64,000 nt of DNA from Thiosulfatimonas sediminis. GTDB taxonomy: Bacteria > Pseudomonadota > Gammaproteobacteria > Thiomicrospirales > Thiomicrospiraceae. Of the stretch, positions 1-64,000 are shown one piece after another. The stretch covers positions 1,860,001 to 1,924,000 of the forward strand of contig NZ_AP021889.1 in assembly GCF_011398355.1 (NCBI RefSeq). Direction: 5' to 3'. The notes below the pieces were generated by a model, which saw only the letters and a program-made list of their open reading frames with translations, was not told the origin of the DNA and did no database searches. Positions within the stretch are counted from its first letter, which is position 1, and every line of letters begins with the position of its first letter. The position numbers were made by a program, and so were the translations under genes.

Positions 1-30
1 GAAGTTCGAGTAACGTTACTTTTACGAGTT

Positions 31-900
31 TCATGACTCCACCTTTTTTAGGTGCTTCTTTTGACTTTTAGTAGGGTACTTAAACGCTTGTATCAGATCT
101 CCGTTTACTTCATAACGCTTTAATTGCCCTACTTCAATTAATTCATCATGTGCTTTTTTTATAGCCTTTTTAAAATCATATAAAGATTTTGTTTGGCTCC
201 CGCAAAGCCTATGAATGCTCTCTATTTTCATTGGGTATGGCTTAGCATGACTGCTATACAATCCGTGTAGCCAAAGCGACAAAGGCTTATCTCTAAGCTT
301 TTGACGCTGATCAAAGTCTAGCTTCGACCATCCGCTATCAAATAAGCAGATCAAACCACCATTGAATTTAAAACGGTACTCATCCGTTTTTTCGTCTAGT
401 TCACCGCTAATTCCGCACAGCTGGCCAAAGTAGGTTTTCTCACCTTTAATCGTGATTTCAACATCCGCTGATCGCAGTCGCGCAAGTCCTTTTTTGAGAC
501 TATCGTAGTCTCTCTTAGACGTCCCTTTTCCCAGTTGTTTGAGTATTTCATAGGCAGAAAAAAGCGCTTCATTCCCCAACGGATTAGCCCTTGAAAGATG
601 CAATAACGCTTCCCACAGATTTAAATCTGCTTGCGTCAATTGGATGCCGGTGTAACGAATTTCGTAGCCTTCCAGCGTTGCAATTAACTCTCGTTCACAA
701 AAACGCCTATTTCGCCCCTGAGTGGCGCTAAAAAGCGCCCCTCTGAGTACGGCATTAGGTGCACCCCAACTCATTTCTTCCCAACCAGGTAAGCACATTT
801 GTTTTGGTTGTTTTTGTTCTGGCTTAACAGGTTTTGAATGATTTGAAGTCGGGATTTTCTCCCTCATTTCATCCAATTTTTGCTGAAGATTAGCATTCAT
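31..900 (-). CDS. TrfA-like plasmid/ICE replication initiator
   Basis: This 289-residue protein resembles TrfA, the initiator of IncP plasmids, which binds origin iterons and opens the DNA. The resemblance runs along most of the length: an LPGWEEMSWGAPNAVLRGALF segment near residue 38 (TrfA has a similar proline/tryptophan then PN..RSALF stretch), YTGIQLTQADLNLWEALL near 83, and YPMKIESIHRLCGS near 222, matching the TrfA winged-helix region. The start is the ATG at 900, 3 bases after the preceding gene's stop. It is the last visible gene of a parA-parB-DUF2857-initiator series reading off the window's left edge. Known PFGI-1-class elements do not, to my knowledge, typically carry TrfA here. 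No iterons are visible; an origin may lie outside the window. Family call from remembered motifs, no search run. Confidence 0.8.
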   Translation of the reverse strand: MNANLQQKLDEMREKIPTSNHSKPVKPEQKQPKQMCLPGWEEMSWGAPNAVLRGALFSATQGRNRRFCERELIATLEGYEIRYTGIQLTQADLNLWEALLHLSRANPLGNEALFSAYEILKQLGKGTSKRDYDSLKKGLARLRSADVEITIKGEKTYFGQLCGISGELDEKTDEYRFKFNGGLICLFDSGWSKLDFDQRQKLRDKPLSLWLHGLYSSHAKPYPMKIESIHRLCGSQTKSLYDFKKAIKKAHDELIEVGQLKRYEVNGDLIQAFKYPTKSQKKHLKKVES

Positions 901-903
901 ATC

Positions 904-1482
904 TTAGATCTCCTGCAAGCATTGTTTTAAGTCTGCACCTGATCGATATTCTTCAATGACCGTCCAGACCACTTTTAAATTCGCATCGATACCTTCTTTA
1001 ATCAAAAGATCACAAATCTCGCAGTAGTCCTTTGCACCAATATCTTTGGTGGTCAGCTCGCTTACCAGATGGTATTTTTCAATAATTCTGTCTTCTAGTT
1101 TTATGCTAACGACGCGCTTCATTCTTTTCGCATCAACACCCGTAGCAATTCTTCTTGCACAGGCTTCTCGCTTACTGATACCAAAAAAGTGATACAAGAA
1201 ATCATTTGGTGCGCCCAGCGCTATGCAACGCTCAATTAGCTTTGACTCACCTACCATTTGCTTGATGAATGAAATAGACTCTTCATTCGCGACCACACGA
1301 AACGGCTGTATTCTTGACTTTGAAAGCCGCTCTATATGAATTTGTTCTAAGTTAGAAAAAACATTAATATCCTGTTCATTCAACCCCCATTCAGCCATCA
1401 ACTCTTTAAGGCGACCGTCCGCCGATTGCTGGCAAATCTCACGAATAAGTAGGCTTAGAATATCGCGCTGAAAGTTAGCCAT
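904..1482 (-). CDS. DUF2857-like integrative element protein
   Basis: A 192-residue soluble protein of unknown function. Its size, position directly after an ICE-type parB, and central segment (ALGAPNDFLYHFFGISKREA, about residues 90-109) fit the DUF2857/STY4526 family that accompanies parB in SPI-7 and PFGI-1 elements. The segment around residues 85-120 looks like a helix-turn-helix (FGISKREACARR), so DNA binding is possible but unproven. The ATG at 1482 overlaps the parB stop by 8 bases, with a strong GGAGGT ribosome-binding site inside the parB end, so translational coupling is likely. Family assignment is moderate; function is unknown. Confidence 0.6.
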   Translation of the reverse strand: MANFQRDILSLLIREICQQSADGRLKELMAEWGLNEQDINVFSNLEQIHIERLSKSRIQPFRVVANEESISFIKQMVGESKLIERCIALGAPNDFLYHFFGISKREACARRIATGVDAKRMKRVVSIKLEDRIIEKYHLVSELTTKDIGAKDYCEICDLLIKEGIDANLKVVWTVIEEYRSGADLKQCLQEI

Positions 1483-3112
1483 TTTGCACCTCCCACAACG
1501 CTATTTTTTCTTTAGTAGCGCTCTCGATAAGCTTGCGAGTAATAACGCCCAATTGGCTGTACTTGTTGTTGAGAATGTCACTCGATGATAGCGGCAGGTT
1601 AAAAAATAATGCCGCAGTAGTGACATACTGGCCAAGATCACTCAGATCATCAAAACGCTCTTCTACTAATGCCTTCAGATCGTTTTCATGTGCAATCAAA
1701 TCACTGTATTTCGTGACTTGATTACCCAATGTCGCACCGCAATTCAAATACAGCGCATACCAGACTTGCCAAATACGTTTAAACTCTGGTTTTTCGTCAT
1801 CAATACCGCAATTAGTAAAATGGATTTCTTGCGGTAAATCGGCAAGCGCCCAACCAAACCCGCGGTTTGTTTTAATGACAATATCCTCAATACCGGCTTC
1901 TTCAGCCAATAGTACCGCCTGCTTAAGTGCAATTTGTCTCAGAAGATCTAAATCATCCTCTTCAACTCCTGGTTCAGCTCCTTCAAGAAGTTGTTCGACC
2001 AATTCACCCTCTACATCTACATCATTTTTTTCTGTAGATGGTTTTACCTGATCACTTTCTTTTGACTTGGTTTCAGGCTCAACCGTATTTTGTGTAGGCT
2101 CATCACCGATCTCTATCAAATCCTCAACACTCTCATCTTCCTCTTCAATCGCATCCCGTTCCTTACGATTTTCGATAGGATTTAATGGTGCCGTGCTATC
2201 TTCACCTCTATCTTGTTCTGGCTTCTTCTGCCCTTTTGGGCTATTAGACTCTGCAATCTTGATTCGGATTGAGTGAATATCGATACCAGTTGTTAATGCT
2301 GCTTCGGCTTCAAATGCACGCACAATTTCATCAGCATCCAACCCACTTTCAGAATGCTTATAAGCCTCTTTTAAAGACTCGTTAAACACTTCTTTAAACT
2401 TGTCTTCCGGAAAGCCTTCTTTATCCTTACCAATTTCTTGCCAGACCGTTTTAAGCTGACCTTCAGTTTTACGCACCCGCTCGACCACTGGCTTACCAGC
2501 ACCGGCTTCCAACAATTCCGGTAGCACCGGATAAAGCTCTTCTATCGCGTAAATCAATGCACTTAAAACAGTTCTTCCTAGTGAATAACCACTTCTCTTT
2601 AACTCAGTCTCTAAGTCCCTTATTGACAACTTTCTATCAAGGTCTTTCTCAATTAGATCTCTCGCTTCAACAACCCCTCTCGCTCGATCGAGAAGGGTTA
2701 AATTGCCGCGTAGATCATTTTCGGTTAAATGGCTGATTAGTAGATCTTGTTCTTTTTCATACGGCTCAAAATAAACGTGTACATACAGATAAGCTTCATC
2801 TTTTGTCTCTTGATAAAGCTCTTTCAGTACAGCAAGACGTGTATTGCCACCAGCTCTGGTGGTGTAGTTATGCTCACCTGGTCTGCGAGTAATAGTGAAA
2901 GGCTGTTCAAGCCCCTTTTCACGAATGGATGCTTTGATTTCGGCATAGGCTTCATTTTTTACTTTACGAGGGTTTTTCTCGTAAGGCTCAATATCAACGA
3001 CTTTTACGCGCATAGCAGTACGCGAAATCGGATCCGCCGGTTCTGATACCTGGCTCTTTGCTTGTCGGTTGCCTGATGCAACCAATGACACTCGCTCAAT
3101 CTTTTTAGCCAT
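1475..3112 (-). CDS. parB: ParB-family protein of PFGI-1-class integrative elements
   Basis: A 545-residue ParB-type protein, expected to bind centromere-like DNA and work with the adjacent ParA in element stability. The ParB N-terminal domain is clear: VDIEPYEKNPR near residue 40, ITRRPGEHNYTTRAGGNTRL near 75, and HLTENDLRGNLTLLDRARG near 126. This pattern, with RAGGNTR and ENDLRG, is typical of ICE PFGI-1 ParB rather than chromosomal Spo0J. Residues of about 290-380 are highly acidic and low-complexity, probably a linker. I chose the ATG at 3112 over an upstream in-frame TTG at 3127, because GGAGGT sits just before the ATG and the ATG overlaps the parA stop by 8 bases. The protein is longer than chromosomal ParB (about 300 residues). 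Confidence 0.88.
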   Translation of the reverse strand: MAKKIERVSLVASGNRQAKSQVSEPADPISRTAMRVKVVDIEPYEKNPRKVKNEAYAEIKASIREKGLEQPFTITRRPGEHNYTTRAGGNTRLAVLKELYQETKDEAYLYVHVYFEPYEKEQDLLISHLTENDLRGNLTLLDRARGVVEARDLIEKDLDRKLSIRDLETELKRSGYSLGRTVLSALIYAIEELYPVLPELLEAGAGKPVVERVRKTEGQLKTVWQEIGKDKEGFPEDKFKEVFNESLKEAYKHSESGLDADEIVRAFEAEAALTTGIDIHSIRIKIAESNSPKGQKKPEQDRGEDSTAPLNPIENRKERDAIEEEDESVEDLIEIGDEPTQNTVEPETKSKESDQVKPSTEKNDVDVEGELVEQLLEGAEPGVEEDDLDLLRQIALKQAVLLAEEAGIEDIVIKTNRGFGWALADLPQEIHFTNCGIDDEKPEFKRIWQVWYALYLNCGATLGNQVTKYSDLIAHENDLKALVEERFDDLSDLGQYVTTAALFFNLPLSSSDILNNKYSQLGVITRKLIESATKEKIALWEVQNG

Positions 3113-3932
3113 TGTGCACCTCCGCAAACAAATCCAACTCGTTCACCAAATTTGTCATCAACTCTAAAGCTGATCCTCCTTTTCGTTTCGTCGAAGTTTC
3201 ATATCGATGGGCTGGCATTTGGCTACTCGTCGCATCACGAAACGCAACGGTATCTGGGATTTCTGCATTAAGGACTCGAACAGGTACATCACAAATTTCT
3301 GAATAATCCAGTGAACGTATCTCTTCAGCGTAATCGCGGCTATCATTTGTGTTTGAAGTGCAATTAAGGAAAGCGCATAAAGGGGCGATTTTGCACCCCA
3401 TAAATTGAGTGGATTCGGCCAAACGATTGACCATACCTAGTGTGTTGTGGATAAACTCACCGGCACAAAGTTTGTCGGGTATAACAGGGCTAATCAGTAA
3501 GTCGGCTGCGATAATAGTTGCTTCTTGAAGCGCCCCGACCGCGCCTTGCGTATCGATGATAATCACATCGAATTGGGTAAATCGCTGATTAAGGATGTAT
3601 CTCAGGCGGGTACGACCGTCTGCGGTGTTTCTTACCCAGTTTTGCAGATCACCTTCCGGATCATCACTCATGACAATATGCAGGTTGTCTTCAATTTTTG
3701 AAGCGACCTCTGAAGGCTCTACTTTTGGATTGGTTACTAGGTGTGTTAGGCCGTAATCCGCAATCTCATCAACCGCATAATATTCCGATAAGCTTGGCTG
3801 CACATCAGCATCAATCATCAGTACATTTAATTTTTGGTCTGCGAGGAAAGCGCCAAGGTTAGCACTTGTAGTTGTTTTTCCGACGCCGCCTTTTGTCGAT
3901 GCAACGGCAATAATGATAGGTGTTTTTTTCAT
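3105..3932 (-). CDS. parA: ParA/Soj partition ATPase of an integrative element
   Basis: A 275-residue ParA-family ATPase that partitions or maintains DNA together with ParB. The deviant Walker A motif KGGVGKTTTS (K14, K19) is intact, with DADVQPSLSEYY at about 42-53 and VIIIDTQGA as Walker B. It resembles the Soj proteins of PAPI-1/PFGI-1-type elements. In PAPI-1 the soj gene next to the attachment site is reported to be needed to maintain the excised circle (established for that element). Here the gene lies 118 bases from the 3' end of an initiator tRNA and points away from it, the same geometry. An AAGAGA ribosome-binding site lies about 8 bases before the ATG. The promoter must lie in or across the tRNA end, so expression could change on excision (inference). 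Confidence 0.9.
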   Translation of the reverse strand: MKKTPIIIAVASTKGGVGKTTTSANLGAFLADQKLNVLMIDADVQPSLSEYYAVDEIADYGLTHLVTNPKVEPSEVASKIEDNLHIVMSDDPEGDLQNWVRNTADGRTRLRYILNQRFTQFDVIIIDTQGAVGALQEATIIAADLLISPVIPDKLCAGEFIHNTLGMVNRLAESTQFMGCKIAPLCAFLNCTSNTNDSRDYAEEIRSLDYSEICDVPVRVLNAEIPDTVAFRDATSSQMPAHRYETSTKRKGGSALELMTNLVNELDLFAEVHNG

Positions 3933-3995
3933 ACAATAAATCTCTTAACTTGATTTGGATTTACTGCTGAAAATATCTTTCCTGAAGGCTAAATG

Positions 3996-4046
3996 ACAAA
4001 AAGCCCTGACTGAATCGGCTGAAAACCGCGCCAGTCAAGGCTTTGG
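3996..4046 (-). terminator. Rho-independent terminator after tRNA-fMet
   Basis: An imperfect 13-base stem (arms 4032-4044 and 4000-4012) is followed on the minus strand by a run of Ts (complement of 3998-4002). It lies directly downstream of the initiator tRNA and upstream of parA, so it should separate tRNA transcription from the mobile-element genes. Confidence 0.8.
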
Positions 4047-4050
4047 AATG

Positions 4051-4127
<77 letters not shown>

Positions 4128-4187
4128 ACAATTTGTAGTACCGAACTGGTTGCTCTTGGTAAGCACCGTTGCTGTCCGATGTGGCGT

Positions 4188-4215
4188 ATTATAGGGAGTT
4201 GCGAGGGTATTGCAA
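4188..4215 (-). promoter_or_regulatory. Sigma-70 promoter of tRNA-fMet
   Basis: On the minus strand TTGCAA (4210-4215) is separated by 16 bases from a perfect TATAAT (4188-4193). The bases after the -10 box (ACGCC) are GC-rich, the discriminator type seen at stringently controlled stable-RNA promoters. It lies about 60 bases upstream of the tRNA 5' end. Confidence 0.8.
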
Positions 4216-4717
4216 CCTTTATATTAAAGAAATTTTATATTTTTTAGAATTCTCTTATAGGATGGTCTGCAAACGGCGTTTTAACGTTCAAAATCCCCCC
4301 TCTCACGCCAATACAAATCATTTTTTTGCTGATTGTTACGGTTTTTTTAGCACAATAAATCTATTCAGCCTTAACAATATAGAGCTTTAGGGTCCAATCT
4401 ATCCCCTACACCTTTGACAAGCAACTACAGAACATGTCTTTGCAGAATCATTAAGGCGTAAATCGTTTATGTGCATAAGGTCATTGGTTCGACTCAACGG
4501 TTGTGGTACCAAGGAGCATATTCACTATATTGGTCGCGCTCATTTGTCTCTTTACTTCCATCAACTCACTTAAGGACTCTTCGTCCTGCAAGACTTCTTA
4601 GTCATCATTCGCCGCTCTTTTTTGCCCTAAAGATGAGTAAGAACATTTACTTATTATTAATCTCTGTTAATCTCAAAAACTTAATTTTAATGTACTCCAT
4701 TACGGTACTCGGCTTAA
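4216..4717. other. Non-coding stretch between tRNA-fMet and the chemoreceptor region
   Basis: About 500 bases with no convincing gene. Open frames here are short, lack ribosome-binding sites and resemble nothing I know. A small hairpin (AGGAC/GTCCT near 4574-4588) and a weak tRNA-3'-end-like stretch near 4479-4513 are the only structures noticed. Otherwise nothing is seen. Confidence 0.5.
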
Positions 4718-4980
4718 GGAGATACAGAACAAGTCCATATGGCTTCAGGCACAGAAGAGTTTGACTGAGCAAGGCGGCGGTTCTTGTCATGTCTAGACCT
4801 GACAAAAACAGGAAACAGCACGCAAGTAAATTCTTCAATGCCTTGAAGGGAGAGGACTGCATGGTCAACCTTGTTGTTACGCCTCTCATCCATAGCGTTG
4901 GCTATGCATTTCGATGCAAGCTTAGAATTTGCGCCTTGCAATCCCACGCTGAAGTCAATTGGGACTTGTTCTGTGCCTCC
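4718..4980 (+). repeat. Short inverted-repeat-bounded element, copy A (MITE-like)
   Basis: A 263-base non-coding element. Its ends are inverted repeats of about 19 bases: GGAGATACAGAACAAGTCC at 4718-4736 and the complement of GGAGGCACAGAACAAGTCC at 4962-4980, differing at two positions. The core at 4771-4812 contains AAGGCGGCGG, then GTCTAGACCTGACA and AAAACAGG. The same core recurs inverted at 6772-6953 and, more diverged, at 56674-56975. No transposase is encoded, so a non-autonomous element is the likely nature (inference). Its right end stops 23 bases before the chemoreceptor start codon. Confidence 0.75.
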
Positions 4981-5003
4981 TTCACAGGAAAGGTAGGTTG
5001 AAT

Positions 5004-6704
5004 ATGTTTCTCGATTTAGGTCATAAAGCATTAGATAAATGTGAAGTTGAAAAAGCACACCTCGCGGCTGAGTTAACAGCGATTAACCACGTTATGGCAA
5101 CCATCGAATTTACCCCACAAGGCGAAATCGTCAAAGCTAACCAAAATTTTTTAAATGTCATGGGCTATCAGTCAAATGAGATTATCGGTAAACATCACCG
5201 CATTTTTGTACCGCAAGAAATTCATCATTCCGCAGATTACGCGGTGTTTTGGCAGAAGCTTGCCGCAGGTGAAACCTTTGCAGAGCGTTTTCAAAGACTC
5301 TCGAAACAAGGTGAAATCGTCTGGTTAAATGCGTCTTATAATCCGATTTATGATGCGGAAGGCCAAGTCACCCGAGTGATCAAATTTGCCACCGACATCA
5401 CTAAAGACGTTGCCGCAGAGCTGGAAAATAAAGCGAAGTTAACCGCCATTGACAAAGTCATGGCAGTGATTGAATTTGGTTCTAAGGGGAATATCTTAAC
5501 TGCCAACCAAAATTTCTGCCAAGCCATGGGTTACTCACAACAGGAACTCAAAGGAATGCACCATCGCTCTTTCGTATCCGACGAATTTGCACAAAGTAGC
5601 GATTACCTTAAATTCTGGGAAGACTTAGCCAAAGGACATCCAAAGGTGGACACCTTCCAACGTGTCACCAAATCAGGCCAACCAATTTGGCTGGACGCCA
5701 GTTATAACCCTATTTTTGATGTTAAAGGCAAGGTCGTTAAGGTAATTAAATACGCCAATGACATCACCGAGCAAGAAAATAGTCGTATCGAACTACGCGA
5801 GGCCGTCCGAGCGTTTACCAAAGTGATGAACGCTCAAGCAGAAGGTGATTTAACACTCTCGGTTTCCGGTTTTGATGCCAATCCAGACTTAAAAATGTTG
5901 CAAGATGCCATTAACCAAACCGAAGCGAAAATACGCGAAGTAGTGGATATTACTCGCGATGCTGCGGAAACCGTCAGCACTGCATCGAATGAAGTGAATC
6001 AAGGTTCGCAAGATTTGAGTCAACGCGTGCAACAGCAAGCAGCGGCATTGGAAGAGACTTCCGCAACGATGAACGAAATGAACAGCCAAGTGCAATCCAC
6101 CAGTGAAAACGCACACCATGCCTCAGATGTCGCGAGACAGGTTCAAAGCCATGCCAATAAAGGGATGGACATCATGAAGAACACCATTGATGCAATGAAT
6201 TCCATTCAGCAATCCAGTTCGCAAATTGAAGAAATCGTCACCCTGATTGACAGCATCGCTTTCCAAACCAACCTGCTGGCATTGAACGCCGCGGTCGAAG
6301 CCGCCCGCGCCGGAGAACACGGGCGTGGCTTTGCGGTGGTCGCCAGCGAAGTGCGTAACTTGGCACAAAAATCGGCCGAAGCGGCAAAAAACATCAAAAA
6401 GCTGATTGACGATACCGTTGACCGGGTGAAATTAGGTTCTGAATTAGCCAATGCTTCTGGCGAGATGCTAAAAGAAATCAACGGTTCAATTAATTCTATG
6501 ACCAATATGATTGATCAAATTGCCTCCGCTTCAGCAGAACAGGCAGAAGGGGTAACGCAAGTACATCATGCCATTTCGGATATAGATGGCGTCACTCAAC
6601 AGAATGCGGCTTTAGTGGAAGAAACCAGTGCGGCATCAGAAAGCTTAACCCATCAAGCTGGGGTACTACGTGAACAGATGGGCTTCTTTAAATCAAAAAA
6701 TTAA
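5004..6704 (+). CDS. Soluble methyl-accepting chemotaxis protein with two PAS domains (BdlA-like)
   Basis: A 566-residue chemoreceptor that should signal to CheA/CheW. Two PAS-PAC units (about 24-145 and 146-268) are near-duplicates: both contain TANQNF- or KANQNF-type strands followed by an HHR-S/I-F segment. Then come a HAMP-like linker (about 270-330) and an MCP signalling domain with the conserved hairpin tip [20 protein letters not shown] near residue 418. There is no transmembrane segment and no C-terminal CheR-tethering pentapeptide. The layout matches cytoplasmic sensors such as Pseudomonas BdlA (biofilm dispersion) or Aer-like redox sensors; PAS ligand unknown. I chose ATG 5004 because AGGTAGG precedes it; an upstream in-frame start at 4959 would lie inside the repeat. 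No other chemotaxis genes are in the window. Confidence 0.9.
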
Positions 6705-6771
6705 GTGATTTAATCTGCAATCGCAGACCGGCTAGGCACGCATACCCCTACTCACTTTTTTAAAATACTAT

Positions 6772-6953
6772 GTGACACAGAATAAGTCCCCATTGACTTC
6801 GGCGAGGCCTTGCAGGCTTCGCCCATAGGGCTTTGAAGAGTTTAACGGCGTGGTGCTTCCTGTTTTTGTCAGGTCTGGACACGAAGGCAAACAGCCGCCT
6901 TCTCAGCCAAATTGTTCTGTCCCTGAAGCCATTTAGCTTTATCTGCGTCTTCT
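6772..6953 (-). repeat. Short inverted-repeat element, copy B (inverted relative to copy A)
   Basis: About 182 bases. Read on the minus strand it repeats the copy A core: AAGGCGGCTGTTTGCC, then GTCCAGACCTGACAAAAACA, then GAAGTCAAT.GGGACTT.TTCTGTG at the outer end (6772-6803). The other terminus (6925-6953) is degraded but still alignable with the copy A end. It is about 80 bases shorter than copy A. It lies 67 bases after the chemoreceptor stop, so the gene is bracketed by two inverted copies. Confidence 0.75.
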
Positions 6954-7085
6954 TAACTGTTGTATTCAACCCATCTAGTGAATCGATACCGCCACTTTTT
7001 GAGCGAATAATTGACTTCTATCAGGGCATAAATACTTACCCTCTGTTTTAATACGTTTAATTCCAATTAACTTGGCTGCGCGCTC

Positions 7086-10000
7086 GTGATTTCAGATCAA
7101 ACCTCCCCTATCTCCGAAGTAACTCTTGTCTGGAAGCATCAAACACTCTGGTCGGTTATTTATGTTTCCGACAGTATCGCCCCCCTCTTTGGGCATAGCG
7201 CCAGCAGCTATTTAGCCGCCGACTTTTCATGGTTACAAGACATTCATCCAGAAGACCAAGACCAGTTGCAACAAGAAATTGCCAGCGCGATACGCAATCC
7301 GAGCACAGTCGCGTTTACCCCAACGGTATATCGCTATTGTGATGCCACTGGACAATATCATTTTATCGATGCGCCAATCCAGATTAGCCGCGGTGAGAAT
7401 AACAAGAGCATCACTCTGGCAACCACCTTATGTCCGGCACATGAACTTGTCTGCGTCAACAACTTCCGCCAACTCAAATACGTCACCGAACAGTTGCCAA
7501 ACTTAATGGTCTATGTGTTTGAAATGAATTTACTTGGCGAAGCACGTCTACCCTTCACCTCTGAGCATTTTTCTGACCTTTTTGGACTTGCGCCTGAAAA
7601 CGTGACTGCAGATGCCAGCCCCGCTTTTGCACGCGTGTTAAACGAGGATAACGATGCGCTGCGTGCCTCGCTAAAAGAATCCTATGAGCAGCTAACTCAA
7701 TGGCAACACTGTTTTCGGGTACAACATCCGGACAACAAGATTTTATGGTTAAAAGGCCAAGCGACTCCGCAACGCATTAATCAAAATTGGGTCCGTTGGC
7801 ACGGCTACATTTATGACGCTACCGCAGAAATCCAAAACACTTTGCAAGCTCAAGAGACTCAGTTGTACTTTGAAACCCTACTCAAATACAGTTCCGATGC
7901 GATTCATGTTTTGGATACGCAAGGTAACGTCATTAACTGCAGCCACTCTTTTGCGAGCTTACTCGGTTACAGCCATGAAGAGGCTTTGCAACTAAACGTT
8001 AGAGACTGGGATGCGAAATATTCCGAAGAAGAACTTCTACAGCACATCGCCAGATTAACCGATAAACCGATGATTTTTGAAACCCAACATCGCACTAAAC
8101 ACGGTACGCTCTTCGATGTCGAAATTAACGCCAACACAGTGCAATTTAATGGCAAAACCTATCTGTTTGCCGCTGCCAGAGATATGACGCAGCAACATCA
8201 ACTGCAAATCCAGCTAGAGAAAGAAAAAACCTTTATTGAAGCACTGGTGGACAACGCCAACGCGATTATTGCGGTAATTGAAGCCGACGGCACCATGTCG
8301 CGCCTCAATAAATACGGACAAATTATGACCGGCTTTAATCAAGAGCAGATCGCGTCCAAACCGTATTTTTGGACGCGTTTTTTACCAGAGGCCATTAAAA
8401 AAGACATCAAAGCCTTATTTGATGGATTTGCTCTTGGGCAAACCATCCACTCCTATCGCAATGCGTGGATTTCCAAAGAGGGTCACCAGCGAATGTTTGA
8501 ATGGTCAAACACGGTGATTTATCACAACGATGGCAGCGTCAACTATCTTTTGGCAATTGGTTTGGACATCAGCGAACAGCGCCAACAGAGCCCAGAATTT
8601 GAACGCGTGTTTGAAGCCATGAGCGATGCCATGTGTGTGATTGACTTAAACGGCGTCATCGAATCATGCAACAAAACCTTTAATCAACAGTTCAGTCATA
8701 ACGCCTTTAACTGCAGCGGGCATTCGTTAAGCGAACTTATCAAACCTCTGAAAAATACTTTTAATCAACTGCTCAACGCGGTCATCAAACAACAAGTGGT
8801 TAAAGAGATTCATTTTAGCTACCACTCCCCTCTCGGCGAGACCCTTAAATGCAGAGCAAAATTAATATTGCTCCCAAACAACCAGCAGATTTTGGTCAAA
8901 ATTCGCGACATCACGGAACTGCATAAACTCGAACAACAACTGCAACAAGAGCAGAATTACCACAACGCATTGCAACGTCACCAAAATGCACAGTGGCAAC
9001 ATCTACTAGCCACCGCCCAGCTTAACTTAGACGGCGTGATCGGCCTACAAAATCGACTCTTACAAACCATAACGGATACAAAAAACGCCGCCAACATTTC
9101 GCTCAGTCAACAGGTATTAAGTACGCTGCGCGACGAGCTTTTAAGCCAACCTTTTCAGCCAGATCTCGCAACCACCGTCTTGCCTGAAGAAGATAAAAAC
9201 ACGCAACAAGAGTATTTTTTTCTGGCCGATGTTATCCACGAGGTGCTCTTGCTGGTCGAACACCAAGCACAACAAAATGGCGTACAAATTAACTACCATG
9301 ATGACGGAGCACTGACCCAAGCGTTACGCGGAAAAAGTGGCGTGCTGCGCCTAATTTTACAAAGTATTTTTAATTACATCATTCACTGTGCGCCCAAAAC
9401 ACCCATTGCGTTCTTTGCAGAGCAACTCAATGCCGCTGGAAATCAGATTTTACTGCGCTTGACGTTGCGTGCAGATTTAACAACCTCTCTATGCAAACTT
9501 CCTTTAAGTGCAGACAACTTTGCCCTGGCTCAGCTATGGTGTAATAAATTTGGTGCCAAACTCCAACACAGTAAAGACGCCGCCAACACAACACTTATCA
9601 GTGTGCAGGCAAGCCTATTTTTAGCCAATTCCGTGGATTCAACAACAGCCCCACTGGAGCCAAAGTTTCCACTGACGACAACACCAGACGCTCTAGAAAA
9701 GCAGACTGTGGAAGTGCCGTTCGATCTATCCCACTTGCAAAAAATATTAAGCAATAGCGCACAAATTTCGCATCTATTAAGCGCTTTTGATGGCCTGCTT
9801 GATACCTTCAAGCAAGCAATGCAGCAACAAACCCTGTCAGCACAAGAATGGAAAGCGTTGGTGCATCAACTTAAAGGCACTGCAGCCAATTTACACATTG
9901 AGGCTTTATCACAACTGTGTCGTCGCTACGAAACGTTAGAAAGGCCAGCAGAACACCATGCCCAAAGGCTTTTGATTTTGAACTTTGTAACCGACTTAAG

Positions 10001-10274
10001 CAATAAAATAGCGCACTATCAACAGCAAACCACCGCGACGGTGCCTGCTAGCAAAGTTCGATATAGTGCAGAGCAAATGCAGCAACACATGCAACAAATC
10101 TTACCGGTGCTACAAGCTAGAGGATTTGTCCCAGAAGAAAAATTGAGCCGCTTGACTTCAATGCTTGAACAACACCATTCGGCCCAGCTGGCACAAGACG
10201 TTTACGATGCGATTGATGGCTTTGAATTTGAACTGGCAATCGACACCTTAACCCCCCTTATAGAAGGACAGTAA
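7086..10274 (+). CDS. Five-PAS signalling protein with degenerate histidine-kinase core and C-terminal Hpt domain
   Basis: A 1062-residue soluble protein. PAS-type domains occupy about residues 10-115, 130-245, 262-372, 383-500 and 510-620. A region resembling a hybrid kinase dimerisation domain follows near 640 (QHLLATAQLNLDGVIGLQ), but the usual SHEIRTP block with the phospho-accepting His is absent. The ATPase-like part (about 715-850) keeps a partial N-box (LRLILQSIFNYI) but no DxGxG or GxGxxL motifs, so ATP binding is unlikely. The C-terminus has a good Hpt motif, VHQLKGTAANL, with His at about 927. It probably receives or relays phosphate without being a kinase (inference). GTG 7086 is the only plausible start and lacks a clear ribosome-binding site. 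The next gene, 1 base away, is its likely partner. Confidence 0.85.
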   Translation: MISDQTSPISEVTLVWKHQTLWSVIYVSDSIAPLFGHSASSYLAADFSWLQDIHPEDQDQLQQEIASAIRNPSTVAFTPTVYRYCDATGQYHFIDAPIQISRGENNKSITLATTLCPAHELVCVNNFRQLKYVTEQLPNLMVYVFEMNLLGEARLPFTSEHFSDLFGLAPENVTADASPAFARVLNEDNDALRASLKESYEQLTQWQHCFRVQHPDNKILWLKGQATPQRINQNWVRWHGYIYDATAEIQNTLQAQETQLYFETLLKYSSDAIHVLDTQGNVINCSHSFASLLGYSHEEALQLNVRDWDAKYSEEELLQHIARLTDKPMIFETQHRTKHGTLFDVEINANTVQFNGKTYLFAAARDMTQQHQLQIQLEKEKTFIEALVDNANAIIAVIEADGTMSRLNKYGQIMTGFNQEQIASKPYFWTRFLPEAIKKDIKALFDGFALGQTIHSYRNAWISKEGHQRMFEWSNTVIYHNDGSVNYLLAIGLDISEQRQQSPEFERVFEAMSDAMCVIDLNGVIESCNKTFNQQFSHNAFNCSGHSLSELIKPLKNTFNQLLNAVIKQQVVKEIHFSYHSPLGETLKCRAKLILLPNNQQILVKIRDITELHKLEQQLQQEQNYHNALQRHQNAQWQHLLATAQLNLDGVIGLQNRLLQTITDTKNAANISLSQQVLSTLRDELLSQPFQPDLATTVLPEEDKNTQQEYFFLADVIHEVLLLVEHQAQQNGVQINYHDDGALTQALRGKSGVLRLILQSIFNYIIHCAPKTPIAFFAEQLNAAGNQILLRLTLRADLTTSLCKLPLSADNFALAQLWCNKFGAKLQHSKDAANTTLISVQASLFLANSVDSTTAPLEPKFPLTTTPDALEKQTVEVPFDLSHLQKILSNSAQISHLLSAFDGLLDTFKQAMQQQTLSAQEWKALVHQLKGTAANLHIEALSQLCRRYETLERPAEHHAQRLLILNFVTDLSNKIAHYQQQTTATVPASKVRYSAEQMQQHMQQILPVLQARGFVPEEKLSRLTSMLEQHHSAQLAQDVYDAIDGFEFELAIDTLTPLIEGQ

Positions 10275-10275
10275 A

Positions 10276-11538
10276 ATGAATAAACCGAGCCAATCCATTT
10301 TAATTGTCGATGATGATCCACTTAATTTGAAATTCGCCGCAGCGGCTTTAAACGAACTTTACAACGTTCACTTTGCGTTGTCTGGCGCAGATGCGTTGCA
10401 TTTTTTAGAGCGTCAGTCGGTCAATATGATTTTGCTGGATATTTTTATGCCGGGGATGAGTGGCTTTGACGTACGCGATGCCTTACAGAAACAGCCGAAA
10501 CTGGCCAAAATTCCCATTATCTATTTAACCATCGACCAAACCGAAGAAACGGTTCAAGCTGCATTTGCCCATGGCGCTTGCGACTATATTGTCAAACCTT
10601 TTCTGAATAAAGAGTTGTTGGCGCGCGTGCGCTATCGTCTACAAAATGATGAACTCGCTCTGCAACTACAGAGTTCATTAAAAGAGAAAGAGTATCTACT
10701 GTCGGTCATTGATGACTATGTGATGTATGTACAAACTGACTTACAAGGCAATATTATTGAAATCAGTTCGGCACTCTGCGCTTCTTTGGAGTGCCAATCA
10801 GAACAGGTCATCGGCCAACCGATTAACATTTTTCGATCGCCGAAAACACCTGATGCCTTCTATGAACGCCTATGGCACAACTTACAAAATGGCCAACATT
10901 TTAGAGATGTCATTGAAAACCAAAGCCTTAATGGCGAAGGCTCGCATTGGTACAAAATTGATATTAACCCCTTTAAAAACACGCTTGGGAAAACCGTCGG
11001 CTATCTGGCGTTTTACAACAATATCGATGAGCAAGTGCGCTATCAGTTAGACGCCAATCGAGATTATTTGACCGACCTCTATAATCGCGCCCACTTTTCG
11101 GCGGAATTGGTGGATGAAATTTATCGTTATAAACGCTATGGCCGCCCCTTCTCGCTCATCATGTTGGATATCGACCATTTTAAAAGTGTTAACGATCTCT
11201 TTGGCCATGATGCCGGTGATCAATGTTTGCTGGAGTTTTCCCACATCGTCAGTCAAGTGGTGCGTAAATCCGATATTTTTGCGCGTTGGGGCGGTGAAGA
11301 ATTTATGGTGCTTTGTCCGGAAACGCCGCTCGCCGGTGCACAGCGACTGGCAGAAAAAATTCGGTTTGCCATCGAACAGCATCCGTTCTCGGTCATTGGC
11401 CATAAAACCGCCAGTTTAGGGGTGGCGGAATACCATATTTCCATGAGTGCAGAAGTCCTATTAAAACGCTTAGATGAGATGCTATATGAAGCCAAAAGCG
11501 CTGGGCGCAATCAAGTTAAGGTTTACCAACTCAGATAG
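10276..11538 (+). CDS. Response regulator: receiver-PAS-GGDEF diguanylate cyclase
   Basis: A 420-residue protein that should make cyclic di-GMP under receiver control. The receiver (1-120) has the acidic DDD triad near 13, phospho-acceptor D55 in LLDIFMPGMSG, and KPF near 109. A PAS domain covers about 130-235. The GGDEF domain (about 250-420) has an intact GGEEF signature at 339-343, with a product-inhibition site R330xxD333 placed exactly five residues before it, so an active and feedback-inhibited enzyme is expected. It starts 2 bases after the stop of the PAS-Hpt protein, which suggests the Hpt domain phosphorylates this receiver. Confidence 0.93.
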   Translation: MNKPSQSILIVDDDPLNLKFAAAALNELYNVHFALSGADALHFLERQSVNMILLDIFMPGMSGFDVRDALQKQPKLAKIPIIYLTIDQTEETVQAAFAHGACDYIVKPFLNKELLARVRYRLQNDELALQLQSSLKEKEYLLSVIDDYVMYVQTDLQGNIIEISSALCASLECQSEQVIGQPINIFRSPKTPDAFYERLWHNLQNGQHFRDVIENQSLNGEGSHWYKIDINPFKNTLGKTVGYLAFYNNIDEQVRYQLDANRDYLTDLYNRAHFSAELVDEIYRYKRYGRPFSLIMLDIDHFKSVNDLFGHDAGDQCLLEFSHIVSQVVRKSDIFARWGGEEFMVLCPETPLAGAQRLAEKIRFAIEQHPFSVIGHKTASLGVAEYHISMSAEVLLKRLDEMLYEAKSAGRNQVKVYQLR

Positions 11539-11612
11539 TGTGCGCCATAATCGGATTAAAATTCGCTTGATTGTATTGTGGTTGCTGGCTGTGTCTGCGA
11601 TTAAACGCTCTT

Positions 11613-14453
11613 CTATTGATCGATGTAATCACATTTAGGGTAGGTAGAACAACCGTAAAAACGCCCATGATCAGATTCGCGTGCGGCCATATAACCAGTC
11701 GCGCATTTGGGACAAATTTTCTTCTCGGAATAATCGCACGCAGGATAATTAGAACAGCCTAAAAAGATACTGTATGGACCGCGACGTTCTTGCATTTTAC
11801 CGCTGTGACATTTAGGACACAGTGGCACTTCGACCAATTTATCGCTCATTTTCACCCGTTTAATTTTGCCCAACTGGGTAACAAATTCCGAACGATCCGA
11901 GGCACTGGACAGAACAAACACACCGCGCTTCGCACGGGTCAAAGCGACATACAACAAACGTCGCTCCTCCGCGTGGCTAAATGCTTCCGGCTGGGGAATC
12001 ACCAAATGCAGAATAGGATCATCTGAGCGCTCACTTGGAAAGCCATAAGGGCCAGACTCCAAGCCCATCAGAATCACATAATCGGCTTCTAAGCCTTTAG
12101 AGGAATGAATGGTTTTAAACGTAATTTGTAAAGCGGCATAACGCGCTTGATAATGTGCCAAATTATCTGGCTTTTGGCGATGATAGCGCGCCAAAAGATA
12201 AACACTTAAAGTAACATCGCGTTTCTGCGCAGTGTTGTTTAAACGCCATAACAGTTTTTGCACCCAATCAAGCTGATCACTCTCACTCTCATAAGCTTCA
12301 ATGCGCACTTGATCCGCTGGAATATCCGCATGTGCCTTAACCCCCTTACGTAGTTGCTCAGGGTTTTGTTGGACAAACTCCGCGGCGACATCCGCAATGC
12401 CCTGATAACAGCGAAAAGTTTGCGTTAAGTAATTGGTGGCCGCAAAACCAAAATGTCGGTCAAAATGCGTCATGATGTCGATGTCAGCACCGGAAAAACG
12501 ATAAATAGACTGCCAATCATCGCCGACTGCCATCAGCTTACACTGCGGATTTTGATTTAATAGCGCCTGCAATAAACGCTTACGATCTTGCGAAATATCC
12601 TGAAACTCGTCCACCAGAATATAGTTAAAAGGATGCACAAATTCGTGACTTTCCAACCGCTCGCACGCCAAATTGATTTGGTCGTTAAAATCTATCTGCC
12701 CTGCCGACTGCAAATCGTCTTGATAAGCCTGATACAAAGGCTTAAAGATTTCCAAAAACAGCGTCGTGCGAATCGGGTCATGCACTTCCGTGCTGGCCAG
12801 CTCTTGCTCAAATGCAGCACTGTCACCGCCGTTAGCTTTAAAGTGGCGTAAGAAAGCTTCAAATATGGGTAAATCGTCCTCAGGCCGGTAATGTTTATTA
12901 ACCAACTGCGCCAACGCTTCGTTGCTCAATGGATGAAAAGCGACAGCGTGCGCTTGCAGCTGCTGTTTTAAGGTCTGCAGCACACTGCCGTCATCAAATT
13001 GCGCACTATAGGTTTCGATAAAATCAATTTTTAGACGTTGCGCGGCCTTACGTTTTTTGTCGACAAAACTGCCATACTCTGGCAAAAATTCCGGCCACTT
13101 TTTTTGCGCGTTTAACGCAAAATGAAAATGGTACAAGTCGGCTTCTGGGAAGTAAAAATCCGCTAAGGTACTTTTATTTTTCGAGCCTGCCAAAGGCTGT
13201 AAATAGGTAAATTCAACCCCTTGAGACACCAACCAGTTTGCCATCGTCAAGGTTTCCAACGAACTGACTTTCATACCATTTAATGCGGTAAAAATTGGGC
13301 GCTTTTTGCCCTCTTTACTGGCCGCATAACTGGCGCCCATTTGGCTCAGATAGTCGTAATACGCTTTTTGGGTTGGCAGTGCAAACAGATTTGGACGCGG
13401 TTTTTTAGCGAGCGCAAGATAATCGTACCAGCTGTCAGCAAAGTCCTCATCCTGCAATAAGAACGCAATCTTAGACTGTAAATACGCCAGCATTTCCTTA
13501 CGATTCGCGCTCGCCAAATGAGAAAGCGCAATGGTTTGTCCTTGGGCGCGCAATACCGCTAATCCCAACGCATGAAAGGTGGCGCTGTAGCACGACTCGC
13601 CGTTACTGAACAACTGCAATTTCTGTTGCATCGCGGCGAGGCGCTCACCAATCGATCGCGCCGCTTCTTCGTTATACGCCAAAACACAAATCTGGTGCGG
13701 TTTTGCCAAGCCTTTGTTGAGTAAATACGCAACTTTGGCAACTAAAGTCGATGATTTTCCCGAGCCCGCCGAGGCGATTAACAACTGGCGGTCTTCTTCA
13801 CAAACCACCGCGCGTTGCTGTTCAGCAGTTAACGGATAGCTTTCAATCTGGCTAAACAGTGCTGCATACTGCTCAATTTCTGCCGCCATAAACCGTTCAT
13901 TATGCGCTTGGATGGCTGCGTTATCTTCGGCAAGATAGGCTTGCCAAAGCGAAATTTTCTGCCATAGGCTCTGTTCATCCGCACTGAAATCTTCTGCGCA
14001 CAACTTGTTTAAATAAGGGTGCGCTAAGAGTTGACCCGCTTGTTGATTCCACTGTTTGAGTAAATTTTGAATACACTGTTGACTAAAGTAAACGGCGGCA
14101 CTGCTCTCGGTCAAACTTGCGAGTACAGGGGTTGATGGAAGAGTGACTTGTTGTAATGCCTTTTTTAACCTGTGACGAATTTGGTAGTGCAGATGCGCGA
14201 CAAATGCGCGGCTTTTCGACGTTGCTAAATGCTGTAAACGAAAACTGCCTTGAGCGGTGCTGATGACTAACTCGTCCATAACCAACCCAATGCTCCGATA
14301 AACTCGGACAATCGCTAAGTAGTCAATCTGCTGACGCTGTTGGCCATCATGCATCAATAAATAGTCTGCATGTAACTCAAGACAGCGCTGACGATGACAC
14401 AGCTTTTGTTGCGATTGGGCGGTGTATTGGGCGTCCGGCACGAGTTTTCTCAA
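11613..14453 (-). CDS. HelD/UvrD-type superfamily 1 DNA helicase with C-terminal zinc fingers
   Basis: A 946-residue ATP-dependent helicase. The N-terminal region resembles the DNA helicase IV (HelD) N-domain. Motor motifs are intact: Walker A SAGSGKSSTLV (about residue 229), VDEFQDIS Walker B, VGDDWQSIYRFSGAD motif III, and LLYVALTRAKRG motif VI. The end carries two four-cysteine topoisomerase-type zinc fingers: CPKCHSGKM...CSNYPAC (about 880) and CPKCATGYM...CSTYPKC (about 918). Such fusions point to DNA repair or fork processing. The start is uncertain: the TTG at 14453 has no clear ribosome-binding site and a GTG at 14441 is an alternative. A large perfect palindrome lies just upstream. 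Confidence 0.88.
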   Translation of the reverse strand: MRKLVPDAQYTAQSQQKLCHRQRCLELHADYLLMHDGQQRQQIDYLAIVRVYRSIGLVMDELVISTAQGSFRLQHLATSKSRAFVAHLHYQIRHRLKKALQQVTLPSTPVLASLTESSAAVYFSQQCIQNLLKQWNQQAGQLLAHPYLNKLCAEDFSADEQSLWQKISLWQAYLAEDNAAIQAHNERFMAAEIEQYAALFSQIESYPLTAEQQRAVVCEEDRQLLIASAGSGKSSTLVAKVAYLLNKGLAKPHQICVLAYNEEAARSIGERLAAMQQKLQLFSNGESCYSATFHALGLAVLRAQGQTIALSHLASANRKEMLAYLQSKIAFLLQDEDFADSWYDYLALAKKPRPNLFALPTQKAYYDYLSQMGASYAASKEGKKRPIFTALNGMKVSSLETLTMANWLVSQGVEFTYLQPLAGSKNKSTLADFYFPEADLYHFHFALNAQKKWPEFLPEYGSFVDKKRKAAQRLKIDFIETYSAQFDDGSVLQTLKQQLQAHAVAFHPLSNEALAQLVNKHYRPEDDLPIFEAFLRHFKANGGDSAAFEQELASTEVHDPIRTTLFLEIFKPLYQAYQDDLQSAGQIDFNDQINLACERLESHEFVHPFNYILVDEFQDISQDRKRLLQALLNQNPQCKLMAVGDDWQSIYRFSGADIDIMTHFDRHFGFAATNYLTQTFRCYQGIADVAAEFVQQNPEQLRKGVKAHADIPADQVRIEAYESESDQLDWVQKLLWRLNNTAQKRDVTLSVYLLARYHRQKPDNLAHYQARYAALQITFKTIHSSKGLEADYVILMGLESGPYGFPSERSDDPILHLVIPQPEAFSHAEERRLLYVALTRAKRGVFVLSSASDRSEFVTQLGKIKRVKMSDKLVEVPLCPKCHSGKMQERRGPYSIFLGCSNYPACDYSEKKICPKCATGYMAARESDHGRFYGCSTYPKCDYIDQ

Positions 14454-14480
14454 GTGGTGATTGATGAAATAGAAAAGCAG

Positions 14481-14537
14481 AGTGGCTCAAATAAAGGGTT
14501 ATTCAAGTGGCTTGAATAACCCTTTATTTGAGCCACT
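14481..14537. terminator. Perfect 27-bp inverted repeat, terminator-like
   Basis: Arms 14481-14507 and 14511-14537 are exact complements around a 3-base centre. On the minus strand it follows the DUF2818 gene at the end of the nuo series and is followed by a T-rich tail (complement of 14466-14480), so it can terminate that operon. It also lies just upstream of the helicase start. Its length and perfection exceed ordinary terminators. Confidence 0.7.
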
Positions 14538-14552
14538 TGAAAGTGAAATTAA

Positions 14553-14870
14553 CTAAGCACCCTTTTTGAGAAAGTGCGTTAGATTGTAACGGTAGATAAA
14601 GCCAGGGAAGGCAAAAATCATAAACATAAAGAATACCGTTACATAAAATTCCCATTCTTGGGGCGCTACGTGTCCCATGGTTTTGTTTTCCAGTAAATAG
14701 GCAAAAACACCGGTAACACCGAAATAGATGAACCATTCAATAAAGTTCACCACAATCGACTTGTGTGCCACCTTAATCAATAAAAACAAACGGTTGCCCA
14801 TAATGAAAGGTAAGTTGGCCAAAACCAACGCAGTAATCAACAGTAACCAAACGGCTTGATCAGCGTCCAT
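14553..14870 (-). CDS. DUF2818 family membrane protein associated with complex I
   Basis: A 105-residue hydrophobic protein with three likely membrane segments (about 6-25, 40-60 and 76-96). It matches the small DUF2818 family, whose genes typically follow nuoN in beta- and gammaproteobacteria. Function is not established; the recurrent position suggests an assembly or accessory role in NADH dehydrogenase (inference). It is the last gene of the nuo series, separated from nuoN by a terminator-like hairpin, so its expression may be reduced or independent. Confidence 0.8.
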   Translation of the reverse strand: MDADQAVWLLLITALVLANLPFIMGNRLFLLIKVAHKSIVVNFIEWFIYFGVTGVFAYLLENKTMGHVAPQEWEFYVTVFFMFMIFAFPGFIYRYNLTHFLKKGA

Positions 14871-14895
14871 AATTTCTCTCTTTTGTCGTTTTACA

Positions 14896-14924
14896 AAATA
14901 AAAGCCCGACTGAGCGGGCTTCTA
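14896..14924 (-). terminator. Rho-independent terminator after nuoN
   Basis: On the minus strand AAGCCCG, a 6-base loop and CGGGCTT are followed by TTATTTT. It lies between nuoN and the DUF2818 gene, so it marks the main end of the nuo transcript or partial readthrough to DUF2818. Confidence 0.85.
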
Positions 14925-14975
14925 TAATACACAGTTTTTCAACGCTTAAACTAAGCTAGCGACCAAAAAATCTGA

Positions 14976-16412
14976 CTAAATACTTAAGTAGCAAAGGTCG
15001 ATTAACGAGCTTGGCAATAGACCTAGAGCCAATAGCAAGATAGCCACAAAGCTTAAGCCCCAGTGTAAGGATGGGCTGATGATTTCCACCGGACCTTTGT
15101 TCTCCGATTGATCGAAATACATCGCCTTAACCACGCGCAGGTAATAGAAAGCGGAGATAACCGCGGTCGTCACCGCAATCACCGCAATCCATGTGAAGCC
15201 AGCGGCAACCACTTCTTCGATAACGATAATTTTTGCCCAAAAACCGATAAACGGAGGAATACCCGCCATCGAGAACATAATGATTAACATCATCAACGCC
15301 AGCCATGGATTCTTCTGATTTAATCCTTTGAAATCAGCGATACGATCAAACTCATGTCCAGTACGCGACAAGGCCGCAATAATACCGAAACCAGCCACAC
15401 CGGTAATCGCATAGACAATGACATAGAACATTGCCGCGGAGAAACCGTTATCCGTTGCCGCCAACACACCTAATAATAGGAAACCGATATGGCCGATACC
15501 CGAGTAAGCCAGCATGCGTTTTAGATTGTCTTGCGCAATCGCGACGACCGCGCCGACAACCATCGACAGAATCGATAGCATAATAATCAGTTGCTGCCAA
15601 TCCCCGACCAAACCTGGCATCGCTTCGTAAAGCAAACGATAAACCATTGCAAAAGCCGCAATCTTTGGAGCCGTTCCCAAATAAAGCGTTACTGCAGTTG
15701 GTGCACCATGATACACATCCGGCATCCACATATGGAAAGGTACAGCCCCTAACTTAAAGGCCAAACCAATGACGACAAATACCACACCAAAGGCAAGCAC
15801 AATACCGTCTGCAGAACCAGAAGCAATCACGTCTTTCATTTCCGTGAAGGTGATGGTTCCCGTTGCTCCGTAAATCATTGAGAAGCCGTATAGCAACATA
15901 CCGGTTGCCAGTGCGCCCAGTACGAAATACTTCATACCGGCTTCAACCGCCATGCCATCATCTTTACGCAATGCAATCATTGCGTACATGGCCAACGACA
16001 TAATCTCTAAACCTAAGTACATGGTGATGAAATTGTTCGCCGAAATCATGACGAACATACCCAAGACACCAAACAAACCTAGGACGAAAAACTCACCACT
16101 GACAAACTTATGCTGTGCAAGGTATTCGCGAGCGAATAGGAAAACACCAAAAGAGACAGCAATGGTGAACAGTTTCATAACATCAGCAAAGCTGTCACGA
16201 ACAAAACTGTCGTTAAAGGTATAAATCGTTTCTGCGCTGAAGCTCGTTAGAATCAGATACCCAACAACTAACAAGGTCGCTTGAATCGCATAGTAGGTCG
16301 CGTTCTGAAAACGTTTAGACCAAAACGTGTCTGCAACCAGAATCAATGATGCCATGACCAACAGCACGATTTCTGGGATTGCAGGCGCAAAGGATGGAAT
16401 TACAAAATTCAT
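14976..16412 (-). CDS. nuoN: NADH-quinone oxidoreductase subunit N
   Basis: A 478-residue antiporter-like membrane subunit of complex I, one of three proton-pumping subunits of the membrane arm. It has about 14 hydrophobic segments and the family signatures FKLGAVPFHMWMPDVYHGAP (about residue 222) and the internal lysine/glutamate residues of the Mrp-like fold (for example MYLGLEIMSLAMYA near 130). Length is normal. It is the last of fourteen nuo genes, 19 bases after nuoM. Confidence 0.97.
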   Translation of the reverse strand: MNFVIPSFAPAIPEIVLLVMASLILVADTFWSKRFQNATYYAIQATLLVVGYLILTSFSAETIYTFNDSFVRDSFADVMKLFTIAVSFGVFLFAREYLAQHKFVSGEFFVLGLFGVLGMFVMISANNFITMYLGLEIMSLAMYAMIALRKDDGMAVEAGMKYFVLGALATGMLLYGFSMIYGATGTITFTEMKDVIASGSADGIVLAFGVVFVVIGLAFKLGAVPFHMWMPDVYHGAPTAVTLYLGTAPKIAAFAMVYRLLYEAMPGLVGDWQQLIIMLSILSMVVGAVVAIAQDNLKRMLAYSGIGHIGFLLLGVLAATDNGFSAAMFYVIVYAITGVAGFGIIAALSRTGHEFDRIADFKGLNQKNPWLALMMLIIMFSMAGIPPFIGFWAKIIVIEEVVAAGFTWIAVIAVTTAVISAFYYLRVVKAMYFDQSENKGPVEIISPSLHWGLSFVAILLLALGLLPSSLIDLCYLSI

Positions 16413-16431
16413 ACTTATCTTTCACCTACCC

Positions 16432-17946
16432 TTAAAGTTTTGACGTGGTGGCTTGCACCAGTAAATTTCCAACCGAAGTGTGCATCACTTCCATTAGCGG
16501 TGATGGGAAAACCCCTAGCGCGATAACCGCGACAGCCAGAGTCGCCATAATCGCAAACTCGCGCTTATTCAAATCCTGCAGTTTTTCGACGTTTTCATTT
16601 GTCACTGCACCGAAGAAGACGCGCTTGACCATCCAAAGGGTATAAGCCGCACCGATGATTAAGGTAAGTGCTGCTAGGATACCGTACCAGACGTTCGCTT
16701 TGAACGAGGCAATGATTACCATAAACTCACCCACGAAGCCTGAAGTACCCGGTAGACCAGAGTTCGCCATCGCAAACAGCACCGCAAACATCACGAACCA
16801 CGGCATCTTGTTCACCACACCACCATAAGCGGTGATTTCACGGGTATGCATACGGTCATACAAGACACCGATAGCCAAGAACATTGCGCCGGAAATGAAA
16901 CCGTGCGAGACCATCTGTACCATCGCCCCTTCCATACCAATCGCAGCACCAGCCATAGTGCCGTGGTTTTGCATGATGTCATACACCAAGAACATACCTA
17001 GGGTAACGAAGCCCATGTGCGAGATTGACGAGTATGCAACCAGTTTTTTCATATCCGACTGCACCAGCGCAACGATACCGATATAAACGATTGCAATCAG
17101 CGATAGGCCGATAACCAACCAGTCCAGAGTCATAGACGCATCAGGCGTAATCGGTAGCGAGAAACGGACAAAACCGTAACCACCCATTTTAAGCATGATG
17201 GCTGCAAGCACCACCGAACCGGCCGTCGGTGCTTCAACGTGCGCATCCGGAAGCCAAGTGTGGACCGGGAACATCGGAATTTTTACTGCAAACGCCAATA
17301 AGAAAGCGATAAAAATCAGAATCTGTGCGTTCATCGCCAGCGGCATATTTTGGAAATCCAAAATCGAGAAACTACCAATCTGCCAGTACATATATAGGAA
17401 CGACACCAGCATGAAGACCGAACCTAGGAAGGTATATAGGAAAAACTTCATGGTCGCGTAAACACGGCGTGGTCCACCCCACTTACCGATAACAATAAAC
17501 ATCGGAATCAGTAGCGCTTCCCAAAACACATAGAACAAAATCGAATCTAGCGCAGTGAAGACACCAACCATGATGCCGCCCATAATCAGGAAAGCGCCCA
17601 TGTACTGCTCAACACGTTCTTTGATGACATCCCACGCAGAGGCAATGACCAATACTTGCGTAAACGTGGTCAGCAGTACCAATGGCATCGATAGACCATC
17701 CACACCAAGATAGTACTGGACATTAAACATCGGAATCCACGCCACCTGTTCCACAAACTGCATATTGGCAGTATCGTAGTTAAAGTTCGTCCACAATGGA
17801 ATTGACAGAATAAACGTTAGGCCCGCTACAATCAGCGACAGCCATTTGGCGACCGTATCGTTATTACGGCCGGCAAACAACACTAAGAGACCGCCGATAA
17901 TCGGCAACCAGATCAGTGTGCTTAAAATAGGAAAGCTTGTTAGCAT
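16432..17946 (-). CDS. nuoM: NADH-quinone oxidoreductase subunit M
   Basis: A 504-residue proton-pumping membrane subunit of complex I. Signatures include YYLGVDGLSMPLVLL (about 78), FYVFWEALLIPMFI (about 138, with the key glutamate) and FAVKIPMFPVHTWLPDAHVEAP (about 219). It lies between nuoL (32 bases upstream) and nuoN in the standard order. Length is typical and all conserved charged membrane residues expected by eye are present. Confidence 0.97.
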   Translation of the reverse strand: MLTSFPILSTLIWLPIIGGLLVLFAGRNNDTVAKWLSLIVAGLTFILSIPLWTNFNYDTANMQFVEQVAWIPMFNVQYYLGVDGLSMPLVLLTTFTQVLVIASAWDVIKERVEQYMGAFLIMGGIMVGVFTALDSILFYVFWEALLIPMFIVIGKWGGPRRVYATMKFFLYTFLGSVFMLVSFLYMYWQIGSFSILDFQNMPLAMNAQILIFIAFLLAFAVKIPMFPVHTWLPDAHVEAPTAGSVVLAAIMLKMGGYGFVRFSLPITPDASMTLDWLVIGLSLIAIVYIGIVALVQSDMKKLVAYSSISHMGFVTLGMFLVYDIMQNHGTMAGAAIGMEGAMVQMVSHGFISGAMFLAIGVLYDRMHTREITAYGGVVNKMPWFVMFAVLFAMANSGLPGTSGFVGEFMVIIASFKANVWYGILAALTLIIGAAYTLWMVKRVFFGAVTNENVEKLQDLNKREFAIMATLAVAVIALGVFPSPLMEVMHTSVGNLLVQATTSKL

Positions 17947-17978
17947 GAACTATAGTCCCTTTTCTTATTATTCTTCAA

Positions 17979-19952
17979 TTACCACAGAACCCAGATCAAC
18001 ATGCCTAGAAGGCCGAAGATCATGACGAACGCGTAGTGATACATGAAACCGGTTTGCGTACGGCGCAATCCACGAGCCGAGTGCGCCACCGCCATAAAGG
18101 TATTGGTAACCATACCGGTATCAATCAGTTTGATATCAACCCATTTAGTAAAGAAGTGACCAAGCTTACGGGTACCATCCACGAAAACGATTTCGTTTAG
18201 ACGGTCAAAGCCATAAGCGTTATCCAGCATATAGTGACCACGTGGACACATCTGCTTCAACTTACCAGGCATATTTGGCATCTTGATATACATCAGCCAA
18301 GCTAATGCCACACCAGACAAGGCCAAAATAACAGGCAAAGTCGCAAACGAAGTCCAAATCAGGTTAAAAGTCCCTTGGAAATACTGGGTATAAACCATCA
18401 TCATCGTGTCGTTAGCAGGATCGATTTTAATCGCATCTCCGAAGTACTGACCATTGAGCATCGATTCAAACATCGGAATCCCCATCAGCACCGATGGAAT
18501 TGCCAATAGAATCAGTGGCACGGTTACGACTAATGGTGACTCTTTAATTTTATGTGTCTTGACGTATTCAGACTCTTCGCCATGGAACACAATGAAGAAC
18601 ATACGGAAACTATAGAACGCGGTAATAAAGACACCGGCCATCAACAACACATACGCAAACGTTGAACCAAAACGGTCGGAATAATCCAAACTCAATAGAA
18701 TCGAATCTTTCGAGAAGAAACCTGAGAAACCTGGGAAGCCAATCAATGCCAAGGAACCGATCAACATAGCCCAATAGGTAATCGGCATGTATTTCTTCAA
18801 ACCACCCATCTGACGAATGTCTTGGATGTGGTGCATAGCAATAATCACCGAACCTGCTGCCAAGAACAGTAGTGCTTTAAAGAATGCGTGCGTTAATACG
18901 TGGAACATTGCTCCAGCGTAAGCAGACGCGCCCAGTGCTGCCGTCATATAACCCAACTGCGAAAGCGTTGAATAAGCAACCACGCGCTTAATGTCTTGCT
19001 GAATCAGACCCAATAGCCCCATCATGAATGCCGTCAAGGCACCAACGATTAACACCACAGACAGCGCCACTTCAGACAGTTCATAAGCCGGCGACAGACG
19101 CGCAACCATAAAGATACCCGCAGTAACCATTGTTGCCGCGTGAATCAACGCAGAGATAGGTGTCGGACCTTCCATCGATTCCGGTAGCCAAACGTGTAGC
19201 GGCATCTGTGCCGATTTACCCATCGCACCGATAAACAGAAGAATCAACATCACCGTAATCATTGACCATTCCACTCCTGGAATGATTTCAATCATCACAT
19301 CTTTCTGGGTTGCCAACTGACCGAAGAACTCTTGATAGTCCATGGTATTGAAGTAGACATACACTACCGCAATACCCAGAATGAAACCAAAGTCACCCAC
19401 ACGGTTAACTAAGAAGGCTTTCAGGTTCGCCTGAATCGCCGACTCACGCTTCATGTAGAAACCGATCAATAGGTAAGACACCAGACCGACCGCTTCCCAA
19501 CCGAAGAACAGTTGCAGGAAGTTGTTCGCCATAACCAATGAAAGCATTGAGAAGGTGAACAACGAAATATACGAGAAAAAACGCTGATAATACGGGTCAT
19601 CATGGCCGTAGTCTTCATCGTGATCCATGTAACCGATGGTATAGATATGAACCATTAGTGATACAAAAGTAACCACTAACATCATCGTCGCTGACAGTTT
19701 GTCGATCATGAAACCGATCTGGAAACTGACGTTATCAACCACCATCCAGTTATACAAGGCCGCGTTATACTCTTCCGCACCTTGGAAAACATACAACCAG
19801 AAAACATAGAAAGACAAAACTGCAGAAATGGCAACACCGGCAATGGTCGAGAAGTGCGCGCCGGCACGACCGACTTGACGACCGAACAGGCCAGCAATCA
19901 TTGCACCCACTAAAGGCGCAAGCAGAATGACTGTTAAAATCTCATGTAACAT
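17979..19952 (-). CDS. nuoL: NADH-quinone oxidoreductase subunit L
   Basis: A 657-residue membrane subunit of complex I, the distal proton pump. It carries FFGWEAVGLVSYLLIGFY (about 150), GKSAQMPLHVWLPESMEGPTP (about 232) and VAYSTLSQLGYM (about 330). The C-terminal extension forming the long lateral helix is present (about 540-657). It follows nuoK by 6 bases in the usual order. Length is slightly above the E. coli protein (613). Confidence 0.97.
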   Translation of the reverse strand: MLHEILTVILLAPLVGAMIAGLFGRQVGRAGAHFSTIAGVAISAVLSFYVFWLYVFQGAEEYNAALYNWMVVDNVSFQIGFMIDKLSATMMLVVTFVSLMVHIYTIGYMDHDEDYGHDDPYYQRFFSYISLFTFSMLSLVMANNFLQLFFGWEAVGLVSYLLIGFYMKRESAIQANLKAFLVNRVGDFGFILGIAVVYVYFNTMDYQEFFGQLATQKDVMIEIIPGVEWSMITVMLILLFIGAMGKSAQMPLHVWLPESMEGPTPISALIHAATMVTAGIFMVARLSPAYELSEVALSVVLIVGALTAFMMGLLGLIQQDIKRVVAYSTLSQLGYMTAALGASAYAGAMFHVLTHAFFKALLFLAAGSVIIAMHHIQDIRQMGGLKKYMPITYWAMLIGSLALIGFPGFSGFFSKDSILLSLDYSDRFGSTFAYVLLMAGVFITAFYSFRMFFIVFHGEESEYVKTHKIKESPLVVTVPLILLAIPSVLMGIPMFESMLNGQYFGDAIKIDPANDTMMMVYTQYFQGTFNLIWTSFATLPVILALSGVALAWLMYIKMPNMPGKLKQMCPRGHYMLDNAYGFDRLNEIVFVDGTRKLGHFFTKWVDIKLIDTGMVTNTFMAVAHSARGLRRTQTGFMYHYAFVMIFGLLGMLIWVLW

Positions 19953-19958
19953 TCAGCA

Positions 19959-20264
19959 TTACCCCTTCAATGAACCAAGATCATCAACATTGATGCTCTT
20001 ACGATTACGGAACACCAAGACGATAATCGCCAGACCAATCGCCGCTTCTGCCGCAGCAACCGTCAAAATAAAGAAAACAAAAATCTGCCCAGTCACATCG
20101 TTTAAATAATACGAAAAAGCCACTAAGTTGGTATTTACCGCCAGCAGTAATAACTCGATTGACATCAGTAAAACAATGACGTTTTTACGATTTAGGAAGA
20201 TACCTGCCATGCTGATCATAAACAGCACTGCACCAAATAAAAGATAGTCAGAAAGCGCAATCAT
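19959..20264 (-). CDS. nuoK: NADH-quinone oxidoreductase subunit K
   Basis: A 101-residue subunit with three membrane helices. The conserved membrane glutamates of the proton path appear in [17 protein letters not shown] (about 34) and [13 protein letters not shown] (about 68). Its ATG overlaps the nuoJ stop by 4 bases, indicating translational coupling. Confidence 0.97.
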
Positions 20265-20905
20265 TTTTTCTGTTCCTCCTCAGATTCCACGATTGGCTTT
20301 TCAACCACCGCATCCATTTTGACCATCTCAAAGCGATCTGCTTTAAGGGTACGGTTCTGTTTATCGATATCTTGGTACAAGACTGTACCTGTTGGGCGAC
20401 GACGTAAAGTCAAAGCAATCGCCGCAACAATCCCTACTAACAACAATACCGCTGCCAGAATAAAGGCATAAACGTGTTCGGTGTAGAGCGGCACGGCAAT
20501 CGCTTTGGTGTTGCTGTAATCCGCCGGTTTCATTTCTGGCATCGCATAATTTTGCAATCCAAAATGATTTGGACCGATGACCATATACATCAAGGCAAAA
20601 ATAGCAAGTGCGGCCAAAGCACCAATCGGTAGATAACGGGTAAAGCCCTCTTTTAAAATCGCCATATTGATGTCAAGCATCATCACCACGAACAGGAACA
20701 GTACCATCACCGCACCAACATACACTAGGATTAGCACTAGGCCTAAAAACTCAGCCTGCGCCATAATCCATAGACCTGCGGTCGAGATAAAGGCAAGTAC
20801 CAGCCAAAGCGCAGCTTTGACTGGGTTTTTAACAGTAATCATCATCAATCCCGAGATTGTGGCGATGGCTGCTAACAAATAGAAAATAAATTGTTCAAAA
20901 CTCAT
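20261..20905 (-). CDS. nuoJ: NADH-quinone oxidoreductase subunit J
   Basis: A 214-residue membrane subunit of complex I with five hydrophobic segments. The conserved region [24 protein letters not shown] (about 54-77) is the helix with the pi-bulge that participates in coupling. A hydrophilic acidic and lysine-rich tail follows residue 170. It overlaps nuoK by 4 bases. Confidence 0.96.
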
Positions 20906-20928
20906 AACAGTTCTCTTCGGATTACGGA

Positions 20929-21420
20929 TTAACGGTACTTAGCATCCGTAGCACGATCGGCAGCAATTTGCGCTTCATGCAGGTCACCAAAAGCCAATAA
21001 ATCTTCTTTGGTGCGGATATGCGGACCACGTTCGTGAAATTCGTATTCAAACACACGAGTTTCGACAATCGCATCCACCGGACAAGCTTCTTCGCAGAAA
21101 CCACAGTAGATGCATTTGAACATGTCGATGTCGTACTGTGTGGTACGACGCGTACCGTCATCACATTCTTCCGATTCGATGGTAATTGCGTTCGCCGGAC
21201 AGACCGCTTCACACAATTTGCAAGCGATACAACGCTCCTCACCATTTTCATAACGACGCAGCGCATGATGCCCACGGAAGCGTGGCGAAAGCGGTGTTTT
21301 CTCTTCTGGGTAACGTACCGTTATCTTCTTTTTAAAGAAATATTTACCGGTTACTGATAAACCCTTGAATAACTCAGTAAGACCCCAGGTCTTAATTTGA
21401 TGTTTTAGAAATTTACCCAT
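20929..21420 (-). CDS. nuoI: NADH-quinone oxidoreductase subunit I (ferredoxin-like)
   Basis: A 163-residue peripheral-arm subunit carrying clusters N6a and N6b. Two four-cysteine motifs are intact, [12 protein letters not shown] (about 61) and [12 protein letters not shown] (about 100). The protein passes electrons from NuoG towards NuoB. It sits between nuoH (11 bases) and nuoJ in the normal order. Confidence 0.97.
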
Positions 21421-21431
21421 GTCAGCCTCTA

Positions 21432-22493
21432 TTAGTTAAACCATGGACCGAAGTCGAAGTATTTCATTGCGCCAACCACAAACACCCAGACAATGGTTAA
21501 TGGAATCAGCACTTTCCAGCCCAAACGCATTAATTGGTCATAACGGTAACGAGGGAAAGTAGCACGAAGCCATAAGAATACAAACAGTAGGAAGGCTACT
21601 TTAATCGACAGCCAAGCCAATTGCGGAACCCATGAGAACAAAGCCTCAAGACCCGGAATGCCTTCAAACGGTGATAACCAACCGCCCAAGAACATGATAG
21701 AGGCCATGAAAGAAATCAAAATCATCATGGCATATTCTGCCAACATGAAAACCCCGAACGTCATCCCTGAGTAATCAACATGGAAACCGGCAACGATTTC
21801 CGCTTCCCCTTCGATTACATCAAACGGCGTACGGTTAGTTTCTGCAAGACCAGAAATAAAGTACACAAAGAACATCGGTAACAAAGGCAACAAGTACCAG
21901 TTAAGCATGCCGCCCTGCTGACCATTAACGATTTCCGTTAAATTCATGCTGCCGGCAATCATCAAAACGGTAACCAAAGCAAAGCCCATCGCGATTTCAT
22001 ACGAAATCTTCTGAGCAGAGCCACGCAGAGCGCCTAGGAAAGCGTATTTCGAGTTAGAAGCCCAACCCGCAACGATGGTGCCGTAAACAAGAATTGACGA
22101 TACTGCCAATACATATAAGACACCTGCGTTGATGTCGGTCACGACAACGCCTTCACTGAATGGGATAACCGCATAAGCTGCAACCGCTGGCGCAATGGCA
22201 AGAACCGGCGCGATAATAAACAGGTATTTATTAGATTGTGCTGGGAAAATCACCTCTTTGGTCATCAACTTAAGCGCATCCGCTATTGGCTGTAATAGAC
22301 CTAAAGGACCCACACGGTTCGGCCCCATACGCACTTGCATAAAACCGATTACTTTACGTTCCGCATAAGTTAACCAGGCGACCACAAGCATAATCGGCAG
22401 AATAACCGCCACAGCTTGCAAAACTAACGTAATGGTAATCGCTAACCAGTCGTATAAGAAGCCAGACAAAAAGGCTTGGATTGCATCAAACAT
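21432..22493 (-). CDS. nuoH: NADH-quinone oxidoreductase subunit H
   Basis: A 353-residue membrane subunit that forms the quinone chamber with NuoB and NuoD. Family motifs include [20 protein letters not shown] (about 46), [10 protein letters not shown] (about 71) and [21 protein letters not shown] (about 217), with the acidic loop residues implicated in coupling. Its start overlaps the nuoG stop by one base. Confidence 0.97.
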
Positions 22494-24595
22494 TAATCTT
22501 GACCTCCGACCATCGTCGCCACACTGGCATCCGGTGTTTTCTGTAACGATGGCGCACGACGCACAATGGCATCCATTTGATAAGGCGCTACCATAACCAC
22601 TTGCGCATCATTATTAACGCGAACCAAAGGCGCATCCAACTGAGCAAATGCCAACGTAGTGTGTTTGTTATCTAAAACTTCACGCAGCACTTCGTTGCTG
22701 TGCGTCGCTTCAAAACCATTCAAATTGAACAGATTCCCCATAACACGCAAGACTTTCCAAGCGGCTTTGGCATCCCCTTGCGGTTGTGCAGCCATCTTGA
22801 ACGACTGTTTAGTACCGCTTAAGTTAACAAAAGTTCCTGCGGTTTCGGCAAACAGTGCAATCGGCAAAATCACATCGCTATATTGACGCGCTTCTTCGTT
22901 ATCAAAAGCGCTCATACTGACGACAAAAGTGGCATTACGGAACGCTTGCTGTGCTTGTTTTGAATCACTGAAATCAGCTGACTCCAAGCCCATCAATAGA
23001 TAAGCGTCCATGCCTTGCAGCATTTGCGTCACGTTTTTACCTTTAACCGGCAAAAAATTCACCAAATTCGCACCAACTTCATTGGCTTGCATCGGCAAAA
23101 TACTCAATGAAGAATCGGTGTGTTTCGCCAAGCTATCAGCCAATTTGCACAACAGCGCATAATCGGGATGCATTTGCGCAATCTGACCCAACAATATTTC
23201 ACTGCGTTTGGCCGAAATCAAGGCAGTCACTTGAGCTTTAATCGCATCAGAAACAGTGACATCTGCCAAGAAATCGACTTTATCGCCCTTCATATCCGCA
23301 GCGGCTTTCGCCATGGCGGCAAGATTAGCCACCATTCCTTGCTCGTCAGACAATTGCGTTAATTTATAGTTGTATTTGAACTCACTTGGATTAACGGCAA
23401 TGACCTGCGCACCTTTTAAAGATGCTTTACGAACACGTAGGTTAAGAATCGGCAATTCTTTACGTAAGTAAGAGCCAACCATCACAATCGCGTCCTGCTT
23501 TTCGATATCGGCTATTGATGATGTTAATGCCGGCGTATGAAAACCTTTGCTATCCGCAGAAAAATCCACTTGGCGAGTACGATAATCGATGCTTTCAGAA
23601 CCAATCCCGCGTGCTAATTTTTGCAATAAATGCAGTTCTTCCAGTGTGGAGTTAGCGGATGCCATAACGCCTAAGTTGGCTGGATTAATCGCTTGCAAAC
23701 CTTCTACTGCAAATTGCAAGGCGTGTTCCCAATCAGTGACTTGCCACTTACCGTTAACTTTAATCATTGGCTGAGTTAGACGATCTTCCGCGTTAATCGC
23801 TTCGTAAGAAAAACGATCACGATCAGAAATCCAGACTTCATTGATGGCTTCATTCTCATCAGGAACAACACGCATTACTTTTTCGTTTTTGGTATGAATC
23901 TGAATGTTCGAACCAATCGAATCATGCGCAGCAATTGCTTTGTGCGCTTTCAACTCCCAAGTACGCGTGGTGTAACGGAAAGGTTTTGATGTCAAAGCGC
24001 CAACTGGACATAAATCAATCATGTTGCCGGACATTTCGGAGTCAATCGATTTTTCAACATAAGTCCCGATTTCCATCCACTCAGAACGGCCGGTGGCTCC
24101 CAGTTCCATCATGCCAGCGACTTCTTGGCCAAAACGCACACAACGCGTACAGTGAATACAACGCGTCATGTCAGTGCTGATTAATGGACCGGCATTCTTA
24201 TCCCCGACCACACGCTTCGCTTCCACAAAACGTGAGACGTCATCACCATAATCCATGGCAACGTCTTGCAGCTCACACTCACCACCCTGATCGCAAATTG
24301 GGCAATCCAACGGGTGGTTAATCAATAAAAATTCCATTACCGATTTTTGTGCGGCAATCGCTTTCGCAGACTTCGTCCGCACCACCATGCCATCCGTTAC
24401 TGGAGTAGCACAAGCAGGCAACGGTTTCCACGCACCTTCAACATCGACCAGACACATACGGCAATTTGCCGCAATGGAGAGTTTTTTGTGGTAACAAAAA
24501 CGGGGAATCGGAATTTGAGCGCCGTCAGCGACGTCAATCAGCATATCGCCCTCATGCGCCTCGATAACTTGTCCGTTTATTTCAACTTTTACCAT
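22493..24595 (-). CDS. nuoG: NADH-quinone oxidoreductase subunit G
   Basis: A 700-residue iron-sulfur subunit of the peripheral arm. The N-terminal [2Fe-2S] domain has C34, C45, C48 and C62-type ligands ([18 protein letters not shown] then PACATPV). The His-Cys [4Fe-4S] site is [14 protein letters not shown] (about 95), and a further [4Fe-4S] site is [13 protein letters not shown] with CPVGAL (about 145-195). The rest is a molybdopterin-oxidoreductase-like domain without catalytic function. I see no extra N7-type cysteine set. The length resembles alpha/gamma types rather than the 900-residue E. coli form. Confidence 0.96.
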
Positions 24596-24650
24596 AGTTC
24601 TTTAACCTAAATTTGATTTGGTTGGTGTAGCCCAAAACCATTCAGACCGC

Positions 24651-25931
24651 TTATTTACGATCGTAAATGCTGCAACCGTGCTCAATATAATGCTTAAATT
24701 CATGCTCGTATAAATCCACTGCCGAAGCCAATGCGATGGTTGCCGCATCACCCAGACCACAGATTACATTGCCCATGATTTTGCCTGATACATCTTTAAG
24801 GGCTGCAATGTCTTCTGGACGTCCCTTGCCTTCGACGATGCGGTTTAAAACACGCATCAACCAACCGGTCCCCTCACGACAAGGCGTACATTGACCGCAC
24901 GATTCATCCCAGTAAAAATGCGACAGGTTTTGACAAACCTTAACGATGTCGGTGGTTTCATCCATCACAATCATCGAACCCGCACCTAAGAATGAACCCG
25001 CGCCGGCAATCGAGTCGTAATCCATGTTCATCTGCAACGCTTTTTCCGCTGGAATCAACGCGGTAGAAGCGCCACCTGGAATGACACACTTCAATTGACG
25101 TCCTTGCCAGACACCACCTGCTAATTCAAGCAGATCTTTAAACGGTGTCCCCATACGCACTTCGAAGTTACCCGGATTGTTGACGTGTCCGGAAACCGAG
25201 TACAGTTTTGTGCCTCCAGCGTTTTTCACGCCTAGGTCATTGAACCACTTCCCGCCTTTTGCCAAGATCATTGGAATCGACGCTAAAGTTTCTGTGTTAT
25301 TAATGGTGGTCGGTCTACCATAGAGACCGTAGCTTGCTGGGAAAGGCGGTTTGAAGCGCGGTTGCCCTTTTTTACCTTCAATCGATTCCAGCAGCGCCGT
25401 TTCTTCACCACAAATATAAGCCCCCGCACCCAAATGGGTGTGGAGGTCAAAGTCCCAACCGGAACCTAAAATATTGTTACCTAGCAGACCAGCGGCACGC
25501 GCTTGTTCAATCGCGTTTTTGAAGATTTGGTACGGTTCCCAAAATTCGCCACGAATGTAGTTATAACCTTGCGATGCCCCAATAACATAACCGGCAATCA
25601 TCATGCCCTCAACCAAGGCGTGTGGGTTATAACGATGAATATCACGGTCTTTAAATGTCCCTGGCTCACCCTCGTCCGAGTTACAGACGATGTATTTTTG
25701 CCCCGGTGCATTGCGGTTCATAAAGCTCCACTTCAAACCGGTTGGAAAACCGGCACCACCACGGCCACGAATACCCGACGCTTTCACCTGTTCGATGATT
25801 TCCGTCGGCTCAAGCTCGCCAGTGACCACTTTTTTCCAAACTTCATAACCACCATTCGCCATATAGACGTCGATGTCATAAGAGCGTTCTAGGTGGTTTA
25901 GACGAAAACAGTTTTCATTTTGATGAACCAT
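24651..25931 (-). CDS. nuoF: NADH-quinone oxidoreductase subunit F (NADH and FMN binding)
   Basis: A 426-residue flavoprotein that oxidises NADH. The glycine-rich NADH/FMN site [15 protein letters not shown] (about 56) is intact, as are [19 protein letters not shown] (about 168) and the [4Fe-4S] N3 motif [14 protein letters not shown] (about 343). The ATG at 25931 has GGAG about 6 bases upstream, formed around the nuoE stop. It pairs with nuoE upstream. Confidence 0.97.
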
Positions 25932-25934
25932 CTT

Positions 25935-26426
25935 TTACTCCAATTCGTCTAAAATTTTGAATAATTTCTCTTCGGTCAGATGTTCATGGTACTGCTTACC
26001 GATCTGACACATAGGCGCGCCGCCACAAGCTCCGAGGCACTCAACTTTCTTAATTGAGAATTTGCCATCTGCGGTAATCTCACCCGGCTTAACGCCCAAT
26101 TTGTCTTGCAATTTGACGCGCAACTCTTCACCACCGCGCAGGTAACAAGAGATTGAGTTACACCAATTAATCGAGTGGCGTCCAACCGGCTTATGGTTGT
26201 AGTTACCGTAAAAAGTCGCCACTTCATAGACAGCAATCGGCGCAACCCCAAGGTATTCGGCAATCTCATCCATTAATTCGTTGGTAAGACTCCCGCCATT
26301 CGCTTCTTGTACAATCCGCAAAGCCGGCATGGTTGCCGACTGACGCTGATCTGCAGGATAGTTCGCAATCCAAGTGTCTATGCGTTTTTTAACGTCGCCT
26401 TGGATAATGTTTGTTTTGGTACTCAT
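25935..26426 (-). CDS. nuoE: NADH-quinone oxidoreductase subunit E
   Basis: A 163-residue thioredoxin-fold subunit that binds the off-path [2Fe-2S] cluster N1a. The four ligands appear as CNSISC (about 91-96) and [11 protein letters not shown] (about 131-141). Its ATG overlaps the nuoD stop by 4 bases (ATGA). Confidence 0.97.
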
Positions 26427-27676
26427 CGGTCGATTTCTCCAAATACAATATCTTGGGTACCGATAATCGATACCACGTCAGCAATCATGTGTCCTTTTAC
26501 CATCTCATCCAGTGACGCTAGATGAGGGAAACCTGGAGCACGAACTTTCATACGATAAGGTTTGTTGGCACCATCAGAAACCATATAAATACCAAACTCC
26601 CCTTTCGGATGCTCTACCGCAGCATAGGCTTCCGAGGCCGGAATACTATATCCCTCTGTAAACAATTTGAAGTGGTGAATCAAAGCTTCCATATTGGATT
26701 TCGCGTCTTCACGCGAAGGCGGTGCCACTTTATTATCAGAGGACATTACCGGTCCATCATTCTCTTTCAACCACTTCACGCACTGTTTGATAATTTTATT
26801 GGACTCGCGCATTTCCGCCACACGCACCAAGTATCGGTCATAACAGTCACCGGTTTTACCAATCGGGATGTCAAAATCCATCCGGTCGTATACTTCGTAC
26901 GGCTGTTTTTTACGCAAATCCCATGCGATACCAGAACCACGTAGCATTGGGCCAGTAAAACCTAACTGCAAGGCACGTTCTGGCGAAACAATACCAATAT
27001 CAACGGTACGCTGTTTCCAAATACGGTTATCCGTCAATAGCGTTTCATATTCATCGATGTAACCAGGGAATCGCTCGGTAAAGGCTTGGATAAAGTCCAA
27101 CAAAGAACCTTCACGTGTTTCGTTTAGCTTGTCGAGTTTTTTACCCGAATGCCACTGTGATTCTGAGTATTTCGCCATGCTATCCGGCAAATCACGATAA
27201 ACCCCACCTGGACGATAATAGGTAGCGTGCATACGCGCACCAGAAACCGCTTCATAGCAATCCATTAAGTCTTCACGCTCACGGAAAGCGTACAAAAACA
27301 CGGTCATAGCACCAATATCCAGTGCATGAGCCCCCAACCACATCAAGTGATTTAACACACGAGTAATTTCATCGAACATGACACGGATGTATTGCGCACG
27401 CTCAGGTACTTCAACACCGAGCATTTTTTCAATCGACATGACGTAAGCATGTTCATTAGACATCATGGAAACATAGTCAAGTCGATCCATGTAACCGATA
27501 GATTGGTTGTAAGGTTTAAACTCGGCCAGTTTTTCAGTACCGCGATGAAGCAGTCCGATATGCGGATCGGAGCGCACCACGGTTTCACCATCCAGCTCAA
27601 GAACCAAACGCAAAACCCCGTGCGCTGACGGGTGTTGAGGACCAAAGTTCAGAGTATAGTTACGAATTTCAGGCAT
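26423..27676 (-). CDS. nuoD: NADH-quinone oxidoreductase subunit D
   Basis: A 417-residue 49-kDa subunit that builds the quinone-reduction site. The N-terminal loop [21 protein letters not shown] (about 10) carries the quinone-binding His, and [12 protein letters not shown] (about 42) follows. The C-terminus ends with the conserved DIVFGEIDR. NuoC and NuoD are separate genes here, unlike the fused E. coli version. It overlaps nuoE by 4 bases. Confidence 0.97.
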
Positions 27677-27685
27677 AGTCGTTTC

Positions 27686-28363
27686 CTATTGGGCCTTTAC
27701 AGGTGATTTATGACGGATGACGCGCGGCACATTGACACGGTTTTCAATTGAAACCGGCTCATAAATAACGCGCCCTTTGTCGGCGTCATAACGCATTTCA
27801 ACATGCCCGGTTAACGGGAAATCTTTACGCAATGGGTGACCGACAAAACCGTAGTCCGTCAGAATGCGACGTAAATCAGGATGACCTTGGAATAAAATCC
27901 CCATCAAATCAAACGCTTCACGCTCAAACCAGTTGGCCACACTCCAAATATCAATCACACTGTCGACAACCGGCATTTGGGTTTGCGCTGGGTAGACTTT
28001 GACACGCAAACGTACGTTATGACGGATGGATAGCAAGTGGTAAACCACAGCAAAACGGCGCTCCATCTCCAGATGTTCAGCGCTGGTTTCGTCTTCGGCA
28101 AAATCAAACACACCGCGACTAAAACCGGTATTTGCTGCACCAAGGGTTTCCCAGTTGGCTTTGCCGTAGTCCAAATAATCCACGCCACACAAATCAATAA
28201 GCTGTTCAAAGCCCAATTGATCACGGCATTTCTGCAATCCGGCAAATGCCTTATCCGCTGGAAGTTCAATGGTTAATTCGTCTAACGCGATATTTGAGCT
28301 TAACAACATATCACCAAGGACATCGTTAACACGAGTTTGTAAATCAAGTACTGACTGTTTCAT
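27686..28363 (-). CDS. nuoC: NADH-quinone oxidoreductase subunit C
   Basis: A 225-residue 30-kDa subunit of the peripheral arm. It has the conserved segment [22 protein letters not shown] (about 149-170) and the downstream [24 protein letters not shown]. It scaffolds NuoD and NuoB. It is 9 bases from nuoD and 13 from nuoB. Confidence 0.97.
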
Positions 28364-28376
28364 TCTTCAAGTCCCG

Positions 28377-28853
28377 TTAGCGAGCGATCGTATTGGTACG
28401 CTTGATCTTATTCTGTAATTGAATAATGCCGTACAGAAGCGCTTCAGCGGTTGGTGGACAACCCGGGACATAGACATCAACCGGCACGATACGGTCGCAA
28501 CCACGCACCACAGAATAAGAGTAGTGGTAATAACCGCCGCCATTGGCGCAAGATCCCATTGAGATAACCCAACGTGGCTCTGCCATCTGATCGTAAACTT
28601 TACGTAATGCCGGCGCCATCTTGTTAACCAGTGTTCCTGCAACGACCATTACGTCCGACTGACGCGGTGATGGGCGAAAAATAATCCCGAAACGGTCAAG
28701 GTCATAACGTGACGCACCAGCGTGCATCATCTCAACCGCACAACAGGCCAATCCAAATGTCATAGGCCAAAGTGAACCGGTACGAGCCCAGTTGATCAGT
28801 TTATCTGCAGAAGTGGTTACCACTCCTTCGCGTAAAACGCCTTCTACTCCCAT
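28377..28853 (-). CDS. nuoB: NADH-quinone oxidoreductase subunit B
   Basis: A 158-residue subunit carrying cluster N2, the last electron carrier before quinone. The unusual tandem cysteines are in [11 protein letters not shown] (about 35), with the other ligands in SMGSCANGG and YVPGCPP. I chose the ATG at 28853 because AAAGGAG lies about 10 bases before it and the protein then begins at the normal family position. Upstream in-frame codons lie inside nuoA. It overlaps nuoA by 10 bases. Confidence 0.96.
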
Positions 28854-29200
28854 TCCAGCGCTCCTTTTTTCCATTCGTAAATAAAACCGATGACCAATAA
28901 AGAAAGGAAAGCCGCCATCGCCAATAAGCCAAAGGTTCCTACTTCTTCTAAAACAATCGCCCAAGGAAATAGGAAAGCGATTTCCAGGTCAAAAATAATA
29001 AACAGAATCGCTACTAGGTAGAAGCGCACGTCAAACTTCATACGCGCATCTTCAAATGCTTCAAAACCACACTCATAAGGCGAGTTTTTTTCTGCATCGG
29101 GCTTTTGTGGCCCAAGTAAGTAACCCACTAAAATTGGCCCTACGCCAAATAAAATGCCCAAGACAATGAAGACAAGGACAGGAAGATAGTTTTCTAGCAT
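28844..29200 (-). CDS. nuoA: NADH-quinone oxidoreductase subunit A
   Basis: A 118-residue membrane subunit with three helices. The conserved loop [25 protein letters not shown] contains the reactive cysteine near residue 46. It is the first gene of the nuo series. No separate promoter is evident in the 69 bases between it and tRNA-Leu, so readthrough from the secG/tRNA unit is likely (inference). Confidence 0.97.
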
Positions 29201-29233
29201 TGGTTAACAACCTCTATCTAGTCTTTTTACACG

Positions 29234-29260
29234 TTACTGCCGCAACAAGTGCGGCAGTAA
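29234..29260. other. Perfect 11-bp hairpin between tRNA-Leu and nuoA
   Basis: TTACTGCCGCA and TGCGGCAGTAA flank a 5-base loop. It lies 9 bases past the tRNA 3' end in the direction of transcription, and no T-run follows on the minus strand. It may be a processing, attenuation or stability structure between the tRNA and the nuo message. Confidence 0.6.
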
Positions 29261-29269
29261 ATTTAAATA

Positions 29270-29354
29270 TGGTGCCGATGAGCGGACTCGAACCGCTACA
29301 GCCTAAGCCACAACCACCTCAAGGTTGCGTGTCTACCAATTTCACCACATCGGC
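29270..29354 (-). tRNA. tRNA-Leu (GAG)
   Basis: An 85-base tRNA with encoded CCA, a long variable arm as expected for leucine, and anticodon GAG in the loop TTGAGGT. The acceptor stem GCCGATG pairs fully with CATCGGC. It starts 8 bases after the secG stop and precedes nuoA, a frequent proteobacterial arrangement. Confidence 0.97.
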
Positions 29355-29362
29355 ATGTTCGA

Positions 29363-29683
29363 TTAATTCGGTACTACTGGCGAGTCATCCTGTTTGCTAT
29401 CCTCTTGAGATTGAACAGGAGCCTCTTTAACAACACTTTGATACCCTTTCGCTTGTTGGCTAGCGATATAAGCCAACGTCAAAGAGGTAACAAAAAACAG
29501 TGTTGCCATAATTGCAGTTAGACGGGACAAAAAGGTTGCTGAACCGCCACTACCAAATAAAGTTTGCGAAGAGCTGCCACCGAAGTTAGCCCCTGCATCC
29601 GCTCCCTTGCCATGCTGCATTAACACCAGCACGATCAACAAGAACGCAATAATAATATGAATGGTTAGAATAATGCTAAACAT
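29363..29683 (-). CDS. secG: Preprotein translocase subunit SecG
   Basis: A 106-residue auxiliary subunit of the SecYEG translocon. It has two membrane helices (about 3-23 and 52-74) and the conserved cytoplasmic loop [20 protein letters not shown] (about 22-41), followed by a polar acidic tail. Its ATG overlaps the tpiA stop by one base (TAATG). Confidence 0.96.
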
Positions 29684-30441
29684 TAGACACTCGCTGCTTT
29701 ACATATTGCCAGAAAATCTTCGGCATTTAGAGAAGCGCCACCAATTAAGCCGCCATCGATATCTGCTTGTGCAAACAACTCTGCGGCATTATCCGGTTTA
29801 ACACTTCCACCATATTGAATAATTACTTCTTCCGCGACAGCGCGGTTTAGGCGCGCTAGTTTATCACGAATAAAAGCGTGAACTTCTTGAGCTTGTGCTG
29901 GAGAGGCTGTTTTTCCTGTTCCGATTGCCCAAACAGGTTCATAAGCAATGACAATTTGCTCGAATGCATTGATACCAACCACCTTAATAACCGCATCGAG
30001 CTGCGTAGAAATCACTTTCTCCATCACCCCGCTCTCGCGCTCTTCTAAGGTCTCACCGACACAAAGAATCGGCGTCACACCAGCAGCCAACGCCACTTTT
30101 GTTTTTTGCGCAATTTGTGCATCGGTTTCACCATAAATCGCACGACGCTCAGAATGACCCAGAATCACATAATCACATCCTAGGTCTTTAATCATCTCGA
30201 CCGAGGTTTCGCCAGTAAATGCACCCTGTACAGGTTCTTCTGCAATATTTTGTGCACCCACTACGATATTGTCCGCAGTTAGGTTTGCTTTAACAAAATC
30301 GATATAGACTGCCGGTGGGCATACAGCCATGTCAACATTCTGCACTTGGCTTGCTTGTTCATTTAGTCCTTTAACCAGACTCTCGATTGAGGTCTTTGAA
30401 CCGTGCATTTTCCAGTTGCCTGCAACAAATGGCTTTCTCAT
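29683..30441 (-). CDS. tpiA: Triosephosphate isomerase
   Basis: A 252-residue TIM-barrel enzyme interconverting glyceraldehyde-3-phosphate and dihydroxyacetone phosphate, used in glycolysis, gluconeogenesis and the Calvin cycle. Catalytic residues are in GNWKMHG (lysine near 11), ILGHSERR (His near 95) and [10 protein letters not shown] (Glu near 167). The phosphate-binding [11 protein letters not shown] is present. It is coupled to secG. Confidence 0.98.
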
Positions 30442-30508
30442 CTACTATCTCCAACACAAAAGTTCGACAATATTAGCGGTTTCTTTCATTAAAAACAATA
30501 TTGCATTT

Positions 30509-31834
30509 TTATGAAAATTCTGATTTCACGACCTTCTCAAGTTCTTGGGCAATTTTTTCAACTAAATATGCCTCTTCACCCTCGACCATTACACGAATTT
30601 TTGGCTCCGTACCGGATGCGCGAATCAACACACGCCCCTTATCCGCCAACTCCGCTTCCGCCTTATCGATTGCCGCTTGCAACACGGCATTACCTTGTAA
30701 TACCGGCTTCTGCGTGAGCGTTACATTACGCAAGACTTGCGGATAAATAGCCACTTCTGAACGCACTTGATGCAAAGATTTCTGCTGTGAAATCAGTGCC
30801 GCTAACACTTGTAATGCCGCAACAATGCCATCACCAGTTGAAATTTTATTCAAACAAAGTACATGACCAGACGGTTCAGAGCCATAAAACCATCCTTTTT
30901 CCACTAGGGCTTCCATGACATATTTATCCCCAACAGAAGTACGGATAAATTCAATCCCTCTAGCCTGTAAGGTCTGTTCTAAACCTAAATTACTCATCAC
31001 CGTCCCAACCACACCGGAAATCGGCTTACCAGTCATGGTCGCTAAAATATACAAAATAATGTCGCCATCCATCAACTGACCGCTCTGGTCAACCAACATG
31101 ACTCTGTCACCGTCGCCATCAAACGCAATCCCCATATCGGCACGATGCGTTGCCACCGCTTGCGCCAAGGCATGTGTATCCGTGGCACCACATTGATGAT
31201 TGATATTAATGCCATTTGGTTCCGTACCGATTGTAAACACCTCAGCACCCAGCTCACGGAACACATTTGGCGCAATATGATAAGTTGCGCCGTTGGCGCA
31301 ATCAATCACTAAGCGCAACCCTTTTAAATTCTTTTTAGCCCGATAGGTCCCTTTGCAAAATTCGATATAACGCCCTGGCGCATCTTCGATTCGATAGGCT
31401 TTGCCCATTTTTTCGGAAGTCGCAACGGTAATTTGACTGCCCAGCAAACCTTCAATTTGTGCCTGCATTTGATCGGAAATTTTTTTTCCTTCGTCATTAA
31501 AAAACTTGATACCGTTATCTTCATGCGGATTGTGCGACGCACTGATGACAATTCCCATATCACAACTAAATGTTTGGCTTAAATATGAAATGGCGGGCGT
31601 TGGCATGGGCCCGATTAGGTATACATCAATTCCAGCAGCAATCAGACCGGCTTCTAAAGCAGATTCAAACATATAACCAGAAATGCGCGTATCTTTGCCA
31701 ATCATCACTGAACGGCCACCATTTTTTCTCAAAACAGTCCCTGCGGCCCAACCCAACTGCAACACTTTATCAGGGGTAATCATTCCCTGTCCGACACGCC
31801 CACGAATACCGTCCGTACCAAATACCGATGCCAT
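30509..31834 (-). CDS. glmM: Phosphoglucosamine mutase
   Basis: A 441-residue enzyme converting glucosamine-6-phosphate to glucosamine-1-phosphate for peptidoglycan and LPS precursors. The catalytic serine loop is VISASHNPHEDNGIKFF (about 97), the metal site is FDGDGDRVM (about 240), and the sugar-binding GSEPSGH is near 327. It sits between folP and tpiA, in the usual ftsH-folP-glmM order. Confidence 0.98.
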   Translation of the reverse strand: MASVFGTDGIRGRVGQGMITPDKVLQLGWAAGTVLRKNGGRSVMIGKDTRISGYMFESALEAGLIAAGIDVYLIGPMPTPAISYLSQTFSCDMGIVISASHNPHEDNGIKFFNDEGKKISDQMQAQIEGLLGSQITVATSEKMGKAYRIEDAPGRYIEFCKGTYRAKKNLKGLRLVIDCANGATYHIAPNVFRELGAEVFTIGTEPNGININHQCGATDTHALAQAVATHRADMGIAFDGDGDRVMLVDQSGQLMDGDIILYILATMTGKPISGVVGTVMSNLGLEQTLQARGIEFIRTSVGDKYVMEALVEKGWFYGSEPSGHVLCLNKISTGDGIVAALQVLAALISQQKSLHQVRSEVAIYPQVLRNVTLTQKPVLQGNAVLQAAIDKAEAELADKGRVLIRASGTEPKIRVMVEGEEAYLVEKIAQELEKVVKSEFS

Positions 31835-31862
31835 AAACCTTCCTTCTACCCTAAACCTGAAC

Positions 31863-32699
31863 CTAATTTAAATGCCGTAATGTTTCTAACGCCTGCACCG
31901 TCTCACGCACATCATGGACTCTGACAATTTTGGCCCCTTTCTGCACCGCAAGCACCGCTGCCGTGACACTCGGCACCAAACGCTGTGCCAATTCATCGGA
32001 GCCTACAATATCAGTAAACATCCGTTTGCGCGAAACCCCCACCAACATCTCGCAACCAAGCTCTGTAAACAACGCCATATTCCTAAAAAGTTGCGTATTA
32101 TCCTCAAAACGCTTACCAAACCCAAAACCAAGATCAACCAAAATATCCTTTCGATTTATTCCCGCTTGCTCACAGACAACAATTCGCTCGGCTAAAAAAC
32201 GTTTCACTTCTTGTAAAACGTCTTGATAGTTTGGCTGATCTTGCATGGTTTTGGGTTCACCCTGTTTGTGCATGACACAAACGGGAACTTGCATTGAAAC
32301 TGCGATTTGCAGCGCCCCTTTCGCTTGCAAAGCGTTCACATCGTTAATCAAGCTGGCCCCTGCCATCACCGCTTGCCGCATCACTTCGGGCTTATACGTA
32401 TCAATAGATATCGGGATATCACTATTGGCTTTAATCCATTCAATCACCGGCAATACCCGATCCAACTCAGCTTGCAAACTAACCGCATCCGCTCCAGGCC
32501 GCGTCGATTCACCACCGACATCAAACATATCCACGCCAAACGCCTGCATCTGTGCAACCTGCCGCTTAAGCACCTCAAAATCCTGCAAACGCCCACCATC
32601 AGAAAAGGAATCCGGCGTTATATTCAAAATCCCCATCACTGCGGCACGTCCACGCTGACTCTGTACCTGCGCTAACCAGCTTGACAACTCAAACCTCAT
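31863..32699 (-). CDS. folP: Dihydropteroate synthase
   Basis: A 278-residue folate-synthesis enzyme joining p-aminobenzoate to the pterin diphosphate; the target of sulfonamides. Signatures are MGILNITPDSFSDGG (about 22) and FDVGGESTRPGADAVS (about 58), with the C-terminal RVHDVRET. It lies 28 bases before glmM and downstream of ftsH, with a terminator after ftsH. Confidence 0.97.
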   Translation of the reverse strand: MRFELSSWLAQVQSQRGRAAVMGILNITPDSFSDGGRLQDFEVLKRQVAQMQAFGVDMFDVGGESTRPGADAVSLQAELDRVLPVIEWIKANSDIPISIDTYKPEVMRQAVMAGASLINDVNALQAKGALQIAVSMQVPVCVMHKQGEPKTMQDQPNYQDVLQEVKRFLAERIVVCEQAGINRKDILVDLGFGFGKRFEDNTQLFRNMALFTELGCEMLVGVSRKRMFTDIVGSDELAQRLVPSVTAAVLAVQKGAKIVRVHDVRETVQALETLRHLN

Positions 32700-32832
32700 C
32701 GTATTCCCATGCTTTTATCATTTTTTAATGGGTATACATTTTACCCTCTGATGAGAGCGGATTCCGCATTAATCCACCATAAAAATGAAAAACCCTCGAC
32801 CAAGGAGTTAAGAAAAGCAACCACTCAAACAT

Positions 32833-32857
32833 AAAAAAACCCCGATAAACGGGGTTT
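32833..32857 (-). terminator. Rho-independent terminator after ftsH
   Basis: On the minus strand AAACCCCG, a 5-base loop and CGGGGTTT run into further Ts. It lies 24 bases after the ftsH stop and separates ftsH from the folP-glmM group. Confidence 0.9.
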
Positions 32858-32880
32858 AATCAAGCAATGATTTGAAGACT

Positions 32881-34851
32881 TTAGTGTAACTTAGGCTCGC
32901 CGGGTTCTTTCACCTCATCATTGGACATATCTTTTTCAATCAAGTCTTCTTTCGGCTTCTCAGACGCCTCCTCAAGACTACTCTTCACTTCCGGCGCAGG
33001 CGGAATTGAATCATCCGGCTCAATCCAATCTTTCGGTGCACCCGGCTCTTCGCCTGCCATGATACGATCCACCTGATATTTATCGATGGTTTCGTACTTC
33101 ATTAAGCACTCTGTCATGATTTCCAATTTATCATGGTTATCAACCAGAATTTGGCGCGCACGTTCGTAGTTGCGATCGATTAGATTACGAATTTCTTCAT
33201 CAATTTTTTTCGATACTTCGCCAGAAACATTGGCATTACGTGAAGACCCCATAAAGCCGCCACGGTCTTCTTCTTCGTAAAGCAATGGACCCAAATTATC
33301 GGAAAGCCCCCATTTGGTAACCATGTTACGAGCAATCGCCGTTGCGCGCTCAATATCATTACTGGCACCAGTGGTAACCGCATCCTCGCCGTAGATGATC
33401 TCTTCAGCCAATCGACCGCCATACAGGCTCGACAACTGCGATTCTAACTTACGTTTTGAATAACTGTAACTGTCTTCTTCCGGCAAATACATGGTGACAC
33501 CCAAAGCACGACCACGCGGCATAATTGAAACTTTATAAACCGGATCATGCTCAGGAACCAAGTAACCAACGATTGCATGGCCGGCTTCATGATAAGCGGT
33601 CATACGACGTTCAGACTCTTTCATCACCATTGATTTGCGTTCAACGCCCATCAAAATCTTATCTTTGGCTTTCTCAAAATGTTTTTGAGTGACCAGCTTA
33701 TCGTTTTCCCGTGCGGCAAATAGCGCCGCTTCGTTCACTAAATTCGCCAAATCCGCACCAGAAAAACCTGGCGTTCCTCGCGCAATATAAGACGGTCTAA
33801 CATCCTCTGCCAAAGGCACTTTACGCATATGGACTTTTAAAATTTGTTCACGACCACGAATGTCTGGCAGACCCACAGTAACCTGACGGTCAAAACGTCC
33901 CGGACGCAACAAGGCTGGATCCAACACGTCAGCACGGTTAGTGGCTGCAATCACGATGATTCCTTCATTACCCTCGAAACCATCCATCTCAACCAACATC
34001 TGGTTCAGTGTTTGCTCACGCTCGTCATTACCACCGCCCATGCCGCTACCACGACTACGACCGACAGCATCAATTTCATCAATGAAGATAATGCAAGGCG
34101 CGTGCGCTTTTGCTTGTTCAAACATATCTCGAACGCGTGAAGCACCAACACCGACAAACATCTCAACAAAGTCCGAACCGGAGATCGTAAAGAAAGGCAC
34201 CTTTGCCTCACCGGCGATGGCTTTAGCCAGTAGCGTTTTACCTGTTCCTGGAGGACCAACCATCAAAACACCGCGAGGGATACTGCCACCTAAGTTCTGA
34301 TATTTAGTTGGGTCTTTTAAAAAGTCGACAATCTCACCAACTTCTTGTTTGGCTTCGTCAGCACCAGCAACATCATCCAACGTCACCTTATTTTGATCCT
34401 CGGTCATCATGCGTGCTTTCGACTTTCCGAATGACATCGGACCACCTTTACCGCCAACACCGCCGCCCATAGAGCGCATGAAGAATATCCACACTCCAAT
34501 CAGCAACAACATAGGGAACCACGAGATGAAAATCTGCATCAAAACACTCTGCTGCTCAGGTGGCTTAGCGGTGATTTTGACACGGTTGTCCAACAGATCG
34601 CCCATTAACCCCGGATCTCCTGGGTTATAGGTAGTGAAACTTTGACCACTTCCATAAACACCACGAATGGTCTGCCCTTCAATAATGACTTGGCTGACTT
34701 GTCCTTGATGTACCTGATCAATAAAATCAGAGTAATCCAAGCGACTTGTGGCACTTTGCCCTTGGGTACTGAAATGGTTAAAAACTGTCATCAAGATCGT
34801 AGCAACTACCACCCAGACCAAGATGTTCTTTAACATATCATTATTCTTCAT
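32881..34851 (-). CDS. ftsH: ATP-dependent zinc metalloprotease FtsH
   Basis: A 656-residue membrane-anchored AAA+ protease that degrades membrane and regulatory proteins. Two N-terminal helices (about 9-25 and 106-126) flank a periplasmic domain. Walker A is GPPGTGKT (about 201), Walker [12 protein letters not shown], and the second region of homology [19 protein letters not shown]. The zinc site HEAGH is near 425. The C-terminal tail after about 605 is acidic and proline-rich. The roughly 270 bases upstream, towards rlmE, are AT-rich; I could not pick a convincing sigma-32 promoter. Confidence 0.98.
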
Positions 34852-35123
34852 TCGTGAACCTTGTTCGTTTTCTGCTCGAAAATTTCAGTGCTGTAGCGGT
34901 AAATTTGAACATAAATATAGGTCAAAAACCACTCAAAGTTAAATTTTAATAAAAAAAACTTATAATCAATTGATAGAACTAATTATCTTAATAGACTAGA
35001 TCAATCAACCACTTCAGCACCACCAAACACCCCATGACCAAAACAGTGTAAAACTGGCTTATACCAATAGACAGCACCAAATCTTAAAGCATAGTGACTA
35101 TTCGATAGCACGGGAAATAATCG

Positions 35124-35741
35124 TTACTTTTTTCCACGCGCCAACAGATAAATCTCTTTACTGCGCGCGCGCGACGCTTCAGGCTTACGGGTAATCACCT
35201 TTTGATATTTACCACGCAAGTCTTGGATCAGCTCGTTATAGCCTTCACCTTGAAAGACTTTCATCAATAGATCACCGTTTTTCTTAAGTACTTGGTCAGC
35301 CAACTCAACACACAACTCCACCAAATACATGGCGCGTGGAATATCGACGGCTTTATTACCACTCATATTGGGCGCCATATCCGACATCACGACATCCACG
35401 GCACGACCATCCAAAGAGGCTAATAGCTGGCTATACACCGTTTCGTCGCGAAAATCACCTTGGATAAAGGTTACGCCAGCAAACGGTTCAACCGGCAGAA
35501 TATCCAACGCAAATACTTCACCACCTGGCGCAACCTTATGCGTTGTCCACTGTGACCAACCACCGGGAGCCGCGCCTAAATCGACCACACACATCCCTTG
35601 CTTAAAGAGTTTATCTTTGTCGTCAATCTCTTGTAGCTTATAAACTGCCCGCGAACGCCAACCTTCTTGTTTTGCTTTATTAACAAAATGATCGTCAAAA
35701 TGTTCTTTTAGCCAGCTTGCACTGGATTTACTTCTCGCCAT
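35124..35741 (-). CDS. rlmE: 23S rRNA 2'-O-ribose U2552 methyltransferase
   Basis: A 205-residue SAM-dependent methyltransferase of the large ribosomal subunit (RrmJ/FtsJ). It shows WRSRAVYKLQEID with the catalytic lysine (about 36), the SAM motif VDLGAAPGGWSQ (about 54), DMAPNMSG with catalytic Asp (about 121), and a second lysine in LLMKVFQGEG (about 160). Divergent from yhbY, with ftsH downstream, the common proteobacterial order. Confidence 0.97.
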   Translation of the reverse strand: MARSKSSASWLKEHFDDHFVNKAKQEGWRSRAVYKLQEIDDKDKLFKQGMCVVDLGAAPGGWSQWTTHKVAPGGEVFALDILPVEPFAGVTFIQGDFRDETVYSQLLASLDGRAVDVVMSDMAPNMSGNKAVDIPRAMYLVELCVELADQVLKKNGDLLMKVFQGEGYNELIQDLRGKYQKVITRKPEASRARSKEIYLLARGKK

Positions 35742-35798
35742 ATTCGATTTCTACTACAATACTGCTTTATTAAAATATGTCTTAATCTGGAATATTCA

Positions 35799-36128
35799 AT
35801 GTCAAGCAACAAAATAAAGCCGTTAACCGCACTTACCAATACCCAAACCAAATTTTTGCGTAGCGTTGCGCACAATATCCGCCCAATGATTATCATCGGT
35901 GGCAATGGTTTAACCGATGGCCTTATGGCAGAACTGGAAAGCACCTTAGCACACCATGAGCTTTTGAAAATCAAAATAGCTTTTGGGGAACGTGAAGACC
36001 GTAGCGGCATCATACAAAATATTCTGCAACAGACCGGCGCGCTACTGGTTCAAAGCATCGGTAAAACCTGTGTTATTTTCCGCCAAAAAGCGCAAGACTC
36101 GGCCTTTAGCGATTTACCCAAAAAATAA
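35799..36128 (+). CDS. yhbY: YhbY-family ribosome-associated RNA-binding protein
   Basis: A 109-residue CRS1-YhbY domain protein that binds pre-50S ribosomal particles. Typical features are the N-terminal LTNTQTKFLRSVAHNIRPMIIIGGNGLTDG (in part, about 12-40, containing the family glycine-rich loop) and the later LVQSIGKTCVIFR. It diverges from rlmE, as in many gammaproteobacteria. Confidence 0.93.
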   Translation: MSSNKIKPLTALTNTQTKFLRSVAHNIRPMIIIGGNGLTDGLMAELESTLAHHELLKIKIAFGEREDRSGIIQNILQQTGALLVQSIGKTCVIFRQKAQDSAFSDLPKK

Positions 36129-36153
36129 CTCACTCGACCGGCACCGAAGCACA

Positions 36154-36179
36154 AAAGTTTGCGAGTTTATGCAAACTTT
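36154..36179. terminator. Bidirectional terminator between yhbY and metZ
   Basis: AAAGTTTGC and GCAAACTTT form a 9-base stem with an 8-base loop between two convergent genes. A-runs and T-runs on both sides allow use in either direction. A second imperfect stem (about 36203-36225) overlaps the metZ stop. Confidence 0.75.
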
Positions 36180-36215
36180 AAATGCCTCGGTCATCTAAAG
36201 CCTTAACTAACAAAG

Positions 36216-37406
36216 TTAAAGCTTATCCAAGCCTCGCGCTAAGTCTCGCTTAATATCCTCAATCGATTCCAAACCAACCGAAATTCGTAACAAATTATCG
36301 GTAATACCCGCTTTAATTCGATCTTCTGCAGAAACACGGCAGTGTGTCGTTGTCGCTGGATGCGTAATAATGGTTTTCACATCACCAAGATTCGCGGTAA
36401 TCGACAACATCTTCGTGCTGTCCACCACGGTCCACGCATCGTCTTTAGTCCCCTTGATTCGGAACGACAATAAACCGCCGCCCGCTGACTGCTGCTTTTG
36501 TGCCAAAGCATACTGCGGATGTGATTTTAGGCCCGGATAAAATACTTGTTCAACCTTTGGATGAGCCTCTAGCCATTGCGCCAACGCCAACGCACTTTCA
36601 CAATGCGCACGCATTCTAATTGGCAAGGTTTCTAACCCTTTCAAAAAAATCCAGGCGTTAAACGGACTCATGCTCGGCCCACAAGTACGCATAAAACCGC
36701 GAACTTCTTCACCGACTAACTGCGCATTACCCAGAACAGCACCACCGATGGCACGACCTTGACCATCTAAAAACTTCGTTGCGGAGTGAATCACAATATC
36801 CGCCCCTTGTTCTAATGGACGCTGCAAAATCGGTGTACAGAAGCAATTATCCACAATTAACCAGCAGCCATTCGATTTGGCCAAGGCACTTAACGCTGAT
36901 AAATCTGCGACCTCAGTCATAGGGTTAGAAGGCGTTTCCAAGAAAAACGCTTTGGTATTTTCTTTAATTGCCGCCTGCCACTCACTTAAATCAGTTTGCG
37001 AAACAAAGCTCACCTCAATACCAAATTTCATCAAATATTTAGTAAATAACACCTTGGTGGTACCAAAAATACTCTGCGAGGAGATCACATGATCACCCGC
37101 CTGACACAGCGCCATAAACGTCGATAGAATCGCCGACATTCCAGAAGCGGTTCCAACACACGCTTGCGCCCCTTCCATCGCCGCTAAACGCTGTTCAAAA
37201 GTGCGCACCGTAGGATTGGTAAAGCGCGAATAGACGTTACCAGCTTCTTCGCCGGAAAAACGTCGCGCAGCCTGTTCGGCGGAATGGTAACGAAAACTTG
37301 ACGTTGGAAAAATCGCTTCCGAGTTCTCTTGCTCTGCCGTCTGCTCATAGCCAGCACGCACCGCTAAGGTTTGAATATCGTATTCTTCTTCAAATGGATC
37401 AAACAT
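36216..37406 (-). CDS. metZ: O-succinylhomoserine sulfhydrylase
   Basis: A 396-residue PLP enzyme making homocysteine directly from an acylhomoserine and sulfide. The Cys/Met metabolism fold is clear: SGMSAILSTFMALCQAGDHV (about 88), the Asp of LIVDNCFCTP, and the PLP lysine in HSATKFLDGQGR (about 213). The purF-metZ pairing is typical of gammaproteobacteria such as Pseudomonas, where the gene is MetZ. It would supply homocysteine for the MesX/MesD system at 57-59 kb (inference). Confidence 0.93.
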   Translation of the reverse strand: MFDPFEEEYDIQTLAVRAGYEQTAEQENSEAIFPTSSFRYHSAEQAARRFSGEEAGNVYSRFTNPTVRTFEQRLAAMEGAQACVGTASGMSAILSTFMALCQAGDHVISSQSIFGTTKVLFTKYLMKFGIEVSFVSQTDLSEWQAAIKENTKAFFLETPSNPMTEVADLSALSALAKSNGCWLIVDNCFCTPILQRPLEQGADIVIHSATKFLDGQGRAIGGAVLGNAQLVGEEVRGFMRTCGPSMSPFNAWIFLKGLETLPIRMRAHCESALALAQWLEAHPKVEQVFYPGLKSHPQYALAQKQQSAGGGLLSFRIKGTKDDAWTVVDSTKMLSITANLGDVKTIITHPATTTHCRVSAEDRIKAGITDNLLRISVGLESIEDIKRDLARGLDKL

Positions 37407-37423
37407 CGTCTTCTCTCTTTGAC

Positions 37424-37460
37424 TGAAAAGCCGCCAAGGGGCGAACCCAGAGCGGCTTTT
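37424..37460 (-). terminator. Rho-independent terminator after purF
   Basis: On the minus strand AAAAGCCGC pairs with GCGGCTTTT across a 17-base loop that can itself fold. It sits between purF and metZ, so metZ may have a separate promoter or depend on readthrough. Confidence 0.8.
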
Positions 37461-37490
37461 AAAGGATTACCCGTAACATTTCACACTTTA

Positions 37491-39008
37491 TTAGCTACGG
37501 TTATGAATACCTACCGACTCCTGACCGGGCATAGGCTTAGCATTTTGTGCTTCATCATTGCGCGCCTCGTCCAATGAGGCCAAATATTCCGGCGTGATAT
37601 CACCGGTCGCATAAATACCGCTAAAACAAGAAGTATCAAACTTACTAACCTGATCAGAACCCGCGCTGACAGCATCAATTAAATCGTCCAAATCTTGATA
37701 AATTAATTTATCGCAACCGATAACCTCAGCCACCTCTTCGGTCGTACGACCACTGGCGACTAACTCCGAAGGAGACGGCATGTCAATACCGTACACATAA
37801 GGATATTTAACTGGTGGAGAAACTGAGGCAAAGTACACTTTATTGGCTCCGGCTTCACGCGCCATCTGCACGATTTGCCCTGAGGTGGTACCACGCACTA
37901 TTGAATCATCAACCAGCAAAACGTTCTTGCCCTCAAATTCCAAATCAATCGGGTTTAATTTTTGACGCACCGATTTCTTACGCAATTGCTGCCCAGGCAT
38001 AATAAAGGTGCGACCGATATAACGATTTTTAATAAACCCTTCACGGTATGGCGTGCCGAGCATATTCGCCAATTCAATCGCCGAAGTACGGCTTGTATCT
38101 GGAATCGGCATAACCACATCAATGTCGTGATCCGGCCATTCACGTAAAATTTTCTCGGCCATTTTTTCACCCATACGCAAACGGGATTTATACACCGAAA
38201 TATCATCAATCATCGAATCCGGACGCGCAAAATACACATATTCGAAAATACATGGCGAGTAGACTGGATTTTCCGCACACTGGCGATAGAAAATCTCGCC
38301 TTTATCGGTAATCACCACTGCCTCACCTGGCGCCAAGTCTTTAATTAATGAAAAGCCTAAGCCATCTAATGCGACCGATTCAGACGCAACCATATAATCG
38401 ATACCCGCCGCCGTTTGGCGCTGCCCAACGACACAAGGACGAAGACCGTAAGGGTCACGGAAAGCAAACACACCAATGGTAGAAATCAGGCCGACTGCCG
38501 CATAACCACCACGAACACGATGATGCACTTTACTCACCGCATTAAAAACATCTTCGGCATTAATCTCAAGTTTGCCTTGCTCTTTTAATTCGTGCGCAAA
38601 AATATTCAACAACACTTCCGAATCGGAGTTGGTGTTCAAATGACGCAAATCGGTACGGTAAATCTCTTCCGCCAAAGCGTGCGCGTTTGTGATATTGCCG
38701 TTATGCCCCATCACAATGCCATACGGCGAGTTAACGTAAAACGGCTGTGCTTCGGCGCTGGACGACGAGCCCGCTGTTGGGTAACGCACATGGCCAATAC
38801 CAATGTTACCTAAGAGGTCACGCATGTGACGAGTACGAAACACATCCTTTACTAAGCCGTTATCCTTACGCTGATAAAAACGCCCGTTTTCGCAGGTCAC
38901 GATCCCCGCTGCATCTTGTCCTCGATGTTGCAAAATCGTCAGTGCATCGTAAATCTCTTGATTTACCGAATTTTCACTAACCGTAACAATGCCAACAATA
39001 CCGCACAT
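37491..39008 (-). CDS. purF: Amidophosphoribosyltransferase
   Basis: A 505-residue enzyme for the first step of purine synthesis, transferring glutamine nitrogen to PRPP. The N-terminal catalytic Cys2 follows Met1 (MCGIVGIV). Glutaminase motifs RGQDAAGI and GHNGNITNA are present, and the PRPP site is [14 protein letters not shown] (about 368). There is no propeptide, as in the E. coli type. cvpA, which often precedes purF, is absent here; dedD is 26 bases upstream. Confidence 0.98.
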
Positions 39009-39034
39009 GTGTGAACTCTCTCTTAGATTGAAAT

Positions 39035-39766
39035 TTAGTTTTGAGGCTTAAGGGCAATCGCGCGAACGAATGATCCCTTAAGGCGTAGTATTTTATCCAA
39101 ATTCTGTTGGGCTGTTTGCGCTTTGTCATAAGAATCGTACATTTGTGTTCTTAGATTAAACTGCAAATAGGTTCTGCCATCAGCCACCTTGGAATAGGTT
39201 TTCACCACCAAGGGATAGCCCGCTTTAGCGGCTTTTTCTAAAGCCGTGTCCAACAACTGCTTATTTTCAAAGGTCGCCAGAATAACGATATACCCTTTAT
39301 CCGCTACCGCTGACTTATTTACGGATACTGCATCGGCAGGACGTTCAGCGGCCGCTTTGGGAGGCATTTTCTCAGTAACTTTGATGGGTTCAACGCGGGA
39401 TTCCTGAACGAGGCGCGCTTGACGAGCTGCCATTTCTTGTGCTTTTTGCAGCTTGGCCGCTTCCATCGCCTTAGCCTGTTCTTCGGCAACCACTTCCGGC
39501 GGCTTAACAAGGGGCTTCATAACAATCGCTTGATGCTGATTTTGCTCTGGCTTAGCTGTTTGTTGATAAGCAGGGTCAGCATACCAAGCGGGGACAAACC
39601 ACAACAAGACAACCACCCAAACCAAAGCCCCGACAAGACGATTTTTAATCACGTCATCTTCACTGGCTAACAAATTCAATAATGAAGGCTCAGCTTGTTG
39701 CGGTGCATCCAAATCAGGCGTTTCGTCGGTTGCTTGACTGACCTTATCCGGCCTAGGCGTAATCAC
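39035..39766 (-). CDS. dedD: DedD-like SPOR-domain cell-division protein
   Basis: A 243-residue protein with an N-terminal cytoplasmic part, one membrane helix (about 44-62, [18 protein letters not shown]), a charged KQ-rich periplasmic linker (about 90-150) and a C-terminal SPOR-type domain (about 163-240) that binds denuded septal peptidoglycan. Position between folC and purF matches dedD. SPOR sequence is diverged but the size and topology fit. Confidence 0.85.
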
Positions 39767-39847
39767 TGGCTGGTATCCTTTGATCTATTAACAGTTTGCA
39801 ATGAAAAACACCGCCTATAATACCGCCAAAAGCAGTTTCTTGACGAA

Positions 39848-41218
39848 TTAAAGCATCTCCGCATCAAGACGAGCCAAGGCTTGGTAAAACTGTGCGACCG
39901 TAAAAAAGGAACCACACACGAGATGGGTTGGCACCGCCACTGACTGCGCAGCGCCACTGTTTCGCAACAAACCTGCCACAGCGGCATCCATATTCGGTGC
40001 GTCCTGCACCTGTTGTGCAGCAATCCCAGCCTGCTGCAAAACAAATTGTAACTTAGTCAAACTGGCCCCGCGAGGAATGGCCAAGTCCGTAATCGTCCAA
40101 TGGGCAACATAGGGCGCCAAGACCTGCACCATTGGCAAAGAATCCTTATCTTCTAAGACTGAAAACAACATATGCAGATCACTTAACGACTGCTGCTCTA
40201 AATACTCTGCCAACACTTTTGCGGACTGAGGATTATGTGCTACATCGACCAACCAATGATGAAAGCGTCCGGCCAGTTTAAAACACAAACTCTGCAAACG
40301 CCCTGGGTGCTTTGCTTGCAATAACCCCAACTCTAAAGCTTGTTCTAAACGCTCGACAGAAATGGCTAAGGCGCCTCCTTGCTGTAAAGCGAACAACAAT
40401 GCAACCACCCCAGAGGCGTTTTGCAACTGAAAATCGCCTTTTAACGATGGCGCAGGCAAATTCAATGAAACCCCATTCGCGTCCATAAAAGTCCAGCGGT
40501 CTTTTGTCTCCTTAGAGACAAAAGAGAAATCTTTATTTAAACGCAGTAAAGGAACTTCTCGCTCAACACAAAAAGCCGACAAAGTTGCCGGAGGGTGTGG
40601 ATCGGAGCAGACCGCAAGATGCCCAGACCGAGTCACACCGGCTTTTTCTAAAGCGATTTGCGCTCGGTTATCGCCCAGCCAATCGACGTGATCAATATCA
40701 ATCGCGGTAATAATCACCGCATCAGCATCGACCACATTAACCGCATCAAGACGGCCGCCCAACCCTACTTCAAGCACCACAATATCAAGCTGCGCATCTT
40801 TAAAAACCTGCAAAGCAGCCAAGGTAGAAAACTCAAAATAGGTTAGCTTGGTAAGCTCACGCTGCGCTTCAATCGCCGCAAACGCCCCACTAATTAAGGC
40901 ATCAGGTACCGGCGAACCATTAATTGCAATGCGCTCATTAAAACGCTGAATATGCGGTGAGGTATAAGAGCCCACCTGAAAACCTGCTGCGCGCAAAACA
41001 CTGACCAACATCGCAACCGTTGAGCCTTTGCCGTTCGTCCCCGCAACGGTAATCACTTGCGGTGCTGGGCGCAGCAACTGCATCTGCGTAGCAACCTTAC
41101 GGATACGATCCAAGCCCAAATCTATTTCTTGTGCATGCAACTGTAACAACCAATCGACCCATTCATTGACCGAGCTTTCGGCATTCGGTTTAACGGCAAA
41201 ATTCATGCAAACATCCAT
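39848..41218 (-). CDS. folC: Bifunctional folylpolyglutamate/dihydrofolate synthase
   Basis: A 456-residue Mur-ligase-like enzyme adding glutamate to folates and making dihydrofolate. ATP loop VAGTNGKGSTVAMLVSVLRA (about 58), the EVGLGGRLDAVN motif (about 150) and VDVAHNPQSA (about 337) are clear. The ATG at 41218 is used here; an ATG four codons downstream (41206) is equally plausible. It lies 66 bases after accD in the accD-folC-dedD order. Confidence 0.95.
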   Translation of the reverse strand: MDVCMNFAVKPNAESSVNEWVDWLLQLHAQEIDLGLDRIRKVATQMQLLRPAPQVITVAGTNGKGSTVAMLVSVLRAAGFQVGSYTSPHIQRFNERIAINGSPVPDALISGAFAAIEAQRELTKLTYFEFSTLAALQVFKDAQLDIVVLEVGLGGRLDAVNVVDADAVIITAIDIDHVDWLGDNRAQIALEKAGVTRSGHLAVCSDPHPPATLSAFCVEREVPLLRLNKDFSFVSKETKDRWTFMDANGVSLNLPAPSLKGDFQLQNASGVVALLFALQQGGALAISVERLEQALELGLLQAKHPGRLQSLCFKLAGRFHHWLVDVAHNPQSAKVLAEYLEQQSLSDLHMLFSVLEDKDSLPMVQVLAPYVAHWTITDLAIPRGASLTKLQFVLQQAGIAAQQVQDAPNMDAAVAGLLRNSGAAQSVAVPTHLVCGSFFTVAQFYQALARLDAEML

Positions 41219-41240
41219 TGATCAAAACGAAGGAGAAACA

Positions 41241-41279
41241 AAAAGAAAAAAGCCAGAGCGAATTTGGGCCACTCTGGCT
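41241..41279 (-). terminator. Rho-independent terminator after accD
   Basis: On the minus strand AGCCAGAG, a 13-base loop and CTCTGGCT are followed by TTTTTTCTTTTTG. It lies between accD and folC. Confidence 0.88.
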
Positions 41280-41284
41280 ATCGA

Positions 41285-42139
41285 TTATGCTGGCTGCTTA
41301 AGAAGCATTTTACAAATACTGGCTAACTCGGAGCGCAACGCATGACGATGAACAATACGATCAATCGCACCATGCTCTAATAAAAACTCACTGCGTTGAA
41401 AACCTTCCGGCAGCTTTTCGCGCACAGTTTGTTCGATAACTCTCGGGCCAGCAAAGCCGATCAAGGCTTTTGGCTCCGCGACGTTCAAATCGCCCAACAT
41501 CGCGAAAGATGCTGAAACCCCACCCATAGTCGGGTCAGTCAACACAGAAATGAACGGCAATCCTTTAGCGCGTAAACGCCCAAGAGCGGCCGAGGTTTTG
41601 GCCATCTGCATCAATGAGAACAACGCTTCTTGCATACGCGCGCCACCGGATGCGGAAAAAACAATAAATGGGCGATCTTCAGCAATGGCCATATCCACAC
41701 CACGAACAAACTTCTCACCGACAACCGACCCCATTGAACCGCCCATATAGCGAAAATCAAATGCACCAGTGACCACTGGCAAACCTTCAATCGTCCCCGT
41801 CGCAGTAATAAAAGAGTCTTTCTCACCGGTCGCACGCTGTGCTTGCGCAATACGATCTTTATACTTTTTTAAATCTTTAAATTTCAGGCGATCCACCGGA
41901 GAGACGCCGGAAAAAACCTCGCTAAAAGAGCCTTCGTCCAAGAAACTTTCCAGACGCGCACGACCACCTAAACGCATATGGTGATCACATTTCGGGCATA
42001 CCTCTTGGTTGCGTGAAACTTCCGCACGATACAGTGTCGCTTCACATTTTGGACATTTTGTCCAAAGCCCTTCTGGCACCGATTTTTTGCGGTCTGCCAC
42101 CTGTTTAATACTTGGTAGAATCTTCTCGAACCAGTTCAT
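41285..42139 (-). CDS. accD: Acetyl-CoA carboxylase carboxyltransferase subunit beta
   Basis: A 284-residue subunit that, with AccA, transfers the carboxyl group from biotin to acetyl-CoA, the committed step of fatty acid synthesis. An N-terminal four-cysteine zinc ribbon (CPKCEATLY...CPKCDHH, about 29-51) is intact, and the crotonase-like core has [22 protein letters not shown] (about 158-179) and [15 protein letters not shown]. It is followed by a terminator. Confidence 0.98.
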
Positions 42140-42161
42140 GCTCTCACCTCACATTCAATAA

Positions 42162-42980
42162 TTACTGCGCATCAGCGTGCGTAATCGCCTGACGAAATTC
42201 ATCCATCTTCGCGCCGATGGCTAACTCAATTTCATATAGGTCTTTATCTTGATTGACCTCTATCAAACTCACCAAGGCTGAACCGACAATTACCGCATCC
42301 CCCTGTTGAGACATCGCCGCCGCAGTCTCGCCATTGCGAATACCGAAACCAATACCGATGGGCAAGTTAATTTCGCCTTTCAAACGCGCCATCTGCGTGG
42401 CAACATCGGCAATATCAATCTCTTTAGAACCGGTGACCCCTTTTAAAGAAACATAGTAGACAAAACCGCTGCCTTTCTCGTTCACAGCACGCAAACGACT
42501 CACCGGTGTGGTCGGCGAAACCAAGAAAATTCGATCCAAGCCGGCGGCTTTCAGCGCATCAAAATACCCGATGGATTCTTCTGGTGGCATATCGACAGTT
42601 AAAGCCGCATCAACACCGACTGAACGCGCAGCGTGAGCAAATTTTTCAAAGCCCATACGCTCAACCGGATTGAGATACCCCATTAAGATAATCGGCGTAA
42701 TGGCATCCTTTTCACGGAACTCACGCACCATTTCAAACACATCGTTCATACTGACATTGTGGGTTAAAGCACGCTCAACCGCTTTCTGAATCACCGGACC
42801 ATCGGCCATCGGATCGGAAAACGGCACGCCCAACTCAAGCATATCTGCACCTTTGGCAACCAACAGATGCATCAAACTGACCGTGGCGCTCGGACGAGGA
42901 TCGCCCGCCGTGATATAAGGAATTAGCGCTGTCTTACCTTGCGCCTTCAAGTCCGCCAATTTTTGTGAAATTCTGCTCAT
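42162..42980 (-). CDS. trpA: Tryptophan synthase alpha subunit
   Basis: A 272-residue TIM-barrel subunit that cleaves indoleglycerol phosphate. Catalytic residues are in LELGVPFSDPMADGPVIQ (Glu near 50 and Asp near 61). I chose the ATG at 42980, which gives the family length; the open frame runs 28 codons further upstream with no homologous sequence. Order trpF-trpB-trpA-accD. Confidence 0.96.
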   Translation of the reverse strand: MSRISQKLADLKAQGKTALIPYITAGDPRPSATVSLMHLLVAKGADMLELGVPFSDPMADGPVIQKAVERALTHNVSMNDVFEMVREFREKDAITPIILMGYLNPVERMGFEKFAHAARSVGVDAALTVDMPPEESIGYFDALKAAGLDRIFLVSPTTPVSRLRAVNEKGSGFVYYVSLKGVTGSKEIDIADVATQMARLKGEINLPIGIGFGIRNGETAAAMSQQGDAVIVGSALVSLIEVNQDKDLYEIELAIGAKMDEFRQAITHADAQ

Positions 42981-43171
42981 AGTGTCTAAATTCTTTTCTT
43001 CTTCGAATTTTAAAGCGTTAAGGAATCGCGCCTTAACAACCAGAAAGCCTATTTTAAGCGTCACGAGGCTTGCAAAGACAAACTAAGGAGTCGGTCAAGA
43101 AAGCAACATTTGCTAATACAAATAAACTTTTTACCCAAAAACCCTAGGCTGTATTTGCGAATCACAGTCGC

Positions 43172-44392
43172 TTAAAATTCGATTCCTTCGATTTGACAAA
43201 TAGTATTCATGTCTTTGTCACCACGACCAGACAGATTGATGATAATAATCTGATCTTTACGCATGGTCGGCGCTAACTTCGTTGCATAAGCCAAGGCATG
43301 CGACGACTCCAATGCGGGGATAATCCCCTCAAAACGGGTTAAATCGCGGAAACCTTGCAACGCTTCTTCATCGTCAATCGCCACATAATTTACGCGACCA
43401 ATGTCTTTTAACCAAGAATGTTCAGGGCCTACACCTGGGTAATCGAGCCCTGCCGAAATCGAATGGGTTCCTAAAATCTGACCATTTTCATCCTGCATCA
43501 AATAGGTACGGTTGCCATGCAACACACCTGGCGTGCCTTTACATAAAGGGGCGGCGTGCTGCCCACTTTCCAGACCGTGCCCAGCCGGTTCAACCCCGTA
43601 AATTTTGACCGATTCATCGGCTAAAAACTTATGGAATAACCCAATCGCATTAGAGCCACCACCAACACAAGCAATCAATGCATCCGGCAGTCGTCCTTCT
43701 TTCGCCAAGCACTGTTCACGTGCCTCTTCACCAATCACCGCCTGGAAGTCGCGTACCATCGCTGGATAAGGATGTGGGCCTGCAACCGTACCAATGATAT
43801 AGAAGGTGTTATCCACATTCGTAACCCAATCGCGCATTGCTTCGTTTAGCGCATCTTTTAAGGTACGAGAACCGGATTCGACCGCAACCACTTTGGCACC
43901 TAACATTCGCATCCGCGCAACGTTTGGCGATTGACGCACGACATCATCAGCGCCCATATAAACCACGCACTCCAACCCCAGACGTGCAGCAACGGTCGCC
44001 GACGCCACGCCATGTTGTCCAGCGCCAGTTTCGGCGATAATACGCGTTTTACCAAGGCGCTTTGCCAATAAGGCCTGTCCAATCGTATTGTTTACCTTGT
44101 GCGCGCCGGTATGATTCAAATCTTCGCGCTTTAAATAAATCTTGGCACCACCCAAATGCTCTGACCAGCGTTGCGCATAATAAAGTGGCGTGGGACGCCC
44201 AACATAATCTCGCAAATCATTGGCAATTTCACTCAAGAAATCGGCATCGTTTTTGACACTTTCATACTCATTATTTAGCTGTTCTAAAGCGGCCATTAAT
44301 GTTTCCGGCGCAAAAATACCACCATATGGACCAAAATGCCCCTGCTTATCAGGAAACTGGGAAAAATCTATTCTCGAACTTTCGGTTGTCAT
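43172..44392 (-). CDS. trpB: Tryptophan synthase beta subunit
   Basis: A 406-residue PLP enzyme condensing indole with serine. The PLP lysine is in [14 protein letters not shown] (about 93), with GAGQHGVA and the phosphate loop [10 protein letters not shown] (about 240). Length and motifs are normal. It overlaps trpF by 4 bases upstream. The 191-base gap to trpA contains nothing recognised. Confidence 0.98.
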
Positions 44393-45012
44393 CGAACTGT
44401 ACTCATTACTTCTTGCATAAATTGCGAAATTTTATCGGCGGATTTAATCCCTTTCGACGCTTCTACACCGCCACTGACATCGAGCGCCCAAGGCGCTGTT
44501 TGAACAATCGCGGCCGCTGCGTTCTGAGGGGTTAAACCGCCGGCCAAGATAATTGGTTTAGCGCAGGTTTGCGGGACCAATTGCCAATTAAAGGCTTCAC
44601 CCGTACCACCCGGAACGCCCGGTTTATAGGTATCGAGCAACAAGCCGCTACAATCGTAAAACTCGCTCGCAATTTGTTGAACATCGGTATCCGCTTTCAT
44701 CGGCACCGCTTTTATATAATTCCGCCCAAATTGGCGACAAAACGCAGCACTTTCATCACCATGAAATTGCAACAAATCAATCCGCATCGCGCTTAAAACT
44801 TGTTCGACAAACGCCACATCTGGATTGACAAACAAAGCCGTCACTGTAACAAATGCCGGCGCTTTTTCAGCAATCGCACGCGCGGTAACAATATCCACAT
44901 AACGTGGACTGGGCTCGTAAAACACCAAGCCAATCGCATCAGCGCCAGCCTCAATCGCCACTAGCGCATCTTCCACTCTAGTCAGGCCGCAGATTTTAAC
45001 ACGAGTTCGCAT
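44389..45012 (-). CDS. trpF: Phosphoribosylanthranilate isomerase
   Basis: A 207-residue TIM-barrel enzyme of tryptophan synthesis. The catalytic cysteine is in VKICGLTR (about 8), and the catalytic aspartate in [14 protein letters not shown] (about 128). The ATG at 45012 has AAGGGA about 8 bases upstream and gives the family N-terminus, so the upstream 19 in-frame codons are rejected. It overlaps trpB by 4 bases (ATGA). Confidence 0.97.
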
Positions 45013-45122
45013 GACAATTCCCTTAGGATTCAATTCGATTAAACAATTATGCGCCACAGAAGACGGCAAGAGAGCGAACTACAACGGATAATTCGCCACC
45101 CCTCGATGAACTCAGTAGCGAA

Positions 45123-45917
45123 TTAAAAATGCCACAAAACGGCATCAAGTTGCGCTTGTGGGATTTGCCAAACATCCGGATAGATTGCATTCACAAAATA
45201 GAGCCCTTCTGCCGGCGCGGTCGGTGCCGCTTTAGTACGGTCCCGCAACGCCAATAACTCGGCAATCCAAGCGGTGCCTTGATGGACTTTGCCAACCTCA
45301 ATCAAAGCGCCAACAATATTACGCACCATATGATGCAAGAAAGCATTCGCTTGAATGTCAATCAACACAAAATCACCGCTGCGTGAGACTTGCACCGACT
45401 GCACATTACGACGCGCATGACTGGCTTGACAAGCTGCTGCACGAAACGAAGAGAAATCCTGCTCACCCAACAAGGCTTGCGCCGCAAGATGCATCGCAGG
45501 CGCATCCAACCGATAAGCTTCATGGGTTACTCGCCCAGCCAGAACAGCAGAATGCACTTGCCGGTTATAAATGACATAACGGTATTGACGCGCAACCGCG
45601 GAAAAACGGGCATGAAAGCCCTCTGGACCACCTAACATCTCTTGCATCCAAACAACACGAATGTCTTCAGGCAGTTGAGTATTAACGCCCTGAATCCAAG
45701 CGCGCTGCGGACGTACCGCTGTACTATCAAAATGCACCACCTGTCCAATTGCGTGCACACCCGTATCGGTACGCCCAGCACAATACAATTCAATAGGCTG
45801 ATTAGCAATCGAACTTAACGCTTGTTCAAGATGCGCTTGCACCGAGGGGCAATGCTTTTGCCGCTGATAGCCGCAATAACGCCCCCCTTGGTATTCAACC
45901 CCGAGAACAATGCGCAT
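45123..45917 (-). CDS. truA: tRNA pseudouridine synthase A (positions 38-40)
   Basis: A 264-residue enzyme modifying the tRNA anticodon arm. The catalytic Asp lies in CAGRTDTGVHAIGQVVHF (about 50), and FLHHMVRNIVGALIEVG (about 205) is typical. It is 3 bases after the asd stop. fimV, which lies between asd and truA in Pseudomonas, is absent. Confidence 0.97.
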   Translation of the reverse strand: MRIVLGVEYQGGRYCGYQRQKHCPSVQAHLEQALSSIANQPIELYCAGRTDTGVHAIGQVVHFDSTAVRPQRAWIQGVNTQLPEDIRVVWMQEMLGGPEGFHARFSAVARQYRYVIYNRQVHSAVLAGRVTHEAYRLDAPAMHLAAQALLGEQDFSSFRAAACQASHARRNVQSVQVSRSGDFVLIDIQANAFLHHMVRNIVGALIEVGKVHQGTAWIAELLALRDRTKAAPTAPAEGLYFVNAIYPDVWQIPQAQLDAVLWHF

Positions 45918-45920
45918 CGA

Positions 45921-46943
45921 TTAGAGATAATCTTTAATCAATACTTCGGCAATTTGCACCGTGTTCGTCGCCGCGCCTTTGCGCACGTTATCCGCAACCA
46001 CCCAAAGGTTCAAACCGTTTTCACAAGAAATGTCCTCACGAATACGGCCAACATAAACCGGATTGGTATCGGCTGCATCGGATACCGCTGTCGGATAACC
46101 TCCGTCAACCTGTTCATCAATCACCACGATACCCTCGGATTTTTCAAATAAAGCGCGCGCCTCTGCGGCCGTGATTTTTCGATCCGTTTCAATATGCACC
46201 GCTTCGGAGTGACCAAAAAACACCGGAACACGGACCGCGGTTGGGTTAACCAAAATCGCGTCATCGCCCATGATTTTCTTTGTTTCCCACACCATCTTCA
46301 TCTCTTCTTTGGTGTAGCCATTCTCCATAAATACATCGATTTGCGGAATACAGTTAAACGCAATCTGTTTTGGATACACATTGCATTCGACTGGTTTCAT
46401 ATTCAACAGACTGGCCGTCTGTTTCGCCAACTCTTCAATCGCTTCTTTTCCAGTACCAGAAACCGCCTGATAAGTCGCCACGTTGATACGCTTAATGCCT
46501 ACAGCATCATAAATTGGCTTTAAAGCAACCAACATCTGAATGGTCGAACAGTTTGGGTTAGCAATAATCCCGCGATTTTTGTAACCGGCAATCGCCTCTG
46601 GATTCACCTCTGGCACAACCAGCGGAATATCGTCGTCGTAACGGAATTGCGAGGTATTATCGACAACCACACAACCTGCTGCGGCCGCTTTAGGAGCGTA
46701 GATTGCGGACACACTTGCACCCGGTGAGAAAAGACCGATTTGCGCTTGACTGAAATCGAATGTTTCTAAGTCCTGGACTTCTACCCACTTACCGTTAAAT
46801 TCAATGCGCTTACCCGCAGAACGGCTTGACGCCAACGGAAACAACTTGCCAACCGGAAAATTACGTTCTTCTAGCACTTTTAGAATAGTTTCACCGACTG
46901 CACCGGTTGCACCAACAACAGCGACATCATAAAGCTTTGTCAT
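45921..46943 (-). CDS. asd: Aspartate-semialdehyde dehydrogenase
   Basis: A 340-residue NADP enzyme at the branch to lysine, diaminopimelate, threonine and methionine. NADP loop VGATGAVGETIL (about 10), catalytic Cys in IIANPNCSTIQ (about 131) and the QAVSGTGKEA segment (about 158) are present. It is in the leuCDB-asd-truA order common in gammaproteobacteria. Confidence 0.97.
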   Translation of the reverse strand: MTKLYDVAVVGATGAVGETILKVLEERNFPVGKLFPLASSRSAGKRIEFNGKWVEVQDLETFDFSQAQIGLFSPGASVSAIYAPKAAAAGCVVVDNTSQFRYDDDIPLVVPEVNPEAIAGYKNRGIIANPNCSTIQMLVALKPIYDAVGIKRINVATYQAVSGTGKEAIEELAKQTASLLNMKPVECNVYPKQIAFNCIPQIDVFMENGYTKEEMKMVWETKKIMGDDAILVNPTAVRVPVFFGHSEAVHIETDRKITAAEARALFEKSEGIVVIDEQVDGGYPTAVSDAADTNPVYVGRIREDISCENGLNLWVVADNVRKGAATNTVQIAEVLIKDYL

Positions 46944-47052
46944 GTTTAATCCTTTTTAACAATACAGAGCGCCGTAGCAGCAACCACCACTACGACGCCC
47001 AATTAACGGTTACCCGACCTTCTAAGAAAGGGCTGACCGTGACTGTGAATAG

Positions 47053-47544
47053 TTATTCTTTCGCTCGGTGTTCAACCACCAAGTAATCTTGCTTATCCAG
47101 CGGTTCCTCGTGCAAACCGGCAAAATCCAACAACCGTTCATGCTCTTTTGAATCCATCACATCATTCATCGAGAGAACACGCCCGCCTTCTGCCAATTGA
47201 TGCCGCTGACCAATAAATTTACCGCCCGGCTCAACCACAAACTCGCTGCAAATCAGATCACCAACCAGACGACCTTCCGGTAAAATTTCCAGCTTATCGC
47301 ACGCCACGTGCCCTTCAATCAAGCCACTGATCACCACCGAACGCGCCTTAACCAGACCTTTAACCACCCCACTGGCACCAACCGATAAATCAAATTTGGT
47401 GTCAATCACCCCTTCAATTAATCCGTCGTTGTGTAACTCACCTTCGAGCCGGTTAAATTCACCTTGGATGTGGCACCCTGTGGCAATAATTGTTTTTCCA
47501 CCTTCTTTGCCTGAAAGCTTACTGCTTGAACTAAAGAACCCCAT
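47053..47544 (-). CDS. Bactofilin-family cytoskeletal protein
   Basis: A 163-residue protein with the bactofilin beta-helix core (about residues 18-115): a run of short repeats such as IQGEFNRLEGELHNDGLIEG followed by GLIEGHVACDKLEILPEGRLVGDL. Bactofilins polymerise and guide peptidoglycan synthesis or shape. I chose ATG 47544 (MGFFSSSSK) with GAGGTG 11 bases upstream; it lies 127 bases inside the upstream M23 peptidase gene, in another frame. Co-occurrence with an M23 peptidase is a known pairing in curved and stalked bacteria. Confidence 0.88.
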   Translation of the reverse strand: MGFFSSSSKLSGKEGGKTIIATGCHIQGEFNRLEGELHNDGLIEGVIDTKFDLSVGASGVVKGLVKARSVVISGLIEGHVACDKLEILPEGRLVGDLICSEFVVEPGGKFIGQRHQLAEGGRVLSMNDVMDSKEHERLLDFAGLHEEPLDKQDYLVVEHRAKE

Positions 47545-48428
47545 GGTACCAATTTCACCTCTTTGAAAATCGCCTTGTAATTCTTTTGCGTCCACTCATG
47601 GAACGGTTTTGGATCGAGGCGATGCGATAAAAACAATACTTCGTAATGCAGATGCGCCCCAGAAGAACGCCCCGTATTTCCGACTTCGCCGATTTTATCA
47701 CCCTTATAAACGTAGTCACCCACCTTAACGACACGCTTATCCAGATGCCCATAACGCGTTTTAAATCCATCGGCATGGGTTATCGCGACTAAGTTTCCAT
47801 ACCCAGTCTCTTGGCTAAATGCCGAAAACGAAACAATACCGTCAGCGGTCGCAATGACATCTTCACCGCGCTCAGCGCGATAATCAATCCCACTGTGCAT
47901 GCGACGAACACCCGTTACCGGATTTTTACGCTCACCATAAAAACTGGTCAGCCCTTTAAAATTCCGAACCGCTGGGCCATTCGGAATGGCGGTCAGCATC
48001 AAGCTGCGCTCCAAAGAGTTCATCTGCAAATTTTGCAGCCGCTGCTCAAACGGCACGTTTTCCATGCTTTGCAGATCATCTTTAGAGAGCATTAACTCCT
48101 CGATATTCTGCAACGTCTGGTCAAGCGTATCGAGATGCTCACTTCGTTGGTTAAGCGTCTCTTCGAGCTCGGTCTTCTCAGCCAACATCTGATCGTAATC
48201 TTGCTGGGTTTTCGCTAAACGATCCGAATAGGCTTTGACGGCAAACTTATGCTGCTCTTCAACCTGATCCACCTTATGCGAAAACCACCAAACCGTTAAG
48301 CCGCCGATTACCCACGCTAAGGCCATTACAATCATCAACCAGCCGACAAAGCGTTTGGCAAGCTGTGAAAAGCTATAGTGACGAGCACCATGCACATCAC
48401 TGATGGTGATTGTAAAACGGTTTCGCAT
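47418..48428 (-). CDS. Membrane-anchored M23 (LytM-type) peptidase
   Basis: A 336-residue peptidoglycan endopeptidase candidate. One membrane helix (about 27-48) is followed by a coiled coil (about 52-125) and an M23 domain with the zinc ligands in HSGIDYRAERGEDV (H and D, about 190) and HLHYEV (about 270). A YGHLDK loop is present. All three ligands are there, so it may be active, unlike EnvC-type activators. The last 42 residues are read through DNA that also encodes the bactofilin start. Confidence 0.9.
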   Translation of the reverse strand: MRNRFTITISDVHGARHYSFSQLAKRFVGWLMIVMALAWVIGGLTVWWFSHKVDQVEEQHKFAVKAYSDRLAKTQQDYDQMLAEKTELEETLNQRSEHLDTLDQTLQNIEELMLSKDDLQSMENVPFEQRLQNLQMNSLERSLMLTAIPNGPAVRNFKGLTSFYGERKNPVTGVRRMHSGIDYRAERGEDVIATADGIVSFSAFSQETGYGNLVAITHADGFKTRYGHLDKRVVKVGDYVYKGDKIGEVGNTGRSSGAHLHYEVLFLSHRLDPKPFHEWTQKNYKAIFKEVKLVPWGSLVQAVSFQAKKVEKQLLPQGATSKVNLTGSKVSYTTTD

Positions 48429-48444
48429 CGGTTAAAGCTCGCGC

Positions 48445-49518
48445 TTAAAGGGCTGCAACAACAGCGTCACCCATTTCTGAACAGGTCACTTTTTGCATAC
48501 CCTCTTCCATAATATCGCCTGTGCGTAAACCTTGATCCAAAACCTTAGAAATGGCCGTTTCAATTTTTACCGCCAAGTCTTCACGCCCTAAGGAGTAACG
48601 CAACATCATTGCGGCAGAAAGAATGGTCGCCAATGGATTGGCTTTATTCTGACCAGCGATATCCGGCGCAGAACCATGCGATGGCTCATACATTCCTTTG
48701 TTATTCGCATCCAAAGACGCCGATGCCAACATACCAATTGACCCCGTCAACATAGAGGCTTCATCCGATAAAATATCACCAAACATATTCCCGGTGACCA
48801 TGACATCGAACTGCTTCGGATTCAAAACCAACTGCATCGCCGCATTATCAACATACATATGCTTAACTTCAACTTCTGGATATTCCGGCGCCACTTCATC
48901 AATAATTTCACGCCACATTTCGGTCACTTCCAAAACATTCGCCTTATCCACCGAAGTCAATTTTTTGTTACGCTTCATCGCCGCTTGGAAAGCAACGTGC
49001 GCAATACGCTTGACTTCAGATTCCGAGTAAACATAGGTGTTATAGCCTTGACGCTCGCCATTTTCTAAAATACGCACGCCGCGCGGCTGACCAAAGTAGA
49101 TACCGCCGGTAAGCTCACGAACGATAAGAATATCCAAGCCGGCAACGACTTCAGGTTTCAGGGTTGATGCAGACGCCAGTTGTGGGAAAAGAACCGCAGG
49201 ACGTAAATTAGCAAACAACTGCATCTCTTTACGCAGGCGCAACAACCCTTTCTCTGGACGGACAGAAATATCCAACGACTCCCACTTATAACCGCCGACC
49301 GCACCCAACAGTACCGCATCGGCTTTATGGGCCTTATCCATCGTCGCATCGGTCAATGGCACGCCGTGCACGTCATAAGCAGCACCACCGACCAAATCTT
49401 CTTCCATCGCGATGTCTAAGCCGTCGGTCACCATTAATTTTTTAAGCACTTTTACCGCTTCTGCAGTAATTTCAGGACCGATACCGTCACCTGGAAGAAT
49501 CAATACATTTTTAGTCAT
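48445..49518 (-). CDS. leuB: 3-isopropylmalate dehydrogenase
   Basis: A 357-residue enzyme of leucine synthesis that oxidises and decarboxylates isopropylmalate. GDGIGPEI near the N-terminus, [14 protein letters not shown] (about 136) and the metal-binding [17 protein letters not shown] (about 243) fit. It follows leuD by 39 bases. Confidence 0.98.
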
Positions 49519-49557
49519 TGTTATTTCTCTTAAACGTTTAAATTATTCTTTTTAAAT

Positions 49558-50193
49558 TTAGTACAACCAAGGCTTGGTTTGCATACGATTTTGCTCGTAA
49601 ACTTTGATCTCTTCGGCATATTCCAATGTTAAGCCAATATCATCCAAACCATTCAACAGACAGTGTTTACGGAAGCTATCCACCTCGAAGGCAATCTCTA
49701 CGCCATCGGGCTTAACGATTTTCTGTTCAGCCAAATTAATCTCTAACTGATAACCTTCGTTGGCAAACGTCTCATTAAACAGTGCATCGACAACTTGCTC
49801 ATCCAGCATAATCGGCAAAATACCGTTTTTAAATGAGTTATTAAAGAAGATGTCCGCAAAACTTGGCGCGATAATCACATCAAAACCAAAATCTTTTAAT
49901 GCCCATGGTGCATGTTCGCGCGATGAACCACAACCGAAGTTTTCACGCGCCAACAGAATTTTCGCCCCTTGGTAACGCGGCAGGTTTAACACAAAGTCTT
50001 TACGCAGTGGACGCTGTGAATTATCCGAATCCGGTTCACCAACATCTTCATAACGCCATTCATCGAACAAGTTCGGGCCAAAGCCTGAGCGCTTAATTGA
50101 TTTAAGAAACTGTTTCGGGATGATTGCATCGGTATCGACGTTAGCACGATCCATTGGCGCAACAATCGCCGTCATTTTGACAAACTTTTCCAT
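49558..50193 (-). CDS. leuD: 3-isopropylmalate dehydratase small subunit
   Basis: A 211-residue swivel-domain subunit of isopropylmalate isomerase. It has [19 protein letters not shown] (about 15), [15 protein letters not shown] (about 86) and [20 protein letters not shown] (about 108). It follows leuC by 24 bases in a leuC-leuD-leuB operon. Confidence 0.98.
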
Positions 50194-50217
50194 TACTTTT
50201 TCCTCGTTGCACTCAAA

Positions 50218-51633
50218 TTAAAGGTAGTCGCGAACATCAACAAAATGACCGTTCACTGCCGCTGCCGCTGCCATTTCAGGACTTACCAAGTGAGTACGTC
50301 CGCCAGCACCTTGACGTCCTTCAAAGTTACGGTTTGAGGTTGAAGCACAATGTTTACCGCTCGGTAAACGATCTGAGTTCATAGCCAAGCACATTGAACA
50401 ACCTGGGTTACGCCATTCAAAACCAGCTTCGATAAAGATTTTGTCCAACCCTTCCGCTTCCGCTTGCTGCTTAACCAGTCCAGAACCTGGTACCGCAATC
50501 GCGAGCTCTACCTTATCGGAAATTTTGCGACCTTTTAGCACTTCTGCAGCCGCACGCAAATCTTCAATACGCGAGTTAGTACAAGAACCGATAAACACAT
50601 ACTCCGCAGGAATGTCTTTGATTGCCGTACCGGCCGTCAGCCCCATATAGTTCAGCGCGTTACGAATCGATGTCGCTTTGACGGGATCGGTTTCTTTGTC
50701 CGGATCAGGAATCACACCATCCACGCCAAGCACCATCTCTGGAGAGGTTCCCCAAGAGACCTGCGGCTGAATGTCTGCACCGTTCATTTCAATGACCTTG
50801 TCGAATACCGCATCATCATCAGAGTGCAAATCTTTCCAAGCTTCTACCGCCATATCCCAATTTGCACCGGTGGGTGAAAATGGACGACCTTTTACATACT
50901 CAACCGTTTTCTCATCAACCGCAACCAGACCGACACGCGCTCCGCCTTCGATTGCCATATTGCAAACGGTCATACGACCTTCAATCGACATATCACGGAA
51001 TACTTGGCCGCCGAACTCAATCGCATAGCCCGTGCCTCCAGCTGTCCCGATTTTACCGATAATCGCCAGAATGACATCTTTTGGCGTGACACCCGGCTTT
51101 AATTGACCATCAACTTTGATCAACATATTTTTCATTTTCTTTTGAATCAAACACTGCGTTGCCAGTACGTGTTCAACTTCAGAAGTACCGATACCATGTG
51201 CCAAAGCCCCAAGAGCACCGTGCGTTGCAGTGTGTGAATCACCACACACCAAGGTTGTACCCGGCAGGGTCTTACCCTCTTCCGGCCCAACGACGTGCAC
51301 AATCCCCTGTCGAGGGTCGCCCATTCCAAATTCAGTAATACCAAACTCTTTGGTATTCATCCCAAGGGTCACCACTTGAATACGCGACACCGGATCTTCA
51401 ATAGTCTCCGCGCCCCCTTTCAACTCGGTGGTTGGAACATTGTGATCACAGGTCGCTAAGTTAGCTTCAATTCGCCATGGTTTGCGCCCAGCAATGCGCA
51501 GCCCTTCAAACGCCTGTGGAGAAGTGACTTCATGCAGTAATTGACGGTCGATATAAATTAAAGCCGTACCATCTTCTTCCTGACGCACCACATGGTCGTC
51601 CCACAATTTGTCATATAACGTTTTTCCAGCCAT
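50218..51633 (-). CDS. leuC: 3-isopropylmalate dehydratase large subunit
   Basis: A 471-residue aconitase-family subunit that holds the [4Fe-4S] cluster. The three cysteine ligands are in [13 protein letters not shown] (about 347) and [11 protein letters not shown] (about 407 and 410). [20 protein letters not shown] (about 129) is also conserved. I chose the ATG at 51633 (MAGKTLYDK) over a TTG three codons upstream. Confidence 0.98.
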
Positions 51634-51681
51634 CGCTCGCAACCTGTTATCTAAAAGTAGATTTTAAAAAAATAGCTGAAA

Positions 51682-51711
51682 ATTATAGCCGCTCGGCGCT
51701 TGGCCTGACAA
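51682..51711 (-). promoter_or_regulatory. Likely sigma-70 promoter of leuCDB
   Basis: On the minus strand TTGTCA (51706-51711) and TATAAT (51682-51687) are 18 bases apart, about 50 bases upstream of the leuC start. No leader peptide with leucine codons was noticed. Confidence 0.65.
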
Positions 51712-51774
51712 CAAAATCCCGTCAAATCAATTAGAAAAAGGTAAAATGCGGCAAAAAATCTTAGGCAAAATTCA

Positions 51775-52416
51775 ATGAGTTACTCAATCAAAGAAGTTTT
51801 CTTTTCCCTGCAAGGCGAAGGTTTCCACGCCGGACGTCCGGCGATTTTCTGCCGTTTCAGCAATTGCAACCTATGGACTGGACGGGAAGAAGACCGCGCA
51901 AAAGCAGTATGTCAATTTTGCGATACCGACTTTATCGGCACCGACGGGCAGAACGGCGGACGGTTTAAAACACCCAAGGCGTTGGTAACGCACCTGCTAC
52001 AGTTCTGGCCAAGCAAAGATGTCCACCCTTTTGTTATCCTTACGGGAGGCGAACCTCTACTGCAAGTCGATAGCGCACTTATCGAAGCGTTACACGCCGT
52101 ACACTTTGAAATCGCGTTGGAAACCAATGGCACCAAAGTTGCACCAGACGGAATTGACTGGATTTGCATGAGTCCAAAAGCCAACACCGACATCCTTTTA
52201 ACCAAAGGCGACGAATTAAAACTGGTTTATCCACAGCCAATGCTGATGCCACACCAAGTAGAACACTTGGAATTTGCTTATTTCTATCTGCAACCGATGG
52301 CCGACACCAACACCAATCTGAATCAACAACACACTCAGATGGCTTTGGATTACTGCTTAAAACATCCGCAATGGAATTTAAGCCTACAAACGCATAAATT
52401 CTTAGGAATCGATTAA
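51775..52416 (+). CDS. queE: 7-carboxy-7-deazaguanine synthase
   Basis: A 213-residue radical-SAM enzyme of queuosine synthesis. The cluster motif is the CX14CX2C variant (C at NCNLW, then VCQFC, about 31-49) known from proteobacterial QueE such as that of Burkholderia multivorans. The GEPLL segment (about 91) fits SAM binding. The upstream ATG context is plain. Other queuosine genes are not in the window. rlmD begins directly after its stop. Confidence 0.93.
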   Translation: MSYSIKEVFFSLQGEGFHAGRPAIFCRFSNCNLWTGREEDRAKAVCQFCDTDFIGTDGQNGGRFKTPKALVTHLLQFWPSKDVHPFVILTGGEPLLQVDSALIEALHAVHFEIALETNGTKVAPDGIDWICMSPKANTDILLTKGDELKLVYPQPMLMPHQVEHLEFAYFYLQPMADTNTNLNQQHTQMALDYCLKHPQWNLSLQTHKFLGID

Positions 52417-53655
52417 ATGAATACGCATTACGAAATTACCGGCCTGTCGCATGATGGACGCGGCATTACCCATATCAACGGTAAAACCTGTTTTGTCCAA
52501 GCCGCACTACCGGGTGATACCGTTACCTTAAAAGTACGCCATGAAGAACGTAACTTTATGGAAGCGGACTTGCTAACGATTGAACAACCTTCGGCCCAAC
52601 GGGTACAACCGTTTTGCAACAAATATGACATTTGCGGCGGTTGCCAACTGCAACACCTTGCTGTCGAGGCACAACACCGCTTTAAAGCAGATAACTTCTT
52701 TACCGAATTAAAACAACAAGTTAATACAGAAACGTGCGAGTTTGTCGAGACATTAACGGCGTCCACCATCGGCTATCGTCGTCGTGCACGCTTAGCATTA
52801 GAAATTGATAAAAAAGACAAGCAAGCTCGTTTCGGATTTCGTCGCGCGCAAGACAGCCGTTTGGTCGATATTGACCACTGCCCCGTGCTAACCGACAAGC
52901 TGAATGTCGCTATCGCGCAAGCCCGACCAGGACTTTTAGCAAAAGCGTCGCGTAAAACTCATGAATTTACTCTTGTCGATGTCGATAACGGCATTTTTGG
53001 GTTGACCGAACCAGACGAGCAGCCGGTTTATCGGATTCAACGTGAAACCGAACTCAAGCTGCAATTTCCGCAAGACGGTTTTATTCAAGTCAACGCCGAA
53101 ATCAATCAGCAGATGATTCAACAAGCAATTGATTGGCTAGAATTGAATCCGCAACACAACGTCATCGATTTCTTTTGTGGGGTTGGTAATTTCACCCTGC
53201 CGATGGCGCAAATCGCAAAACAAGCCTTGGGCGTAGAAGGCTTACCAGAACTGGTCGCCGCTGCACAACAAAACGCAACCAGCAATCAACTGACAAATTG
53301 CCAATTTGAAAAAGCCGATCTCTTTAAGGGATTAGAACATTTAAACTGGTATCGGGAACAAAAATATGACCGTATTTTGCTTGATCCGGGACGCCTCGGC
53401 GCAGCCGAACTGTGTCAGCATCTCGGCCAACTGGATGCCCAGAAAATTGTCTATGTTTCTTGCAATGCCGCGACACTTATCCGTGACATCAAGCTACTGC
53501 AAAAACAGGGTTATCAACTAACGAAAGCCGGCGCAATGGATATGTTCCCACATACCACACATCTTGAAGTGATGGTGCTACTGGAAAAAGGGCAAAAAGT
53601 AAAAAAACAGAAAGCGCAACGACTTGCCAGTAAGAAACGAGTCTTTAAGTTTTAA
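52417..53655 (+). CDS. rlmD: 23S rRNA (uracil-1939-C5) methyltransferase
   Basis: A 412-residue TrmA-family methyltransferase. An N-terminal TRAM domain is followed by iron-sulfur cysteines (CNKYDICGGC, about 68, and a fourth near 148, HCPVL). SAM motifs are VIDFFCGVGNFTLPMA (about 249), DPGRLGA and YVSCNAAT (catalytic Cys near 350). It begins immediately after the queE stop. Confidence 0.95.
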   Translation: MNTHYEITGLSHDGRGITHINGKTCFVQAALPGDTVTLKVRHEERNFMEADLLTIEQPSAQRVQPFCNKYDICGGCQLQHLAVEAQHRFKADNFFTELKQQVNTETCEFVETLTASTIGYRRRARLALEIDKKDKQARFGFRRAQDSRLVDIDHCPVLTDKLNVAIAQARPGLLAKASRKTHEFTLVDVDNGIFGLTEPDEQPVYRIQRETELKLQFPQDGFIQVNAEINQQMIQQAIDWLELNPQHNVIDFFCGVGNFTLPMAQIAKQALGVEGLPELVAAAQQNATSNQLTNCQFEKADLFKGLEHLNWYREQKYDRILLDPGRLGAAELCQHLGQLDAQKIVYVSCNAATLIRDIKLLQKQGYQLTKAGAMDMFPHTTHLEVMVLLEKGQKVKKQKAQRLASKKRVFKF

Positions 53656-53660
53656 AAATT

Positions 53661-53899
53661 TTACGCTGTTTTTCCAAGATAAAAATGACGAAAGATGTTC
53701 GTGACCGCGGACAATTGCTCACCTTTATACTGCACCAAATGCCAATTCGTCTGAATTGGCGCCCTCTTCAGATCGAGCACCGCAAAACTCGAATTTTCCA
53801 ATTCAACGTGAACCCTATGAATAGAGAGCAGCGCCAACCCGAACCCTGACATCTCCGCCCGTTTTATCGAATCATTAGAGTTGAAAACTACATAATCCG
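53661..53899 (-). pseudogene. C-terminal remnant of a CbbR-like LysR regulator
   Basis: About 80 residues remain of a LysR effector domain. Read on the minus strand, codons for FNSNDSIKRAEMSGFGLALLS (split here as FNSNDSIKRAE and MSGFGLALLS) are followed by VLDLKRAPIQTNWHLVQYKG, the typical CbbR end, and a stop. A TAG closes the frame just upstream and no helix-turn-helix or N-terminus exists before the next gene, which points the other way 100 bases on. So about 220 residues are missing. Confidence 0.75.
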
Positions 53900-54002
53900 A
53901 CTAACCTTTAGCGCAATCACGGTTTTACCTGATTTAAATTTTACAGTCTCTGCTGAACCAGTAGAATGTCGGCTAGAAAAATAATCTAAGACTCGACAAA
54001 AG

Positions 54003-54941
54003 ATGCTTAATATCACCTTCAACCAAATCCGTCTTTTTGAAGCGGTGGCGCGCCATAAAAGCTTTACAAAAGCCGCCAAAGAGTTAAATATCTCGCAACC
54101 AGCGGTATCCAGTCAGTTAAAAAAATTAGCGGATTCCATCGGAAATCCACTGGTCGAAGTCGTCGGACGTAAGGTGTATCTCACCAAAGTTGGCGAAACC
54201 ACTTATCAACAGTTCCAAACCTTATTAGACAACTTTGATGATTTTTCGACCCGTTTAAAAGCCAGCCAAACCGGCGGTTTGGAAGGTGAATTGAGCATCG
54301 CCGGCGTCTCGGCCAGTAAATATTTTCTGCCGTTCATCTTGGCGAAATTTCTCAAACAGCACCCGAAAGTCACGCCCAAACTGTCGATTCTCAATAAAAG
54401 TGAAATCATCAACAGCCTGCAAAACCAACAGCATCAACTGCTCATTACCGGCCGAGTTTTTGCCGATATCGATGCGAACTTTGAGGCCTTTACCGACCAG
54501 ACCCTGGAAGTAGTCGCCGCTCCAACCGACCGCCTTAGCAGTCACGCCAAACTGAGTTTGAAAAGCCTGACCAAACAAAACCTGATTCTTCCAGCGGAAG
54601 AAACCAGCATCCGCCAAGCAGTCAATCAAGTGCTTGCTGAAGAAGGTCTTAAAATAACCCCTTATTTAGAACTGAACAGCTACGAGTTGATTAAGCAATC
54701 GGTCATCGCCGGTCTCGGCATCGCTGTTCTGCCGGCAGACGCTTTCCGCTTGGAAGAATACAGCGGCCATATCGTCCGTTTGAATGTCGATGACTTCCCT
54801 ATCAACAAACATTGGTACTGCGCTTACCACGACAAGAAAAACCTGTCACTGGTCAGCCTAGCGTTTCTCGACTTTTTACACTGCTATCCGATTGAAACCC
54901 ATCTCAAGAAAATCTACAGCACGGTTGGCAAACAGGAATAA
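54003..54941 (+). CDS. CbbR-like LysR-family transcriptional regulator
   Basis: A 312-residue LysR regulator. The N-terminal helix-turn-helix is in HKSFTKAAKELNISQPAVSSQLKKL (about residues 18-42). The effector domain (about 92-300) resembles CbbR, with GELSIAGVSASKYFLPFILAKF and the end region HWYCAYHDKKNLS. CbbR controls Calvin-cycle genes, but none are in the window, so the target is unknown. It may be the surviving copy of a regulator pair, the other being the remnant at 53661-53899. It converges on metR. Confidence 0.8.
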   Translation: MLNITFNQIRLFEAVARHKSFTKAAKELNISQPAVSSQLKKLADSIGNPLVEVVGRKVYLTKVGETTYQQFQTLLDNFDDFSTRLKASQTGGLEGELSIAGVSASKYFLPFILAKFLKQHPKVTPKLSILNKSEIINSLQNQQHQLLITGRVFADIDANFEAFTDQTLEVVAAPTDRLSSHAKLSLKSLTKQNLILPAEETSIRQAVNQVLAEEGLKITPYLELNSYELIKQSVIAGLGIAVLPADAFRLEEYSGHIVRLNVDDFPINKHWYCAYHDKKNLSLVSLAFLDFLHCYPIETHLKKIYSTVGKQE

Positions 54942-54946
54942 CAACT

Positions 54947-55837
54947 CTACAGTTTCATTTCATTGGCGATTAACTGAATCAAGTCTTTAATATATGGTTG
55001 ATGCGTTATGGCACGTGGCGTCGCTGCATAAAGTTTTGACCAAAGTCCTTGCTCACCTAATGAGCGATAAGGTAAATGCTGAAAATCCACTTGGTTCTGT
55101 AATAACCATTTCGGTAACACACAAATACCGCGCCCCGCTTCAACCCGTTGCAGCATCATAATCGTCATTTCCGAATAACTCAGCGCTTGCGGTTGAACCC
55201 CTGCAGGCTGCAAAAACTGCTTAAAGACATCTAACTTTTGTTGCGAGACCGGATAAGTAATCAAGGTCTGCGAAGCAAAGTCTTGCGGACTTAAAAAGAC
55301 GTTTTCCAATAACTCACTATTCGGTGTTAGTACCGCTACCAGTTCATAACTGAACAGCGCGGTATAGTCGATCTCTACCATTTTTTCTGGGTCGGAAGTA
55401 ATGACAAAATCCACCTCTTGCGCCTGCAGTTTTTGCAAAGGCTGTTGATTAAAACTTGGCACAATATCTAAATCGACACTCGGCCATTTTTCTTGATAAG
55501 GGCGCAATAATGGCAAGAGCCATTCAAAGCAGGTGTGGCAATCAATGCCAATCCATAAACGCCCTGTCTCGCCTTGGCTAAGGGAAACCAACTGTCGTTC
55601 TAATAGCTGCATTTGCGGTAGTACAGTTTGTGCGCTCTGCAATAGCAACTGCCCCACGGCGGTAAATTGTAATGGATGGGTTTTCCGCTTAAAGAGTTCC
55701 GCTCCAAGCTGATGCTCCAACTGTTTTATTTGATGCGACAAGGCTGACTGCGTCATATGCAACGATTCGGCTGCCTTCACTAAGCTGCCTGCCTTATTCA
55801 AGGCGGTAACCGCTTTTAAATGTTTAATATCTAGCAT
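54947..55837 (-). CDS. metR: LysR-family methionine regulator MetR
   Basis: A 296-residue LysR regulator closely resembling MetR, which uses homocysteine to control methionine synthase genes. Matches include the HTH segment AAESLHMTQSALSHQIKQLE (about 22-41), RLWIGIDCHTCFEWLLPLL (about 93; E. coli has a similar ECHSC..W) and LITYPVSQQKLDVFKQFLQPAGV (about 192). It follows the TSUP permease gene by 16 bases, and the pair diverges from mesX-mesD. Two MetR-box-like sites stand before mesX. Confidence 0.92.
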   Translation of the reverse strand: MLDIKHLKAVTALNKAGSLVKAAESLHMTQSALSHQIKQLEHQLGAELFKRKTHPLQFTAVGQLLLQSAQTVLPQMQLLERQLVSLSQGETGRLWIGIDCHTCFEWLLPLLRPYQEKWPSVDLDIVPSFNQQPLQKLQAQEVDFVITSDPEKMVEIDYTALFSYELVAVLTPNSELLENVFLSPQDFASQTLITYPVSQQKLDVFKQFLQPAGVQPQALSYSEMTIMMLQRVEAGRGICVLPKWLLQNQVDFQHLPYRSLGEQGLWSKLYAATPRAITHQPYIKDLIQLIANEMKL

Positions 55838-55853
55838 TAATCCTCAACAGCCC

Positions 55854-56660
55854 TTAATTGGTAAAAAACAGCATTTTCGCTGCGAGTAGTATCAAAAACA
55901 CACCGAAAGCACGCTTTAACAGCTTAACTGGAAGTTTATGTACAAGTTTTGCACCAACAGGTGCCGTAAAAATACTCGCCATAATAATGCCGAAAAATGC
56001 CGGCCAATAAATATATCCCGTGGTGTAATCCGGCAAATCGGTGGCCTGCAAACCCGCCAAAATATAGCCGATGGTTCCTGCCAAAGCCACAGGCAAACTC
56101 ACCGCTGCAGAAGTGGCAATCGCTTGGTGCATGGAAACATTATTCCAGACCAAATATGGCGTAGTCAGGGTTCCGCCACCAATCCCGACCATTGACGAGA
56201 GATTACCGATGACAGTTCCCGCTGCCGTATTACCAACAAAACCGGGAAGTTCCCGACTTGGATTAGGCTTTAGCGCCAACAGCATATTTAGGGCAATTAA
56301 CAGCTCCAAGATTCCAAAGATTTTTGACAGTGTGCCAGAAGCAAAATACTGCGATAACCAGCCACCGATAAAAGCCCCTGCAAGCACACCGAAAGCCAGC
56401 ATTCGAAACAGATTCCAACGAACAGCGCCATGCTTGTGGTGCGCATAGGCAGACGAAAGCGATGTAATAAAAATGGTGGCCAGAGAAGTGGCGATTGCGA
56501 TATGCACGGTTTGGCTTGAGTCGATAAAGTAAGTTAAAGCCGTCACTAACACCGGCACAATGATCAAACCACCGCCAATACCGAGCAAGCCCGCCGCAAT
56601 ACCGACAAAGGCGCCGGTAACTAAATAAACTGATAATTCAATTACAAAGTGTTCAGGCAA
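55854..56660 (-). CDS. TauE/SafE (TSUP) family membrane permease
   Basis: A 268-residue protein with about eight membrane helices in two similar halves. The family glycine-rich motifs GIAAGLLGIGGGLIIVPVL (about 20) and SSMVGIGGGTLTTPYLVW (about 158) are present. TSUP proteins export or import small sulfur or organic anions such as sulfite or sulfoacetate; the substrate here is unknown. The start is a TTG at 56660 with AGGAAT about 6 bases upstream. That ribosome-binding site lies 2-3 bases from the end of the 302-bp inverted-repeat element, so any promoter lies inside or beyond it. Confidence 0.88.
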   Translation of the reverse strand: MPEHFVIELSVYLVTGAFVGIAAGLLGIGGGLIIVPVLVTALTYFIDSSQTVHIAIATSLATIFITSLSSAYAHHKHGAVRWNLFRMLAFGVLAGAFIGGWLSQYFASGTLSKIFGILELLIALNMLLALKPNPSRELPGFVGNTAAGTVIGNLSSMVGIGGGTLTTPYLVWNNVSMHQAIATSAAVSLPVALAGTIGYILAGLQATDLPDYTTGYIYWPAFFGIIMASIFTAPVGAKLVHKLPVKLLKRAFGVFLILLAAKMLFFTN

Positions 56661-56673
56661 AATAGATTCCTAA

Positions 56674-56975
56674 GGAACCTCTGATTGAATCAGATTAATT
56701 TCTGGCAATGCCAAATTTGTCAGGTCAAGGCGTGAAGTTGCAGGAATGTCTAGACCTTGCAAAACTTCATAACGCAGAGATGGCAGGTTTGGCTAAGCCC
56801 CTATGGGCGAGGCTTCCATGCCCCCTGGTTTTTTAAAACCTTTTGAGCAGGTGGGAAGCCCACTTCTTTGTCGTTGTAATCCTTGACCTTAGAACAACTA
56901 AGGCCGGCGTGCCACGCCTAAAATAAGCGAGCTTGAAGTCTCGCAGAATTTCAATTTGATTCAATCAGAGGTTCC
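56674..56975. mobile_element. 302-bp element with perfect 18-bp terminal inverted repeats (repeat copy C)
   Basis: GGAACCTCTGATTGAATC at 56674-56691 is exactly complementary to 56958-56975. There is no open frame for a transposase, so it looks like a MITE, perhaps mobilised by an IS5-type enzyme (family guess only). No clear target duplication is seen (CTAA left, ATTA right). The interior shares with copies A and B an AAGGCG, then ATGTCTAGACCT, then CCCTATGGGCGARGC layout, with the last two blocks spaced as in copy B. It separates the TSUP-metR and mesX-mesD units. Confidence 0.8.
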
Positions 56976-57028
56976 ATTACGTTTAAATTCTGTAGCGAAT
57001 TATAAAGAACACCATGCAGACAATAACC

Positions 57029-57062
57029 TGAAATTAATTCAAGTTCAGTTGAAATTAAGTCA
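57029..57062 (+). promoter_or_regulatory. Two tandem MetR-box-like sites upstream of mesX
   Basis: TGAAATTAATTCA (57029-57041) fits the E. coli MetR consensus TGAAnnwnnTTCA exactly. TGAAATTAAGTCA (57050-57062) fits with one mismatch. They start 21 bases apart, two helical turns, as expected for adjacent LysR dimers. They lie about 77-110 bases upstream of the mesX start, with metR encoded nearby. Confidence 0.7.
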
Positions 57063-57138
57063 TTTTTATTCCGTAAAAGAGTCCCGTAACATTCTCAGCC
57101 AGACAGCAAGCAAGACACAAATAGGATGTTACATCGCC

Positions 57139-58113
57139 ATGAATACTGACTTTACATACAGCATTAAACGAATTGTTTTCGATGAGCACTATACCCCTGC
57201 GGACAATACGCGGATTACTACTAACTTTGCCAATCTCGCGCGTGGCGAGCGCCGCCAAGAAAATTTACGCAATGCCATCAAGATGATTAACAACCGGTTT
57301 AATGCCTTGGCTTCTTGGGACAACCCGAAACTGGATCGTTACTCGGTTGAACTGGACATCGTTCATGTAGACATTGATGTTGATGGCTCAGGCAAAACCT
57401 TCCCGACCATTGAAATTTTACAAACCACCATTGTTGATCACAAAACCGAGCAACGAATTGAAGGCCTTGTCGGCAATAATTTTTCATCCTATGTACGCGA
57501 CTACGATTTCAGCGTGCGCTTGTTAGAACATAACCGAGATAAAGCGCAGTTTAGCGTGCCTGACGATTTTGGTGATCTGCACGGCAAGATGTTTCAAGCT
57601 TTTATCCATTCCAATGCCTATCAGCAGCATTTTAAAAAGCCTCCGGTGATTTGCCTCAGCGTGTCGGATAACAAAACCTATCATCGCACGGAAAATCAAC
57701 ATCCGGTATTGGGCGTTGAATACCTGCCAAATGAATCGTCTTTGACCGAGCACTATTTCAAAAAGATGGGCTTAGCAGTTCGCTATTTTATGCCGCCCAA
57801 TAGCGTCGCCCCTTTGGCGTTTTATTTCTTTGCTGACCTACTAAGCGATTACAGCAATCTCGAGTTGATCAGTACCATCAGCGTTATGGAAACCTTCCAA
57901 AAGATTTACCGCCCGGAAATTTATAACGCCAATGCTGCGGCAGGCGAGTGTTATCAGCCTAGTTTGCAGCACCAAGATCATTCTTTAACGCGCATCGTCT
58001 ATGACCGTGAAGAGCGAAGCCGCCTAGCGATTGAACAAGGTAAGTTCGCTGAAGAAAAATTTATTAAACCCTTCCAAACACTACTAGAGCAATGGGCGGC
58101 GAATTACGCTTAA
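57139..58113 (+). CDS. mesX: MesX (DUF1852), partner of folate-independent methionine synthase MesD
   Basis: A 324-residue DUF1852 protein. The family segment TRITTNFANLARGERRQENLRNA is at about residues 23-45 and GKFAEEKFIKPF at the end. In published work on folate-independent methionine synthases, DUF1852 (MesX) is needed by the core-MetE enzyme MesD, and the pair occurs in aerobes; its exact chemistry is unresolved as far as I know. I chose the ATG at 57139 (MNTDFTYSIKRI). The open frame continues upstream to a TTG lying inside the end of the 302-bp element, which cannot be native. mesD follows 3-27 bases on. Confidence 0.88.
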   Translation: MNTDFTYSIKRIVFDEHYTPADNTRITTNFANLARGERRQENLRNAIKMINNRFNALASWDNPKLDRYSVELDIVHVDIDVDGSGKTFPTIEILQTTIVDHKTEQRIEGLVGNNFSSYVRDYDFSVRLLEHNRDKAQFSVPDDFGDLHGKMFQAFIHSNAYQQHFKKPPVICLSVSDNKTYHRTENQHPVLGVEYLPNESSLTEHYFKKMGLAVRYFMPPNSVAPLAFYFFADLLSDYSNLELISTISVMETFQKIYRPEIYNANAAAGECYQPSLQHQDHSLTRIVYDREERSRLAIEQGKFAEEKFIKPFQTLLEQWAANYA

Positions 58114-58140
58114 AAAATGCCAACATTATTTATAGAGAAA

Positions 58141-59175
58141 ATGAAAATGCATAAACTACTCCCTACTTCCACCGTCGGCAGCTTGCCGAAACCTTCTTGG
58201 TTGGCAAAACCTGAGACACTTTGGTCACCTTGGAAATTGCAAGGCGAGCAACTGGCGGAAGCCAAACAAGATGCTCTGCGTATCACGCTGCAAGAACAGA
58301 TTCATGCCGGCATTGATATTGTCAGTGACGGTGAGCAGACCCGCCAGCATTTTGTCACCACTTTTATCGAACACCTCGATGGAGTCGATTTTGCAAAACG
58401 CAAGACCGTCAAAATCCGCAATCGTTATGAGGCCAGTGTGCCGTCAGTGGTCGGTGATGTCAGTCGCCAAAAGTCGGTTTTTGTCGAAGACGCCAAGTTT
58501 TTGCGTCAGCAAACCAAGCAACCGATTAAATGGTGTCTGCCGGGACCAATGACCATGATTGATACGCTGTATGATGCGCATTATAAAAGTCGTGAAAAAC
58601 TCGCTTGGGAATTTGCCGGCATTTTGAATCAAGAAGCCAAAGAACTTGAAGCATCCGGTGTCGATATTATCCAATTTGATGAGCCGGCTTTTAATGTGTT
58701 TTTTGACCAGGTCAATGACTGGGGAATTGCCGCACTGGAAAGAGCCGTTGAAGGGCTAAAATGCGAAACGGCTGTGCATATCTGTTATGGCTATGGCATT
58801 AAAGCCAATACCGATTGGAAAAAAACCTTAGGCTCTGAATGGCGACAATATGAAGAGACCTTCCCTACATTGCAAAAATCGAATATCGACATTATCTCGC
58901 TGGAGTATCAAAACTCGAAGGTGCCAATGGAATTGATGGAACTGATTCGCGGTAAGAAAGTGATGGTCGGCGCGATTGATGTTGCCACCCATGCTATCGA
59001 AACCCCCGAAGAGGTCGCCAATACCTTGCGCAAAGCCTTGCAGTTTGTCGATGCCGACAAGCTATATCCTTGCACCAACTGCGGTATGGCGCCACTGCCT
59101 CGCCATATTGCCAGAGGCAAGCTCAACGCCTTAAGCGATGGTACAGCCATCCTTCGCAACGAAATTTCGAACTAG
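58141..59175 (+). CDS. mesD: Core MetE-type methionine synthase MesD
   Basis: A 344-residue protein equal to the C-terminal catalytic half of MetE, without the N-terminal folate-binding half. Zinc and homocysteine ligands are visible: VHICYG (His213, Cys215), LEYQN (Glu255) and CTNCGM (Cys314, with Cys311 nearby), plus IQFDEPA. TVGSLPKPSW at the N-terminus is typical. With mesX directly upstream it fits the MesD family, which makes methionine from homocysteine with a methyl donor other than methyltetrahydrofolate. ATG 58141 is chosen for the family N-terminus; ATG 58117 is an alternative. Confidence 0.88.
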   Translation: MKMHKLLPTSTVGSLPKPSWLAKPETLWSPWKLQGEQLAEAKQDALRITLQEQIHAGIDIVSDGEQTRQHFVTTFIEHLDGVDFAKRKTVKIRNRYEASVPSVVGDVSRQKSVFVEDAKFLRQQTKQPIKWCLPGPMTMIDTLYDAHYKSREKLAWEFAGILNQEAKELEASGVDIIQFDEPAFNVFFDQVNDWGIAALERAVEGLKCETAVHICYGYGIKANTDWKKTLGSEWRQYEETFPTLQKSNIDIISLEYQNSKVPMELMELIRGKKVMVGAIDVATHAIETPEEVANTLRKALQFVDADKLYPCTNCGMAPLPRHIARGKLNALSDGTAILRNEISN

Positions 59176-59335
59176 GAAAATCAAGGTCTCAAAAAACACC
59201 AGTTCAAAAGCAGTGTTAAATTAAATCGTGACACTGCTAGTGAAAAGGTTCGAGTTCCTAGTATTGATATTAGCTATTCAAAAGCTTGCATATCACAGCG
59301 GCACAATTATTGTGTCTAAGGCGGATAATAGCGAT

Positions 59336-59809
59336 TCAACTAATGATTAGTTTTTTATCAAGCGAATAATTAATTAGCACCTCAGCATTACGCATTACTT
59401 GGTTGGTCTGTCGGTATTCGAAACCCTGTTTTTCGAAAAACGGACGGGCGACTTTTGAAGCTTCGACATGAAGTTTCAAAATATTCCTTTCCTGAGCTTG
59501 CTGTTGCAGATATTGATACAAAGCACTCATCACTCCTTGTCGTTGAAACTCTGGATGGGTATAGGCGCAGTCAATATGTCCATCGTCTTCCAATTCAATA
59601 AAACCAACAATACGATTATCTTGCCAAGCAACAAATGGCTGATTTCGTTGTAATCGCTGCTGCCAGAAATGATAATCAGGAGGTGTCGGCGCCCAAGCCT
59701 CTTGTTGTTGTCTCGAGTAAACCTTGTCGTCGATTGCATGCACGGAAGCGTGATATAAGTCGGCAATCTCGACGGCATCTTCCGAATGATAATCTCTTAT
59801 TTGCAACAC
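59336..59809 (-). CDS. GNAT family N-acetyltransferase
   Basis: A 157-residue acetyltransferase of unknown substrate. The acetyl-CoA loop is in AYTHPEFQRQGVMSALYQYL (about 87-106, Q/RxxGxA-type variant). LHVEASKVARPFFEKQGFE (about 118-136) is the typical final strand-helix. It ends the murI-gluQ series, 7 bases after the GluQ-like stop. Upstream of it (59176-59335, between mesD and its end) lies only an 8-base hairpin, 59209-59238. Confidence 0.85.
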   Translation of the reverse strand: MLQIRDYHSEDAVEIADLYHASVHAIDDKVYSRQQQEAWAPTPPDYHFWQQRLQRNQPFVAWQDNRIVGFIELEDDGHIDCAYTHPEFQRQGVMSALYQYLQQQAQERNILKLHVEASKVARPFFEKQGFEYRQTNQVMRNAEVLINYSLDKKLIIS

Positions 59810-59816
59810 TGTGACT

Positions 59817-60767
59817 TCACGACTTATCTAATTGATTTTGAAAAACATCCAATAATTCAGAGGCTGTTTGAATCCTTAGCGCATGGCGCTCTGACAAACC
59901 GAGCCAACGGACACACTGCTGGATAATTTCTGCAACCGACAATCCGCTGCTGTAGATAGGCGTACTTTGCGCACCGGCGGATTTGGAAAGTTTGCCGCCT
60001 TGTGGATGTTCGATAAGTGGATGATGCCAAATTTGCGCTTGGCTGAAATCGCTAAATTGCAAACTCTTCGCTAAGACCGTTTGAAAACGACTGGAGTCGA
60101 TTAAATCCGCACCGCGAATAATCAAATTCACCTGATCTTGCTGATCCTGAAAGACTGAACCGAGATGATAACCGGCCAGATCATCGCGACGCCAAATCAC
60201 CCAATCGTCGGCAAACTCTGCATTACTCTGTTTGTCGGCGGCAAAGCGAATCGCGGTTTCACCCGCTCGCCATTCACGTTGCAGATTGCGACAAAAGCCT
60301 GGGTAGATATTATGCGCTTGCAGCTCTTTACGACTGCAGTTGCAGGCATAGGCTTTATTCTCGGTTAACAATTGCTCGGTCAATTTTCTTAAATCAGGCT
60401 GTACAAAGGAAAAGCTGACCTGTCGTTGCTCGGCAACGGTTTGCGGACCGAAGTCCCAATCTAAACCCAACCAGTCCAGTGTTTTAAAAATCGCTTCGAT
60501 GTATTCTGGTCGGCTGCGCGTCAAATCCATATCATCAATCCGCAAGCCAACCTCGCCGTTAAGTGAGCGCAACAACAGCCAATTCAGCAAAAAATTCATG
60601 ACATTCCCGCGATGCAAATACCCAGATGGCGTTGGGGCCAAACGCCCACGCCATTGATCGTGCATTTGAGCAGCCAAGGTATGATAAAGCGCCGACAAAC
60701 CCATCGCATCTTGCGCGCTGTTTTGTAATGGCAAAGCGACCAACTTAGCCGTTTGAGCCGTGCCCAT
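59817..60767 (-). CDS. gluQ: Glutamyl-Q tRNA(Asp) synthetase-like protein
   Basis: A 316-residue truncated glutamyl-tRNA synthetase without an anticodon-binding domain, expected to attach glutamate to queuosine in tRNA(Asp). HIGH-type motif APTPSGYLHRGN (about 40), zinc ligands CNC...CR (about 140-160) and KLSKS (about 258) are present. The start ATG at 60767 overlaps the murI stop (TGATG) and has GGAAGCG before it. This leaves about 35 residues before the catalytic core, more than usual, so an internal start (MHDQW, about 60663) is possible. queE at 51.8 kb fits the queuosine link. Confidence 0.85.
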   Translation of the reverse strand: MGTAQTAKLVALPLQNSAQDAMGLSALYHTLAAQMHDQWRGRLAPTPSGYLHRGNVMNFLLNWLLLRSLNGEVGLRIDDMDLTRSRPEYIEAIFKTLDWLGLDWDFGPQTVAEQRQVSFSFVQPDLRKLTEQLLTENKAYACNCSRKELQAHNIYPGFCRNLQREWRAGETAIRFAADKQSNAEFADDWVIWRRDDLAGYHLGSVFQDQQDQVNLIIRGADLIDSSRFQTVLAKSLQFSDFSQAQIWHHPLIEHPQGGKLSKSAGAQSTPIYSSGLSVAEIIQQCVRWLGLSERHALRIQTASELLDVFQNQLDKS

Positions 60768-61555
60768 CAAAACGCTTCCAGCGCAACAGCGCAACCCCAC
60801 AAGCGGTTCATCTGCTCAGTAACCTTAGCGATTTCAGCGCTGGTATAAAAGCGTTCACACCCCATTTGTACTCTAGGGTTAAGCAACTCAGCCGTTGCCA
60901 AGCGGCGCTGCGTCTCTTTTGCCACTGCTAACTCGGTACTGATTACAGTAACGCCCTCTCCAGCAACTTGTCGAATCACCGGCGCAAGATGAGCAAAATG
61001 CGTACATCCCAAAATAATCGTATCCGCTCCTTTTTCCAACAACGGCTGCACATAGTGCGCCACCGTCTCAGCCGCTTGCGCATAATCTAGCTGTAAATTC
61101 TCCACCAAGTGGACTAATTTCGGACTGGGTTGAATCGCCATCTGAACATTCCCAGCAACTCGATTGGCGAGGGCGTCAAACGCTCGGCTGCTCAATGTTT
61201 TTTCGGTCGCCAAAACGCCGATAACGCCGCTTTGAGTATGAATCGCAGCCGGTTTCACCCCAGGCTCAACCCCGATAAATGGCAGCGCATAGCGCGCACG
61301 CAAGGTTTGAATACTTACCATCGTCGCGGTATTGCACGCCACCACAATCGCCTTGACGTTTTGTGAGAGCAGAAACTCCACCACCGCAATTGAACGCGCG
61401 AGAATTTCCGCCTCGGACTTTTCACCATAGGGCGCAAATCCAGTATCGGCAACATAAATAAGGTCTTCATTGGGCATTAATTCGCGCAGTTGTTTGGCAA
61501 TCGGCAAGCCGCCAATACCCGAATCAAACACCCCGATTGGTCTAGAGTTTTCCAT
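60767..61555 (-). CDS. murI: Glutamate racemase
   Basis: A 262-residue enzyme making D-glutamate for peptidoglycan. Both catalytic cysteines are present, VACNTATM (about 73) and LGCTHFAHL (about 184), with GVFDSGIGG near the start. I chose ATG 61555 (MENSRPIG) over a TTG six codons upstream. It overlaps the GluQ-like gene by one base. Confidence 0.96.
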   Translation of the reverse strand: MENSRPIGVFDSGIGGLPIAKQLRELMPNEDLIYVADTGFAPYGEKSEAEILARSIAVVEFLLSQNVKAIVVACNTATMVSIQTLRARYALPFIGVEPGVKPAAIHTQSGVIGVLATEKTLSSRAFDALANRVAGNVQMAIQPSPKLVHLVENLQLDYAQAAETVAHYVQPLLEKGADTIILGCTHFAHLAPVIRQVAGEGVTVISTELAVAKETQRRLATAELLNPRVQMGCERFYTSAEIAKVTEQMNRLWGCAVALEAF

Positions 61556-61667
61556 CAACGATTTTGCATTCAATCAAAAATAATCGTCCGATTATAGTAG
61601 TTCAGCGCAAAGACTGCCATAGAACAAAGCTAAGGCACCGCGAGTCCAGCTTAATGACGCCAATCGC

Positions 61668-62212
61668 TTAATCGCGCTGAATCAAACCAAAGAAAATTTC
61701 AAAATCCTGACCCGGATTGTCTAGCGCAACTTCGGAGCCGATATCCCACTGAGTATTTGCTGATATCTTATGGGTGAAACCGAAACTTCCATAGGGAATA
61801 TAGTCATCGTTCAAGTCCCATGCACCGATATATTCAACATAACCACCGGTATCAACATCCTTGTCATAGCCCAAAACCGCAGTATGACTCCCAGCCCATC
61901 ATCTCATCAGCAACACCGTCATAGAGATAATCCAGCTGTACTTGTACTCCGACACCAAAACCACTTAAATCGGTTGCATAGGTTAGGATCAGTCCGCCTT
62001 CTACTTCGCCATTGCTGAAATCACCACTTGGTAGTTTAAGGTATGGCAGTAATGTCATAGCACTGTCCCCGTCATCATTGCTCCACAAATTGATTTTTGA
62101 ACGCAGTTCGATTTTGCAGACTTTCTGTTACATAAGGACGATCTGCCGCCAACGGCCGTAAATCACTCGCAGGCACTGATAAAATAACGATTAAACTCAA
62201 CCTGACACTCAC
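61668..62212 (-). pseudogene. Broken outer-membrane transporter (phenol MetA-pathway-like family)
   Basis: Read on the minus strand from a GTG at 62212, a signal-like start and LAADRPYVTES (typical N-terminus of this barrel family) run into an out-of-frame junction near 62110-62140. The frame then resumes as RSKINLWSNDDGDSAMTLLP. Near 61890 a second shift (two bases lost or one gained) is needed to join MMGWES to HTAVLGYDKDVDTGG, which runs to the stop at 61668. A large part of the N-terminal half is also missing, since the expected region between TES and SKINLW is very short. Confidence 0.75.
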
Positions 62213-62359
62213 TACCTTACCGCAAACCCATATTAAATTTTCCAAGCACCTCTCTTAAGCCCTTGACAACTTTTTAGACTAAACTAATTTTTTTATTAGC
62301 CTTTAAGATAATAAAAATTCTGGGCAGTTAATTATTTTTTTCAATTACCCAAACAAATC

Positions 62360-62388
62360 TTGAACTGTAAAATTTTCGCTGGTATATT
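62360..62388 (+). promoter_or_regulatory. Sigma-70 promoter of the manganese-type ABC importer
   Basis: TTGAAC (62360-62365), a 17-base spacer and TATATT (62383-62388) make a good promoter about 150 bases upstream of the binding-protein start. A near-palindrome AGACGGTCT at 62390-62398 overlaps the expected start of transcription and could be an operator (unsupported). The surrounding 62213-62480 is AT-rich and otherwise without recognised features. Confidence 0.65.
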
Positions 62389-62486
62389 TAGACGGTCTGC
62401 GATTTTTAGCCTTGTCTAAAATTTATTTTATTGAATAATAAGTTTATGCCATTCAACACGACAGTCGGCTGTTAAAAACCTAAGGA

Positions 62487-62512
62487 GACACAGAATAAGT
62501 CCCGATTGACTT
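62487..62512 (+). repeat. Solo end of the short repeat family (copy D)
   Basis: AAGGAGACACAGAATAAGTC and the following CCGATTGACTT match the outer ends of copies A and B (GGAGRYACAGAAYAAGTCCC.ATTGACTT). No core or second end is present nearby. It lies in the 5' untranslated region of the importer, 24 bases before the start codon. Confidence 0.7.
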
Positions 62513-62535
62513 TCCCCCTCTTTGGAAGCGATTTA

Positions 62536-63462
62536 ATGCAAAATTCACACCCAAAATCCACATCCCTGTTGTTATCAATTGCCAGCTTAGTCCTGCTCAG
62601 TTTTAGCAGTTTGGCACAAGCGCAACTTAAGGTAACCACCACCACCGGCATGATTGCCGATCTGGTTCACAACATCGCGCAAGACAGAGCCCAAGTGCAA
62701 GCACTGATGGGCGTTGGCGTCGACCCGCACTTGTATAAAGCTACACAAGGTGATATTCGTAAACTTAGCCAAGCAGACATTATTTTTTATAACGGCCTTC
62801 ACCTCGAAGGCAAAATGCAGTCAATTTTCGACAAAATGGCACACAAGCAAACGATTGTCGCCGTCACCGCAAACATTCCAGAAAGCCAACTGATTGCCCT
62901 CGACCAATTGCACGACCCACACGTTTGGTTCGATGTGCGTTTATGGCAATTAGCTGCCGATAAAGTCGCCGAAACACTGGTACAAAAAGACCCCGACAAT
63001 GCTGATTTTTACCGTCAAAACGCCGCACTGTATCAGCAAAAACTCACCCAATTAAATCTTTGGGTGAGCCAAGAAATGGCTAAGATTACGCCCAACAAGC
63101 GCGTCCTAATTACTGCACATGACGCCTTTGGCTACTTTGGTAAAGCGTATGATTTAGAAGTGATGGGCTTGCAAGGCATCAGCACCGCCGGCGAATTTGG
63201 TTTGCAAGACATCAAACAACTTAAAGACATTATTGTTAAGCGCGGTATTTCCGCGGTATTTGTCGAGTCCAGCGTCTCGCCAAAATTTATCCAATCGTTG
63301 GTCAAAGGCGTTCAAGCCGAAGGACAAAATCTGGTCATTGGTGGTGAACTTTATTCGGATGCCATGGGCGCAGCAGGCTCTGGCGCAGATAATTACATCG
63401 GCATGGTGAAGCACAATGTCAGCACCATTGCCAAAGGGTTGATGGGAGCTGCGCATGAGTAA
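62536..63462 (+). CDS. Metal ABC transporter substrate-binding protein (manganese type)
   Basis: A 308-residue periplasmic cluster A-I binding protein. A signal peptide covers about residues 1-28 (LLLSIASLVLLSFSSLAQAQ). The four metal ligands are visible as DPHLYK (His), DPHVWFD (His), VFVESSVS (Glu) and LYSDAMG (Asp). The His-His-Glu-Asp set favours Mn(II) or Fe(II) over Zn (TroA/PsaA/SitA-like rather than ZnuA). I chose ATG 62536, with GGAAG 7 bases upstream; an upstream TTG at 62506 lies in the repeat. It overlaps the ATPase gene by 8 bases. Confidence 0.9.
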   Translation: MQNSHPKSTSLLLSIASLVLLSFSSLAQAQLKVTTTTGMIADLVHNIAQDRAQVQALMGVGVDPHLYKATQGDIRKLSQADIIFYNGLHLEGKMQSIFDKMAHKQTIVAVTANIPESQLIALDQLHDPHVWFDVRLWQLAADKVAETLVQKDPDNADFYRQNAALYQQKLTQLNLWVSQEMAKITPNKRVLITAHDAFGYFGKAYDLEVMGLQGISTAGEFGLQDIKQLKDIIVKRGISAVFVESSVSPKFIQSLVKGVQAEGQNLVIGGELYSDAMGAAGSGADNYIGMVKHNVSTIAKGLMGAAHE

Positions 63463-64000
63463 TCAGATTCCGCTCAGCGTTGAACAGCTGTCGATTCGCT
63501 ACCACCATAAACCGGTATTAACCGATGTCAGCTTTACCATTCCTGCCGGCAAAACGGTGGCGATTGTCGGCCCAAACGGCGCCGGTAAATCCTCTCTGCT
63601 CAAAGGCATTATGGGACTCACGCCGGTGATTCAGGGTGACGTGCATTTTTATGGACGGCCACTGAACGAAAAACGCTTAACCACCGCATATGTACCGCAA
63701 CGCGAGGAAATCGACTGGGATTTTCCGATTGATGTCATGGATGTCGTGTTGATGGGACGCCACGGCCAACTAAAATTTTGGCAACGCCCAACCCAATCAG
63801 ACCGCGACCTTGCTGAACAGGCACTCAAAGACTTACAAATGTGGGACTTTCGTGACCGTCAAATATCGCAACTCTCCGGCGGCCAGCAGCAACGGGTGTT
63901 TTTAGCTCGCGCTTTGGCGCAACAAGCCAGTCTTTATCTGATGGATGAACCCTTTGCCGGCGTTGATGTCGCCACGGAAAAAGCGATTATTGAGCTGTTT
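63455..64000 (+). CDS. Metal ABC transporter ATP-binding protein (cut by window end)
   Basis: The first 182 residues of an ABC ATPase. Walker A is GPNGAGKSS (about 40), the Q-loop VPQREEIDW, the signature LSGGQQQR (about 142) and Walker B LYLMDEP (about 163). The VPQ-REEIDWDFP segment resembles MntB/SitB/ZnuC-type ATPases. ATGAGTAA overlaps the stop of the binding-protein gene. The remainder and the permease should follow beyond the window. Confidence 0.93.
   Translation, partial: MSNQIPLSVEQLSIRYHHKPVLTDVSFTIPAGKTVAIVGPNGAGKSSLLKGIMGLTPVIQGDVHFYGRPLNEKRLTTAYVPQREEIDWDFPIDVMDVVLMGRHGQLKFWQRPTQSDRDLAEQALKDLQMWDFRDRQISQLSGGQQQRVFLARALAQQASLYLMDEPFAGVDVATEKAIIELF

Follow-up and report, generated by a model that had tools for sequence, protein, structure and literature searches.

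A putative RcsD-like phosphotransfer pseudokinase encoded next to a diguanylate cyclase in Thiosulfatimonas sediminis

The window, a 64,000-nucleotide stretch of DNA from Thiosulfatimonas sediminis, carries two adjoining genes on the forward strand, the first for a large kinase-like protein and the second for a predicted diguanylate cyclase. Their features are given below in window coordinates; the intact relatives are the kinases encoded in other such gene pairs, among them L018.

7086..10274, + strand: pseudo-histidine kinase with Hpt domain, GTG start, 1062 aa (ORF call and Pfam)
7155..8924, + strand: five PAS domains (Pfam/NCBIfam and similarity to the L018 PAS domains)
8922..9185, + strand: DHp-like helical hairpin without phospho-acceptor His (alignment, column counts, model)
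9009..9011, + strand: codon of Ala642, in a column that is His in 21/21 intact relatives (alignment column counts)
9186..9629, + strand: degenerate ATPase (CA) domain (alignment, kinase-core profile, model)
9711..10040, + strand: Hpt domain, helical bundle (Pfam PF01627; own profile, 2e-12; model mean pLDDT 87.7)
9864..9866, + strand: codon of the Hpt His927, also His in 21/21 intact relatives
10056..10271, + strand: C-terminal helical domain, common to the intact relatives (alignment, model)
10276..11538, + strand: partner diguanylate cyclase, REC-PAS-GGDEF, 420 aa (ORF call, Pfam)
10288..10644, + strand: cyclase receiver with D12/D13, D55, T85 and K107 (own profile, column counts)
11263..11304, + strand: I-site RxxD (330-333) and GGEEF (339-343) (column counts)

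The frame at 7086-10274 (+) contains no internal stops and encodes, in order, five PAS domains, a dead DHp and ATPase core, an Hpt domain with His927 and a C-terminal helical domain; a simple hydropathy scan predicts no membrane segment in the 1062-aa protein (highest 19-residue Kyte-Doolittle mean 1.25). The PAS domains occupy residues ~24-111, 130-250, 262-374, 378-502 and 509-613, with approximate borders. Several Pfam PAS families match the protein, the best stretches per family being 24-111, 262-367 and 509-613, and a further match at 154-229 falls below the family cut-off; the second and fourth domains are also based on similarity to PAS domains of L018 (31% over 116 and 46% over 123 positions, respectively). 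Pfam PF01627 matches residues 898-957 with 28.9 bits (cut-off 24.6), His927 sits within HQLKG, and this HxLKG motif lies on a predicted helical bundle, as is expected of an Hpt domain. H927, K930, G931 and N935 agree with 21, 20, 21 and 20 of the 21 intact rows, and position 934, usually Gly (18/21), is Ala here as in 3/21. A Foldseek search with the Hpt model gave nothing below E 0.001, the known Hpt structures 1wn0 and 2ooc being listed with E above 1. In the partner, the residues needed for receiver phosphorylation and the key GGDEF residues are all present and R330 and D333 of the I-site are retained, which identifies it by sequence as a diguanylate cyclase response regulator. Three claims of an earlier note on this DNA, namely five PAS domains, an intact Hpt His927 motif and an intact D55 and GGEEF in the partner, are thereby borne out.

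The kinase core has been lost in a different way than that note described. It had the H-box block deleted; a gapless register from the end of the fifth PAS domain to 'GVIGL' instead places Ala642 in the column of the acceptor His, with the E, R and P of the H-box replaced by T643, Q645 and N647, so the block is substituted and the claim of a deletion was wrong. The disappearance of the ATPase glycine boxes does hold in the alignment with the intact relatives: G1 was removed together with the F box in a deletion of ~20 residues, and the G2 position is now occupied by LSADNFAL (807-814). The CA Asp has become K750 and the N-box Asn residues S760 and Y764. No HisKA, HATPase_c or Response_reg match is listed by Pfam in the 1062-aa protein at E up to 1, and our own REC profile finds no internal receiver in it, whereas the relatives carry one or two; this receiver loss was absent from the earlier account. 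What sets the protein apart from a hybrid kinase is thus the lack of the acceptor His, of the N, G1, F and G2 boxes and of an internal receiver. H639, three residues ahead of Ala642, could conceivably have taken over as the acceptor, but an active kinase that uses such an atypical acceptor and a non-standard ATP site is scarcely credible given K750, Y764, the deleted G1 and F boxes and the replaced G2 box.

The structure prediction that had been suggested for this region yields a DHp hairpin followed by an ATPase-type domain, in a model that favours a kinase fold because the alignment used to build it consisted of intact kinases. As our own kinase-core profile also matches residues 710-798 (1e-4), we place the remnant in the ATPase domain on the strength of profile and model together, and the ATPase-like region appears to be the remainder of a genuine ATPase domain. 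Two other alignments, one of the full tail, in which the remnant of the ATPase domain fell on the relatives' second receiver, and one of 37 rows mixing kinase and Hpt fragments, were judged to be misaligned and were replaced by separate alignments.

Beyond the window, 21 other pairs with this type of cyclase were found, of which 16 lie in Campylobacterota and five in the family of the host, including one in the host genome itself. In all 21 a complete DHp-CA-REC-Hpt hybrid kinase lies directly upstream of the cyclase, which makes the kinase loss a singleton among the pairs seen, and three additional pairs met by chance (L131, L132 and L135) are intact as well. The window has the same gene order as the pairs of the Thiomicrorhabdus relatives and Campylobacterota (e.g. 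L018 and L082), and PAS domains, Hpt domain, C-terminal domain and cyclase are similar, the cyclases being 38-49% identical among the matches listed; the relatives differ in having an intact DHp-CA and one or two receivers (21/21).

The earlier note had proposed looking for these losses in homologues, and no examined homologue has them. With residues 617-1062 of the pseudokinase as query, 11 other genomes in the family matched at 12 places (62 genomes including its own, E up to 0.001), and at each of these the kinase is intact, encoded in the same frame except in G081, where it occupies the neighbouring frame. The class (369 genomes including its own, E up to 1e-6, at most four candidates scored per genome) gave one other match, also intact, and a search of Campylobacterota (family of G427, 151 genomes, E up to 1e-5) gave 16 places in 14 genomes, of which the 14 places examined are intact (G544 and G549 left out). 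A class search with the cyclase (369 genomes, E up to 1e-84) returned no other matches, which is weak evidence with only four candidates scored per genome. The whole pseudokinase found no relative in the genome collection, and the plasmid collection gave no match. The window protein is thus the only degenerate kinase-Hpt protein found in these searches, which respond mostly to the Hpt domain, so that they may miss a degenerate protein whose Hpt has diverged.

To locate the divergence we determined the mean identity (%) to the intact members for each domain. For the DHp this is 19.6 in the window against an intact mean of 69.5 (lowest intact member 63.4) and for the CA domain 17.2 against 51.5 (47.3). 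The corresponding values are 19.6 and 30.5 (19.8) for the Hpt, 18.6 and 20.9 (15.9) for the C-terminal domain, 46.1 and 52.9 (48.7) for the cyclase receiver, and 46.3 and 50.1 (34.6) for GGDEF. Judged by these identities the decay is domain-specific: the kinase core collapses and the remaining domains stay within or just below the range of the family. The window Hpt and cyclase receiver nevertheless diverge more than any other row in their 22-row sets, which fits a changed phosphate donor and equally fits relaxed constraint.

Such divergence, the singleton status and the absence of the pair from the corresponding place in the four relatives examined would be expected if the gene were a pseudogene in the making and the cyclase no longer depended on it. 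We regard this as improbable, as the 1062-codon frame is intact and the Hpt motif and PAS similarity are retained. Moreover, when the 260-codon kinase core of L018 was allowed to drift neutrally to 20% identity, none of 300 simulations stayed stop-free (mean 13.2 stops), so the frame has probably been kept open by selection. The GC content of the pair (44.4-45.8%) is near that of the window (45.9%), which leaves a recent insertion from a source that differs in base composition unsupported; an older transfer is possible. Promoter-like and terminator-like sites between 6600 and 11700 number about what chance would give (8 against 7.9 for the former, 8 against 6.8 for the latter).

An alternative role would lie in the fold of the dead kinase core. 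The core model resembles solved structures of pseudokinases and of domains related to kinases, among them phytochrome A, RetS and DivL (Foldseek ranks 1, 3 and 16 among the best 50 rows; VIA Z 17.3, 16.7 and 14.6, respectively) and the length of the DHp linker is retained, as would suit a RetS- or DivL-like regulator whose dead DHp-CA docks onto a second kinase, such as the intact paralogue, and alters its activity, the Hpt being secondary. However, active kinases score equally high (GacS, Z 17.5; ZraS, Foldseek rank 5), so the fold does not discriminate, and the DHp has diverged very far in sequence while the Hpt motif persists, making this role quite unlikely. RetS of Pseudomonas aeruginosa carries receivers and acts on GacS; the window protein has no receivers but does have an Hpt. 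DivL of Caulobacter is not known to have an Hpt and regulates CckA. It has been termed a pseudo-histidine kinase (PMC9430884).

A closer counterpart is RcsD (YojN) of enterobacteria, described as a large kinase-like protein with a PAS-like domain, an inactive HATPase domain and an Hpt, which relays phosphate from RcsC to RcsB and whose domain layout suggests duplication of an ancestor common with RcsC (PMC7418988); it is also described as having no transmitter His (PMC3842833). In domain anatomy, the basis of this assignment of functional class, the window protein is alike: its kinase-like core has neither a catalytic His nor an ATP site, and an Hpt follows on the C-terminal side. In contrast, RcsD resides in the inner membrane, has an ABL domain and feeds RcsB, while the window protein has five PAS domains, precedes a diguanylate cyclase and has no strongly hydrophobic segment in the hydropathy scan that could be an RcsD-type membrane anchor. 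The relays from PvrS to RcsC and from CblS to CblT are further precedents, with relaying proteins that are not kinase-dead (PMC3842833), and HmrABCX is a putative Hpt relay linked to cyclic di-GMP with a different anatomy, in a paper that also considers a hybrid kinase lacking an obvious catalytic His (PMC11481889). Among the matches listed, in the parts of the open literature available, there is no report of a kinase-dead Hpt protein preceding a diguanylate cyclase.

Together this makes it reasonably likely that the window protein is an RcsD-like phosphotransfer pseudokinase that accepts phosphate from a receiver in some other hybrid kinase and passes it to the cyclase. In this reading we infer which protein is the donor, the direction in which phosphate flows, gating by the PAS domains, dimerisation and the ancestral status of the intact form. 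The ancestor would have been a PAS(n)-DHp-CA-REC(1-2)-Hpt hybrid kinase paired with a REC-PAS-GGDEF cyclase, and loss of kinase core and receivers in the host lineage would have left a protein dedicated to phosphotransfer that still carries PAS domains. His927 would receive its phosphate from a different hybrid kinase, either one without an Hpt but with a receiver or the intact paralogue (G000:C1 1058462-1064963); the Hpt would hand the phosphate to Asp55 of the adjoining cyclase, whose GGDEF domain, once the receiver is phosphorylated, would produce cyclic di-GMP. Together with the PAS domains, the dead DHp-CA module may persist as a dimeric platform able to gate access to the Hpt. Nine hybrid kinases in the host genome have a receiver and no Hpt match in frame, although a stand-alone 116-aa Hpt frame in the same genome could serve them instead. 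The search for an orphan donor kinase that had been advised thus offers several candidates, with no single donor singled out.

The central proposal of the earlier note, a pseudokinase with an intact-looking Hpt in need of outside phosphate, has several lines of support: the kinase motifs that were lost, the decay confined to particular domains, the 21/21 intact relatives and the Hpt-less hybrid kinases of the same genome. Its 'acceptor or sink' is too unspecific, because the conservation of the gene pair favours delivery to the adjoining cyclase. A pure sink or brake, charged by small phosphodonors or another kinase, would have the Hpt drain the cyclase receiver to an unrelated receiver and so lower cyclic di-GMP. 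Hpt phosphotransfer is reversible, and the anatomy leaves the direction of flow unfixed. RcsC of PA14 is described as acting in both phosphorelay and as a phosphatase (PMC3842833). Yet no receiver is left in the pseudokinase to drain into, so a partner in trans would be required, and the gene arrangement of the relatives looks made for delivery to the cyclase; we therefore hold a sink to be unlikely. Within the preferred reading of a phosphotransfer pseudokinase it is conceivable, as a tentative extension, that the five-PAS protein, unable to charge the relay by itself, controls cyclic di-GMP solely as a signal-controlled junction, and not as a kinase, with PAS ligands gating phosphate from several Hpt-less hybrid kinases to one cyclase.

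On this analysis the window protein looks like a one-off variant of the RcsD-type relay. The principle is already known from RcsD, and for most specialists this will be an interesting example and not a surprise; what is new is the cyclase output and the visible ancestor. With the intact form visible in 21 pairs, one in the same genome, the locus would offer a before-and-after view of the conversion of a hybrid kinase into a phosphotransfer pseudokinase, a conversion that has been supposed for RcsD and that here would link such a pseudokinase to cyclic di-GMP.

In the closed 2.72 Mb genome that holds the window, the pseudokinase and cyclase frames are separated by a single base:

7086-10274, forward strand: pseudokinase, 1062 residues
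10276-11538, forward strand: REC-PAS-GGDEF cyclase, 420 residues

The pseudokinase consists of five PAS domains, a stretch without a Pfam match, an Hpt domain that passes the Pfam cut-off and, last, a C-terminal stretch, and a simple hydropathy scan revealed no membrane segment in it. Directly 5′ of the pair lies a chemoreceptor with two PAS domains (4959-6704).

Pseudokinase residues 613-850 are what remains of a DHp-CA module, as judged by aligning them with the cores of 19 intact kinases and with DHp domains from the 21 paired kinases. The H-box had been described in the earlier note as deleted; this does not hold, as the alignment runs without a gap from the end of the fifth PAS domain to the GVIGL motif and the column occupied by His in 21/21 intact rows is Ala642. 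The conserved positions beside it are also altered (E to T643, R to Q645 and P to N647), and the second DHp helix carries a 4-residue gap and a 7-residue insertion. The ATPase part has K750 in place of the conserved Asp and S760 and Y764 in place of the N-box Asn residues; it lacks the G1 and F boxes (∼20 residues lost), and LSADNFAL stands at the position of the G2 box. Between CA and Hpt, where relatives have their receiver domain(s), the pseudokinase has none by Pfam or by our own profiles. For this core AlphaFold predicts a lidless ATPase-type alpha/beta fold next to a DHp hairpin, a prediction biased by an input alignment made of intact kinases (mean pLDDT 74.2; >80 across most of the ATPase part, ∼59-71 along mid-hairpin and <50 at model residues 81-97). 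The top structural matches (structure comparison and Foldseek) mix kinases and pseudo-kinases, among them GacS (Z 17.5, rmsd 5.6, 214 residues aligned), phytochrome A (Z 17.3, rmsd 2.2, 144 residues), RetS (Z 16.7, rmsd 5.7, 171 residues) and DivL (Z 14.6, rmsd 6.4, 197 residues).

Mean identity (%) to the intact set by domain; kinase-domain borders were set by hand for the window and by profile for the relatives.
DHp: window 19.6; intact mean 69.5; lowest intact 63.4
CA: window 17.2; intact mean 51.5; lowest intact 47.3
Hpt: window 19.6; intact mean 30.5; lowest intact 19.8
C-terminal domain: window 18.6; intact mean 20.9; lowest intact 15.9
Cyclase receiver: window 46.1; intact mean 52.9; lowest intact 48.7
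Cyclase PAS: window 33.9; intact mean 38.0; lowest intact 10.6
GGDEF: window 46.3; intact mean 50.1; lowest intact 34.6

The per-domain identities therefore indicate that the kinase core has collapsed while the remaining domains keep to the family range or fall slightly short of it. Compared with the intact relative L018, the CA domain is 17% identical (51-62% for L018 against intact relatives) and the Hpt domain 29%, inside the 27-39% between L018 and four other intact relatives. Even so, the greatest divergence within their sets is that of the window's Hpt and cyclase receiver, which is compatible with adaptation to a new phosphate donor and also with mild relaxation. In a simple neutral simulation that started from L018 as a stand-in for the ancestor and ran to 20% identity, all 300 copies of the 260-codon core acquired stops (13.2 on average, at least 4), a result suggesting that selection has maintained the open pseudokinase frame, the simplest reason being the Hpt downstream.

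His927 of this Hpt sits in HQLKGTAAN, of which the H, K, G and N are shared with 21/21, 20/21, 21/21 and 20/21 intact relatives, respectively; the Gly of the usual 'GN' (18/21) is Ala934, with Ala also found in 3/21. The domain is modeled as a helical bundle (mean pLDDT 87.7), which known Hpt proteins match only at E >1 (Foldseek). The cyclase retains D12, D13, D55, T85, K107, the I-site and GGEEF.

The loss is a singleton among the pairs found. Searches with the cyclase gave four others in 58 genomes including its own (E ≤1e-80) and 16 places in 14/151 Campylobacterota genomes (E ≤1e-95, with up to 11 candidates scored in each genome), and a second pair in the same genome was located via its kinase. 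Each of these 21 has an upstream gene with matches to DHp, CA, Hpt and one or two REC domains and with an HEIRTP motif; some of these loci are clipped by contig ends, with the kinase core present in every one, and in three (L103, L106, L109) the Hpt pattern failed and the His was checked separately. The core is thus missing from only one of 22 pairs, that of the window. Three further pairs from a search with the C-terminal half (L131, L132, L135) are likewise intact, and such searches of 62, 369 and 151 genomes yielded no second kinase-dead case among the places examined (14 of 16 in the set of 151). The intact paralogous pair (L076:2463-8964, that is, 1058462-1064963 of the genome's own contig, G000:C1) encodes a 1756-residue hybrid kinase, which has an Hpt and two receivers, and behind it a 415-residue protein with REC and GGEEF. 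In another genome, G081 (L063 and L070:3792-4391), the Hpt and C-terminal domain form a separate frame of ∼200 residues behind a hybrid kinase, which may be another route by which the Hpt became independent.

HATPase_c matches occur at 32 places in the window's own genome, 30 of them with loci, and these loci include nine hybrid kinases in which a receiver is present but the frame gives no Hpt match (candidate donors near 923766, 766098, 602744, 2463029, 871209, 458318, 393385, 898982 and 1661089 of G000:C1). The frame at 393385 extends past its locus, so its lack of an Hpt is a result of the Pfam search, which missed one Hpt (near 440000) that our own profile caught; divergent Hpt or REC domains can also escape our profiles because they were trained on the pair family. 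Identity to the second L018 receiver is 39-48% for the receivers of seven of the nine and 27-28% for those of the other two. A stand-alone 116-residue frame with an Hpt match (229306) may compete for these kinases, and the intact paralogue could serve as a donor too.

A strong helicase match is present in five genomes of the genus besides this one. In 4/4 relatives examined the order nuoN, 105-aa gene, helicase is kept and, judged by eye, is followed by a similar 138-143-aa gene; this gene is not at 11538-11613 of the window, where the pair occupies its place instead. A chemoreceptor related to that of the window (48% identity) comes next in two of the four. None of the four carries the pair within the ∼4 to 11 kb fetched beyond the helicase, so its presence at this place is not general; in base composition the pair is native. 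In one genome (G013, L121:943-3233) two frames resembling istA/istB, presumably an IS21-like element, lie 3′ of the helicase. Separately, window 31-3932 carries genes for a TrfA-like protein (above the Pfam cut-off), a PFGI-1-type ParB (above the NCBIfam cut-off) and ParA, and this run ends beside a tRNA-Met (4051-4127), resembling the boundary of an integrative element; a ParA 98.5% identical in genome G011 likewise adjoins tRNA-Met.

In RcsD, a PAS-like domain and an inactive HATPase domain accompany an Hpt through which phosphate from RcsC reaches RcsB, and the protein's domain architecture points to a duplicated ancestor (PMC7418988). For P. aeruginosa PA14, PvrS is the proposed source of the phosphate that RcsC relays, and CblT acts as the relay for CblS; these relaying sensors are not described as kinase-dead (PMC3842833). 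The likeness to RcsD is one of proposed mode of action, and orthology is not claimed. The best-supported reading is that the window protein is an RcsD-like phosphotransfer pseudokinase putatively delivering phosphate to the adjacent cyclase: phosphate from another kinase would pass to its Hpt and from there to the cyclase.
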